From: Bacteroidales bacterium | GTDB taxonomy: Bacteria > Bacteroidota > Bacteroidia > Bacteroidales > UBA932 | Assembly: GCA_017509685.1 (NCBI GenBank) | Contig: JAFWPA010000022.1 | Span: 1 to 32,765, forward strand | Direction of reading: 5' to 3' | Length of the DNA stretch: 32,765 nt | Shown: piece after piece, positions 1-32,765 of the stretch | How the letters are laid out: the number at the start of each line of letters is the position of its first letter | How positions within the stretch are numbered: the first letter of the stretch is position 1 | The notes under the pieces: generated by a model | What the model was told of the DNA's origin: nothing | The model's input: only the letters and a program-made list of their open reading frames with translations | Database searches by the model: none | Position numbers and translations under genes: made by a program

Positions 1-1
1 A

Positions 2-550
2 GGAGATAAACCAGATAAATTTTATTTAATATTAACAGGAAGAATAGGAATATTTAAACCAATTGAAGTAATAGAAACATTCTCAGGAATGGAATATTTT
101 AGATATATTTATAAATTAAAAATAGACAATGAAATATATTTATTAAATTTAATTTTAGATCAGAATAGACATATATTTGATGTTAAATTTGAAGATTTAG
201 ATAATATAAATAATCTATTATTATCAAATTTAATAGATGATTTTTTTATAAATCCTTCTCAATTTAACTTCGAAGATATTCTCACTTATTGTTTTAAAGA
301 CAAAAATTATTTTCATTTAACTATTGATCATGAACAAAAAAAAGACCCAGCTTATATGAGTGAAATTGAATATAAAATATATAAAAAGTTACCAAAAATT
401 TCTAAATATATAATAGATAATTATAAATCATTTTTATTCAATAAACAAAAACAAAAAGTCAAAATATATAAATATCATAAATTTTTAGAATTATCTGATT
501 TTGATTTTTTTGGTGACAGTGCAATGGATAAAACAACAACGAGAAATAAG
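2..550 (+). CDS. Partial cyclic-nucleotide-binding-domain protein, foreign (eukaryote-like) DNA
   Basis: The frame is open from base 2, with no start codon needed, and the codons are almost all A/T. The first residues read [18 protein letters not shown], matching the core of cyclic-nucleotide-binding (cNMP) domains, where a G-D-x-x-D-x-F-Y-x-I-x-x-G strand pattern is typical. About 140 residues later FFGDSAM resembles the F-G-E-x-A-L phosphate-binding motif of a cNMP domain, so the fragment may span parts of two such domains, as in protist cGMP/cAMP-dependent kinases. Base composition, codon use and family differ completely from the rest of the window. The frame runs on to a stop at 562, but the last residues come from dnaK antisense sequence. 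My inference is a rumen-ciliate or other AT-rich protist gene fragment; a different AT-rich source is possible. Confidence 0.5.
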
Positions 551-556
551 CGGGAC
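540..556. other. Probable chimeric junction (AT-rich foreign DNA / Bacteroidales dnaK)
   Basis: Composition changes abruptly here from strongly AT-rich to GC-rich. On the minus strand DnaK reads correctly through the conserved A-Y-F and then turns into unrelated residues. On the plus strand the cNMP-domain frame runs into the same bases. Roughly ten bases around GAAATAAGCG could belong to either side, which is what a microhomology join looks like. DnaK also shows ITGPAYF here instead of the near-invariant ITVPAYF, a further sign of error at the join. Confidence 0.75.
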
Positions 557-974
557 CGGTGATCACGGCCTCGGTCACTTCCTGGCGCAGGTATTCCTCG
601 GCGGTCTTCTTCATCTTCTGAAGGATCATGGCCGATATTTCCTGCGGCGTATAGAGCTTGCCGTTGATGTCCACGCGGGGCGTGTTGTTCTCTCCGCGGA
701 CTACCTTATAAGGTACGCGGGACACTTCCGTATTTACCTGATCGAAGGTTTCACCCATGAAACGCTTGATGGAGAATACGGTGTTGTTGGGGTTGGTAAT
801 AGCCTGACGCTTGGCAGGAGAGCCAATCTTGCGCTCTCCACCGTCGGTGAAGGCTACCACGGAAGGGGTAGTGCGCTGCCCCTCGTTGTTGATGATGACG
901 GTAGGCTGATTGCCTTCCATCACAGCGACGCAGGAATTGGTGGTTCCCAGGTCGATACCGATAATTTTACCCAT
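543..974 (-). CDS. dnaK: Molecular chaperone DnaK (Hsp70), N-terminal 144 residues only
   Basis: DnaK is the ATP-dependent Hsp70 chaperone that works with DnaJ and GrpE in the cytoplasm. The fragment begins [21 protein letters not shown], the phosphate-1 loop of the actin-like ATPase domain, and continues through [22 protein letters not shown] and EVTEAVIT, all canonical Hsp70 segments. About 500 residues are missing because the contig switches to foreign AT-rich sequence after A-Y-F at 543. This is a break in the assembly, not evidence of a truncated gene in the organism. ATG at 974 is the canonical start. I could not identify its promoter in the 975-1098 spacer, which also holds the terminator of the gene upstream. 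Confidence 0.95.
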
Positions 975-1008
975 AGTTATAATCTCTTTTAATTGTTATT
1001 CAATAAAA

Positions 1009-1039
1009 TTTGGCGCCACCCAATGCGGGCGACGCCAAA
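1009..1039 (-). terminator. Hairpin terminator after the FadL-like gene
   Basis: Arms TTTGGCG (1009-1015) and CGCCAAA (1033-1039) pair, with a further three C/G pairs inside after an internal mismatch. On the minus strand the hairpin is followed by TTTTATT. It lies about 60 bases past the stop of the outer membrane protein gene and just upstream of dnaK, so it probably ends that transcript. Confidence 0.6.
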
Positions 1040-1098
1040 GGAATATCGAACTTCGTGCCAACCGGCACGCTATGACAAAATGGCAGGAAAATGACCGT

Positions 1099-2799
1099 TT
1101 AGAACCGCCAACCCAGTGTGAGAAGGGCTTCTATGCGGTTGTAGCTGGCCACAATCTCCGGCACGGCCTCCACCTCATACTTGTTGGTATAGTCCGTACC
1201 GTTGTAGTCGTAGTAAGAGTACGGGATAAAGTATAAGGACGGGGAAAGCTTCACGCGCACGGCAAGGTCGGCGAAGAAAGCGCCGGCCGCATAACCGGTA
1301 CCCACCGACACATAGTGCCTGCACATGGCGGCACGTTCCTGGGGCGTGAGAGGAATCACGGTGAGGTGCTCCTTGCCGTCGGTGGCACTGTACACCCACT
1401 CCAGGTAATTGCGTTCGGCCGTGGAGGCGAAACTGTAACCCAGCCGCAGGGCGAAGGCAGAACCCAGCTTGAACTCGGCGCCCACGCGCAGCATATGGCT
1501 CACGCCCAGCACGTCCCGGATGTCCGCATTGACATCGTCAAAGTAGTTGGAGGAGTAGAACTGACCGGATTCCGACCGGCTGCCGAAACGGCAGTTGCCG
1601 TAATTGGCCAGCTCGTAGTCCGCGCTCAGCAGGCCCGCCTGACCCAGGGTGAGGGCCGCACCCACATTGAAACGCAGGGGGCTGGACAAGGCGTAGGAGT
1701 CGTCCCATTCGGGTGTTTGGACAGCCGGGAGAGTCACTCCGTCTACATAGGTTTTGCCGGACAGCGCCATACGGGTATTGATTCTCATGACAGTAGGGGT
1801 CTGAAAGGCCGCGCCCAGGCGGAAGGCACCCAAACGCCACAGCAAGCCCAACTTGAAGTAAGCGCCCACGCCCTTGCTGTCAAAAGCGCGCTTCATCTCC
1901 AGGGAACGGAAGCGGGCGTTGGGGTTCACGTCGAACGGGATGGCCGGGAACTCAGCCTCGTTGTTGGGCTCCTCGGACCAGTATTCGGACTGCCCGTACC
2001 GGAGCGTGGTGATGCCCAGGTTGGCACCCACGTAAAAGACGTCGGAGAAATCCATGGCAAAGTTGAACACCATGTCGTGCTTGAAACCCTTGGTCTGGTA
2101 GCCGTACTGCTGGTACAGCGGGGCCAGGACGCCGGTATTCTTACCGTCCTTGTCCCAGTCCGTGATGCCCAGATAGCGGCCGTTCACCGTGCCGAACATG
2201 GCGCTGCGATAACCCACTATGGCATCCCAGCCCAGGCCGTAAGTAGAAGCGTTTTCATCCAGCGTCCACCAACTGGCGTTAGCCAGGGCGTCCTCCGGAT
2301 AACCGGCGGCCGCAGAGGCCAGCGACCCGCAGTAGGAATTGCTGGAATTGACGCCCGAAGCGTACATACGGGTGGTATAGTCCGACGTAGAATTGGACAC
2401 AAAGCCGAAGGAAATGCGCTTGAGACCACTCCGGCGGCCCGTATTGAGGGCGAAGATAAGGCCGATGTTGGGCATTTTCATCCGCGTGTACACGCTGTGC
2501 ACCTTGTCTCCAAAGGCCCAATCGGGGTCCGAGCTGAAGGCATTGGACACGCTCATGGAGAAACCCGGGGAGATGGTGAACTGCGAGTAACCCGCCACGG
2601 CCGATCCGGCCGGGTTGATACCCACGGAACCCAGGTCCCCGCCCACAGCAGTGAAGGCGTTGCCCATGGACATGCTGCGGGCCGTGCCGCCGTACTCATT
2701 CTCCGAGTACAGGAGGGCATCCTGCCAGGTTTGGGCCGATGCCGAAATTGCCAGCGCTGTACCCAGCGCCATAAGTATCAGTCTTTTCATATCCATCAT
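1099..2799 (-). CDS. FadL/OmpP1/TodX-family outer membrane protein
   Basis: The predicted protein has 566 residues. A signal peptide (MKRLILMALGTALAISASAQ, counted from the internal ATG at 2790) is followed by the Bacteroidota version of the OmpP1/FadL start: YGGTARSMSMGNAFTAVGGDLGSVGINPAG, seen here in pieces. The rest alternates aromatic and polar residues as expected for beta strands and ends with an aromatic residue (GWRF), typical of outer membrane barrels. Such proteins are hydrophobic-compound transporters in proteobacteria; the substrate of Bacteroidota members is generally unknown. It begins 3 bases after the stop of the Ser/Arg-rich lipoprotein gene, so the two are probably co-transcribed. 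ATG at 2799, 2796 or 2790 could be the start; 2790 gives the cleanest signal peptide. Confidence 0.85.
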   Translation of the reverse strand: MMDMKRLILMALGTALAISASAQTWQDALLYSENEYGGTARSMSMGNAFTAVGGDLGSVGINPAGSAVAGYSQFTISPGFSMSVSNAFSSDPDWAFGDKVHSVYTRMKMPNIGLIFALNTGRRSGLKRISFGFVSNSTSDYTTRMYASGVNSSNSYCGSLASAAAGYPEDALANASWWTLDENASTYGLGWDAIVGYRSAMFGTVNGRYLGITDWDKDGKNTGVLAPLYQQYGYQTKGFKHDMVFNFAMDFSDVFYVGANLGITTLRYGQSEYWSEEPNNEAEFPAIPFDVNPNARFRSLEMKRAFDSKGVGAYFKLGLLWRLGAFRLGAAFQTPTVMRINTRMALSGKTYVDGVTLPAVQTPEWDDSYALSSPLRFNVGAALTLGQAGLLSADYELANYGNCRFGSRSESGQFYSSNYFDDVNADIRDVLGVSHMLRVGAEFKLGSAFALRLGYSFASTAERNYLEWVYSATDGKEHLTVIPLTPQERAAMCRHYVSVGTGYAAGAFFADLAVRVKLSPSLYFIPYSYYDYNGTDYTNKYEVEAVPEIVASYNRIEALLTLGWRF

Positions 2800-2802
2800 C
2801 GA

Positions 2803-4062
2803 TTAATGACGCCCGCGGCTGCCGCCGGAAGAACGGCTGGAAGAGCTGCCGCCACCGGAATAACTGCGGGAACTGCCACCGCCGGAATAGCTGCTGCCCG
2901 ACGAACGGCTGGAGGAGCTGCCAGAATAGCTGCTGCCACCGGAGTAACTGCGGGTGCTGCTGCCGGAACTGCGGCTGGAGGAACTGCCGGAAAAACGGCT
3001 GGAAGAACTACCGGAATAGCTGCTGCCGGAAGAACGGCTGGAAGAACTGCCCGAATAACTGCGGGAAGAACTGCTGCCGCTGGAACGGCTGCTGCCGGAA
3101 CTGCGGTAGTTGGAGCTGCGGCTGCTGCTGCCGGATGAGCGGCTGGAAGAGCTGCCGGAAGAACGGGCCACACTTCCGCTGGAACGGGAAGAACTGCTGC
3201 CGGAAGAACGGGCCACACTTCCGCTGGAACGGCTGCTGGAAGAGCGCGACACGCCTTCGAGAGTGCGGGTAGCGGTACGGCTGGCCACGGAACGCGAGGC
3301 GGTTCTGGAAGCGCCAGAGGAGGAAGTCGAGTTACGGGACACGGAACTGCGGGTGGAACCGCGGCTCACGTGGCTGCGGGAAGCGCCGCTGCCATAGGCC
3401 GACGAGTTGCTGTTCTTGCGCTCGATGCTCTGGCGGCCGTTGTTTTCGGGGCCGTACAGGTGGCGGTCCGGGTAATAGTGGCCGTGATAATACCCGCCAT
3501 AATAGCCGTACAGGCCATAGTGGGGGTGGTGATAATAGTAGCCGGGGCCGTACCAGGAGCTGTAATACCAGGGATCGTGGTACCAGGGGTTCCAGTACCA
3601 GCTGTCATAGTAATACATGCTGTAGTAGTGGCTGTAACGGTAACGCCAGTACCAGGGATCTCTCCAGTACCAGGATTCATAGAACCAGGGATTGTACTGC
3701 CAGGGCCTGTAACCCCAGGCGTAATCCCAGCTGGTCCAGGGGCGGTAATACCAGTAATAGTCCCAGTCCCAGGCAGGACGGGTGTCCGTGATGGTGAGGA
3801 CCGTTGCGTTGCTGTTGAAACGCACCTGCGAGCCGGCAGGCACCACCAGGGTGTCTCCCTCGCTGAGGATATAGGCTGGGGACTGTTTGCTTTCGGCTAG
3901 GAGATTATCTACTTCTGCGCTGTTCACCGCAACCTGGGTCACGGCAGTGGAAGAACGGCTGTAGACTCCGTCGTCATACGTTTGAGTCTGGAGACTGGCC
4001 ATGGAAGAGCAGGAAAGGGCGGCAAAGGCGGAAACCGCGTATGCCAGAATGTGCTTTTTCAT
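2803..4062 (-). CDS. Putative lipoprotein with Trp/Tyr-rich block and long Ser/Arg repeat tail
   Basis: The product has 419 residues. The start at 4062 is chosen because AAAGGAGG, an unusually good Shine-Dalgarno site for this phylum, lies 7 bases upstream and a signal sequence (MKKHILAYAVSAFAALSC) follows. The Cys suggests a lipoprotein, although the lipobox (ALSC) is imperfect. Residues about 95-200 are packed with Trp, Tyr, Pro and His (for example YYWYYRPWTSWDYAWGYRPW). Residues about 205-419 are a low-complexity Ser-Arg-Gly tail built on an SSSSRSSG unit. I do not recognise a functional domain. The aromatic block could bind glycan or be structural; the basic Ser-rich tail could bind the cell wall or a polyanion. 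Both ideas are inference. An upstream extension of the frame overlaps proS and lacks any start signal, so I left it out. Confidence 0.8.
   Translation of the reverse strand: MKKHILAYAVSAFAALSCSSMASLQTQTYDDGVYSRSSTAVTQVAVNSAEVDNLLAESKQSPAYILSEGDTLVVPAGSQVRFNSNATVLTITDTRPAWDWDYYWYYRPWTSWDYAWGYRPWQYNPWFYESWYWRDPWYWRYRYSHYYSMYYYDSWYWNPWYHDPWYYSSWYGPGYYYHHPHYGLYGYYGGYYHGHYYPDRHLYGPENNGRQSIERKNSNSSAYGSGASRSHVSRGSTRSSVSRNSTSSSGASRTASRSVASRTATRTLEGVSRSSSSRSSGSVARSSGSSSSRSSGSVARSSGSSSSRSSGSSSRSSNYRSSGSSRSSGSSSSRSYSGSSSSRSSGSSYSGSSSSRFSGSSSSRSSGSSTRSYSGGSSYSGSSSSRSSGSSYSGGGSSRSYSGGGSSSSRSSGGSRGRH
2812..3240. repeat. Imperfect tandem repeat coding for SSSSRSSG units
   Basis: About 430 bp are composed of degenerate copies of a unit near 24 bp (plus-strand form GGAAGAACGGCTGGAAGA followed by a short variable part), interspersed with TAGCTGCTGCCGGA-type blocks. 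The unit encodes the Ser/Arg tail of the lipoprotein. Length variation between strains by slippage is likely. Confidence 0.8.
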
Positions 4063-4094
4063 TGTACTACCTCCTTTAATCCAATAAAAATAAG

Positions 4095-4118
4095 TATCTT
4101 TGTTGCCGGAAAACCGGC
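4095..4118 (+). promoter_or_regulatory. proS promoter -7 element and leader hairpin
   Basis: TATCTTTG at 4095-4102 matches the Bacteroidota -7 consensus TAnnTTTG. Directly after it, GCCGG-AAAA-CCGGC (4105-4118) is a perfect 5-bp stem with a four-base loop at the predicted transcript start. A second near match, TACCTTTC, lies at 4145-4152 and could be an alternative start point. No convincing -33 TTTG was seen for either. Confidence 0.55.
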
Positions 4119-4209
4119 TTCCACTATATAAGATGCAATATTTGTACCTTTCGTGCGGTTTTCGCAACACAATATTACAGACAAAATTGATAAAAAGCAA
4201 ATAAAAACT

Positions 4210-5688
4210 ATGGCAAAAGAGGTTACCGGAAGGCAGGAGAACTACTCCCAGTGGTATAATGACCTGGTAGTAAAGGCAGATTTGGCAGAGCAGAGCGCCG
4301 TGCGCGGCTGCATGGTCATCAAACCCTATGGCTATGCCATCTGGGAAAAGATGCAGGGCATCCTGGACGGCATGTTCAAGGAAACCGGCGTGAAGAACGC
4401 CTACTTCCCGCTGTTCATCCCCAAGTCTTTCTTCAGCCGTGAGGCGGAACACGTGGCCGGATTCGCCAAGGAGTGCGCCGTGGTCACCCACCACCGCCTG
4501 ATGAACGACCCCAAGGGCAACGGCATCGTGGTGGATCCCGAAGCCAAGCTGGAGGAGGAACTCATTGTGCGTCCCACCTCGGAGACCATTATTTGGAACA
4601 CCTACAAAGGCTGGGTCCACAGCTGGAGAGACCTCCCCATCCTGTGCAACCAGTGGTGCAACGTGGTGCGATGGGAAATGCGCACCCGCCTGTTCCTGCG
4701 CACCGCGGAATTCCTGTGGCAGGAGGGCCATACCGCCCACGCCACCGCCCAGGAGGCCGAAGCCCGCAAGGAGCAGATGGTAAACGTATATGCCAAGTTC
4801 GCCCGTGAGGTGATGGCCCTTCCCGTGGTGGTGGGTCACAAGAGCCCCGGAGAACGTTTCGCCGGCGCCCTAGACACCATGACCATCGAGGCCCTGATGC
4901 AGGACGGCAAGGCCCTGCAGGCCGGCACCTCCCACTTCCTGGGCCAGAACTTCGCCAAGAGCTTCGACGTCCAGTTCACCAACAACGAGGGCAAGCAGGA
5001 CTATGTGTGGGCCACATCCTGGGGCGTGAGCACCCGTCTGATGGGCGCCCTCATCATGGCCCACGGAGACGACAACGGCCTGGTGCTGCCCCCTGCCCTG
5101 GCCCCCATCCAGGTGGTCATGGTCCCCATCTACAAGACCGACGATGAGCACAACGCCGTTCTGGACAAGATGTATGAGCTGAAGAAGGCGCTGGAGGCCA
5201 AGGGCCACAGCGTGGAGATTGACGACCGCGACACCCTGCGTCCCGGCTTCAAGTTTGCCGAATGGGAACTCAAGGGTGTTCCCGTGCGCCTGGCCATGGG
5301 TCCCCGCGATCTGCAGAACGGCACCGTGGAGGTGGCCCGCCGTGACACCCTGGAGAAGATTTCCGAGCCCCTGGAGGGTCTTGAGGACCGCATCATCGGC
5401 CTGCTGGATGACATCCAGAAGAATATTTACAACAAGGCGCTGGCCTTCCGCGACGCTTCCATCCGCAAGGTGGACACCTGGGAGGAATTCAAGGAAGAGA
5501 TCGAGAAGGGCGGCTTCCTGCTGTGCCACTGGGACGGCACCGCCGAGACCGAGGCCAAGATCCAGGAAGAAACCAAGGCTACCATCCGCTGCATCCCCGT
5601 GGACAGCGCCGTGTGCATGGAAGAAGGCAAATGTATCTACACCGGCAAGCCTTCGCACCAGCGTGTGCTATTTGCCCGTTCTTACTAA
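4210..5688 (+). CDS. proS: Prolyl-tRNA synthetase, archaeal/eukaryotic-like type
   Basis: ProRS charges tRNA-Pro with proline in the cytoplasm. The 492-residue length, the [20 protein letters not shown] beginning and the C-terminal end in Tyr (LFARSY) are typical of the shorter ProRS type 3 found in Bacteroidota, archaea and eukaryotes, which lacks the bacterial editing insertion. Class II motif 2 is visible around residues 145-165 ([33 protein letters not shown] in pieces), motif 3 as [15 protein letters not shown] around residues 275-295, then the anticodon-binding domain from about residue 300. ATG at 4210 is chosen over an upstream in-frame ATG at 4153, because the extra residues do not belong to the family and 4153 falls in the promoter region. 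It is the first gene of a probable proS-DUF3078-tilS operon. Confidence 0.97.
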
Positions 5689-5696
5689 CCTGACAT

Positions 5697-6740
5697 ATGA
5701 AAAAACTTTTTCTCTCCATTGCCCTGACAGGCCTGTCCCTGGCCGCCATCACGGCCCAGGCGCAGAACAACACCACCCAGGCTGCCGTGGAAGAGGCAGC
5801 CATCGCGCTGGAATCGGCCGAAGACGTGCCCGAACAGGTGGCCATGCCCAAGTACTGGACGGCCGCCCTGGTCACCAACATCAACTTCGGCCAAACCTAC
5901 CTGAGCCAGTGGGCCGCCGGCGGTTACAACAACTATTCGCTGTCCGGCAACATTGACGGACGGTTGGATTTCAACCGCGACAAAATTACCGGCGTCACCC
6001 ATCTGGTGATGGATTACGGTTTCCTGTACAGCGCCGATAAACCCATCCTCCAGAAGAACAAGGACCGCATCTACTTCGAGTCCAAGTGGGGCTATCAATC
6101 CGGCCTCAAAAACCTGGCCTATTCCGCCAGTCTGGACTTCCGCACCCAGTTCCACAACAACTACGACTACAAGACCCCGGCTACGACCACCGACGCCGAC
6201 GGCAACGTGATTGAACCGTCCGTGCAGGACTGGCTGGGAGCCCGCGTACTGAAATCCGGCTTCTTCTCCCCCGCTTACCTCAATCTGGGTATCGGTGCCC
6301 TGTGGACCCCGGCCCCCTGGTTCTCCCTGAACGTGGCTCCCCTGTCCGGCGGCTTTGTCGTGGTATCCATCCCCGAGCTCCGCAAGACTTATGGTATGGA
6401 CCTGCTGGAAGGCAGCACCACCGAATACCGCAGTCACCGTCTGGAATTCGGTACGCAGATCAAACTGGATATGGGCTGGGTAATCAACAACAATTTCTCC
6501 TACACCACCCAGGTCACGCTGTTTTACAATTACCTCACTCCAAAGGTGGAGCCCCGTGTCACCTGGGACAACAAGATTACCTGGAAGGTAGCGCGCTTTT
6601 TCGCCATCAACTTGAGTACGTATCTGATTTACGACCCCCGGGTGCAGGTCAATCCCAACCGGGCCGACGGCAAGGGCGTCCAGTTCAAAGAATTCCTCGA
6701 GGTGGGTTTCACCTACTCCCTCACCACCAAGAAAGACTAA
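5697..6740 (+). CDS. DUF3078 family protein, probably outer membrane
   Basis: The protein has 347 residues and a clear signal peptide (MKKLFLSIALTGLSLAAITAQAQ). After a linker the conserved DUF3078 pattern follows: NFGQTYLSQWAAGGYNNYSL, then DYGFLYSADKPILQKNKDRIYFESKWGYQSG, seen here in parts. DUF3078 is a Bacteroidota family of unknown function. The alternating hydrophobic/aromatic pattern up to the C-terminus suggests a beta-barrel in the outer membrane. The gene starts 8 bases after proS and ends 4 bases before tilS, so it is very probably translated from the same message, but the function of the neighbours does not explain it. Confidence 0.85.
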   Translation: MKKLFLSIALTGLSLAAITAQAQNNTTQAAVEEAAIALESAEDVPEQVAMPKYWTAALVTNINFGQTYLSQWAAGGYNNYSLSGNIDGRLDFNRDKITGVTHLVMDYGFLYSADKPILQKNKDRIYFESKWGYQSGLKNLAYSASLDFRTQFHNNYDYKTPATTTDADGNVIEPSVQDWLGARVLKSGFFSPAYLNLGIGALWTPAPWFSLNVAPLSGGFVVVSIPELRKTYGMDLLEGSTTEYRSHRLEFGTQIKLDMGWVINNNFSYTTQVTLFYNYLTPKVEPRVTWDNKITWKVARFFAINLSTYLIYDPRVQVNPNRADGKGVQFKEFLEVGFTYSLTTKKD

Positions 6741-6744
6741 AGGG

Positions 6745-7800
6745 ATGCTTCTCGTTGCCGTCAGCGGAGGCATCGATTCCATGTGCCTGGCCCAAAAGGT
6801 CCGTCTGGAAGGCGGGCCTTTTGCCGTTGCACACTGCAACTTCGGCCTACGCGGCGAAGAGAGCGACGCCGATGAAGCCTTCGTGCGCGCCTGGTGCTCT
6901 TTGAACGGCATTCCGCTTCACGTAAAACGCTTTGATACACAGGCGTTTGCCACCGCCGAAGGCATCTCCGTAGAGATGGCCGCCCGGCGCCTGCGCTACC
7001 ACTGGTTCGGGGAACTTTGCCGGGAACACGGCTACGAAGCCGTAGCCGTGGCGCACAACGCCAACGACAACGCCGAAACCCTGCTGCTGAACCTGCTCCG
7101 GGGCACCGGCCTCCGTGGCATCACGGGCATGAAACCGTCCGGCTTCCTCCCGGATCCCGATTACGGCGACATCCCCCTCCTGCGGCCCCTCCTGGCCATG
7201 ACCCGGGCCGATATCGAAGCCTTCGCCGCCGACCAGGGCCTCTCCTGGCGCGACGACAGCACCAACGCCCAGAACGATTACAAACGCAATAAGATCCGCA
7301 ACTTGGTCTTCCCCATCTTTGCCGAAATTAATCCCTCCTTCATCCAAACTCTGAACCGGGATATGGAACGGTTCTCCGAAGAGATGACTGCCGGAGTGGC
7401 GCTGGACCAGGTCCAGAGGAGTGCGGTGGACCAGGTCCAGGGTGCGGTGGACCAGGTCCAGGAGTATACCATTACCGAAGAAGAATGGGACGGAACGAAG
7501 GAGGTGAAACAGCCGGAGGGGATGCTGATTTTGGATAAGGAGAAGGCTGGAGAGTGGGTGGAAGGAAGATGGGAGACGGGAGACTGGATTAGGCCGTTAG
7601 GTGCACCGGGAAAGAAGAAGATGCAGGACTGGTTTACGGACCATCATATTCCGGCCGATGAGAAGCCGTTCGTGCCGCTGCTGAAGAGCGCGCGGGATCC
7701 GCATCACGTGCTGGCGGTGGTGGGACACTGCATCGACCACAGTGTCCGGGTCACAAAATCCACTCGCCAAATCCTTCGGATTTCCACAAAAAATTTGTAA
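6745..7800 (+). CDS. tilS: tRNA(Ile)-lysidine synthase TilS with repeat-filled linker
   Basis: TilS modifies C34 of the CAU-anticodon tRNA-Ile to lysidine, using ATP. The PP-loop SGGIDS is at residues 8-13 (VAVSGGIDSMCLA), followed by HCNFGLRGEESDADE and AHNANDNAETLLLNLLRGTGLRG, both characteristic of TilS. A C-terminal domain is recognisable near residues 285-345 (RPLGAPGKKKMQDWFTDHHIP). The 351-residue length is shorter than many Bacteroidota TilS proteins. Between catalytic and C-terminal parts, residues about 219-239 consist of three DQVQ-containing units encoded by a palindromic DNA repeat that also occurs between genes at 12694. This looks like a repeat invasion of a tolerant linker. 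The ATG at 6745 lies 4 bases after the preceding stop. Confidence 0.95.
   Translation: MLLVAVSGGIDSMCLAQKVRLEGGPFAVAHCNFGLRGEESDADEAFVRAWCSLNGIPLHVKRFDTQAFATAEGISVEMAARRLRYHWFGELCREHGYEAVAVAHNANDNAETLLLNLLRGTGLRGITGMKPSGFLPDPDYGDIPLLRPLLAMTRADIEAFAADQGLSWRDDSTNAQNDYKRNKIRNLVFPIFAEINPSFIQTLNRDMERFSEEMTAGVALDQVQRSAVDQVQGAVDQVQEYTITEEEWDGTKEVKQPEGMLILDKEKAGEWVEGRWETGDWIRPLGAPGKKKMQDWFTDHHIPADEKPFVPLLKSARDPHHVLAVVGHCIDHSVRVTKSTRQILRISTKNL
7401..7462. repeat. Three copies of the GGACCAGGTCC palindromic unit inside tilS
   Basis: CTGGACCAGGTCCAG appears three times, separated by AGGAGTGCGG and GGTGCGG spacers. Each core is an inverted repeat around a central A (CTGGACC / GGTCCAG). The units keep the frame open and encode LDQVQ or VDQVQ. 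A fourth related copy lies between genes at 12694-12717 in the same orientation. Confidence 0.85.
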
Positions 7801-7805
7801 CTTTG
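7774..7805 (+). promoter_or_regulatory. gpmI promoter overlapping the tilS stop codon
   Basis: TAACTTTG at 7798-7805 matches the Bacteroidota -7 element, and its first three bases are the TAA stop of tilS. A weak -33 candidate (TTCG) lies about 20 bases upstream near 7774. It would start transcription near 7810, inside the hairpin described next, and drive gpmI and the lipid A genes. Confidence 0.65.
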
Positions 7806-7837
7806 CAGGCTGCCTATAGTGCAGCCTGTTATTTTTT
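7806..7837 (+). terminator. Intrinsic terminator of the proS-tilS operon
   Basis: A perfect 8-bp stem (CAGGCTGC / GCAGCCTG, 7806-7828) with a seven-base loop is followed by TTATTTTTT. It lies 6 bases after the tilS stop. Transcripts begun at the overlapping gpmI promoter would lack most of the 5' arm, so it should stop only tilS read-through. Confidence 0.8.
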
Positions 7838-7856
7838 GATACAAAAAGCATAACAT

Positions 7857-9377
7857 ATGGAAAGAAAAGTTTTACTGATGATCCTGGACGGTTGGGGCGA
7901 AGGTCGCCACGACTATTCCAACGCTATCTGGACCATGGGCACGCCCAACATCGACGCCCTTCGTGCAAAGTATCCCTACGGTCACCTGCAGGCCTGCGGT
8001 GAGTATGTGGGTCTTCCGGACGGCCAGATGGGCAACTCGGAAGTGGGCCACATGAACCTGGGTGCAGGACGTGTGGTTTACCAGGACCTTGTGAAGATCA
8101 ATATCGCCTGCCGGGAGCACAAGTTGCTGGAGAACCCGGAAATCAAGGCAGCTTACGACTATGTGAAAAAGAGCGGCAAGAAGCTGCACCTGATGGGCCT
8201 CACCTCCCACGGCGGCGTGCACAGCTCCCTGGACCACGTGTATGAATTCCTGCGTGTGGCCAAGGAAGAAGGTCTGGACAAGGTTTATGTCCACGCTTTC
8301 ATGGACGGCCGTGACACCGACCCCCGCAGCGGACTGGGCTTCGTGAAGGAGCTGGAAGAGAAAATGGCCCAGACCACCGGCAAGGTGGCCTCTGTTTGCG
8401 GCCGCTTCTATGCCATGGACCGCGACAAGCGCTGGGCCCGCGTGAAGGAAGCCTACGACCTGCTGGTGGAAGGCAAGGGCAACGCCTTTGCATCGGCCCA
8501 GGAAGGCATCCAGGCCAGCTATGACGCCGACGTCACCGACGAATTCATCAAACCCATCGTGGTTACGGAGAACGGCAAGCCCGTGGCAACCGTAGAGGAA
8601 GGCGACGCCATCATCTTCTACAACTTCCGCAACGACCGCGCCCGTGAACTCACCGCCGTCCTCACCCAGCAGGACATGCCGGAGGAAGGGATGCACACCA
8701 TTCCCCTGTACTACTGCTGCCTCACTCCCTACGACGCTTCGTTCAAGGGCGTGCACATCCTCTTTGACAAGGAACTGGTGCAGGACACCCTGGGAGAGAC
8801 CGTTTCCAAGGCCGGCAAGCACCAGCTGCGCATTGCAGAGACTGAGAAATACGCCCACGTAACGTTCTTCTTCAACGGCGGCCGCGAGACCGTGTTCGAG
8901 AACGAGGACCGCATCCTGGTGAACAGCCCCAAGGTGCCCACCTACGACCTTCTTCCGCAGATGAGCGCCCCCGAGGTAGCCGAAAAACTCATTGACCAGA
9001 TTCGCACCGGCAAGCAGGATATGATTATCCTGAACTTCGCCAACGGCGACATGGTGGGTCACACCGGTATCTACAACTCCATCACCCAGGCCGTCACCTG
9101 CATCGACAAGCTGGTGGGCAAGGTAGTAGAGGAAGCCATCGCCCAGGACTATGTGGTGCTCCTCACCGCCGACCACGGCAACGCAGACTTCGCCGTGAAC
9201 CCCGACGGCAGCCCCAACACCGCCCACTCCCTGAACACCGTTCAGTTTGTGGTGATCAACGCCGGTGATGCCGTGAAGACGGTGAAGGACGGTGCCCTGT
9301 GCAACGTGGCCCCCACCATCCTCAAGCTGATGGGCATCCCGCAGCCCGCCGCCATGACCGCCGAACCGCTGATCTAA
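7857..9377 (+). CDS. gpmI: 2,3-bisphosphoglycerate-independent phosphoglycerate mutase
   Basis: GpmI interconverts 3- and 2-phosphoglycerate in glycolysis using two metal ions (usually Mn) and a phosphoserine intermediate. The 506-residue length is normal. The metal-binding LDGWG is at residues 10-14, the active Ser61 sits in [15 protein letters not shown], and metal ligands are visible in NFRNDR and TADHGNAD. The family's insertion domain with [11 protein letters not shown] is complete. It has its own promoter and is followed 22 bases later by lpxD, so it probably heads the lpx operon; no functional link to lipid A is needed to explain this. Confidence 0.97.
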
Positions 9378-9378
9378 A

Positions 9379-9404
9379 AGATTCTTCACTTCGTTCAGAA
9401 TGAC
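9379..9404. repeat. Dispersed repeat of the ATTCTTCACTTCGTTCAGAATGAC type
   Basis: The reverse complement, GTCATTCTGAACGAAGTGAA and onward, is a short repeat found between genes in many bacteria; its antisense reading gives the tell-tale peptide [15 protein letters not shown] and AGAAT form short inverted arms. Here it fills the whole gpmI-lpxD spacer and its AATGAC contains the lpxD start codon at 9400. Confidence 0.75.
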
Positions 9405-10395
9405 ATTCGAACTTTCAGCCAAATTCCTGGCCCAGCTGCTGAACGGCACCGTAGAGGGTGACGAGAACGCAACGGCTACCAAGTTTGCCAAGATCGAACA
9501 TGGCAAACCCGGCACGCTGGCGTTCTTCGCCAATCCCAAGTACGAGGACTACGTTTACACCAGCGAGGCTTCCATCCTCATCGTGAACAAGGACTTCCAG
9601 CCCAAGCAGCCTGTGAAGGCCACCATGGTGCGCGTGGAGAATTCCTACACGTCCATTGCCCAGTTGCTCAAGTATGTGTCCGACAAGAAAAAGAAGGCAC
9701 GCCGTCACCGCAGCCTGCGGGCCCGCTGGTTCCTGAGCACCAAGTTCGGCAAGCGGGTGTACGTGGGCGCCTATTCCTTCGTGGGACATCATGCCGAAAT
9801 TGGAGACAACACCTCCATCTACGAGCACGTGTACATCGGCGACGACTGCAAAATCGGCAAGAATTGCATCCTGTATCCCGGCGTGCGCATCTATCCCGGG
9901 ATGGTCATCGGGGACAACGTCATCATCCACAGCGGCGCCGTGATTGGGGCCGATGGCTTTGGCAACGCTCCCCAGCCCGACGGCAGTTGGGAGAAGATCG
10001 AGCACCTGGGTAACGTGGTTATCGGCAACAATGTAGAGATTGGCGCCAATACCACCATCGACCGCGCCCAGATGGAGAGCACCGTCATCGGCAACGGCGT
10101 CAAGATTGACAACCTGTGCATGATTGCGCACAACGTGGTCATCGGAGACCATACCGTGATGGCCGCCCAGTGCGGCATCGCCGGTTCCACGCAGGTGGGC
10201 AAATACTGCATCTTCGCGGGCCAGGTGGGCGTCGCCGGCCACCTCAAGATTGCCGACCACACCACCGTGTGCGCCCAGGGCGGCGTCATCGGCCACATCC
10301 GCAAGGAAGGACAGGTGCTGGTGGGCTCCCCCGTCATCGACGCAAAACAGTATATGAAGGCCTACGCCATTTTCAAGCGGGCCGCCGAAGAATAA
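9400..10395 (+). CDS. lpxD: UDP-3-O-acylglucosamine N-acyltransferase
   Basis: LpxD adds the second hydroxyacyl chain to UDP-3-O-acylglucosamine, the third step of lipid A synthesis, in the cytoplasm. The 331-residue protein has the N-terminal uridine-binding domain ([30 protein letters not shown]) and a left-handed beta-helix of hexapeptide repeats from about residue 115. The catalytic His region is [21 protein letters not shown] near residue 245, and GADGFG is also present. It ends about 7 bases before lpxC. The ATG comes from a dispersed repeat, yet the resulting N-terminus aligns by eye with other LpxD proteins, so the start is credible. Confidence 0.95.
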
Positions 10396-10401
10396 GACCG
10401 A

Positions 10402-11238
10402 ATGCCTGTCAACCAACATACTTTAAAGACCAGCTACTCCTTCGAGGGCAAAGGCCTGCACACGGGCACCTTCTCGCACATGACGGTGATGCCTGCGGCG
10501 GCCGATACCGACATCCGCTTCCAGCGGACGGACCTCCCGGGGCAGCCGGTCATCGAAGCATCGGCCAGGAACGTGACCAAGACCACCCGCAGCACCACCA
10601 TCGCCTGCGGAGAAGCCCAGGCCGTGACCATCGAGCACATCATGAGCGTGCTCACCGGCCTGGGCGTGGACAACGCCTTCATCCAGCTGGACAACCTGGA
10701 GGTGCCCATCCTGGACGGCAGCGCACGGCTGTACCTGGAAGCCATCCTCAAGGACGGCCTGCAGGATCAGGGTGTGCCGCGAAGGTACATCGACATTCCC
10801 CTGGCCATCGAGGTACGCAACCCGCAGAGCGGTTCCTGGGTGCGCATCGAGCCGGCCGATAAGCCATCGGCCCAGATTACCGTGGACTTCAACTCCCCGG
10901 TGCTGGGCGTGCAGAGCGTGAGTTGGGACGAAAGCACGGACTATGCGCGGGAGATTGGCCCCTGCCGCACCTTCTGCTTCTACCGGGAGATTGAGCCCAT
11001 GCTCAAGGGAGGCCTCATCAAGGGGGGAGACCTGAGCAACGCGCTGGTGGTCACCGACGACGGCTACATGGGAGACCCTGTGCTGCACTTCCCCGACGAA
11101 TGCGGCCGGCACAAGATGCTGGACCTGCTGGGAGACATCCGCCTGGCAGGAGGTTACCTCAACGCCCGCGTATCGGCCTTCAAGCCCGGGCATTTCATTA
11201 ACACGCAAGCAGTCAAGGCCTTAATGGCCCTGCTATAA
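10402..11238 (+). CDS. lpxC: UDP-3-O-acyl-GlcNAc deacetylase, without the FabZ fusion
   Basis: LpxC is the zinc amidase that commits UDP-3-O-acyl-GlcNAc to lipid A. Seen here: LKTSYSFEGKGLHTG at the N-terminus, the zinc ligand His in TIEHIMSVL, the second zinc site and catalytic region FPDECGRHKMLDLLGDI, and SAFKPGHFINTQA near the end. At 278 residues it is a stand-alone LpxC that stops right after its own domain. In most Bacteroidota LpxC is fused to the dehydratase FabZ (about 460 residues in all). There is no leftover FabZ sequence in the 11-base gap before lpxA. The start at 10402 lies 6 bases after the lpxD stop. Confidence 0.95.
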   Translation: MPVNQHTLKTSYSFEGKGLHTGTFSHMTVMPAAADTDIRFQRTDLPGQPVIEASARNVTKTTRSTTIACGEAQAVTIEHIMSVLTGLGVDNAFIQLDNLEVPILDGSARLYLEAILKDGLQDQGVPRRYIDIPLAIEVRNPQSGSWVRIEPADKPSAQITVDFNSPVLGVQSVSWDESTDYAREIGPCRTFCFYREIEPMLKGGLIKGGDLSNALVVTDDGYMGDPVLHFPDECGRHKMLDLLGDIRLAGGYLNARVSAFKPGHFINTQAVKALMALL

Positions 11239-11249
11239 CAGAAGATACT

Positions 11250-12047
11250 ATGAACAAGATTCATCCTATGGCGATAGTGAGCCCCGACGCCAAGTTGGGC
11301 GACAACGTGGAGGTGGGACCTTTCGCCTTTATCGACGGCGACGTGGAAATAGGCGACGGATGCCATATCATGAACGGAGCCACCATCCTCAAGAACGTGA
11401 AGATGGGTAAGGACTGCACCGTTTTCCCCGGCGCCGTGGTGGGTGCCATCCCCCAGGACCTCAAGTATGAGGGCGAAGAAAGCTGGGTGGAGATTGGCGA
11501 CCGCGTGAATATCCGCGAATGCGCCACCATCAACCGCGGTACGGCCGCCAGCGGCCGTCTGGTCACGCGCGTGGGCAGCGACACGCTCATCATGAGCTAC
11601 GCGCACATCGCGCACGACTGCATCGTGGGTAACCACTGCATCGTAGTGAGCTACTCCGGCCTGGCCGGCGAGACAGACCTGGCCGACTGGGTTACCATCG
11701 GCGGAAAGAGCATGGCGCACCAGTTCACCAAGGTGGGCACGCACGCGTTTATAGCCGCCAATTCCAAGCTGGTCAAGGACATCCCGCCCTATGTGCTGGT
11801 GGGCCGCGAGCCTGTGGTCTTTGAAGGTGTGAACCGCGTGGGACTGCTGCGCAGGGGCTTCACCGAGGACCAGGTGAACCTGATCAAGGAACTCTACGAC
11901 GTCATCTACTTCAAGGGAATGAACGTTTCCCAGGCCCTGGACTTCATTGAGGCCAACTACCCTGCCTCGGAGATCCGGGACACCATCGTGGGCTTCATCC
12001 GCGCCTCCAAGCGGGGCATCGTTTCCAAACCCCGCCCGGCCCGGTAG
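11250..12047 (+). CDS. lpxA: UDP-N-acetylglucosamine acyltransferase
   Basis: LpxA transfers a hydroxyacyl chain from ACP to UDP-GlcNAc, the first lipid A step. The 265-residue product is a left-handed beta-helix with hexapeptide repeats from the start (IHPMAIVSPDAKLGDNVEVG), the family hallmark GAIPQDLKYEGE, catalytic His in MSYAHIAHDCIVGNHCI, and the helical C-terminal domain with GVNRVGLLRRGF. Length and order are standard. Its TAG stop overlaps the GTG start of the next gene, which implies translational coupling. Confidence 0.97.
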   Translation: MNKIHPMAIVSPDAKLGDNVEVGPFAFIDGDVEIGDGCHIMNGATILKNVKMGKDCTVFPGAVVGAIPQDLKYEGEESWVEIGDRVNIRECATINRGTAASGRLVTRVGSDTLIMSYAHIAHDCIVGNHCIVVSYSGLAGETDLADWVTIGGKSMAHQFTKVGTHAFIAANSKLVKDIPPYVLVGREPVVFEGVNRVGLLRRGFTEDQVNLIKELYDVIYFKGMNVSQALDFIEANYPASEIRDTIVGFIRASKRGIVSKPRPAR

Positions 12048-12685
12048 TGCTCCTTTCCAGCGCATACTTCCCGCCGGTGGTCTGGCTAGCCCTGGCAGCA
12101 CGCGATATGACCCTGTCCCCGGACAGGGTTTTGCCGTCTCACGTGCTGCTGGAAGCCTGTGAGCATTACCAGAAACAGAGCTACCGCAACCGTTGCTACA
12201 TCCTGGCCGGCGACGGACCGCAGATGCTCCAGGTACCGGTATGTCACTCGGATGAAATGGGCATTTCCTCCATCCTGGTGGATTATTCCACGCCGTGGGT
12301 AATACGTACGCAGCGGGCGCTGGACACGGCGTATGAGACATCGGCCTACTATGAATATTACCGGGACCCGCTGTTTGCGCTGCTGGACGCCCGGCCGAAG
12401 ACGCTGTGGGAGCTGAATCTGGCCAGCATCCGCTTCCTTCTTAATAATATAGGTATCGCGTGCGAAATGGAGCCCACGCAGACGTTTACCGCGCTTGACA
12501 CCGTGGCCGATGATTTCCGCTACAGCATCCACCCCAAGCGGCCGGACACCGTGCTGGAGTCACTGGGGCTATCCCGGCCCTATTACCAGGTGTTCCGGGA
12601 CCGTATGGGCGGCTTCACCCCCCGCCTCAGCGCCCTGGACCTCCTCTTCAACGAAGGCCCCGACAGCATTGTATGGGTGAAGTAG
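12047..12685 (+). CDS. WbqC-like family protein
   Basis: The 212-residue protein begins at a GTG that shares a base with the lpxA stop (TAGTG). The start reads LLSSAYFPPVVWLAL, followed by EACEHYQKQSYRNRCYILAGDG and LQVPV, the hallmark pattern of the WbqC family (PF08889), which is found near O-antigen and lipid A genes. Its biochemical role is not established; a glycan-related function fits its position at the end of the lpx operon. The C-terminal half (SIHPKRP, YYQVFRDRMGGFTPRLSALDLLFNEGPDS) is also typical. The family usually begins near YFPP, so GTG at 12047 is the natural start. Confidence 0.85.
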   Translation: MLLSSAYFPPVVWLALAARDMTLSPDRVLPSHVLLEACEHYQKQSYRNRCYILAGDGPQMLQVPVCHSDEMGISSILVDYSTPWVIRTQRALDTAYETSAYYEYYRDPLFALLDARPKTLWELNLASIRFLLNNIGIACEMEPTQTFTALDTVADDFRYSIHPKRPDTVLESLGLSRPYYQVFRDRMGGFTPRLSALDLLFNEGPDSIVWVK

Positions 12686-12693
12686 ACTATTGG

Positions 12694-12717
12694 TCGTGGA
12701 CCTGGTCCAGGGTGCAG
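12694..12717. repeat. Intergenic copy of the GGACC[A/T]GGTCC unit
   Basis: GTGGACCTGGTCCAGGGTGC here matches GTGGACCAGGTCCAGGGTGC inside tilS at all but the central base of the palindrome, in the same orientation. It lies 8 bases after the stop of the WbqC-like gene. Confidence 0.75.
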
Positions 12718-12728
12718 GATTGTGCCAT

Positions 12729-12809
12729 AACGAATTATAGCCTTATTTTTCGTAACGCCAAGATCCGCGGATTTTGACATTACGAGAAAAAAGGCCAAAT
12801 CTCGTTACC
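12729..12809 (-). repeat. 81-bp inverted-repeat element, copy 1
   Basis: Read on the minus strand this begins GGTAACGAGATTTGGCC and ends GGCTATAATTCGTT. The two ends are imperfect inverted repeats of about 30 bases around a GC-richer centre (AATCCGCGGATCTTGG). Copy 2 at 26821-26901 has the same 81-base length; by hand about 68 of 81 positions agree. It sits between convergent genes. I see no coding capacity, so a REP- or MITE-like element is the best guess. The rest of the spacer, 12810-12899, holds nothing I recognise. Confidence 0.8.
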
Positions 12810-12899
12810 GGACGTTCCTTAGAGACCAAGAGATATCCCTATCCGTGTGCACTATAGCCCTCTGTTGCACTTGACTAGCCGCACGCACGGTGTCAATAC

Positions 12900-13700
12900 T
12901 CATAAGGCCGTCTCCTTTTTCGGCCCAGCAATGAGTTGGCGGTACTGCCAGGACTTGCACCAGCAATGGGTTTCGAGCGCTCTCTCACACATCTGGGGAT
13001 GTGTATTGAAAGCAATTCTGCCTGCCTGCTGGACTTTGTCCCACACGGACTCTCCCTGAAACTTCTCATACTCGGCTGCCTGCCGGACGAGCTGATAGGG
13101 GTCACCTTGGATCTTTTCCAGACCAGAGGTTAGTTTAAGCAAAGCTCGCTGGAAAGTCTCCTCCCCGACCACGGCGGCAGCGCAACGGTCTGCAGATAGC
13201 TCGCTGCACCGACTCCAGTACCGCAGAGCAATCAAGCAGGGCAGGAACACCGTGTCGGAAAGCAGACCGAACAAATCCCCTGCTTCCTCCATTATGTGAA
13301 GGATGGTGAGGTAGAGGGAATGCTGACAAAGGACATGTCCGCACTCATGGGCCAGGATGCAACGAAGTTCCTGTCGGTCCATTTTCTCCACCATGGAAGA
13401 ACTGACGGCAACGAAGGGGGCCTCATTTCCGAACGTGTAGGCGTTCATCTGAGGAGAGTTATAGATGAAGAGCCGAGGCTCCTCGATCCCCACCCTAGCC
13501 ACCACTTCGTGTAGTGTCCGGGCCACCTCCGGGAAGTTCTCATCAGTCACCTTGATGAGTTCCCCGAGGTTCTCGCCACGGTACAGCCGTTCGTAGCCAT
13601 ACCGAAGAGCGATGGAGGCAACAAGGTCGAACCCTTTAAGGGAGCGGAAGACCTGAATGGTCTTGGCATCGCTGGGATGCATGATCTCACGGGCTTCCAT
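12900..13700 (-). CDS. M48-family zinc metalloprotease
   Basis: The protein has 266 residues. The zinc motif HECGH lies in LRCILAHECGHVLCQHSLY near residue 140, and the third ligand is in SELSADR about 50 residues later, the arrangement of M48 (HtpX/Ste24-like) peptidases. NAYTFGNEAPFVAVSSSMVE upstream is the usual substrate-side strand. Only one moderately hydrophobic stretch separates the two zinc motifs and there is no N-terminal signal, so the enzyme may be cytoplasmic or peripherally bound. It starts inside the stop of the YaaW-like gene (TAATG), indicating coupled translation and a shared task. Known M48 members handle damaged membrane proteins; the substrate here is unknown. Confidence 0.9.
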   Translation of the reverse strand: MEAREIMHPSDAKTIQVFRSLKGFDLVASIALRYGYERLYRGENLGELIKVTDENFPEVARTLHEVVARVGIEEPRLFIYNSPQMNAYTFGNEAPFVAVSSSMVEKMDRQELRCILAHECGHVLCQHSLYLTILHIMEEAGDLFGLLSDTVFLPCLIALRYWSRCSELSADRCAAAVVGEETFQRALLKLTSGLEKIQGDPYQLVRQAAEYEKFQGESVWDKVQQAGRIAFNTHPQMCERALETHCWCKSWQYRQLIAGPKKETAL

Positions 13701-14491
13701 TAGGCGTCCCTCCCTTCTTCCTGAAGTTCAAGACGCATCAGGGCCACCTGGATGACCGCAGGGATGCAAACCCGGTAAGCGGGAGAAGCGATGTCCCAGG
13801 CCGTCCATCCAGTGAGGATGATCCATCCCAGAGGACCAGCCAGAACACCCAGCGAACGCTGGAGAGAGCGGGCACCCACTACCGCGACACCGCGGCCGAT
13901 GACGAAGGAGAGGAACTCGTAGGTCATCGAAACAGCAACACGGCGAAAGAAGATGGGGCTAATCCGCATCGCAGCGAGAATCGCTGCCGCAATAGCCTGC
14001 TTCGTCAGACCTTTTGCGGGAATATCCAGCTGGTCGGCGACCGTGCGGAGTTCCTCCAGCGTCAAGGACTTGAGGCCGGCCTCACAGAGCTCTTCCAGGA
14101 GCGCGTGCTCCATGGTGGCAGCATTATCGTACTTGCCGACCTTCACCTTCATCTGGTGGCACACACGGCGTACGACAGTCTCATAACTGTCGGGCGTGTT
14201 GTACCGGAGAGCGGTGGCGATGCTGTTGCTGCCAAAGCGCAGCAACTCGTCGGCAATAGCTGGAGCGAGAGACTGCATCTGCTCGGGATAGTTCTCGAGG
14301 TAAACCTCCTTTGAGGTCAGGTGCTCAGTCAGTCGGAGATGGCCGTTTTGGTCATGCGTGAGGATATCACACAGCTTCTGAAGCTCACTGTTGTCACAAT
14401 GTGCCAGAAAACTGAGGTCTCGGTCCATGCTGCTGTCAGCGCGGAAAGAGGTGAAGAAACGGGAAAGGGGGGTATCGAAAACAATCGGCAT
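13700..14491 (-). CDS. YaaW/DUF3944-family protein
   Basis: The product has 263 residues from ATG at 14491 (a TTG at 14530 would add 13). MDRDLSFLAHCDNSELQKLCDILTHD, in pieces, matches the DUF3944 start of the YaaW (UPF0174) family. ELLRFGSNSIATALR and YETVVRRVCHQMKVKVGKYD continue it. The C-terminal quarter is hydrophobic with AGPLGWIILTGWTAWDIASPAYRVCIPAV, the conserved YaaW end, suggesting membrane association. The family's function is unknown. In this island it overlaps the M48 protease gene by two bases, so the protease may act on or with it. A good -7 element and an operator-like inverted repeat lie upstream. Confidence 0.8.
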   Translation of the reverse strand: MPIVFDTPLSRFFTSFRADSSMDRDLSFLAHCDNSELQKLCDILTHDQNGHLRLTEHLTSKEVYLENYPEQMQSLAPAIADELLRFGSNSIATALRYNTPDSYETVVRRVCHQMKVKVGKYDNAATMEHALLEELCEAGLKSLTLEELRTVADQLDIPAKGLTKQAIAAAILAAMRISPIFFRRVAVSMTYEFLSFVIGRGVAVVGARSLQRSLGVLAGPLGWIILTGWTAWDIASPAYRVCIPAVIQVALMRLELQEEGRDA

Positions 14492-14624
14492 AAGCAGAAA
14501 GTTTAGGGTGACCGGTACGAAAATGCCCAAGACCGGCCTCGCGGCAGAATTGGTTTTTTGTTTATTCTTATAAACCCTTCCGCGTTTCCTTCAGCGATGT
14601 AAAGAACTTCCTTTGTTTACGGCA

Positions 14625-14651
14625 CAAAGGTAAGCCGTTTTATTTTAGCAA
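14625..14651 (-). promoter_or_regulatory. Promoter of the YaaW-M48 operon
   Basis: On the minus strand TACCTTTG (14625-14632) is an exact -7 match, with TTG at 14649-14651 as a possible -33 element. The inverted repeat at 14654-14670 starts 2 bases upstream of that -33 candidate. Confidence 0.6.
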
Positions 14652-14653
14652 GT

Positions 14654-14670
14654 GTGAAAAGTCATTTCAC
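14654..14670. promoter_or_regulatory. Operator-like inverted repeat GTGAAAAGTCATTTCAC
   Basis: Arms GTGAAA and TTTCAC are perfect, with a five-base spacer. Two further copies occur in the island at 18975-18991 and 19060-19076. It lies just upstream of the YaaW promoter and 8 bases beyond the end of the receiver-domain gene. I infer that the WYL regulator encoded in the island binds here. Confidence 0.5.
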
Positions 14671-14678
14671 GGAATTGT

Positions 14679-15704
14679 TCATAATAATTCAATCTTACCA
14701 AGAATCTTTAGCCCCGGTTTTGACTCTTTATTTATGATTCTTCTACTAAGATACCAGCGCATTATAACAAAAAAAGATTCATAGGCAGCGTCTTGTATAT
14801 GAGCGTTGTAAACGGCTGAAGTCTCACCTTCACGTAAATAATCTGGATGAGAATGAAGAAAATGGCTCCAGTTATTTGTCAAGTCTCCCATGAATTGAAG
14901 AACAATTCTTATCTCTCTTGGACATTTTTCAAAGGGATAAACTGGATTATTATAATCGAACCCCTCACTATCTTTCTTTGGATAGCAGTCTCTGGAAATA
15001 TAATTAAGCCTCTTATTGAACTTCGTTATCTCGTCTGCTGATTCCTTGGTCAAACGAATTTCTCCTATTCTAATGAGTTGATCAAGCATATTTTCTAATA
15101 TAATTCGCATATTATTATACGGATTATATAAATAATCTTTCTCGTGGTAATGCTTCATAATGTCATTCATAGCGATCCAAGTACGCTCAGAGGCATCAAT
15201 AAAGCCATCCTTCATTAATTGCAAGCAATACTCATGACCATTATAATAACGAATATATGGAGCAGATTCCAAATCATGCTTGATTAATTGGAAGAAGTCC
15301 GGAATCTTGACATTCTTAGAAACCTTGACTCCCCCCTCCTTTTCAAAATCTTCGATAATATACTTAAGCCCTGGGTCATCATTTATTGTTCCTGAGTAAA
15401 TATACTTTTTAAGAGGCAATCCCTGCAACCTGTCATTGGCCTCTTTGAAAATACGGTTGTTTTGGGAGTCCTTTCTATCCAAGCCATGTAAATCTAATAT
15501 TACTACTTGGTATTGCTGCCACTGCTTAAGTTTTGCTAAAAACTCATCGTAGAAAGGTACGCCATCAACTTCAAAGCCAAATAAGTTAGCATCCTCCTTG
15601 GCTTTCTCAAGTCTTCTTCTATTATTTTCTTTATCGGAATCTCCCTTTGCTAAGATAGCAGATTGAAAATCATCATCAAGCCATAGAATCTTTATGTAGC
15701 TCAT
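14679..15704 (-). CDS. Receiver-domain protein with helical C-terminal domain
   Basis: The product has 341 residues. Residues 1-125 look like an atypical response-regulator receiver: the acidic cluster LDDD at 9-12, a candidate phospho-acceptor Asp71 in VVILDLHG, and YIYSGT at 101-106 where the switch Ser/Thr normally sits; no clear conserved Lys follows. There is no DNA-binding domain. Residues about 135-341 are predicted helical by eye, with RYYNGH (R-x4-H, 152-157) and near the end NNWSHFLHSH and AAYESFFVIMRWYLSRR, reminiscent of HEPN-type or other defence effectors. It follows the GHKL gene by 5 bases, forming a kinase/receiver-like pair. The gene is AT-rich compared with the contig, a sign of transfer. 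RNase activity is a guess. Confidence 0.75.
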   Translation of the reverse strand: MSYIKILWLDDDFQSAILAKGDSDKENNRRRLEKAKEDANLFGFEVDGVPFYDEFLAKLKQWQQYQVVILDLHGLDRKDSQNNRIFKEANDRLQGLPLKKYIYSGTINDDPGLKYIIEDFEKEGGVKVSKNVKIPDFFQLIKHDLESAPYIRYYNGHEYCLQLMKDGFIDASERTWIAMNDIMKHYHEKDYLYNPYNNMRIILENMLDQLIRIGEIRLTKESADEITKFNKRLNYISRDCYPKKDSEGFDYNNPVYPFEKCPREIRIVLQFMGDLTNNWSHFLHSHPDYLREGETSAVYNAHIQDAAYESFFVIMRWYLSRRIINKESKPGLKILGKIELL

Positions 15705-15709
15705 CTTGC

Positions 15710-16645
15710 TTATTTCTTTAATGTTATTATGTAAGTAAAAACGAACTCCCCATTCGCAGAGGTCTTGATTGTCAGATCCCCCCCCATAGATCTCATCGCC
15801 TCTCTGGCTGAGTGCAAACCGTATCCACTATGTCCCTTTTCCCCATCATAAAACCCAGGCGTGAATAGTTTGTTTGTATCCCCTAGATATGGTGTCCCGT
15901 TGTTTGAAATATAAATAATAATAGAATCATCATTCTCCTTAAACGAAACCTTTACCTTATTCTCAAATAAGTAATTCTCTTTTGTATGCGACGTAGAGAA
16001 AGCATGTCTTATGATATTTGCTTGAATATTATTTAGCACAGAATTAACGAATAAATCCTTATCTACATTAACCATCGCATCACAAAACTCTAGTTCATGC
16101 TCATACCAGACATCTGCGTTTTTAATCTGGTCCAGCACTTCTTCAGCCAAACAGAGAAGGTTACTTGAAGTAATCCTTGTTTCCCTGTCTTTAAGTGGAC
16201 GTCTGACGGAGAGTTTCGTAATGTCCGAGATTAAGCATTTTTTTAAGCCAATTGCCACTCCGGAGGTCTCCTTTGCGCGTAACCCAAACTGGTTGTTAAG
16301 GTTATATAGGTGACCATACTTTTTTTGTAGTTTTTGATAAAAATTGCAAGCCTCCTTAATAATGCCAATACTGTCCGCGCAGAAGATGTCAGCTTTCTTA
16401 TAAAACTGTTCTAGTTGTTCTTCCTCCGGATCGCCTTCAACGTTCCATTTTTGGTCAAGGAATGAACAAACTCGTTCGCTATTATGGTTAATAGTATCCA
16501 TTTCCTGCCCTAACCTTGGAAAGAATTCTTCTTCCATCGCACCGGGCAGTTTCATCCATGAAAAAGGCTCGAAAACCATACCGAGACGAAGATTAATGTC
16601 ATGCTTGAGCTCGGTCTTTTCAATTATGAGTTGATTAATAGTCAT
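15710..16645 (-). CDS. GHKL (HATPase_c) family ATPase, histidine-kinase-like
   Basis: The product has 311 residues. Residues about 197-311 form a GHKL ATPase domain: N box SVLNNIQANIIRHAF (about 202-216), G1 region IYISNNGTPY (about 243-252, with Asn where most members have the adenine-binding Asp), and G2 KGHSGYGLHSAREAMRSMGGDL in pieces from about 270. The N-terminal 190 residues are helical without membrane segments. A His in ELKHDINL (residue 15) could be a phospho-acceptor, but I see no standard HisKA box. Together with the receiver protein downstream it resembles a soluble two-component pair. Start ATG at 16645 overlaps the stop of the preceding gene (TAATG). It is AT-rich like its two partners. 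Confidence 0.85.
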   Translation of the reverse strand: MTINQLIIEKTELKHDINLRLGMVFEPFSWMKLPGAMEEEFFPRLGQEMDTINHNSERVCSFLDQKWNVEGDPEEEQLEQFYKKADIFCADSIGIIKEACNFYQKLQKKYGHLYNLNNQFGLRAKETSGVAIGLKKCLISDITKLSVRRPLKDRETRITSSNLLCLAEEVLDQIKNADVWYEHELEFCDAMVNVDKDLFVNSVLNNIQANIIRHAFSTSHTKENYLFENKVKVSFKENDDSIIIYISNNGTPYLGDTNKLFTPGFYDGEKGHSGYGLHSAREAMRSMGGDLTIKTSANGEFVFTYIITLKK

Positions 16646-17583
16646 TATGCAATACGTTCAATATTACGACATATTATGCCGACCTCATTAGACATTTTTC
16701 CAAGGAGTTTAGCATTTCTCACAATCTCAAATAGCTGTCTTCTCGGATATCCCTCAGCAGAATAATCAAGATTCTCTTTAGGAAGAGAAGATAAAGAAAC
16801 TTTTGAGAGTGTCTTTTTTGTCTCCTCTACTAGCCGTGTTATCCGCTTCTTCTGAGCTCTGAGTATGGATTTTTGCTGAGGAATATTGATTCTCTCTAAT
16901 TCTTGCTTCAACAGTTCAATTTGTGTGTCGTTCCTTTTACGAACAAGCAGCCCCCCACCAAAGATTCCAGCGGCGCTAATTCCCCATCCGATAGGGCCAA
17001 GAATAGCCAAAAGAGCAGACCCGGCAGCCATTCCTCCTCCGCCAGCCGCAATGGCCCCTCCGCCTAACCAAGCCAGTGCTGCGTTTGTTGCGGCGGCTCC
17101 ACCCAATGCGGAAATGGCTACGCCAGAACTAGTAGAGCCAAATGCCGTAGCCACAGCCATAGCGGCAGATGGACCAAGTGTTGCGGTTAAACCTCCGGCG
17201 ACAGCTCCTGCTGCTGCAGCAGCATTAACCCCATTTGAAGAAGCGGCTTCCTTATTTAGTAAGCCCTGTTGTGCCGTTTCATATGCATCGGCTTTTTCTA
17301 TATTCTTCATGAATAACAGTGCTCTTCCGCAACTATCTTTTAATACTTGAGGATGATTAGCCAAATTCTCCACATAGAAATTTAAAGCCTGTATTGAACG
17401 CAGTGATTCTTTACGTAATTCGTATAGCCTTTCTGATTGGCGCATAATGTATTTATCAGCATTCTCGCAGTAACTAATGAAGCCATTATACTCGTCAATT
17501 TTATCTTGTAGGGCTTGCGCATGAGTGATGAAATTAGTGGCCTTCCTAACAAATCCCATAAGTTTTTCTTTCTTTTTGCCCAT
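16645..17583 (-). CDS. Ala/Gly-rich membrane-associated protein with coiled coils
   Basis: The product has 312 residues from ATG at 17583. An in-frame ATG at 17619 is disfavoured because it lies on the wrong side of the -7 element, upstream of the expected transcript start. Residues about 10-115 are charged and probably coiled coil. Residues about 118-218 are Ala/Gly-rich and hydrophobic, with AAAAAGAVAGGLTATLGPSA, ALAWLGGGAIAAGGGGMAAG and LAILGPIGWGISAAGIFGGG, which could form glycine-zipper hairpins in a membrane. The last 95 residues are basic and helical again. I do not recognise a named family; this glycine-rich core recurs in phage and defence-associated proteins from memory. It is translationally coupled to the GHKL gene, so a role as the sensor's membrane partner or effector is plausible. 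Confidence 0.65.
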   Translation of the reverse strand: MGKKKEKLMGFVRKATNFITHAQALQDKIDEYNGFISYCENADKYIMRQSERLYELRKESLRSIQALNFYVENLANHPQVLKDSCGRALLFMKNIEKADAYETAQQGLLNKEAASSNGVNAAAAAGAVAGGLTATLGPSAAMAVATAFGSTSSGVAISALGGAAATNAALAWLGGGAIAAGGGGMAAGSALLAILGPIGWGISAAGIFGGGLLVRKRNDTQIELLKQELERINIPQQKSILRAQKKRITRLVEETKKTLSKVSLSSLPKENLDYSAEGYPRRQLFEIVRNAKLLGKMSNEVGIICRNIERIA

Positions 17584-17607
17584 AAACTTCATTTTAGTCG
17601 AGACAAA

Positions 17608-17615
17608 CAAATATA
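17608..17615 (-). promoter_or_regulatory. -7 element for the coiled-coil/GHKL/receiver operon
   Basis: TATATTTG on the minus strand matches TAnnTTTG and lies 25 bases upstream of the chosen ATG. No -33 element or copy of the 17-bp inverted repeat was seen here. Confidence 0.45.
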
Positions 17616-17648
17616 GCAATTATCCTTGAATATTGATACTAATTGCTT

Positions 17649-17680
17649 CTGGTAGACTAGGCAATTGCCCAGTCTACCAG
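17649..17680 (-). terminator. Strong hairpin spanning the stop codon of the YeeR-like gene
   Basis: Arms CTGGTAGACT and AGTCTACCAG (17649-17658, 17671-17680) pair perfectly; after one mismatch the interior GGCAATTGCC is itself a palindrome. The last seven codons and the stop of the upstream gene are coded in the hairpin. There is no T tract after it, so it may protect the 3' end or attenuate transcription into the next operon instead of being a classical terminator. Confidence 0.55.
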
Positions 17681-18787
17681 TTTCTTGGTGCCCATCTGCA
17701 CCCCCATCCCTACTCCCAGGCCACCGATGAAGCCGCCGATAGCGGTTCCGATGCCCGGGAAGATGGCTGTGCCGATGGCGGCTCCGGCAACAGCGCCACC
17801 CCAACCACCGGCCGTTCCGGCCGTGTTCACGATGGCATTCTTGCCGGTCTCCTTCCAGGACTGTTTGCCCCGGCAGGAGCGGACAATGTCCGGAACCGTT
17901 ACCGCCACGGTAGTTGCAGCTGCCATCAGGACGTTGCTGCGAGCAATCTTCGTAGCAGCGTTTTTGACAGCTTGTTCCGTGGCCTGCTTGCCCACCTGAC
18001 GGGAAGCCACCTGAGTGATAGTCTTCCGACCAATCTCCGTCTGATAGGCAGCCTCCACGGCCTTGCGGGCACCCTTCGTAACCCAGGCCATCGTGTCACG
18101 ACCGGCTTGAGTGCGGAAGAACTGCTGCATGGCCACGCTGACCGTCAGGTATGTGGCGCCGGTTGCCAGAGCACGCTTGTAGGCGCACTGGAAGGCATCC
18201 TTCTGAGATGCGCCCTTCATCCGGCAACCGGCATAAGTCAAAACGAAGGTAAGCCCCGTCAGGCAGGTGCAGGTCACTGCGTGGCTCATCACGTCGTACT
18301 TGAGCGACTCGATGTTGCCAGCCTTGGCGACTTTGGCAGCCTGCTCGTAGGTGCAGTGGCCCTCAACAACCCATTTGCTGGCTTCAGCAGGGTCGGTGAC
18401 ACCGGGCACGTCACCCTTGCGAATACGCTCCGCAAAGTATCGGATGGCATCCTTTCCCTGGCCCTTGGGGACCTCCAGCTTCATTCCGGGGTAACGGAAC
18501 TTGCCGGTGGCCTGGTCAAAGGCATTGTAGACGGAGTCGTACGCACTGCTGCAGTACTTCGTCTGAATCTTGATGCCGTTGACAATGCGGTCGGCGCCGT
18601 TGAGCTCATTGCTAAGCCCAACCTTGTCGACGTGCTTGCCGCACAGCCGGTCAACCAGAGCGTTCCAGTCCTCTGCAGCCCAGCCGTTAGCTCGGGATGC
18701 GGACATGTGGTTCCACTGGGTGGATTCAATGTTAGAAGCGCTTTCAACCGATGCTGCTCCAAGAACGGCGTTCTCAATCTTCCTCAT
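17657..18787 (-). CDS. YeeR-like protein with C-terminal glycine zipper
   Basis: The product has 376 residues from ATG at 18787; the frame is open to 18829, but the extra residues look non-coding. The N-terminal half is soluble, with IQTKYCSSAYDSVYNAFDQ, MKLEVPKGQGKDAIRYFAERIRKGDVPGVTDP and YEQAAKVAKAGNIESLKYD (in pieces), a pattern I associate with the YeeR-type proteins of prophage and accessory regions; this assignment is from memory. Hydrophobic helices follow (CTCLTGLTFVLTYAGC). The last 60 residues are a glycine-zipper stretch, GGWGGAVAGAAIGTAIFPGIG and GGFIGGLGVGMG, which could insert into a membrane. It has its own promoter with two operator-like repeats upstream. Its function is unknown. 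Confidence 0.7.
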   Translation of the reverse strand: MRKIENAVLGAASVESASNIESTQWNHMSASRANGWAAEDWNALVDRLCGKHVDKVGLSNELNGADRIVNGIKIQTKYCSSAYDSVYNAFDQATGKFRYPGMKLEVPKGQGKDAIRYFAERIRKGDVPGVTDPAEASKWVVEGHCTYEQAAKVAKAGNIESLKYDVMSHAVTCTCLTGLTFVLTYAGCRMKGASQKDAFQCAYKRALATGATYLTVSVAMQQFFRTQAGRDTMAWVTKGARKAVEAAYQTEIGRKTITQVASRQVGKQATEQAVKNAATKIARSNVLMAAATTVAVTVPDIVRSCRGKQSWKETGKNAIVNTAGTAGGWGGAVAGAAIGTAIFPGIGTAIGGFIGGLGVGMGVQMGTKKLVDWAIA

Positions 18788-18841
18788 AGGAAAAAAGGGA
18801 CCATCCCTACTGACCCACCAGCTTGGCACTCGCCAGGGTGA

Positions 18842-18868
18842 GGTCCTGCCCGGGACTATATGACAGGA
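18842..18868. other. Possible leader hairpin of the YeeR-like gene
   Basis: GTCCTG and CAGGAC form 6-bp arms around a 15-base loop in the roughly 150-base leader between the promoter near 18946 and the start at 18787. There is no T tract after it in the direction of transcription. Nothing else recognisable lies in the leader. Confidence 0.3.
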
Positions 18869-18945
18869 CGAATTCCTTTTTGTTTTTTTGCTTAATAATT
18901 GGTCGTCTTGTCGCAGCGTCAGTATTTCAAAGAGTTTCGTTGGTG

Positions 18946-18953
18946 CAAAGGTA
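18946..18953 (-). promoter_or_regulatory. -7 element of the YeeR-like gene
   Basis: TACCTTTG on the minus strand is identical to the -7 element of the YaaW operon. TTG occurs at 18964-18966 and at 18978-18980; the second lies inside the operator-like repeat. Spacing to either is not ideal, so the -33 assignment is open. Confidence 0.55.
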
Positions 18954-18974
18954 GGTGGTTTTTCAACACCTTCT

Positions 18975-18991
18975 GTGCAATCTCATTTCAT
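18975..18991. promoter_or_regulatory. Operator-like motif, weaker copy
   Basis: GTGCAATCTCATTTCAT agrees with GTGAAAAGTCATTTCAC at 13 of 17 positions by hand, with the TCATTTCA half intact. It lies 21 bases upstream of the -7 element of the YeeR-like gene. Confidence 0.4.
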
Positions 18992-19059
18992 AGTTACAGT
19001 CATCGCCATCCCGAAACCGGAACGGCGATGCAAAGATGGAGAGAATAAATGTCTTAAGT

Positions 19060-19076
19060 ATGAAAACTCATTTCAC
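19060..19076. promoter_or_regulatory. Operator-like inverted repeat, strong copy
   Basis: ATGAAAACTCATTTCAC agrees with the 14654 copy at 15 of 17 positions. It overlaps the stop codon of the WYL regulator gene and lies 84-85 bases upstream of the weaker copy, that is, about eight helical turns away. Confidence 0.5.
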
Positions 19077-20084
19077 GGTATAGAGCCCAAGAACCTTTTG
19101 AACAGTAATCTTGATGGTCTCTCTCAGCGATGCAGGGGAAACCACCTCTACATCGGGGCCAAAACTCAACAGAAGGGAAATCAGTTCTTTGTTGACAACA
19201 ATCTCGGGGATAGTCAGTTTGGACCATCCCGGGCAATTCGGTATTATCTCGATCCTCTGGTCTGGATGGATGGGTTTGGTGTCAATGTAACCGATTCTGG
19301 AGGAAGCCACCTTCAGTACAACCTTTTCCACCCGGGGCTCCTTGTCGAAGGCGCCGGAGACGCCGTACACATTGGAGAAACGGTCTGCTATTTCACCCAA
19401 ATGGCAAGGTATGTATTCCCCCTTACCCGGAATGTCAACTTCCTCAATTCGGTCAATGGCGAACGAAGTTAAATTCTGCCGATTATCTATGCGTGCAATT
19501 AAAAACCATCGGTCATTGAACTGCCGGAGCATATACGGGGAGATGTTATACTCCAATACCTCCTTTCCATACGGCTTGTAGGAAAGCGTTACGGCCTTCT
19601 TGTGGGTAATGGCATCTAAAAGAGGACTGAACCATTCGTCTATGCCTTTAAGGAAGGCATTGTTGGAAAACTGAACCGTATCCAGCTCAATGTCACTGGC
19701 GTTCTGCCCAGTAATAACGTGTTCAAGCAGACTGAGGAATAAGGCGTAATTGGGATTTATCCCGTATTCACGGACCTTCCCAAGGAGTTTTGCCAGAATT
19801 CTTTTGTCTTCTTCCGACAATACATTCTCCATAACAGAGAAGTCGGGGTCAGAATAGCGATAACGAATCCCCCTCCCATCCTTAGGGAGATTCTCGTCAA
19901 ACGGCGCGTGGTACTCTTCCTTGAACTTTTTGATGTCAGACTTGATAGTCCTGGCGGTTTTCTCGATTCCATGGTCCGAGAGTATAGCTCTCAGTTCTTC
20001 AACGGAATAGCCATTCTTGTTCTCATCACGGAACAAGGTATCTAGGATTCTGTGCCTCTTTCTTTGATTAACGTCTGTTGCCAT
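19068..20084 (-). CDS. WYL-domain transcriptional regulator
   Basis: The product has 338 residues. An N-terminal winged helix-turn-helix (RKRHRILDTLFRDENKNGYSVEELRAIL, then ARTIKSDIKKFKEEY, in pieces) is followed by a WYL domain around residues 145-225 (LSYKPYGKEVLEYNISPYML, RQFNDRWFLIAR, FAIDRIEEVDIPG) and a C-terminal WCX-like extension (VVLKVASSRIGYID to the end). WYL proteins sense ligands, often nucleotides or nucleic acid, and are frequent regulators of phage-defence loci. The gene starts 9 bases after the Csx3-like ATPase gene and is in its operon. I infer that it binds the inverted repeat seen three times in the island. No such site lies before its own operon, so autoregulation is not supported. 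Confidence 0.9.
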   Translation of the reverse strand: MATDVNQRKRHRILDTLFRDENKNGYSVEELRAILSDHGIEKTARTIKSDIKKFKEEYHAPFDENLPKDGRGIRYRYSDPDFSVMENVLSEEDKRILAKLLGKVREYGINPNYALFLSLLEHVITGQNASDIELDTVQFSNNAFLKGIDEWFSPLLDAITHKKAVTLSYKPYGKEVLEYNISPYMLRQFNDRWFLIARIDNRQNLTSFAIDRIEEVDIPGKGEYIPCHLGEIADRFSNVYGVSGAFDKEPRVEKVVLKVASSRIGYIDTKPIHPDQRIEIIPNCPGWSKLTIPEIVVNKELISLLLSFGPDVEVVSPASLRETIKITVQKVLGLYTVK

Positions 20085-20093
20085 TTTTACTGG

Positions 20094-21224
20094 TTATAAG
20101 TCTTTAATCATGCCCAACTCCATGGAATTCCCAGATTCTACACAGATATAGTGATTGCCGGGTTGGAACAAGAACTTGGTATCGTTTGAATAACTGATAA
20201 AGATGGACGCTATAACCCACATAGGAAAACGTCCTAACAAGAAAAGTGGCTTTTTCTCATCAATTGTCGGGATGGAGAGATGCTCAAAGTTGGATTCGTG
20301 TACCGAACCCATCATGTTTTGACGGAGCAAAACATAGTTATCTCCTTCTTCAAGTTTCCATTCGGATGAAAGAGAGGAAATCGGAGCTTTTGGAAGCACA
20401 CCAACAGCCTTGAACTCCCCAGACCTGTCATCAAAGAATGAAACTTGATTCTCCCGGCACAGTACATTTGCCGCAACGGCAGCGACCCAGTTAGCTTTCA
20501 AGCCAAAGATTTTATATCTGTGATCCTTTAGGCGCAAAGCGTTTAAGTACTCAAATACTAACGGACCATGTTCGGGACTAAAATGACTGTGGTTCACGCG
20601 GACTCCTTCACTTGTAGTCCATTCCAACGAGCTACCGATACTCTCACCGACCTTACTGAAATCTAGAAAGAAACTGCGGCGGTACCCTGAGGTGCTGACA
20701 ATGAGGTCTGCGAGCCCCTTGATTACTACGGAGTCAAACAGGAATTTACCCCTTTCCAACCCCGAAAGCCGGGCATGCAAGTAATACTTCTCCCGGCAGA
20801 CAATCTCATCATGTCCTCCGTCTAGATCTGACTCAATAGTGGCGAGGCAACGGCAGCCGTGTGATTCGCCGAAATCCTTCCATGGCGCAATCATATCCGG
20901 ATTGGAACTCAATACTACAAAGCTGTCTGCTACTTCAAAGAGAGAAGCTTTATCCTCCTGTAACTTGCCGCCGATATCTATGATGACTATGTCTTGAAAC
21001 GCCTTTTTGATGTTCTCCGTCCAAATGGCAAACTTTTCTGCCGTATTGGCTGATTTGGTACGAACACGGGCAATCTCCTCTTGGTCGGAATTGTTGCTCC
21101 AAGATCCTTCACCGTCTCCATTAGCATTGATTCTAAGATAAGAATCCGACGGCATAAACCTGACCAGATTAGCAATCAAGACACTTTTCCCAGAATGAGG
21201 CGGGCCGCAGATAATAGTTTTCAT
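20094..21224 (-). CDS. P-loop ATPase fused to two tandem Csx3-like modules
   Basis: The product has 376 residues. Walker A GPPHSGKS is at residues 7-14 and a Walker B-like strand DIVIIDIGG near 78-86, so residues 1-180 are a P-loop NTPase. The remainder shows two similar blocks: YKIFGLKANWVAAVAANVL followed by VSFFDDRSGEFKAVGVL (about 237-277), and LFLLGRFPMWVIASIFISYS followed by FLFQPGNHYICVES (about 327-365). Each recalls the G-R-x-P-x-W-L helix plus strand pattern of CRISPR-associated Csx3, a ring-nuclease-related fold that binds or cleaves cyclic oligoadenylate or RNA ends; Csx3-ATPase fusions are known. No CRISPR array or cas gene is present here. The Csx3 assignment is by eye and needs a profile search; the ATPase part is firm. 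Confidence 0.65.
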   Translation of the reverse strand: MKTIICGPPHSGKSVLIANLVRFMPSDSYLRINANGDGEGSWSNNSDQEEIARVRTKSANTAEKFAIWTENIKKAFQDIVIIDIGGKLQEDKASLFEVADSFVVLSSNPDMIAPWKDFGESHGCRCLATIESDLDGGHDEIVCREKYYLHARLSGLERGKFLFDSVVIKGLADLIVSTSGYRRSFFLDFSKVGESIGSSLEWTTSEGVRVNHSHFSPEHGPLVFEYLNALRLKDHRYKIFGLKANWVAAVAANVLCRENQVSFFDDRSGEFKAVGVLPKAPISSLSSEWKLEEGDNYVLLRQNMMGSVHESNFEHLSIPTIDEKKPLFLLGRFPMWVIASIFISYSNDTKFLFQPGNHYICVESGNSMELGMIKDL

Positions 21225-21255
21225 TACCAGATTGTGGTCATCAGTTTTACAACAA

Positions 21256-21263
21256 CAAAGTTA
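21256..21263 (-). promoter_or_regulatory. -7 element of the Csx3-like ATPase/WYL operon
   Basis: TAACTTTG on the minus strand matches TAnnTTTG, about 32 bases upstream of the ATG at 21224. TTG at 21284-21286 is a possible -33 element with a 20-base spacer. Confidence 0.5.
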
Positions 21264-21317
21264 GCTTATTATGATGAGAGTATCAAGGGCACGGTCGAGG
21301 TCTCTTTGGAAGAACTC

Positions 21318-21367
21318 GGCAGCACGTCTCAGAGCAAAAAATGGTCAAATCTTGCTCTGAGACGTGC
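21318..21367 (-). repeat. 50-bp hairpin repeat, copy 1
   Basis: AGCACGTCTCAGAGCAA and its exact inverted copy flank a central stretch of about 16 bases, giving a 17-bp perfect stem. Its reverse complement matches copy 2 at 26938-26988, including the loop (AGATTTGA-CATTTT). It lies 17 bases past the stop of the lytic transglycosylase gene and marks the right edge of the accessory island; it may also act as that gene's terminator. Confidence 0.8.
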
Positions 21368-21384
21368 TAAAAGCCCAATCCGTT

Positions 21385-22251
21385 TTAGGGGATGGAGATA
21401 ACGTAGGTTTTGCCGCTCTTGTTGGTGAGGTGGTCGGAGCGGAGCCAGGGGTTGGCCTCCCGCAGGAGGAAGAAGCTGGTGCCGTTTTCTTTGGCGAAAT
21501 CGGCCAGGCTGTTAATGGGGCCGTTGACGCCCACCTGCTTGCTGGGCGCTTTGTAGGGATAGCGTGCGCCGGGATCGATGTGAAAGCCGAACAGCTCCGG
21601 GTGCTCGAAGAAATACTTGGCCGTGAGGATGCGGAACATATAGCGGGACGTCTCGTCGGGGAGCAGGAGGTCCATGGCGTGGGACTGCTTCTGTTCTTCA
21701 ATGCGCCGGCTGATACCGTTCTGGCCGGCGTTGTAGCTGGCGGCCACGGTCATCCAATCCCCATACTTCTCATAGGCGTCCTTCAGGTACTGGCAGGCGG
21801 CTTCGGTGGCCTTGACCAGATGGAAACGCTCGTCCACTTCGGCGTTGACCTCCAGACCGTAGTCCCGGCCGGTGCCCTTCATGAACTGCCACAGTCCCCC
21901 GGCCCCGGCCGTGGAGACGGCTTTGGGGTCCAAGTTGCTCTCGATGGCCATCAGGTACTTGAGGTCTTCCGGAATGCCGTTCTTCTTGAGGATGGGCACC
22001 ACCTGGGAGAAGATACGCTGCGCCCGCTTTAGCATGAGGGTAGAAGTGGTGTGCGCATAGGTGAACTGGATGAACTCACGGTCCAGCCGCTCGTAGAGGT
22101 CCGGGCGGTCGAAGCGCCAGGTCTCCCCCGCAAAGGTGATGCTTTTGGGCACCGGAGGCGCCTGGTAGTGGATGGACTCGGGCTCGTACAGCACCTGTGC
22201 CCCGGCGGGGACGGCCAGGAAAAGCGCAAGTAATAGGAGTGTCCTTTTCAT
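21385..22251 (-). CDS. Lytic transglycosylase (SLT/MltD-like)
   Basis: The product has 288 residues with a signal peptide (MKRTLLLLALFLAVPAGA). Lytic transglycosylases cleave the MurNAc-GlcNAc bond of peptidoglycan in the periplasm, forming an anhydro end. The SLT domain spans about residues 90-225: catalytic Glu in MAIESNLDPKAVSTAGAGGLWQF (in pieces), then AASYNAGQNGISRRI and ETSRYMFRILTAKYF. The last 45 residues (SLADFAKENGTSFFLLREANPWL and TYVISIP) look like one LysM-type peptidoglycan-binding repeat. It is a normal chromosomal gene and marks the end of the island. Confidence 0.93.
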   Translation of the reverse strand: MKRTLLLLALFLAVPAGAQVLYEPESIHYQAPPVPKSITFAGETWRFDRPDLYERLDREFIQFTYAHTTSTLMLKRAQRIFSQVVPILKKNGIPEDLKYLMAIESNLDPKAVSTAGAGGLWQFMKGTGRDYGLEVNAEVDERFHLVKATEAACQYLKDAYEKYGDWMTVAASYNAGQNGISRRIEEQKQSHAMDLLLPDETSRYMFRILTAKYFFEHPELFGFHIDPGARYPYKAPSKQVGVNGPINSLADFAKENGTSFFLLREANPWLRSDHLTNKSGKTYVISIP

Positions 22252-22293
22252 TTCGTACAGTCAGTTACTGTTTACGAAGATAAGGTTTTTTTT

Positions 22294-22301
22294 TATCTTT
22301 G
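22294..22301 (+). promoter_or_regulatory. -7 element for the BIG2/transglutaminase lipoprotein gene
   Basis: TATCTTTG matches the consensus. AAGATAA at 22278-22284 and TTATCTT here form a 7-bp inverted repeat across a T-run, which may also serve as structure or a protein site. Confidence 0.55.
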
Positions 22302-22314
22302 TGCGTATAAAACA

Positions 22315-23571
22315 ATGGGAAAAGCTATGCATCTTTCTTTCAATATCCGTAAAGGGTGGCTGGTGTTGTCGCTGGCCTTGTCTGTGCTTGCCTGCAAGGC
22401 ACCCAGCGTGACCGTTACATCGGTATCCGTGAACCCGGCTGCCGTGGAACTCAAGAGAGGGGAAACCATCCGGCTGTCGGCGACGGTTCTCCCAGACAAC
22501 GCCACGGACAAGACGGTGGAATGGTCCAGTTCCAACGCGGCGGTGGCCAGCGTAGCCCCGGACGGGACGGTATCGGCCATCAAGGTGGGCGAAGCCATTG
22601 TATCGGCCACGGCAAAAGAGGGCGGCAAGCGCGGCGACTGCACGGTAACTGTGGCGGAGCCCGAAGTAGATTACATCATCCAGCGGACCAAAGTGTCGTC
22701 GGGAACGGTGACCAACGGCATCAAACTTTCCTATAACGGAACGGTCTTCAGCCGGATTTATATGCTGCTGCCCAAGCCTGTGTCCAACCTGTATCAGGAT
22801 ATCTCCAATTTCGAGGCTCCGGGCTGCACGCAGGAATCCTGCCCGGACGGCGTGAACCAATATATCTGGAAAGATATCACCGCTTCTGCCGATGTTCCCG
22901 CTTCCGGCAACGACGTCATCTCCGAGACCTTCGACGCAACTGTGTATAAAGTGACCGTGAACTTCTCCCTGATGGGAGACATCCCGCCCTACGACCCCGA
23001 ATCCGAGGAATGCAAGAAGTATCTGGGTAAGGAGGAAGGCGACCTCATTGACCCCACCAACAGCAAAATCGCTTCCACGGCCGATGCGCTTTGGAACCGG
23101 GCCGGAGGAGATATCATCGACTATGCCCGCAAGTGCCTGGAATGGACGTACGCGAATATGACTTACGGCAATATGAACACGGGGCTGCACTCCATCACTT
23201 CCCTGATGAAGACCATGACCGGAGACTGCGGCAACTACTCCTCCGTCTTCATTTCCCTTCTGCGCGCGAAAGGCATTCCAGCCCGCCACGTTGTGATGGT
23301 GCACGGCCAGAAGGACGAGTTTCACGTAAGAGCCGAATTCTTCCTGCCGTCGTACGGCTGGATTCCCGCCGATCCTACCTGGGGAAATGAATATTTCGGT
23401 GTGTTCGAGGGCAACTACATTGTGGTGACGCAGGGCATCAACACCCTCCTCCGCGACTATTCCGGCAACGACTTCCGCGCAGACCTCTTCCAGACTTACT
23501 GCTACTGGTACTGGTACAGCACGGAAGGCAGCAACATCTCCTTCACGCACCACTGCACCGGGCTGCACTAG
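22315..23571 (+). CDS. Lipoprotein with BIG2 (Ig-like) and transglutaminase-like domains
   Basis: The product has 418 residues. A signal sequence ends at SVLACK, a lipobox, so it is probably anchored to a membrane and exposed. Residues about 33-115 form one BIG2 Ig-like domain (SVSVNPAAVELKRGETIRL, WSSSNAAVASVAPDGTVSA). Residues about 260-360 form a transglutaminase-like core with the Cys in MTGDCGNYSSVFISLLRAKGIPARHV, His in FHVRAEFFLP and Asp in WIPADPTWG (in pieces), all three catalytic positions present. Such proteins may be proteases or peptide cross-linkers; the substrate is unknown. The start could be 22315 or 22327; the latter has a purine-rich GGGAAAAG upstream and suits the transcript start better. 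Confidence 0.88.
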   Translation: MGKAMHLSFNIRKGWLVLSLALSVLACKAPSVTVTSVSVNPAAVELKRGETIRLSATVLPDNATDKTVEWSSSNAAVASVAPDGTVSAIKVGEAIVSATAKEGGKRGDCTVTVAEPEVDYIIQRTKVSSGTVTNGIKLSYNGTVFSRIYMLLPKPVSNLYQDISNFEAPGCTQESCPDGVNQYIWKDITASADVPASGNDVISETFDATVYKVTVNFSLMGDIPPYDPESEECKKYLGKEEGDLIDPTNSKIASTADALWNRAGGDIIDYARKCLEWTYANMTYGNMNTGLHSITSLMKTMTGDCGNYSSVFISLLRAKGIPARHVVMVHGQKDEFHVRAEFFLPSYGWIPADPTWGNEYFGVFEGNYIVVTQGINTLLRDYSGNDFRADLFQTYCYWYWYSTEGSNISFTHHCTGLH

Positions 23572-23574
23572 AAG

Positions 23575-24339
23575 CTATCCTAAAACGACGTCCAGCACCA
23601 TCATCAGGGCGAAGCCAAGGGCAAAGCCGATGGTACCCACGTTGGAATGCCTGCCCTGCGAATAGTCCGGGACCAGTTCCTCCACCACAACGTACAGCAT
23701 GGCGCCGGCGGCGAAAGCCAGCATGAACGGCATGATGCCCAGGATGGCAGTGGCCAGCACCAGGACCAGTGCGCCGCCGATGGGCTCCACGATGCCGCTG
23801 AGCGCGCCGATGCCGAAAGCCTTCCATCGGCTGTTACCCTCGGCCCTAAGCGGCATGGAGATGATGGCCCCTTCCGGAACGTTCTGGATGGCGATACCCA
23901 GCGAAAGCGCCAACGCGCCGGCCATATTGAAATCGCCGGTCAAGGCACCCGCAATGGCCACGCCCACGGCCATTCCCTCCGGGAAATTGTGGATGGTGAC
24001 GGCCAGCGCCAGCTTGGCCGTACGGGACAGGCGGCTTCTGGGACCCTCCGTCTCACCGTTTGCGTGTAAGTGCGGCGTAATGTAGTCGATGAGCAGCAGG
24101 AATGCAAAACCAGCCAGCAGGCCGATGACAGGTGCAACGACGGCCGACGCCCCCTCCCCCATCTCCATGGCCGGAATGAGGAGCGACCACACCGACGCCG
24201 CCACCATCACGCCGGAAGCGAACCCCAGCAGCACCTTCTGCAGCAACGCCGGCATCTCCCGCCGCATAAAGAACACAAACGCCGATCCCAGGGCTGTCCC
24301 CAGGAACGGAATCATCAATGCTGTAAATACAGGACTCAT
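23575..24339 (-). CDS. zupT: ZIP-family metal transporter (ZupT-like)
   Basis: ZIP transporters import divalent metals such as Zn across the inner membrane. The protein has 254 residues from ATG at 24339 and about eight membrane segments. The metal-binding helices are intact: TIHNFPEGMAVGVAI in segment 4 and AIQNVPEGAIISMPL in segment 5, the signature of the ZupT/GufA group. A short His-containing loop (HLHANGETEGP) lies between segments 3 and 4. Its ATG overlaps the TGA of the small gene upstream (ATGA), so the two are translationally coupled and in the same operon as nnrD. An alternative start at 24369 would add ten charged residues and is unlikely. Confidence 0.93.
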   Translation of the reverse strand: MSPVFTALMIPFLGTALGSAFVFFMRREMPALLQKVLLGFASGVMVAASVWSLLIPAMEMGEGASAVVAPVIGLLAGFAFLLLIDYITPHLHANGETEGPRSRLSRTAKLALAVTIHNFPEGMAVGVAIAGALTGDFNMAGALALSLGIAIQNVPEGAIISMPLRAEGNSRWKAFGIGALSGIVEPIGGALVLVLATAILGIMPFMLAFAAGAMLYVVVEELVPDYSQGRHSNVGTIGFALGFALMMVLDVVLG

Positions 24340-24590
24340 CAGTCGCCGTAAGGGTTGCCTTCGTTCCACTCACGGAGTTCGTCGCCGTGACGGGCTACGC
24401 AGTGGCGGTAAATCATCTCCTTGCGGTCCCAGTCGAGGGTTTCCCACCAGCGGGTGCAGGCGGGATAGCGGACGTTTTCGTCCTTGACGTTCTCTTCGCC
24501 AACGTCCTTACCCTGTCCTTTGCGGGCGATGCGTTCCTTCTCCTTCACGGGGATGGACGACCACCAGATTTCCAATTCCTTGTGTTCCAT
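24339..24590 (-). CDS. Small conserved-looking protein of unknown function (83 aa)
   Basis: The product is a highly charged 83-residue protein starting MEHKELEIWWSSIPVKEKERIA, with several Trp residues (WWSSIP, RWWETLDW) and no signal or membrane segment. I do not recognise a family. Tight packing (11 bases after the DUF4251 gene, ATGA overlap with the ZIP transporter) and consistent codon use support a real gene. A basic, Trp-containing helical protein of this size could bind a partner or nucleic acid; nothing in the sequence decides it. Confidence 0.7.
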   Translation of the reverse strand: MEHKELEIWWSSIPVKEKERIARKGQGKDVGEENVKDENVRYPACTRWWETLDWDRKEMIYRHCVARHGDELREWNEGNPYGD

Positions 24591-24601
24591 AGTTATAGTG
24601 C

Positions 24602-25087
24602 TTAAAGATTCAGCGTGCCGCGGTAGCTGATGTCGTCCCGGTTCTGGCTGTGGACCTGGATATACGCCTCGCCATTATTATAGATGTCCAGGGTGAAGAC
24701 ATAGCTGTCTTCTTCGTTCTTGACTTTGATGACGATGTTGCGGCAGTCCTTCTTCCAGCCGTTGTCCGTGTAGGATTCTATCTCTTCCTTGAATGTGAGA
24801 CCCTTGCCGCCGCCATAGGGAACGTTGCGGGCTTCTCCCATGTACGGGAGATGGGAGTCGATGGTGGAGCCGTCCACCTTGATGGAATAAACGCTCACGG
24901 CCTGGGACGGGCCCCGCATGGGCATCATGTAATTGACGTCTATCTGATAGGAGCGCTCATCCAGCTTCTGCTGGACAGCCTGGGCCGTCTGCTTCTCCTG
25001 GGCCTGCTGTCCGGGAGTCTGGCGGGTGGTACCGCAACTAAACAAAAGGGTGATGGCCATGACGGCCAGGAAAGTATACGGTTTCAT
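24602..25087 (-). CDS. DUF4251-domain lipoprotein
   Basis: The product has 161 residues with a lipoprotein signal (MKPYTFLAVMAITLLFSCGT). After a Gln-rich linker, the DUF4251 pattern follows: VNYMMPMRGPSQAVSVYSIKV, then SHLPYMGEARNVPYGGGKGLTF. DUF4251 is a Bacteroidota family of unknown function, expected in the periplasm or at the outer membrane. The ATG lies 3 bases after the nnrD stop, so it is co-transcribed with nnrD and the ZIP transporter. Confidence 0.88.
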   Translation of the reverse strand: MKPYTFLAVMAITLLFSCGTTRQTPGQQAQEKQTAQAVQQKLDERSYQIDVNYMMPMRGPSQAVSVYSIKVDGSTIDSHLPYMGEARNVPYGGGKGLTFKEEIESYTDNGWKKDCRNIVIKVKNEEDSYVFTLDIYNNGEAYIQVHSQNRDDISYRGTLNL

Positions 25088-25090
25088 AGC

Positions 25091-25942
25091 TTATTGTGTA
25101 TATAATTCTTTGAAGCCTTTCCACAGGTAATCCACCAGATCCCGGCTGGTAAAGGCTTCGGCCGTGCGTTCGGCCGTGAGGCAATCCCCGGCATAGCCGT
25201 GAATCCATACACCCAGGGCGGCGGCGTCTTCGGGGGAATAGCCCCTGGCCAGAAGGCCGCCGACAAGGCCGGTGAGCACGTCTCCGCTGCCGCCCTTGGC
25301 CAATCCGGGCCCGCCCGTCTGGTTCACCAGGCAGTGGCCCGACGGCAGGAAAACCTGGGTATGATAACCCTTCATCACCAGGGTGCAGTTGGAATAGACA
25401 CAGAGTTCCCGGGCCAGCAGGACACGGGTTTCGTCGCTCCCGTGGGGGAAAAGGCGCCTTAATTCACCCATATGCGGGGTAAGGACCGATCCTTCAGGGA
25501 TGAGGTCCTGCCAGTCGGCTATCACGGAAAGGCTGGTGAGGGCATCGGCATCCAGTACCAGCGGAATCTTCTTCTCTCCGGCAATGGCCAGCAAATCCAT
25601 AAAGGCGTTCATGGTTCCGGGGGCGCGTCCCAGACCGGGGCCCACGGCAATGACGGCATATTTGTGCAGGTTCTCCGGAACCGCAGAAAAGTGCTCGTCC
25701 ATTTCTTCGGACAGCATGGCCGACGGATAGCTGTTCACGGCTGCCTGCAGGGCCCTTTCCGTGGAGTGCAAGGTCACCAGGCCGCAGCCGGACTGCAGCG
25801 CCGCGCCCGTTGCCAGCACCGCCGCGCCGGGCATCCGTTCGCAACCCGCTATGATGAGCAGGTGTCCGTAATGCCGCTTATGCGTGTCATTCTCCCTCTG
25901 GAGCAGCCTGGGCCGCAGGTATGATGCATCTAAAACAGTCAT
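25091..25942 (-). CDS. nnrD: ADP-dependent NAD(P)H-hydrate dehydratase
   Basis: NnrD repairs NAD(P)H hydrates by ADP-dependent dehydration. The 283-residue ribokinase-like domain shows HKRHYGHLLIIAGCERMPGAA at the start, AVGPGLGRAPGT, VLDADALTSL, VLTPHMGELRRL and the nucleotide-binding GGSGDVLTGLVGGLLARG (in pieces). Many bacteria, including E. coli, fuse this domain to the NnrE epimerase; here it stands alone and NnrE is not in the window. It heads a leftward operon with a DUF4251 lipoprotein, the 83-residue protein and the ZIP transporter. Confidence 0.93.
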   Translation of the reverse strand: MTVLDASYLRPRLLQRENDTHKRHYGHLLIIAGCERMPGAAVLATGAALQSGCGLVTLHSTERALQAAVNSYPSAMLSEEMDEHFSAVPENLHKYAVIAVGPGLGRAPGTMNAFMDLLAIAGEKKIPLVLDADALTSLSVIADWQDLIPEGSVLTPHMGELRRLFPHGSDETRVLLARELCVYSNCTLVMKGYHTQVFLPSGHCLVNQTGGPGLAKGGSGDVLTGLVGGLLARGYSPEDAAALGVWIHGYAGDCLTAERTAEAFTSRDLVDYLWKGFKELYTQ

Positions 25943-26055
25943 AGGCTACGAAGTTACCCACAATTTCGGGGATTTCAAAATCCTTTGTTTCCAGACAGAT
26001 TGTCAGTCTGTTTCCCACGGACCGGGATTTGCAGAAGGTGTTGAAAACAAATTCT

Positions 26056-26811
26056 ATGGGAGCAGGTAAATGGATTGGCGGTTTCCTCGGATGGGTTACA
26101 TTGGGGCCCATCGGAGCCCTTCTTGGTTTTTGGTTCGGTGCCGCCGTAGACGGATATATCGACCGTGCAAGACAATTGTCCGATGACAATGAAACGGGTG
26201 CTTCACGCCGTTACTATTCAGCCTCCGAGCAGCGCAACAGCTTTCTCGTGAGCCTGCTTGTCCTGTCGGCGGCCGTCATCAAGGCCGATGGCAAGACGCT
26301 TCAGGCCGAGCTGGACTATGTGAAGGAGTTCGTCAGGAAGAACTTCGGCGACGCCGCCGTTCCGGAAGCCATGAGAATGCTGCAGGAGTTCACCCGCCAG
26401 CAGGTGAACATTTACCAAGTGGGCCCGCAGATTGCCCGCTACATGAACTATTCCCAGCGCCTCCAGCTCTTCCACTACCTCACCCAGATTGCCCTGGCCG
26501 ATAGTGAGTTCCACAAGTCAGAGAAAGGAGTACTGGAAGCCATCGGCGCCACTATCGGGCTCTCTCAAGGGGATATCAACTCAGTGATTTCCATGTTCTA
26601 CAAGGAGACTAACTCGGCCTATACCGTGCTGGGCATCTCCCCCACAGCCTCCGACGACGAAGTACGCACCGCATACCGCCGCATGGCCATGAAGAACCAC
26701 CCCGACAAAGTGGCCACCCTGGGCCCCGACGTGCAAAAAGCCGCCGCCGAAAAGTTCCGCCAGGTGCAGGAAGCCTACGAAACCATCAAGAAAGAGCGGG
26801 GAATCTTATAA
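26056..26811 (+). CDS. TerB/DnaJ-domain co-chaperone-like protein (DjlA-like)
   Basis: The product has 251 residues from ATG at 26056, chosen because MGAGKWIGGFLGWVTLGPIG begins the hydrophobic N-terminal segment; an in-frame ATG at 26029 adds nine residues of no similarity. Residues about 60-165 form a TerB-like helical domain (FLVSLLVLSAAVIKADGK, LFHYLTQIALADSEFHKSE). The C-terminal 65 residues are a J domain with AYTVLGISPTASDDEVRTAYRRMAM and the essential HPD in KNHPDKV. This order, membrane segment-TerB-J, is that of DjlA, which stimulates DnaK at the membrane. It is transcribed away from nnrD and converges on the MBL-fold gene. Confidence 0.92.
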   Translation: MGAGKWIGGFLGWVTLGPIGALLGFWFGAAVDGYIDRARQLSDDNETGASRRYYSASEQRNSFLVSLLVLSAAVIKADGKTLQAELDYVKEFVRKNFGDAAVPEAMRMLQEFTRQQVNIYQVGPQIARYMNYSQRLQLFHYLTQIALADSEFHKSEKGVLEAIGATIGLSQGDINSVISMFYKETNSAYTVLGISPTASDDEVRTAYRRMAMKNHPDKVATLGPDVQKAAAEKFRQVQEAYETIKKERGIL

Positions 26812-26820
26812 GGAACGTCT

Positions 26821-26901
26821 GGTAACGAGATTTAGCCCCTTTTCTCGTAATGCTACAATCCACGGGTCTTGGCGTTACGAGAAAAAGGGCTAAAGTTCGT
26901 T
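26821..26901 (+). repeat. 81-bp inverted-repeat element, copy 2
   Basis: It begins GGTAACGAGATTTAGCC and ends GGGCTAAAGTTCGTT; the ends are imperfect inverted repeats. It starts 9 bases after the stop of the TerB/DnaJ gene. Copy 1 at 12729-12809 has the opposite orientation and also follows a plus-strand gene in a convergent spacer. Confidence 0.8.
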
Positions 26902-26937
26902 GTGACACGATCCTGCAGTACATAAAATTAAACCTTC

Positions 26938-26988
26938 CAGCACGTCTCAGGGCAAGATTTGAGCATTTTCTTGCTTTGGCACGTGCTG
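26938..26988 (+). repeat. Hairpin repeat (51 bp), copy 2
   Basis: CAGCACGTCTCAGGGCAAGA pairs imperfectly with TCTTGCTTTGGCACGTGCTG. It lies 18 bases past the end of the MBL-fold gene in its direction of transcription and shares the convergent spacer with the 81-bp element. Copy 1 is at 21318-21367. Confidence 0.8.
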
Positions 26989-27006
26989 GAGTGCGGTGAG
27001 AAGCCG

Positions 27007-27738
27007 TTATTGCATATCCCGCAGTCGGACGTCGAGGCCTGGAAGGAGGGACGGCAGGGACGAAAGGTCGGTCTGGGAGAAGTGGTAAGGGATGAGGACT
27101 TTGGGGCCGATGGTTTTGGCAGCGTTCACGCACTGTTCCACGGTCATGGTGTAGGGCTGGTTGACGGGCAGGAAGGCCACGTCGATGTCTTTCAGCAAAG
27201 CCATTTCCGGGATGTCTTCCGTGTCACCGGCAATGTAGATGCGCAATCCGTCTATGGTAAGTACAAACCCGTTGTCACGGCCTTGCGGGTGGAACTGCGT
27301 ATGTCCCTCGGTATAGTTGTAGGCCGGAACGGCTTCCAGATGGATGCCCTTGGGAAGGTCCATGGCATCTCCGTTGGCCATCACGGTCCCGTAACCCAGC
27401 ATTTCGGCGCAACGGGCATTGGTCACAAGTAAGGTTTCCTCTTTGGTGAGGGCGCCGATGGCCTCGGGGTCAAAGTGGTCACCGTGCTCGTGGGTCACCA
27501 GGATGACATCGGCCTTGGGGAACTCCACGGCGTAATCCGTGGGCTTTCCCAGTCCGCTCACAGGGTCCACCTGAATGGATAGTCCCCTGTAGGAAATGGC
27601 CAGGGAGCCGTGCTTGATAAGGGTAATGTCAACGGACTTCCCGCCGTCTGTACGAAAAGTCTCCACGTTTTGATCTTTGTGTGCGCTTCCGCACGCAACA
27701 ACGCCCGCCAGGGCGATAAGGGAAATAAGTCGTTTCAT
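27007..27738 (-). CDS. MBL-fold metal-dependent hydrolase, lipoprotein (UlaG-like)
   Basis: The product has 243 residues from ATG at 27738, which gives a lipoprotein signal (MKRLISLIALAGVVACGS). The metallo-beta-lactamase motif THEHGDHFDPEAI is at about residues 81-93, followed by further ligands in GHTQFH, IAGDTED and PYHFSQTD, the order of the UlaG/YtkL (UPF0173) group. Most relatives are cytoplasmic; a lipid-anchored version implies an envelope substrate, which I cannot name. It has a -7 element (TATCTTTG, minus strand) just upstream and is divergent from ridA. Confidence 0.88.
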   Translation of the reverse strand: MKRLISLIALAGVVACGSAHKDQNVETFRTDGGKSVDITLIKHGSLAISYRGLSIQVDPVSGLGKPTDYAVEFPKADVILVTHEHGDHFDPEAIGALTKEETLLVTNARCAEMLGYGTVMANGDAMDLPKGIHLEAVPAYNYTEGHTQFHPQGRDNGFVLTIDGLRIYIAGDTEDIPEMALLKDIDVAFLPVNQPYTMTVEQCVNAAKTIGPKVLIPYHFSQTDLSSLPSLLPGLDVRLRDMQ

Positions 27739-27743
27739 AATTC

Positions 27744-27772
27744 CAAAGATACGCAGAAATTCACTATTTTTG
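27744..27772. promoter_or_regulatory. Divergent promoters of the MBL-fold gene and ridA
   Basis: TATCTTTG on the minus strand (27744-27751) serves the MBL-fold gene and TATTTTTG on the plus strand (27765-27772) serves ridA. Only 13 bases separate the two -7 elements, so the polymerases must compete for the site. No -33 elements were obvious. Confidence 0.55.
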
Positions 27773-27793
27773 TACAAATAACGCTAAATATAT

Positions 27794-28171
27794 ATGAAAC
27801 CCATCAGCACTGAAAAGGCACCGGCCGCCATCGGCCCGTACAGCCAGGCCATCGACAGCGGCATCGGCCTCGTTTTCCTGTCCGGACAGCTTCCCATCGA
27901 CCCGGCCACGGGCGCATTCCCCGAGGGTGGCGTCAAGGAACAGACGCGCCAGTCCATCCTCAACGCGAAGGCCATCCTGGAAGCCGCAGGGCTGGGACTG
28001 GACAATGTGGTAAAAACAACGGTATTTCTGGCCGATATGGGCGATTTCGCCGCGATGAACGAGGTCTACGCCCAGTTCTTCACAGCTCCCTTCCCCGCCC
28101 GCAGCGCCGTGGCGGTGAAAACCCTTCCCAAGGGCGCCTTGGTAGAGATCGAGTGTATCGCCCGTAAATAG
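27794..28171 (+). CDS. ridA: RidA-family enamine/imine deaminase
   Basis: RidA hydrolyses reactive 2-aminoacrylate-type enamines formed by PLP enzymes. The 125-residue length is standard. Signatures visible: APAAIGPYSQAIDSGIGLVFLSGQ (in pieces), the substrate-binding Arg in FPARSAVAVKTLPKGALVEIECIA and the conserved Glu close to the end. Its stop codon directly abuts the stop of the convergent MetE-like gene with no spacer, so both transcripts must run into the opposite gene before ending. Confidence 0.96.
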   Translation: MKPISTEKAPAAIGPYSQAIDSGIGLVFLSGQLPIDPATGAFPEGGVKEQTRQSILNAKAILEAAGLGLDNVVKTTVFLADMGDFAAMNEVYAQFFTAPFPARSAVAVKTLPKGALVEIECIARK

Positions 28172-29284
28172 CTAACCCCAGATTTCCCGGGCCACTTCCT
28201 GCACCAGGCGCAATTTGGCCCACTGTTCTTCCTCGGTGAGTTTGTTGCCGATTTCGCACGAGGCGAAACCGCACTGCGGGCTCAGGCACAGGCGTTCCAG
28301 CGGGATGTACTGCGCGGCCTTGCGGATGCGGTCCGCCACCACCGTCTTGAACTCCAGTTTGGGTGACTTGGTGGTAATCAGGCCCAGCACCACCATCTTG
28401 TCACCGGTCACGTGCGCAAGCGGAGCGAAGCCGCCGGAGCGTTCGTCGTCGAACTCCAGGTAGTAGGCGTTCACGTTCTCCTTTTCAAAGAGGACCTCGG
28501 CCACTTTGTCGTATGCGCCGGAATTGGCATACGTAGAGTGGTAGTTGCCGCGGCACACGTGCGTATTGATGAACAGGTCCTCGGGTTTCCCCTCCAGGGC
28601 CATGTTGTTGATGCGCAGGTTCATTTCCTGCACCTGCTTGAGGCCGGCTTCGTCCGTGCCCCACATATATACGGCCGCAGGGTCCACCAGCATGCCCCAG
28701 GTGCAGTCGTCGAACTGCAGACGGCGGCATCCGGCCTTGTAGACGGCCTGGATGAACTGCCGGTAGGCTGCGGCCATATCCTGGATGAGTTCCTCGTTGT
28801 CGGCGTAATACTTGCGCGTGTTCTCCAGGGCGAAGGGCATCACCATCTGGGCCAGGAACTGGGCCGGGGCGGGGATGGTGAGTTTGGCTTCGGCCTCCGG
28901 GCCCGCCAGCTCCTGCACAAAGCGGAAATGCTCTATGAACGGATGCGCCGCCCCCAGGGACAGTTTCCCCGTGAGGAAGGTGTCGTCTATCATGGCCTGT
29001 TCGCCTTTGAAGGGGAGGCCGGTCTTGGTGGGGGCGTGCCCCACACCATTGAAGCCCCACATAAAGTCCAGGTGCCAGGCCTGGCGGCGGAATTCGCCGT
29101 CGGTGACCACCTTGAATCCCAATTCCTTCTGCTTGGCCACCAGCGTGCGGATGGCGTCATCTTCCACGGCTTTTAATGCATCGGCTGATATCTTCCCCTG
29201 CGCGAACTGCGCGCGGGCATCCTTGAGGGCCTGGGGACGCAGGAAACTTCCCACGAAGTCGGCCCGTTGTGCTGCGAGAGTCAT
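28172..29284 (-). CDS. MetE C-terminal-like methyltransferase (YxjG/YxjH group)
   Basis: The 370-residue protein consists of one TIM barrel related to the catalytic half of cobalamin-independent methionine synthase. The zinc ligands are visible: His and Cys in NTHVCRGNYHS, Glu in YYLEFDDERSG and Cys in LSPQCGFASCEIG. VTDGEFRRQAWHLDF and LQFDDCTWG are characteristic of the YxjG/YxjH group. These shorter enzymes, lacking the N-terminal barrel, transfer methyl groups to homocysteine from donors that differ between members; the donor here is not known. A -7 element (TATATTTG, minus strand 29307-29314) overlaps the -33 region of the divergent rimP promoter. Confidence 0.9.
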   Translation of the reverse strand: MTLAAQRADFVGSFLRPQALKDARAQFAQGKISADALKAVEDDAIRTLVAKQKELGFKVVTDGEFRRQAWHLDFMWGFNGVGHAPTKTGLPFKGEQAMIDDTFLTGKLSLGAAHPFIEHFRFVQELAGPEAEAKLTIPAPAQFLAQMVMPFALENTRKYYADNEELIQDMAAAYRQFIQAVYKAGCRRLQFDDCTWGMLVDPAAVYMWGTDEAGLKQVQEMNLRINNMALEGKPEDLFINTHVCRGNYHSTYANSGAYDKVAEVLFEKENVNAYYLEFDDERSGGFAPLAHVTGDKMVVLGLITTKSPKLEFKTVVADRIRKAAQYIPLERLCLSPQCGFASCEIGNKLTEEEQWAKLRLVQEVAREIWG

Positions 29285-29303
29285 ATCTTTACTTGTTCAA
29301 TCC

Positions 29304-29334
29304 TTGCAAATATAATATATTTTCCGTACCTTTG
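29304..29334 (+). promoter_or_regulatory. rimP-nusA-infB promoter
   Basis: TTG at 29304-29306 and TACCTTTG at 29327-29334, with about 20 bases between, make the best Bacteroidota-type promoter in the window. A minus-strand -7 element for the MetE-like gene (29307-29314) overlaps it, so expression of the two may be linked. Confidence 0.75.
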
Positions 29335-29346
29335 CACCCGTGAACG

Positions 29347-29378
29347 AGATAGAGGACGACGGTCCCCTATCTTTTTTT
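29347..29378 (+). terminator. Terminator-like hairpin in the rimP leader (possible attenuator)
   Basis: AGATAGAGGA pairs with TCCCCTATCT across a CGACGG loop (10 positions, one mismatch) and is followed by seven T residues. It begins about 13 bases past the -7 element, so it is wholly inside the transcript, and ends 7 bases before the rimP ATG. The gene to the left is divergent, so there is no upstream message for it to terminate. A regulatory role on rimP-nusA-infB is the natural reading. Confidence 0.65.
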
Positions 29379-29385
29379 AATAGGT

Positions 29386-29799
29386 ATGACAAAAGAACAG
29401 ATCATTCAGGCCGTAGAGCAGGCCGTGGCGGAAAGAGGTTGCTTCCTGGTGGAAGTGACCGTTTCCAAGGACAACGACATCGAGGTTATCATCGAGAAGG
29501 AAGAAGGAGTGGTGGACTGGGAAGACTGCGCCGCACTGGACAAGGTGGTGCACGAAGCCTTCGACCAGGACGTGGAGGACTACGCCCTTACGGTGTCATC
29601 GGCCGGCCTGGACCGTCCGTTCAAGGTGGCTAAGCAGTACCTTAAGGCCATCGGCACGCAGGTGGACGTATGGATGAAGGGTGGCAAGAAGGTAAAAGGC
29701 GAACTCAAGGCCTACACCGAGGAAGGCGTCACGGTGGACGAAACCGTGATTCCCTTCGCACAGATCAACTCCGTGCGCCCCGTGATTGAATTTAAGTAA
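29386..29799 (+). CDS. rimP: Ribosome maturation factor RimP
   Basis: RimP binds free 30S subunits and is needed for their maturation. The 137-residue product shows an N-terminal alpha/beta domain (GCFLVEVTVSKDNDIEVIIEKEEG), the central hallmark YALTVSSAGLDRPFKVAKQY, and a C-terminal SH3-like barrel with GELKAYTEEGVTVDE. Slightly short, as usual in Bacteroidota. It is the first gene of the classic rimP-nusA-infB operon, 14 bases before nusA. Confidence 0.95.
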   Translation: MTKEQIIQAVEQAVAERGCFLVEVTVSKDNDIEVIIEKEEGVVDWEDCAALDKVVHEAFDQDVEDYALTVSSAGLDRPFKVAKQYLKAIGTQVDVWMKGGKKVKGELKAYTEEGVTVDETVIPFAQINSVRPVIEFK

Positions 29800-29813
29800 T
29801 AATAACACATAAA

Positions 29814-31082
29814 ATGGCAAAAGAAAAAGAGAAAGAAATCACCTTGATTGACGCTTTCAAGGATTTCAAAGAAGAGAAGAGCATCGACCGTCCGGTGATG
29901 CTGGGTGTTCTCAAGGACGTGTTCCTCACGCAGCTGGCCAAGACCTACGGCAGCGCCGACAACTTCGACGTGATTATCAACGTGGACAAGGGAGACTGCG
30001 AAATCTACCAGAACTTCGAGGTGGTGGAGGAAGTGGAAGACCCCGTTACCCAGATCACCCTGGAAGAGATCAAGGCCGAAACCGGTGACGACGACTACGA
30101 GATCGGCGACACCTTCGCCCGCAAGCTCTCCCTGGCCTCTTTCGGCCGCCGCGGTATCCTGAACATCCGTCAGAACCTGCAGGGCCGTATCATGGACATC
30201 GAGAAAGCCAACGTCTTCAAGAAATACAGTGAGCGCGTGGGTGAAATCTTCACCGGCGAAGTGTACCAGACCTGGAAGAACGAGGTCCTCATCCTGGACG
30301 AAGACGGCAACGAACTCCGCATGCCCAAGAGCGAGCAGATTCCCGGCGAGCACTTCAAGAAGAGCGACTCCGTGCGCGCCATCATCAAGAGCGTGGAGAT
30401 GAAGAACAACACCACGCCCTACATCGTGCTTTCCCGCACCACCGACAGCTTCCTGGAGAAGCTCTTCGAAATGGAAGTGCCCGAAATCTACGACGGTCTC
30501 ATCACCGTGAAGAAGGTGGTGCGCATCCCCGGCGAACGTGCCAAGGTAGCTGTTGAGTCCTACGACGACCGCATCGATCCCATCGGCGCCTGCATCGGCG
30601 TGAAGGGTTCCCGCATCATGGGCATCGTGCGCGAACTGCGCAACGAGAACATCGACGTGATCCAGTGGAGCAACAACCCGCAGCTTATGATCCAGCGCGC
30701 CCTGAATCCGGCCCGCATCTCCCGCATCGACCTGGGCGAAAGCCCCGAAGACAAGATCAAGGTCTATATGCAGGCCGATGAAGTGAAGAAGGGTATCGGC
30801 AAGGGCGGCGTGAACATCAAACTGGCCGGCATGCTGGTGGGCCGCGAAATCGAGGTATGGCGCGAACTTCCGCAGAACGAGGAAGAAGAGGACGACGTCC
30901 TGCTGAGCGAGTTCACCGACGTGATCGATCCTTGGGTGATCGAGCGCCTGCAGGCTATCGGCTGCGACACCGCCCGCAGCGTCATGGCCCTGGATCCGCA
31001 GGAGATTGCCACCCGAGCCGACCTCGAAGACGAGACCGTGGAAGAAGTCCTGCGCATCCTGCACGAAGAGTTTGAAGACTAA
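29814..31082 (+). CDS. nusA: Transcription termination/antitermination factor NusA
   Basis: NusA binds RNA polymerase and nascent RNA and modulates pausing and termination. The 422 residues contain the N-terminal polymerase-binding domain (1-130), S1 domain (about 135-205, GEIFTGEVYQTWKNEVLILDED in pieces), KH1 (PIGACIGVKGSRIMGIVREL) and KH2 (GKGGVNIKLAGMLVGREIEV). After these come an acidic stretch and a single short helix-hairpin-helix-like tail (ERLQAIGCDTARSVMAL). The two long acidic repeats of E. coli NusA are absent, as in other Bacteroidota. NusA could itself influence the leader hairpin upstream of rimP. Confidence 0.96.
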   Translation: MAKEKEKEITLIDAFKDFKEEKSIDRPVMLGVLKDVFLTQLAKTYGSADNFDVIINVDKGDCEIYQNFEVVEEVEDPVTQITLEEIKAETGDDDYEIGDTFARKLSLASFGRRGILNIRQNLQGRIMDIEKANVFKKYSERVGEIFTGEVYQTWKNEVLILDEDGNELRMPKSEQIPGEHFKKSDSVRAIIKSVEMKNNTTPYIVLSRTTDSFLEKLFEMEVPEIYDGLITVKKVVRIPGERAKVAVESYDDRIDPIGACIGVKGSRIMGIVRELRNENIDVIQWSNNPQLMIQRALNPARISRIDLGESPEDKIKVYMQADEVKKGIGKGGVNIKLAGMLVGREIEVWRELPQNEEEEDDVLLSEFTDVIDPWVIERLQAIGCDTARSVMALDPQEIATRADLEDETVEEVLRILHEEFED

Positions 31083-31109
31083 CATTTAGAACAAAAAAGG
31101 GGTTTATAT

Positions 31110-32765
31110 ATGGCAGAAATCAGATTATCGAAACTGATTAAACAATTTAACATCGGGTTGGACACCCTGGTGGAGTTCCTCAATTCCAAAGGCGCCGGTA
31201 TCGAAGACGCCAATCCGAACCTGAAGGTCTCGGACGAATACCTGCCGGAACTGCACAAAAAGTTCGGCAAGGACCTGGAACTGAAGGAAGCCGCTGAAAA
31301 AGTGGATGTCAAGCTCACCGAAATCCTGGACAAGGCGTCCCGGAAACAGGACAACGAAGAGGACGAGTTCGAGCCTGAGCGCGTCACCGTGATCAAGAGC
31401 AACAACCTGTCCCGCAAGCCCGTGGTGGAACCGGAGCCGGAGCCCATTCCCGAACCCGAACCGGAACCCATTCCGGAACCCGAACCGGAGCCGGAGCCGG
31501 AGCCCATTCCGGAACCGGAGCCGGAACCCATCCCCGAACCCGAACCGGAACCCGAGCCCGTCGAAGAACCGGAACCCGTGGTAGAACCGGAGCCGGAGGA
31601 GCCCGTCGAAGAACCGGAACCCCAGGTAGAAGAAACGCCCGCCCAAACCCCTGCGGAAACGTCTTCCACCCAGCCCGGTGACGCTCCCTTCAAGGTGGTG
31701 GGCAAAATTGACCTGTCCCAGTTCGATCCCAAACGCACCAAAAAGCGCGAACGCATCAAGAGCAGCGGCTCCCAGAAAGTGGACGTGACCAAGGTGCAGG
31801 CTGACAAGACCCCCAAGAAGGCCGACAAGAAGAAGGCCGATGCCCCTGCTGCACAACCTGCCAAGGGCCGCAAGAAGGGCGAGCGCTTCAAGCCCGCCAT
31901 GACCGAGGCCGAGCAGGAAGAAATGCAGAAGGAGATCCAGAAGCAGGTAAAGGAAACCTACGCCAAGATGAACGAGAGCACGCGCAACAATTTCGGCGCC
32001 AAGCACCGCAAGGAGAAGCGCGAGATTGCCGCCCTTCGTTCCCAGGAAGAGATGGAAGCCGCCGCCGCAGAGAACAAAGTCCTGAAAGTGACGGAGTTCG
32101 TGACGGTGAACGACTTGGCCACCCTCATGAACAACACCCCGGTGGTGAAGGTGATCGGCGCCTGCATGTCCCTGGGCATGATGGTATCCATCAACCAGCG
32201 TCTGGATGCCGAAACCCTGGTTCTTGTGGCCGAAGAATTCGGCTACAAGGTGGAATTCGTCACCGCAGAGCTTTCTGAAGAGATCAAGCAGCAGGAACCT
32301 GACCGCGAAGAAGACCTGGTGGAACGTCCTCCGGTGATTACCGTGATGGGCCACGTAGACCATGGTAAGACTTCCCTGCTGGACAACATCCGCAACTCCA
32401 ACGTGATTGCCGGTGAGGCCGGTGGCATTACCCAGCACATCGGCGCGTACAGTGTCACCCTGGACAGCGGCCGTCACATCACCTTCCTGGATACCCCGGG
32501 TCACGAGGCCTTCACGGCCATGCGTGCCCGCGGCGCCCAGATGACGGACCTGGCCATCATCATCGTGGCAGCCGACGACGCCGTGATGCCCCAGACCAAG
32601 GAAGCCATCGCCCACGCCCAGGCAGCCGGCGTGCCCATGGTCTTCGCCATCAACAAGATCGATAAGCCCGGCGCCAATGCCGATACCATCCGCCGCCAGC
32701 TGTCCGAGATGAACATCCTGGTGGAAGACTGGGGCGGCAAGTACCAGTGCCAGGAAATATCGGCC
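31110..32765 (+). CDS. infB: Translation initiation factor IF-2, N-terminal 552 residues (runs off the end)
   Basis: IF-2 is the GTPase that brings initiator tRNA to the ribosome. The start at 31110 has AAGGGG upstream. The N-terminal IF2_N domain ([20 protein letters not shown]) is followed by a linker with about 65 residues of PEP-type repeat (residues about 105-172), a basic helical region, a second IF2_N domain ([22 protein letters not shown]) and the G domain: G1 [13 protein letters not shown]2 [11 protein letters not shown]3 DTPGHEAF, G4 NKID. The frame is open to the last base, so the rest of the G domain and domains II-IV lie outside the window. Confidence 0.97.
31424..31629. repeat. 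[10 protein letters not shown]-coding minisatellite in the IF-2 linker
   Basis: Degenerate copies of short CCGGAGCC/CCCATTCC blocks encode alternating Pro and Glu residues. The six-base periodicity gives a rigid, extended, acidic linker between the N-terminal domains. Copy number probably varies between strains. Confidence 0.8.

Follow-up and report, generated by a model that had tools for sequence, protein, structure and literature searches.

Detocs and other defence systems are built on kinase-receiver pairs, and PADLOC lists PDC-M09 (PDC-M09A with PDC-M09B) as a phage defence candidate. JukA, in the consulted excerpt of PMC13282480, is reported to act against jumbo phages as a sensor with diverse effectors and to occur in over 20% of gram-negatives, and an excerpt of PMC12735699 describes a DefensePredictor candidate that combines HATPase and REC. 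Here we describe an eight-gene island from a Bacteroidales bacterium, contained in a window (the whole stretch of DNA analysed) of 32,765 nt. An earlier note on this DNA knew of no described system that combines these genes; within our searches this is true of the set as a whole, and the seven-gene set discussed below was not found in print in open-licence PMC papers, but individual parts match the catalogued JukA and the candidate PDC-M09A. On balance, we lean towards reading the locus as a WYL-linked anti-phage island of two operons and as a composite form of defence of the PDC-M09/Juk type.

All eight ORFs (12900..21224) were confirmed on the minus strand, as first described. The island lies between lpxA/wbqC-like genes on one side and a lytic-transglycosylase-like gene on the other, names that come from reading the translations. 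Repeat elements had been thought to border it; what its ends carry are strong hairpins and not direct repeats such as flank a mobile element. The YaaW gene probably starts at 14428 and not at 14530, judging from the sequence, because the JukA profile match begins there, and for GZ390 the ATG at 18787 is a possible start. Weak Pfam matches among the eight proteins (Cas_csx3, 0.0047; Gly-zipper, 0.019) both fell below the cut-off.

Table 1. Features of the island, with positions in the window and the evidence for each
Feature	Position	Strand	Evidence
Hairpin at island end, 17-nt perfect arms	21321-21368		
Csx3-AAA protein, 376 aa	20094..21224	-	PADLOC C3a67 AAA-Csx3, 2.4e-31 over 4-347
WYL-WCX regulator, 338 aa	19068..20084	-	Pfam WYL 8.2e-13, WCX 7e-11
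Promoter/operator-like copy 1, over WYL stop codon, upstream of GZ390	19031..19076	-	30/46 to YaaW copy
Promoter/operator-like copy 2, upstream of GZ390, TACCTTTG at end	18946..18991	-	30/46 to YaaW copy
GZ390, PD-(D/E)XK-like nuclease domain (putative) and C-terminal glycine-zipper segment	17657..18829	-	Invariant residues, predicted fold
PDC-M09A, glycine-rich membrane-type protein, 324 aa	16645..17619	-	PADLOC PDC-M09A, 2.1e-64 over residues 38-309
GHKL (histidine-kinase type) ATPase	15710..16645	-	Pfam HATPase_c 7.2e-9
Receiver-like protein, helical C-terminal part	14679..15704	-	Acidic/Lys residues conserved with L036
Promoter/operator-like element upstream of YaaW: palindrome GTGAAATGACTTTTCAC, then TACCTTTG	14625..14670	-	Sequence comparison with GZ390 copies
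YaaW/JukA-family protein, 242 aa	13700..14428	-	Pfam DUF3944/YaaW 2.8e-12; PADLOC JukA 2.5e-43, profile 7-241 of 245
M48-family metallopeptidase, 266 aa, HExxH motif HECGH	12900..13700	-	Pfam 3.2e-21
Strong hairpin at other island end	~12720-12830		

Seven of the eight genes occur together in a Paludibacteraceae genome (L036), where WYL, GZ390, PDC-M09A, GHKL kinase, receiver, YaaW/JukA and M48 follow one another in the same order as in the window. Identities are 30-49% for the six of these genes that were compared in this way, with the WYL homologue, at the same place, at 34%. Because this order is the same in L036, the seven genes are, at the level of sequence, a conserved cluster, and the earlier proposal of a WYL-controlled candidate system stands as far as a system that includes a WYL gene is concerned. 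L036 holds the one full second copy among the matches listed. Partial sets were found in L081 (YaaW-M48 beside BnzB-type, PDC-M09A and WYL genes), in Paraburkholderia L094 (PDC-M09A, PDC-M09B, JukA and a divergent WYL) and in G600 (YaaW, PDC-M40B, TerB, PDC-M09A). L010 carries WYL, PDC-M09A, PDC-M09B and GZ840 in a single run, Lactococcus L012 has a WYL gene followed by a GZ-type gene, and in 51 of 85 loci PDC-M09A has PDC-M09B-type genes clustered next to it.

The promoter regions point in the same direction. The window GZ390 and YaaW promoters are identical at 31 of 48 positions (maximum 28 in 40 shuffles) and those of L036 at 43 of 48 (maximum 27 in 40 shuffles), while the GZ promoters of the window and L036 agree no better than expected by chance (23/40; shuffle maximum 26). 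A 26-nt repeat at 14650/19056 belongs to these shared elements; the palindrome pattern was drawn from two of its three matching places, so its chance figure is flattering. With matching promoters inside each genome and GZ promoters that diverge from one genome to the other, GZ390 and YaaW probably head two operons of one regulon. The best match in a search of L081, L021 and G600 was 24/40, and the paired-promoter result therefore rests on two genomes. Where the earlier note had allowed for one system or two to three neighbouring ones, the shared promoters favour one.

A defence hot spot, in which two or three independent modules (PDC-M09-like, JukA-M48 and Csx3-WYL) are stacked under one promoter type and each works alone, seems to us unlikely. 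Against such a stack stand the seven-gene order kept in L036 and the within-genome agreement of the promoter pairs. Moreover, in a genome scan by glycine-rich peptide patterns, which kept the best 80 of 86 loci and whose proportions are not prevalence, 3 of 79 loci (a raw count) had YaaW no more than 7 kb from PDC-M09A. Independent modules would suit the presence of YaaW without other island genes on an E. coli plasmid, of GZ-type proteins without PDC-M09A in L011, L012 and L013, and of YaaW-M48 next to a different partner set in L081. They would also suit the strongly mosaic GC composition across the locus, which, like the single full second copy, counts against the two-operon island that we prefer.

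GZ390 looks like a carrier of a PD-(D/E)XK-like nuclease domain, at about residues 45-125, together with a hydrophobic, Gly-rich segment at residues 346-373. E53, D80, Q89 and K91 (E, D, QxK) are invariant in 42 of 42 aligned relatives, an alignment of 8 GZ-type and 34 of 48 PDC-M09B-type ORFs from which 14 PDC-M09B-type ORFs were left out beforehand (13 weak matches of 14-70 bits, and the 413-aa L085). The G-E-D-QxK core of GZ390 is common to the 34 aligned PDC-M09B-type proteins, and in the last PD-(D/E)XK motif of GZ390, Q replaces D/E. A first model from three sequences had a pLDDT of 49, and its Foldseek search gave no usable match; the predicted structure with pLDDT 89.1 and pTM 0.84 appears to resemble nucleases of the PD-(D/E)XK superfamily, and rows 1-27 of its structural search are what we take to be PD-(D/E)XK-type families. 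Profile searches with GZ390 against PDB sequences returned no nuclease and no convincing row, and at E<=1 its sole PADLOC match was LeoB (0.0056), with no match to the PDC-M09B profiles. A search of phage records with GZ390 matched one record, at 35% over 57% of the query.

PDC-M09A and its L036 counterpart match at 4e-33. Six viral-contig loci hold relatives of PDC-M09A, the only query to give any in viral scans, those with the receiver, M48, GZ390, YaaW, GHKL and Csx3-AAA finding none; plasmid searches with the PDC-M09A and receiver queries gave no match. In G249, the PDC-M09A profile match is a 134-aa glycine-zipper ORF that covers profile positions 68-174 only and was not counted as full PDC-M09A. 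Next to it, an ORF of 492 aa shows, on visual inspection, a PD...VK motif along with a glycine-rich stretch, and this longer ORF may be distantly related to the pair. Relatives on plasmids and in viral-labelled contigs would suit an island engaged in anti-plasmid or inter-element conflict, with the nuclease degrading incoming conjugative DNA at the membrane and phages not the target; a membrane-anchored nuclease suits the entry of any DNA. We regard this as improbable, given the report of JukA activity against jumbo phages (PMC13282480, excerpt).

The GHKL ATPase has a conserved K-H-D near its N terminus (H15), and H15-D16 are kept in the L036 counterpart, a comparison of two sequences only. 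The receiver protein gave no Pfam match above the cut-off, no family match above chance and no recognised DNA-binding domain; its one relative, in L036, retains D10-D12, D71 and K130 (again two sequences only), and these conserved residues would fit a receiver.

M48 relatives occur in 6 of 392 other genomes of the order. We rejected these six loci as copies of the system: YaaW is absent from all six stretches (L113 is cut by a contig end), and they have other neighbours, five of them a protein of ~165-190 aa beside M48. In L114, two M48 genes stand in tandem. Envelope stress responses commonly involve M48 proteases and two-component pairs. With the different neighbours of the M48 relatives, this would agree with a cell-envelope or protein-quality stress operon that responds to envelope damage and has no part in defence, a reading that we hold to be rather improbable. 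It sits poorly with the predicted nuclease domain of GZ390, the JukA and PDC-M09A matches and the rare, patchy distribution of the genes, as well as with the type I RM or CBASS-like genes in two of the three WYL-relative neighbourhoods inspected.

The Csx3-AAA gene, 9 nt upstream of the WYL gene, had been taken for a core part with two Csx3-like modules. We see one: a P-loop ATPase forms the N-terminal part and a degenerate Csx3 domain the C-terminal part, and the half-versus-half self-comparison did not exceed chance, its score being reached by 60 of 300 shuffles. In a weak alignment of the C-terminal module (E 0.015; numbering mapped here), the Crn3/Csx3 active-site residues H57, H60, D69 and R71, whose roles are taken from an excerpt of PMC7371418, are replaced by I, S, Q and G, and with these catalytic positions lost a ring-nuclease function is not upheld. 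Profile searches did not find Csx3-AAA in the L036, L081, G600 and G619 genomes (0/4; no control matched there, and the model does detect the window's own gene) or in 177 other genomes of the order. Because it is missing from four relatives' genomes and has lost the ring-nuclease residues, Csx3-AAA is probably an adjunct to the seven-gene set. A role as cOA-signalling core was rejected as the preferred reading on the same residues and genome counts and on the 0 matches of the Cas10 model PF22335 in genome G000 (79% complete; 5 of 14 controls matched).

Under the favoured anti-phage reading, with phage as the presumed trigger, the shared promoter/operator of operon 1 (GZ390, PDC-M09A, kinase, receiver) and operon 2 (YaaW/JukA, M48) would most likely be bound by the adjoining WYL regulator. 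YaaW/JukA may sense a structure that forms early in infection close to the inner membrane, and the kinase-receiver pair could relay or gate this signal through His-Asp phosphotransfer. PDC-M09A and the GZ390 glycine-zipper tail would then come together in the membrane and bring the putative nuclease domain to incoming or membrane-associated DNA for cleavage. M48 might cut a protein target, either releasing the effector or acting as a second effector. A bolder and more doubtful idea, which we put forward tentatively, is phosphorelay-gated immunity, in which control of a glycine-zipper nuclease in the membrane falls to a JukA-type sensor together with a cytosolic kinase-receiver pair, M48 serves as second arm, and a single WYL regulon holds all of them. 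If true, PDC-M09B, found across many phyla, would be a membrane-anchored PD-(D/E)XK nuclease family, and should a membrane nuclease be gated by two-component signalling, phosphorylation could offer a way to track how infection is sensed. In this locus, loosely known pieces (PDC-M09, JukA/YaaW, WYL) come together with a kinase-receiver pair in what appears to be a single co-regulated unit, and the uncharacterised PDC-M09B family gains a testable predicted activity, that of a PD-(D/E)XK nuclease held at the membrane.

Csx3-AAA resembles the Csx3'/AAA-Csx3 proteins of type III CRISPR loci in its profile match, and a Csx3-family gene of Nostoc (L016) likewise adjoins a WYL-domain gene; it differs from them in the missing Cas10 match in G000 and the lost ring-nuclease residues, and in the Nostoc protein the segment that matches the window ATPase sits at the C-terminal end. 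The link to Bunzi (BnzA/BnzB) is that BnzB-type genes adjoin PDC-M09A relatives in 23 of 85 loci, but none of the eight proteins has a Bnz profile match at E<=1. With Juk the locus shares an almost full-length match of YaaW to the JukA profiles. Unlike in Juk, the partner of YaaW is an M48 peptidase, the locus also holds a PDC-M09-like operon, and the JukA profile matched 0 of 197 other genomes of this phylum, against the share of gram-negatives reported in the excerpt of PMC13282480. No JukB-named match appeared among the eight proteins at E<=1 in PADLOC, a library that may or may not hold a JukB model, and JukA is described with other effectors as well. With PDC-M09 the locus has in common the PDC-M09A match and the nuclease core of PDC-M09B, whereas GZ390 is shorter, has no PDC-M09B profile match and is accompanied by kinase, receiver, JukA and M48 genes. 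Like Detocs and other kinase-receiver systems, the window has a histidine-kinase-type ATPase and a putative receiver; unlike in them, its effector appears to be separate, a glycine-zipper nuclease.

All eight minus-strand genes described in the earlier note were found in the window. From right to left they encode Csx3-AAA, a WYL-domain protein, GZ390 (a glycine-zipper protein with a PD-(D/E)XK-like nuclease domain), PDC-M09A, a GHKL kinase, a receiver, YaaW and an M48 protein. Family searches of the window proteins confirmed the WYL, HATPase, DUF3944/YaaW and M48 assignments and gave no convincing match for the receiver or GZ390; the PADLOC matches are JukA for YaaW, PDC-M09A for the glycine-rich protein of 324 aa and C3a67 (AAA-Csx3) for the Csx3 protein. 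Gene coordinates show tight spacing between Csx3-AAA and WYL (9-nt gap), from GZ390 to the receiver (37-nt gap, 1-nt overlap and 5-nt gap, with PDC-M09A and the kinase between them) and between YaaW and M48 (1-nt overlap).

We scanned a PDC-M09A alignment against a collection of 84,980 species and kept the best 80 of 86 loci. One of these, L036, from a Paludibacteraceae MAG from horse faeces, carries seven of the genes in window order on a single strand, at identities of 34% (WYL), 40% (GZ390), 32% (kinase), 30% (receiver), 43% (YaaW) and 49% (M48); its PDC-M09A matches that of the window at 4e-33. The proposal of an eight-gene candidate system is thus supported for seven genes, but not for Csx3-AAA, which gave no match in four related genomes. 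Since gene order is kept despite 30-49% identity, the comparison points to the seven genes as a probable functional unit. GC3 divides the island into three parts, which is the strongest argument against one unit of ancient origin; because of this split we consider the island to have been assembled or partly replaced through recombination, although L036 has the same gene order with even composition (GC3 0.28-0.39).

The palindrome GTGAAATGAnTTTTCAY, a pattern derived from two of its three places in the window, gave four matches (one palindrome read on both strands) against 0.43 expected, a count reached in 0/100 shuffles. Each copy starts a 46-nt element with CTTTG at its end, and 27/46 identity to this element was reached nowhere else in the window. 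The elements upstream of YaaW and GZ390 are 31/48 identical in the window (shuffles: mean 24.7, maximum 28) and 43/48 identical in L036 (40 shuffles: mean 24.1, maximum 27), while the GZ elements of the two genomes share 23/40 positions, inside the shuffle range. No matching promoter pair was found in three other loci. Both probable operons therefore carry matching control elements within each of two genomes that differ across genomes, as expected from a shared, co-evolving regulator, for which the WYL protein is the obvious, if putative, candidate.

Between the two sequences compared, K-H-D (residues 14-16) and the HATPase residues are conserved in the kinase, as are D10-12, D71 and K130 in the receiver, which is only suggestive of a signalling pair. 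Output through protein-protein contact is likelier, because no DNA-binding part is recognised in the receiver.

Features and partial gene sets
Feature	Location	Remarks
46-nt element	window 14625-14670	before YaaW
46-nt elements, two copies	window 18946-18991 and 19031-19076	before GZ390
Low-GC segment	window 1-1000	GC down to 34% vs ~58% elsewhere; contig edge, possibly another acquired segment
GGACCAGGTCCA-type palindromes	window 7393-7465 and ~12691-12714	second lies at left edge of island
Perfect 17-nt inverted repeat, 14-nt loop	window 21321-21368	terminator-like; between island and transglycosylase-like gene
M48-TerB fusion	L036:5518-6717	upstream of seven-gene set; possibly a further part in that genome
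Partial set, Bacteroidales	L081	YaaW-M48, then BnzB-type, PDC-M09A, WYL
Partial set, Paraburkholderia	L094	PDC-M09A, PDC-M09B, JukA, divergent WYL
Partial set, same genus (G600)	G600:C53 (L119:3566-8146)	YaaW/JukA, PDC-M40B, TerB-like, PDC-M09A
Partial set	L010:231-5993	WYL, PDC-M09A, PDC-M09B, GZ840
Partial set, Lactococcus	L012	WYL, then GZ-type (GZ390-like) gene
Same-genus contig (G619)	L021:3-6025 and 13515-14837	M48 at contig edge, WYL, 617-aa protein (weak Colicin-DNase/WHH match, membrane-like part); GZ440 ~10 kb further

Island genes are rare among related genomes in searches that spanned the class, phylum, order and genus of the window. Csx3-AAA was found in 0/197 other genomes by sequence search (0/177 by profile), the JukA profile in 0/197 other genomes, the receiver in 0/246 genomes searched, YaaW in 0/60 relatives and 1/299 genomes within the genus, and GZ390 in 1/120 within the genus. 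The PDC-M09A profile matched in 1/295 other genomes, solely to a short 134-aa glycine-zipper ORF. This ORF (L003, genome G249) resembles the PDC-M09A core and adjoins an ORF of 492 aa that has a glycine-rich part and, by eye, a PD...VK motif. The L010-type run is also rare in E. coli, with at least part of it matched in 24/5426 genomes and 80% or higher coverage in four of these.

Partial sets occur in other loci (Table). The PDC-M40B protein of G600 (profile 2e-46; HNH-like motif by eye; hydrophobic helices) makes the nuclease slot seem swappable. Among 86 loci (the best 80 of 86 genome matches and six viral), 85 have a PDC-M09A ORF, which adjoins a PDC-M09B-type cluster in 51 (some members weakly alike), BnzB-type genes in 23 (e.g., L006, L024, L041, L042 and L044), YaaW in three and GZ-type genes in three. 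In the genome loci alone (best 80 of 86), 79 of 80 have the ORF, and two second copies bring the total to 81 ORFs; WYL lies within 7 kb in eight of the 79 and YaaW in three. M48 proteins of this type in five of six other genomes of the order (L110-L113, L115) form a different recurrent pair with a protein of ~165-190 aa, with starts such as MGTFN or MGVFK and, by eye, some downstream of sigma-factor-like genes.

The C-terminal Csx3 domain of Csx3-AAA aligns weakly to AF1864 (E 0.015); in this alignment H57, H60, D69 and R71, whose roles we take from PMC7371418, are I, S, Q and G. Cas10 gave no match in the window's genome (probably a Bacteroidales MAG; 2.3 Mb, 79% complete). A Csx3-family protein likewise adjoins a WYL-domain protein in Nostoc (L016), there with type III-B CRISPR genes. 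In our reading, Csx3-AAA is an adjunct linked to WYL and may be a ligand-binding ATPase.

Defence, possibly against phages or plasmids, is the best reading of the island, given the nuclease effector predicted for it, its rarity and its patchy distribution. WYL relatives occur in 28 plasmid records, and of the three neighbourhoods examined, that in Prevotella has type I RM genes, that in Fibrella a patatin/ThiF cluster taken for CBASS, and that in Phocaeicola no recognised defence gene. JukAB gave no protection against the phages used in PMC12735699. JukA is reported in PMC13282480 to sense early proteins of jumbo phages and to be paired with several effectors. PDC-M09 and Bunzi look related, given the BnzB-type genes beside PDC-M09A-like genes.
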